NCBI GenBank assembly: GCA_958346165.1
Contig: CATVQO010000092.1
Coordinates: 1 to 6,147, forward strand
DNA length: 6,147 nt
Origin: an uncultured Collinsella sp.
GTDB taxonomy: Bacteria; Actinomycetota; Coriobacteriia; Coriobacteriales; Coriobacteriaceae
Direction of reading: 5' to 3'
In this document: piece after piece, positions 1 to 6,147 of the stretch
How the letters are laid out: each line of letters opens with the position of its first letter
How positions within the stretch are numbered: the stretch's first letter is position 1
The notes under the pieces: generated by a model
Told to the model about the DNA's origin: nothing
Seen by the model: only the letters and a program-made list of their open reading frames with translations
Database searches by the model: none
Made by a program: the position numbers and the translations under genes

Positions 1-52
1 TGCGGCCGGCGCTTTTACTACGACAACGATGGTTTACGACGGAAAGGGCTGA
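1..52 (+). CDS. C-terminal end of an unidentified upstream gene (partial)
   Basis: The frame that starts at base 2 is open from the window edge and ends in TGA at 50-52, giving the 16-residue tail AAGAFTTTTMVYDGKG. I do not recognise the family, and so short a tail cannot identify one. Support for it being real is the layout. The stop lies three bases before the ATG of the next gene, and the Shine-Dalgarno of that gene (GGAAAGG, 41-47) sits inside these last codons, as is usual within an operon. The body of the gene is outside the window. The alternative is that this is non-coding leader that happens to be open for 16 codons. Confidence 0.5.
   Translation, partial: AAGAFTTTTMVYDGKG
41..47 (+). 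promoter_or_regulatory. Ribosome binding site of the NAD-synthetase-like gene
   Basis: GGAAAGG lies eight bases before the ATG at 56. This supports that start, as does the N-terminal sequence MKLALAQID, which matches the usual first beta strand of nitrilase-type domains. Confidence 0.6.
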
Positions 53-55
53 GCC

Positions 56-2041
56 ATGAAGCTCGCACTCGCACAGATCGATATGCGCCTGGGTGATATT
101 GAGGGTATCTGCGGTCGCATCGAGGACCAGGCGCGCCTGGCCCATGAGCGCGGTGCGCGCGTGTTGTGCGTGCCGGCTCCGCTCTTTATGGGAGCCCTGC
201 CCGGCGGCCTGGTGGGCGCTGCCGACTTTGAGCACGACATACTTGCCGGCTTGACCGGCGTCGCCGAGCGTATCCAAGAGCTCGATATGATCTGCATCGT
301 GCCCGCGGCAGTTTCGTTTGAGGGCCAGCCCCTGCTCGACTACATGATGCTCAAGGACGGCCATGTGGTGCCGGCCCGTTCGAGCATTGCCCTGCAGCGT
401 GGTGGGACCGGCGATGCCCGTTGGGCGCCGCCAGTCTTCGACGTGGACGGCGTGCGTATCGCCGTGATCTTCGACTTGGACCGCGAGCTCGAGATGCTGC
501 CGACCGGCGTCGACCTCATCGCCTATTTCCAGTTCAACGCATTCGATATGACCGACCGCGAGACCGCCGCGATTGCCGCCGTGCGCAGCGGAGCCTACCG
601 CAAGATCGCATCTAAGCGCAGCGTGTGGTTTGCCTGCATGGCGCCGGTCGGTGCGTACGACGAGTCGGTGTATACCGGCGGGTCGTTTGTACTCGACGAC
701 TGCGGCCGCGTGGTGGCCCAGGCGCCGTGTTTTGAGGAGAGCCTGCTGGTTCAGGAGATTCAGCGCGGCGTGATGCTCGATGCCTTGGAGGACCACGAGC
801 TGCCCGAGTTTCGTTCCGAGGAGTGGTTGTGGCAGGCGCTGGTGCTCGCTGTGCGCGATAACGCCCGAGCCCATGGTACGTCGCGCGCCGTGGTGGCGCT
901 CGAGGGCGACCTGCCGTCGTCCCTGCTGGCGGCGCTTGCCGTCGACGCCCTAGGTCCGCGCAATGTGGTCGGCCTGGTGTTGGGACGCAACCGCATCTTT
1001 ACGCCGGCGCAGGAGGAGGCCGAGGCTGCTCGCTGTGCCGCCGTTCGCGCCATTGCCGAGCGCCTGCATATTCGCACGGTTGAGCGCGATGCGCCGGATG
1101 CCGCGCGTGTGCTCGACCGCGATGTGTCGGCGGGCGACGCCGAGCGCCTGCGTTCTCGCACGCTGGGCCTCATGCTGGAGGATACGGCGCTCGAGCTGGG
1201 TGCGATGGCGCTGAGTCCGCTGTCCAAAACTGAGTACGCGCTGGCGGCGCCCGCGCTTTGCGGCGGCTACCAGGGCGATTATGCGCCCTTTGGTGACGTA
1301 TACCTGTCGACGCTCGAGTTTGTGGCGCGTGTGCGTAACCGCACGTCCGCCGTGGTGCCGCAGGAGCTTGTGACGCTCAACGCGGTGGAGGATTGCATGG
1401 AGCGCGTGCTGGCGCGGGCGCTCTCGACGCTCGACGGCCCGGTCGACATGCTCGATCGTGCGGCGCAGCTGCTCGGCGGACTTGAGCCGGGCGAGGTCGA
1501 TGGCACGCTCGAGTCGCACGTCGACCGCAACCGTCCCTTCGACGACATTCCGATGGCTGCCGGCAAGCCCGAGGCCTGCTCACTGCTGCTGATGCTCGTG
1601 CGCCAGGGAGAGGCGGCTCGCCGCCAGCTGCCGACGGCGCCGATCGTCTCGGCCCGGTCGTTTGCCGAGCGTGCCTGGCCGTATATGCTCGCGTGGTCCG
1701 ACCTGGGGCTCGACGGCAAGGAACGTATGACGGTCGATGCGCTGGCGCGCGCCGAGGTGAACCGCTTTGCCGACGAGGATACAAGCGAGCGCATGCGTGG
1801 CGAGATGATGGGCATACTGGGTGACCTGCTGGGTATTTCGCCCGAGCAGATGGAGGAGCTGCGCTCCGAGGACGGCCAGCGCCGCCTGCACGAGGGCATG
1901 AAAAAGTTTGAGGGCGAGGTCCAGGACGCCATCGATAAGATGATGGGCGGGCAGGGCGGCCCGCAGGGCGGGCCCCAGGGCACGCCGATGCCGCAACCGC
2001 CGATGGATCCTAGGCAGTTCCCGTTCTTCAGCCAAAACTAA
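56..2041 (+). CDS. NAD+ synthetase-like (NadE-type) two-domain protein, probable pseudoenzyme
   Basis: The 661 residues follow the layout of glutamine-dependent NAD+ synthetase. A nitrilase-fold amidohydrolase domain spans about 1-260: MKLALAQID start, a VGAYDES segment near 198-204 and GGSFVLDDCGRVVA at 208-221. A synthetase domain spans about 275-545: AALAVDALGPRNVVG at 292-306, LSKTEYALA at 389-397, APFGDV at 410-415 and a LPTAPIVSARSFAERAWP segment near 525-542. True enzymes use a Glu-Lys-Cys triad to release ammonia from glutamine and an SGGxDS pyrophosphate-binding loop to activate the nicotinate dinucleotide. Here the Glu position reads Ala41 (VPAPLFMG), the Lys region reads ARSSIALQR (107-115), the Cys position reads Phe139 (IFDL for ICED), and the loop reads EGDLPS (283-288). 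Both activities are therefore probably lost, although the frame is intact over its normal length. Residues 544-661 form an added charged, helical tail ending in Gly/Pro/Gln-rich sequence. Start: ATG with a good ribosome binding site, three bases after an upstream stop. Automatic annotation would probably call it NAD+ synthase; the actual role is unknown. Confidence 0.82.
   Translation: MKLALAQIDMRLGDIEGICGRIEDQARLAHERGARVLCVPAPLFMGALPGGLVGAADFEHDILAGLTGVAERIQELDMICIVPAAVSFEGQPLLDYMMLKDGHVVPARSSIALQRGGTGDARWAPPVFDVDGVRIAVIFDLDRELEMLPTGVDLIAYFQFNAFDMTDRETAAIAAVRSGAYRKIASKRSVWFACMAPVGAYDESVYTGGSFVLDDCGRVVAQAPCFEESLLVQEIQRGVMLDALEDHELPEFRSEEWLWQALVLAVRDNARAHGTSRAVVALEGDLPSSLLAALAVDALGPRNVVGLVLGRNRIFTPAQEEAEAARCAAVRAIAERLHIRTVERDAPDAARVLDRDVSAGDAERLRSRTLGLMLEDTALELGAMALSPLSKTEYALAAPALCGGYQGDYAPFGDVYLSTLEFVARVRNRTSAVVPQELVTLNAVEDCMERVLARALSTLDGPVDMLDRAAQLLGGLEPGEVDGTLESHVDRNRPFDDIPMAAGKPEACSLLLMLVRQGEAARRQLPTAPIVSARSFAERAWPYMLAWSDLGLDGKERMTVDALARAEVNRFADEDTSERMRGEMMGILGDLLGISPEQMEELRSEDGQRRLHEGMKKFEGEVQDAIDKMMGGQGGPQGGPQGTPMPQPPMDPRQFPFFSQN
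1946..1978 (+). repeat. Short in-frame tandem repeat encoding GGQ-GGPQ-GGPQ
   Basis: Two adjacent 12-base units (1955-1966 and 1967-1978) differ at only a few bases and each encode Gly-Gly-Pro-Gln. A 9-base relative encoding Gly-Gly-Gln precedes them at 1946-1954. They lie in the low-complexity tail of the NAD-synthetase-like protein. The period is a multiple of three, so copy-number change would keep the frame. Confidence 0.6.
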
Positions 2042-2049
2042 CTATGGAA

Positions 2050-2064
2050 TGGGATTCGCTCCCA
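2050..2064 (+). other. Small hairpin after the NAD-synthetase-like gene, possible weak terminator
   Basis: TGGGA (2050-2054) and TCCCA (2060-2064) can pair around a five-base TTCGC loop, nine bases after the stop codon. No T-run follows, so it is not a convincing Rho-independent terminator. It could be a 3' stabilising stem, or chance. Confidence 0.25.
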
Positions 2065-2100
2065 ACCCCGATACTTCAACTAAGCATCTTGGCCTCGTTG

Positions 2101-2109
2101 TGTTATTCT
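2101..2109 (+). promoter_or_regulatory. Probable extended -10 promoter of ruvCAB
   Basis: TGTTATTCT fits the extended -10 form TGn followed by a hexamer; TATTCT matches TATAAT at four of six positions. I see no good -35 box at 16-18 bases upstream, which extended -10 promoters can tolerate. The predicted transcription start near 2115-2117 falls inside the LexA box just downstream. That placement strengthens both calls. Confidence 0.5.
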
Positions 2110-2123
2110 AGAACAGACGTTCG
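2110..2123 (+). promoter_or_regulatory. LexA (SOS) operator upstream of ruvC
   Basis: AGAACAGACGTTCG contains the inverted half-sites GAAC and GTTC separated by four bases. It matches the Gram-positive LexA/DinR consensus CGAACRNRYGTTCG at 13 of 14 positions; only the first base differs. It begins one base after the predicted -10 hexamer and covers the predicted transcription start, where bound LexA would block RNA polymerase. LexA control of ruv genes is known in other bacteria, so DNA-damage induction of this operon is a well-founded inference. Confidence 0.8.
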
Positions 2124-2166
2124 TGAATAGTGCGCGGGGCCTTGCCTTGCGCCGTGCTTGTGGCGA

Positions 2167-2173
2167 GGGGAGG
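2167..2173 (+). promoter_or_regulatory. Ribosome binding site that sets the ruvC start
   Basis: GGGGAGG ends five bases before the TTG at 2179. An in-frame TTG at 2158 would add seven residues but has no such site upstream and would place this purine run inside the coding region. The start at 2179 also gives MVILGIDPG, the usual RuvC N-terminus. Confidence 0.7.
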
Positions 2174-2178
2174 TTGGC

Positions 2179-2700
2179 TTGGTCATTTTGGGTATCGACC
2201 CCGGTTTGGCCCATACGGGTTGGGGGATTATCGAGGAGCGGCGCGGAGAGGTTCGCTGCCGTGCCTACGGTTGTATCGAGACCAGCGCGGGCAGTCCGCT
2301 CGCGGTGCGTCTGTCGCATATCGCCCGCGACCTCAAGGGCGTCGTCGAACGCTACCGTCCCGATACCGCGGCTATCGAGAGCATCTACTTTGGCGCTAAT
2401 GTCCGCTCGGCCATCCCCACGGCGCATGCCCGTGGTGCCGCGCTCGTGGCGCTTTCGGAGTGCGCGCTCGAGATTGGCGAGTACACGCCTATGCAGATTA
2501 AGCAGGCTGTGGTGGGCACCGGCGCTGCAGATAAGCGGCAGGTCGCGTATATGGTTCGTACGCTCACACAGCTCGATCACGACCCGCATCCCGACCATGC
2601 AGCCGATGCCCTAGCCTGCGCCATCTGCCACGTAAACCTCAGCCGCACCCGTGCCCTCACCGGTGGCGAGTTCTATCAACAGAGAGGAACCGGATACTGA
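2179..2700 (+). CDS. ruvC: Crossover junction endodeoxyribonuclease RuvC
   Basis: RuvC is the homodimeric, metal-dependent nuclease that nicks two opposing strands of a Holliday junction after RuvAB branch migration. The 173-residue product has the normal family length. The RNase H-like fold is marked by MVILGIDPGLAHTGWG at the N-terminus with Asp7, then AIESIYFGANVRSA with Glu67, then PDHAADALACAICH with His140 and Asp143. The third acidic ligand of the E. coli enzyme is here most simply aligned with His140, as in the Thermus-type active site; Asp139 next to it is an alternative. The start is a TTG chosen because of the strong ribosome binding site and the family N-terminus. The stop overlaps the ruvA ATG by one base (TGATG), which points to translational coupling. 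It is the first gene of the operon behind the LexA box. Confidence 0.95.
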   Translation: MVILGIDPGLAHTGWGIIEERRGEVRCRAYGCIETSAGSPLAVRLSHIARDLKGVVERYRPDTAAIESIYFGANVRSAIPTAHARGAALVALSECALEIGEYTPMQIKQAVVGTGAADKRQVAYMVRTLTQLDHDPHPDHAADALACAICHVNLSRTRALTGGEFYQQRGTGY

Positions 2701-3320
2701 TGATTTCCCAGCTCCATGGAACGCTTGTCGAGGCCACGATGAGCTCGGCCGTTGTCGATGTGTCGGGCGTGGGCTTTGAGCTCGGCATCTCGGGCAGCAC
2801 TGCCGCCACGCTGCCTACACCCGGCGGCGAGGTGCGTCTCTATACCCGTATGCAGGTGCGCGAGGACGCCATGACGCTCTTTGGCTTTGCCTCCAAGGAC
2901 GAGCGCACGATGTTCGATCGGCTCGTGTCCGTCTCGGGCGTCGGTCCGCGCCTGGCGCTCGCCGTGCTCTCCACCTATACCGTGGGACAGCTGTATTCCC
3001 TGGTAATGGCCGAGGATGACAAAGGCATGGCCAAGGTACCCGGCGTGGGCAAAAAGACAGCGCAGCGCCTCATCTTGGAGCTCAAGAGCACCTTTGCCAA
3101 GGACAAAGGCTTTGTGCCGGTCGACGCGATTCCCGGCCAGGTTGCGATGCCCGTGCCCGCTGCTGCTCCCTCGGCCATCGACGATGCCCGTGCGGCGCTC
3201 CTTTCCATGGGCTTTAGCCCGCAGGAGACCGATGTTGCCCTGAGCGGGTATGATGGGCAGGATATGCGTGTCGAGGATCTGCTCGGCGCGGCGCTTAAGC
3301 GACTTGGAATGGATGCGTGA
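2700..3320 (+). CDS. ruvA: Holliday junction branch migration complex subunit RuvA
   Basis: RuvA tetramers clamp the four-way junction and load RuvB rings on opposite arms. The 206-residue product shows all three domains. An OB fold covers about 1-63 ([12 protein letters not shown] start) and carries Glu55-Asp56 in [13 protein letters not shown], the acidic pin at the same numbering as in E. coli. Two helix-hairpin-helix motifs follow: [15 protein letters not shown] (77-91) and [17 protein letters not shown] (113-129). A flexible Pro/Ala-rich linker covers about 139-158, and a small C-terminal RuvB-binding domain runs from about 159 ([10 protein letters not shown], then [13 protein letters not shown]). 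The ATG overlaps the ruvC stop by one base. An AGAGAGGA ribosome binding site at 2681-2688 is rather far, 11 bases away, so coupling to ruvC translation probably helps. Nothing is missing or unusual in the protein. Confidence 0.96.
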
Positions 3321-4387
3321 TGTGGGAAGCCGATGATTCTCAGGACCTGTGGTCGACGCCCGGAAACTCGCCGGCGGCATCCATGGCGCATGGCGAGCGC
3401 ATGGTGGGCTCGGAGCTGACGCCCGAGGACCTCGATGTCGACCGCACCCTGCGCCCTCAGCGCCTGGATGACTACTGCGGCCAGGAACACATCAAGCAGA
3501 GCCTTCGCGTGCTCATCGAGGCGGCGCAAAGCCGCGGCGAGACGCTCGACCACGTGATCTTCTCGGGCCCTCCGGGTCTGGGCAAGACCACGCTGGCTAC
3601 GGTTATCGCCAACGAGCTGGGCGCTCAGATTAAGACGACGAGCGGTCCGGCCATCGCGCGCACCGGCGACCTGGCTGCCATCCTGACTAACTTGCAACCG
3701 GGCGACGTGCTGTTTATCGACGAGATCCACCGCCTCAACCGCTCGGTCGAGGAGGTCCTGTATCCTGCGATGGAGGACTTTGCCCTCGATATCGTGATCG
3801 GAAAGGGTCCGGCTGCACGCTCGATTCGCCTGGATATCCCCAAGTTCACGCTGGTGGCGGCAACGACTCGCTCGGGCATGTTGACCGGCCCGCTACGCGA
3901 CCGTTTTGGCATTTCGTATCGTCTGGATTACTACACCGTCGAGGAACTCGCCCAGATTGTGACACGCTCGGCGACCATCCTGGGCGTGACGATTGACCAT
4001 CCCAGCGCGCTCGAGATCGGCTCGCGTTCGCGCGGCACGCCGCGTCTTGCCAACCGTCTGCTCAAGCGCGTGCGCGACTATGCGCAGGTGCGCGGCAACG
4101 GTCCCATCGAGCTCGATATCTGCCGTCAGGCACTCGAGTTCTTTGAGATCGATGAGCTCGGCTTGGACTGGATGGATATTCGCATTTTGGAGACGCTTGC
4201 CAAGACGTTCTCCGGACGTGCCGTCGGCCTGACGACGCTTGCCAGTGCGGTGGGCGAGGACCCGGGTACGCTCGAGGATGTCTACGAGCCCTATCTGCTG
4301 CAGTGTGGGTTGATGATTCGCACGCCGCAGGGTCGCCAGGCAACCCTGCGCACATTCGAGCATTTGGGTATCGAGCCGACCCTGTAG
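3320..4387 (+). CDS. ruvB: Holliday junction branch migration helicase RuvB
   Basis: RuvB is the AAA+ hexameric motor that pumps DNA through the RuvA-bound junction. The 355-residue product has Walker [10 protein letters not shown] (83-91, Lys89), Walker B LFIDEIH (131-137), the sensor-1 strand LVAATTR (178-184), the arginine finger in PLRDRFG (Arg193), the sensor-2 region [18 protein letters not shown], and a winged-helix C-terminus with [18 protein letters not shown] chose the ATG at 3320, which overlaps the ruvA stop as TGATG exactly like the ruvC/ruvA junction. A GTG at 3317 would add one residue. Either start leaves about 24 residues before the region that aligns with common RuvB N-termini; the later ATG at 3383 would remove most of that but lacks a clear ribosome binding site. 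It is the last gene of the operon. Confidence 0.96.
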
Positions 4388-4443
4388 GAATGGGCTTGTT
4401 TTAGCGCATCTGTAGGCTATCGCTGGGCATCGGGTAAACATAT

Positions 4444-4470
4444 CGCCGTTCGTCGGTTACGGGCGTTTTA
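4444..4470 (+). terminator. Possible Rho-independent terminator of the ruv operon
   Basis: CGCCGT (4444-4449) can pair with ACGGGCG (4459-4465) to give six base pairs with one bulged G, closing a nine-base loop. TTTTA follows directly. The stem is short and the T-run is only four, so strength is doubtful, but the position between ruvB and the fhs promoter fits. Confidence 0.4.
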
Positions 4471-4493
4471 CTATTGCGCGCGCGTGCTATGCT
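4467..4493 (+). promoter_or_regulatory. Probable fhs promoter
   Basis: TGCTATGCT at 4485-4493 is an extended -10 element with hexamer TATGCT, four of six matches to TATAAT. TTTACT at 4467-4472 is a possible -35 with four of six matches, at a slightly short 15-base spacing. Transcription would begin near 4500, leaving a leader of about 35 bases. That is too short for a known tetrahydrofolate riboswitch. The proposed -35 overlaps the T-run of the terminator candidate. Confidence 0.5.
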
Positions 4494-4521
4494 GGATTGG
4501 TCTTTTTCTCATCCGGTAACG

Positions 4522-4527
4522 AAAGGA
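4522..4527 (+). promoter_or_regulatory. Ribosome binding site of fhs
   Basis: AAAGGA lies six bases before the ATG at 4534, a good spacing. This fixes the fhs start. Confidence 0.65.
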
Positions 4528-4533
4528 CCGCCC

Positions 4534-6147
4534 ATGCCTACTGACATCGAAATCGCACGTTCTGTTACGCCGCTGCCTATTACCGAGGTGGCCAAGAACG
4601 CCGGCGTCGACGTTAAGCATCTGATTCCGTACGGCTTTGACAAGGCAAAGGTCGACTATTCCCTGCTCAACGAGCCAACTGATCACCAGGCCAAGCTTGT
4701 CCTCGTGACCGCTATCAATCCCACGCCCGCAGGCGAGGGTAAGACCACTACGACCATCGGCCTGGCCGACGGCCTGCGCCGTCGCGGCGTCAAGAGCGCC
4801 GTGGCCCTGCGCGAGCCTTCGCTCGGTCCCGTGTTTGGCGTGAAGGGCGGTGCCGCCGGTGGCGGTTGGGCTCAGGTCATCCCCATGGAGGACATCAACC
4901 TGCACTTTACCGGCGACTTCCATGCCATCGGTGCCGCCAACAATCTGCTGGCAGCCATGCTCGACAACCATATTCAGCAGGGCAACCAGCTCGGCATCGA
5001 CGTTAAGCGCATCACCTGGAAGCGCGTTGTCGACATGAACGACCGTCAGCTGCGCCATGTTATCGACGGCATTGGCGGCAAGGCCCAGGGAGTACCGCGC
5101 GAGGATGGCTTCGACATCACCGTTGCCTCCGAGGTCATGGCAATCCTGTGCCTGTCCACGAGCATCAATGACCTCAAGGAGCGCCTGGGCGAGATCGTCG
5201 TCGGCTACAGCTATGCCGGCGAGCCCGTCCGCGCCCGTGACCTTAAGGCTCAGGGTGCCATGGCGGCCCTGCTCAAGGACGCGCTCAAGCCCAATCTGGT
5301 GCAGACGCTCGAGGGTACGCCTGCGTTTGTCCACGGCGGTCCCTTCGCCAATATTGCCCACGGCTGCAACTCCATCATGGCCACCCGCATGGCCATGCGC
5401 TTTGGCGACGTCGCGATTACCGAGGCTGGTTTCGGTGCCGACCTGGGTGCCGAGAAGTTCCTCGACATCAAGTGCCGCATGACTGGCATTCGTCCCAGCG
5501 CCGTCGTGGTCGTCGCAACCGCCCGCGCGCTCAAGTACAACGGTGGTGTTGCCAAGGCCGACCTCAACGAGGAGAACCTCGAGGCCCTCAAGGTCGGCAT
5601 GCCCAACCTGCTGCGCCACGTCGACAACATTCAGAATGTCTACGGTCTGCCCTGCGTGGTCGCCATTAACCGCTTCCCGACGGACACCGAGGCCGAACTC
5701 GAGCTCATCGAGTCCGAGTGTCAGAAGCTCGGTGTCAACGTTAAGCTGTCCGAGGTCTGGGCCAAGGGAGGCGAGGGCGCGCTCGACCTGGCCGATGAGG
5801 TCATGCGCTTGACTGAGCAGCCGAGTGAGCTCCAGTTTGCCTACGAGGACGGTGCCGATGTTGCCGATGCCCTTGAGGCCGTTGCCACTAAGGTTTACCG
5901 CGCCGACGGCGTCGACTTTACGCCGGCTGCCAAGCGTCAGCTCGCCGAGCTGCGCGAGAACGGCTTTGGCAACCTGCCGGTGTGCGTGGCCAAGACGCAG
6001 TACAGCTTTAGCGACAACGCCAAGGCGCTGGGCGCTCCCGAGGGCTTCCGCATCACCGTGCGCGAGCTCAAGGTTTCCGCCGGTGCCCACTTTGTGGTCG
6101 CGCTGACCGGCAGCGTTCTGACCATGCCTGGCCTGCCCAAGGTTCCC
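4534..6147 (+). CDS. fhs: Formate-tetrahydrofolate ligase (10-formyl-THF synthetase), 3' end cut by window
   Basis: The enzyme joins formate to tetrahydrofolate with ATP, giving 10-formyl-THF for purine and formyl-methionine synthesis and, in acetogens, for the methyl branch of the Wood-Ljungdahl pathway. It works in the cytoplasm as a tetramer. The frame is open for 538 codons to the window edge, and the family is about 556 residues, so roughly 20 are missing. It opens [11 protein letters not shown]. The ATP-binding loop is [12 protein letters not shown] (63-74), followed by [20 protein letters not shown] (93-112), a [14 protein letters not shown] segment, [12 protein letters not shown] matching the second family signature, and TMPGLPKVP at the edge, which normally lies close to the C-terminus. 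Position 112 is Trp where the signature has Tyr. The gene has its own promoter and ribosome binding site, separate from ruvB. It is missed by a search that requires a stop codon, because none occurs before the window ends. Confidence 0.95.

Follow-up and report, generated by a model that had tools for sequence, protein, structure and literature searches.

A NadE-like protein of Collinsella and its relatives has apparently lost both active sites and may serve as a docking scaffold

Results

A NadE-like gene lies upstream of ruvCAB

The window, i.e., the whole stretch of 6,147 nucleotides analyzed, is a Collinsella chromosome segment in which a gene resembling nadE, here called the pseudo-NadE gene, is followed by ruvC, ruvA, ruvB, and the gene for formate-tetrahydrofolate ligase (Table 1). 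All 20 loci from named records were of Collinsella, with 94 to 98% identity for the gene. In the best-matching record (L001), the genes upstream encode a desulfoferrodoxin, an SNF2-family helicase, and DnaE. Among the matches listed, the informative source names of homologues were hypothetical, nitrilase-related, or NAD+ synthase. A long open frame on the minus strand (window positions 4471 to 6147) runs antisense to the formate-tetrahydrofolate ligase gene and is probably the mirror frame of a codon-biased gene.

Table 1. Genes, domains, and motifs in the window, with the basis of each assignment
Feature	Position	Strand	Basis or remark
Pseudo-NadE gene	56..2041	+	661 codons plus stop, ATG start, single stop; ORF, Pfam, NCBIfam
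Pseudo-glutaminase (nitrilase-like) domain	56..775	+	Residues ~1-240; predicted fold of residues 1-237 resembles amidases
Pseudo-synthetase domain	776..1699	+	Residues ~241-548; Pfam, fold match, alignment
Degenerate nucleotide loop EGDLPS (residues 283-288) replacing SGGxDS	902..919	+	Alignment
Retained Lys391-Thr392	1226..1231	+	Lys in 308/308 non-canonical homologues (among the matches listed)
CGG (residues 402-404) replacing YGD	1259..1267	+	Alignment, Collinsella copies
C-terminal extension: helices, then Gly/Pro-rich disordered arm (residues 549-656)	1700..2023	+	Absent from aligned live NadE of the class
C-terminal motif FFSQN (residues 657-661), proposed docking peptide	2024..2038	+	Family consensus F-S-x-N-COOH
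ruvC, conserved downstream neighbor	2158..2700	+	Longest listed frame; true start may differ
ruvA	2700..3320	+	ORF and Pfam, neighbor loci
ruvB	3317..4387	+	ORF and Pfam, neighbor loci

The NadE fold is kept and the catalytic residues are lost

The window protein has the two-domain nitrilase-plus-synthetase fold of NadE. It scored 35.4 bits against the Pfam NAD_synthase model (PF02540; cut-off, 21) and 26.1 bits against CN_hydrolase (cut-off, 23.2), and the NCBIfam NAD+ synthase model PRK13981 matched residues 1 to 538 at 141 bits, under its curated cut-off of 479. The hallmarks of NadE, i.e., the Glu-Lys-Cys glutaminase triad, the SGGxDS ATP loop, and YGD, were missing.

The initial annotation described a full-length NAD+ synthetase homologue with both active sites apparently erased, and a residue alignment of 29 canonical NadE rows with 133 relatives agreed with it: no intact Glu, Lys, Cys, or SGGxDS was found elsewhere in the protein, and the changes proposed for the nucleotide loop and for YGD fell in the columns of those motifs. 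The proposed triad positions held for Ala41 and for the Ser-rich stretch 107-115, within which Ser110 occupies the Lys column, but the assignment of Phe139 was ambiguous, the Cys column lying at F139 or D140. The canonical rows had 63 columns with a constancy of 95% or more, and in 14 of these the canonical residue was also present in 80% or more of the 133 relatives (D14, P40, G46, G208, L282, G284, S288, A298, L299, G300, L337, L374, R522, and P542). The glutaminase Glu, Lys, and Cys were kept in 0% of the relatives, and the Glu was also found in 0/308 non-canonical homologues among the matches listed. For the ATP loop, the first Ser was kept in 6%, the second Gly in 11%, and the Asp in 6%; the KSE Glu was kept in 6%, the YGD Asp in 3%, and the Asn, Gln, and two Arg of NLQARxR in 0 to 10%. 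The altered residues were common to all 19 complete Collinsella copies, except at position 402 (Cys in 16, Ser in 3).

A synthetase still working with unusual residues would keep the overall fold and the order of segments, as this protein does, but few family members retain the first Ser, second Gly, or Asp of the ATP loop, the YGD Asp, or the KSE Glu, and all five Collinsella genomes searched carry a canonical nadE. It is highly improbable that the protein is still an NAD+ synthetase, and residual NAD+ synthesis was rejected on the active-site alignment, the dN/dS values, and the Collinsella copies.

The gene is intact and under purifying selection

The 661-codon frame was uninterrupted in 19/19 complete Collinsella loci, the twentieth locus being cut by a contig end. 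The median dN/dS was 0.061 for pseudo-NadE (169 of 171 pairs, with dS over 0.05), compared with 0.013 for ruvB, 0.028 for ruvA, 0.023 for fhs, and 0.082 for canonical nadE, the last from 5 sequences and 10 pairs only. One protein cluster at 90% identity had 17,469 member sequences. The canonical nadE that had been proposed as a check was present in each of the five Collinsella genomes searched, with a product of about 670 residues and with SGGLDS and CEDLW intact.

Consistent with these results, the view that selection has retained the gene for an apparently non-catalytic role was upheld by the intact frames, the low dN/dS, the wide conservation, and the separate nadE; a search for scattered, broken orthologues likewise went against decay. 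A decaying gene could have lost both active sites and have 49 of the 63 near-constant canonical columns kept in under 80% of relatives, but it would not be expected to have 19/19 frames intact, a dN/dS of 0.06, and a tail and gene order conserved across the family. We give decay virtually no credence, and it was rejected on the dN/dS, the pattern of the active-site alignment, and the intact Collinsella frames. The broken frames and relaxed selection of a pseudogene are absent; a homologous fold, the loss of catalytic residues, and conservation under purifying selection, i.e., the marks of a pseudoenzyme, are all present. The gene almost certainly encodes a protein that is functional but has ceased to make NAD+.

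A near-invariant F-S-x-N tail ends the protein

Among the matches listed, F-S-x-N formed the C-terminal end of 303/308 non-canonical homologues, which include many close Collinsella copies, and of 0/29 canonical rows. The homologue searches contributed the best 120 of 228, the best 120 of 293, and 68 of 68 matches, and a length filter of 480 to 760 removed 11 of 305 listed proteins. One of the five homologues lacking the motif ends in FAQN; truncation, fusion, or a frameshift seems to account for the other four. The motif also ended all 36 family loci in which the last residues and dead sites were read. The alignment of 133 relatives (A2) was picked for rows ending in FS.N, and its tail count of 133/133 carries no weight. 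All 19 Collinsella copies end in FFSQN with varying codons, e.g., TTC TTC AGC CAA AAC and TTT TTC TCG CAG AAC. Since about 116 bases separate the stop codon from the longest listed ruvC frame, an overlapping gene cannot explain the constraint on the tail.

The tail was kept in divergent members as well. L111 and L112 (genomes G049 and G176) match the profile poorly in their synthetase part and end in PFSEN, whereas L173 (L173:1142-4396; G241) encodes 1085 residues and has a long insertion rich in Asp and Glu ahead of its tail, PFSIN. The PF02540 score of the synthetase part was 15 bits in L111, and L173 had no match, and the tail stays in both. These members bear on the reading that the protein is a different enzyme, whose remodeled pockets catalyze a new reaction through invariant residues. 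In support of it, K391 is present in 308/308 non-canonical homologues among the matches listed, and K391, T392, P411, and D414 are invariant across the 133 diverse rows; judged from the alignment, K391, T392, and D414 could also mean that some ligand binding or catalysis remains. However, the former active-site positions vary among the homologues listed (Ala, Met, Leu, Phe, Ser, and others at 41; Asp, Ser, Thr, Gly, and Arg at 285), and the synthetase part degrades further in L111 and L173 while the tail stays. We regard a new enzymatic activity as unlikely, although it is the least improbable of the alternatives to docking considered here.

C-terminal degrons can be free C-terminal motifs on disordered arms, and the F-S-x-N tail resembles them, so it could be a degradation or sorting signal rather than a docking site for a functional partner. 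A search for a second tailed protein used DNA patterns with TCN serine codons only, which miss part of the tails, including that of the window with its AGC. Among the 25 genomes searched from the genus that includes G001, 22 matched; a backwards control yielded 5 matches. Extra matches there were TGG-ended (not a stop; one recurs across several genomes), apart from three with a real stop (G105, G125, and G149), two of which were read and end mutually dissimilar open stretches of 36 and 73 codons. In 12 other genomes, partial tail patterns gave 11 matches, all in the pseudo-NadE gene, with one genome giving none. Thus, no second protein with an F-S-x-N tail was recognized by the partial TCN-only patterns in the 25 and 12 genomes, an unusual result if the tail were a general signal for proteases or sorting, and we consider such a signal improbable. 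A docking motif for a partner protein is the probable function of the tail.

The family accompanies a second, canonical NadE and usually precedes ruvC

Family members in a sample of 296 genomes of the class were mostly counted by profile score, not gene by gene. The family profile matched 127 of them at E below 1e-100, and four further members were found by inspection (L111, L112, L173, and L174); with G227, one of the 127, set apart as an intermediate (described below), the family-bearing genomes number 130. The organism names of members, among the matches listed, were Collinsella, Coriobacterium, Olsenella, Thermophilibacter, Atopobiaceae, Coriobacteriaceae, and Coriobacteriales. A set of 396 genomes sampled across the phylum comprised class genomes and a thin sample of other classes. 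Its listed matches that reached the profile end came from class genomes already known as carriers, and those in newly drawn genomes stopped near profile positions 513 to 542, like canonical NadE.

A long canonical NadE was found in 131 class genomes, 129 of which also carry pseudo-NadE, and a separate canonical nadE was present in 129/130 family-bearing genomes. The sole family genome without the long NadE, G288, yielded no canonical NadE at all, which suggests an incomplete assembly. Single-domain NadE occurs in large genomes of the class, which are probably Eggerthellaceae. In two genomes with the long NadE, G061 and G063, pseudo-NadE had no match at E 1e-10. Because G063 keeps ruvCAB and the long NadE, pseudo-NadE is not indispensable. 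G061 (a 1.6-Mb contig) likewise gave no ruvC or ruvB, though it has the long NadE.

In 118 of the 129 genomes placed, the gene and ruvC share a strand, with the gene upstream by no more than 400 bases, and in 7 more it lies within 3 kb. The exceptions are G278, in which it is 11.7 kb from ruvC, and G103 and the intermediate G227, in which the two are on different contigs. The ruvC place is unlisted for G217, yet ruvC is downstream of the gene in its locus. A long gene lies between the pseudo-NadE gene and ruvC in L079, L082, and L109 (in L079, positions L079:6690-8681, encoding a DUF4012 protein).

Half-dead relatives suggest an order of losses

We fetched 67 NadE-like frames from 65 class genomes without the family, leaving out the fragmentary NadE of G126, G128, and G142. 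Four of these frames had lost the glutaminase residues and kept the synthetase motifs intact (L200/G257, L201/G289, L206/G294, and L248/G151), and G227 (L118) provides a fifth such intermediate; L266, whose frame is broken, and L202, a NadE with Cys changed to Gly, were not counted. Their PF02540 scores were 255 bits for L118, 211 for L200, 237 for L201, and 237 for L206. Tails end in GFPIFSKN in G227, GWTFLEN in L200, and GLNFLDN in L201, the latter two sharing with the family only F(-4) and N(-1), and are absent from L206 and L248. An F-x-x-N end was found in 3/5 intermediates versus 0/59 live NadE in the class (exact p 0.0002, without correction for relatedness). The long NadE had no match at E 1e-40 in any of the five genomes, and this could be a genome gap. 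A desulfoferrodoxin gene adjoins the G227 intermediate, as is often the case for relatives of the window gene, and no ruv genes were recognized within the stretches read around the intermediates.

In a synthetase-domain tree (49 rows), the 14 family rows were grouped at 100/100 as sister to the five intermediates (96/85), and both together were supported at 95/95, nested in the class's own NadE. The long branch makes the family's place there appear less sure than these supports suggest. In a glutaminase-domain tree (48 rows), all 19 dead rows formed one clade (100/99); G227 with the family reached 100/98 and the family without G227 just 80/60, the G227 branch being long. The two trees thus place G227 differently. 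L202 (G066), which has Gly at the glutaminase Cys position and keeps Glu and Lys, sits elsewhere and is possibly a separate early loss; with that exception, both trees would fit a single glutaminase loss. Read from the trees, the glutaminase site seems to have been lost first and the synthetase site later, apparently in a lineage with a second NadE. A tail probably preceded the synthetase loss, and it arose after the glutaminase loss or was lost again, since L206 and L248 have none.

These intermediates also bear on whether pseudo-NadE serves the long NadE as a regulatory subunit whose tail modulates NAD+ synthesis. The near-perfect co-occurrence (129 of 131 long-NadE genomes carry pseudo-NadE) speaks for this, but it also tracks phylogeny, and the three F-x-x-N intermediates are in genomes without a long-NadE match, so that the tail seems older than that partner. 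With no long NadE found alongside the tailed intermediates, the partner is probably a different protein, and a regulatory subunit of this kind was rated quite unlikely, less so than residual synthesis or decay.

Discussion

Taken together, we propose that the class's own glutamine-dependent NadE gave rise to a pseudoenzyme scaffold, pseudo-NadE, which docks on a partner by its tail; we give this reading a probability of roughly 60%. As judged from sequence and structure prediction, the protein combines a kept two-domain fold, lost residues of both active sites, and a near-invariant tail on a predicted flexible arm. It would work by docking instead of catalysis, with the folded body as a scaffold from which the C-terminal peptide reaches a pocket of the partner protein; canonical NadE relatives are oligomers. 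The tail and the half-dead intermediates favor a docking or scaffold role older than the synthetase loss. The docking role may have begun at a time when the cell still relied on this protein for NAD+ synthesis, and its catalysis would have become dispensable once a second, distant long NadE took over. The degenerate pocket perhaps still senses a small molecule. The scores above both Pfam cut-offs count against the docking-scaffold reading.

The partner may belong to recombination or replication, since almost every genome placed has the gene upstream of ruvCAB; G061, in which none of ruvC, ruvB, and pseudo-NadE was found, points to the same processes. On the other hand, the link to ruvCAB is loose: G063 has ruvCAB without the gene, and the genes are apart in G103, G227, and G278. 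That RuvCAB itself is the partner, a lead from gene order only, is doubtful. Slightly more doubtful still is a dedicated RuvCAB accessory factor of the Coriobacteriales that would tether this machinery by F-S-x-N-COOH and might couple the processing of Holliday junctions to dinucleotide or nitrogen status.

Living relatives here preserve successive stages on the way from enzyme to pseudoenzyme, i.e., glutaminase lost, tail gained, and synthetase lost beside a second enzyme, which makes it testable that a moonlighting role precedes the loss of catalysis. The family is, moreover, a widely conserved one in common gut bacteria, encoded beside core repair genes, and its tail peptide is a ready-made bait for a partner search. 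Pseudoenzymes are already known; within the open literature searched, which took in few subscription papers and no preprints, no prior report of a double-dead NadE family with such a C-terminal motif and half-dead intermediates was found, nor did the portion of PMC3376133 covered report one.

Compared with the two-domain glutamine-dependent NadE (PDB 3n05, 4f4h, and 5kha; PRK13981), pseudo-NadE is without the triad, SGGxDS, YGD, and the NLQARxR segment and adds an extension of about 110 residues ending in F-S-x-N-COOH. The long NadE of the same genomes (~670 residues) has the same superfamily and domain order but is distant from pseudo-NadE and, unlike it, has SGGLDS and CEDLW intact; in the synthetase tree, it falls among the outgroup rows on a long branch, its place being unsure. 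We take it to be of the M. tuberculosis type (PDB 3dla). The half-dead NadE of G227, G257, G289, G294, and G151 share the glutaminase losses with pseudo-NadE, and three of them share F-x-x-N, but their synthetase motifs are intact, with no ruv gene in the stretches read and no second NadE found. Bacterial SSB recruits partners through a disordered C-terminal peptide, and pseudo-NadE resembles it in having conserved last residues on a flexible linker, although the sequence differs and the fold is unrelated.
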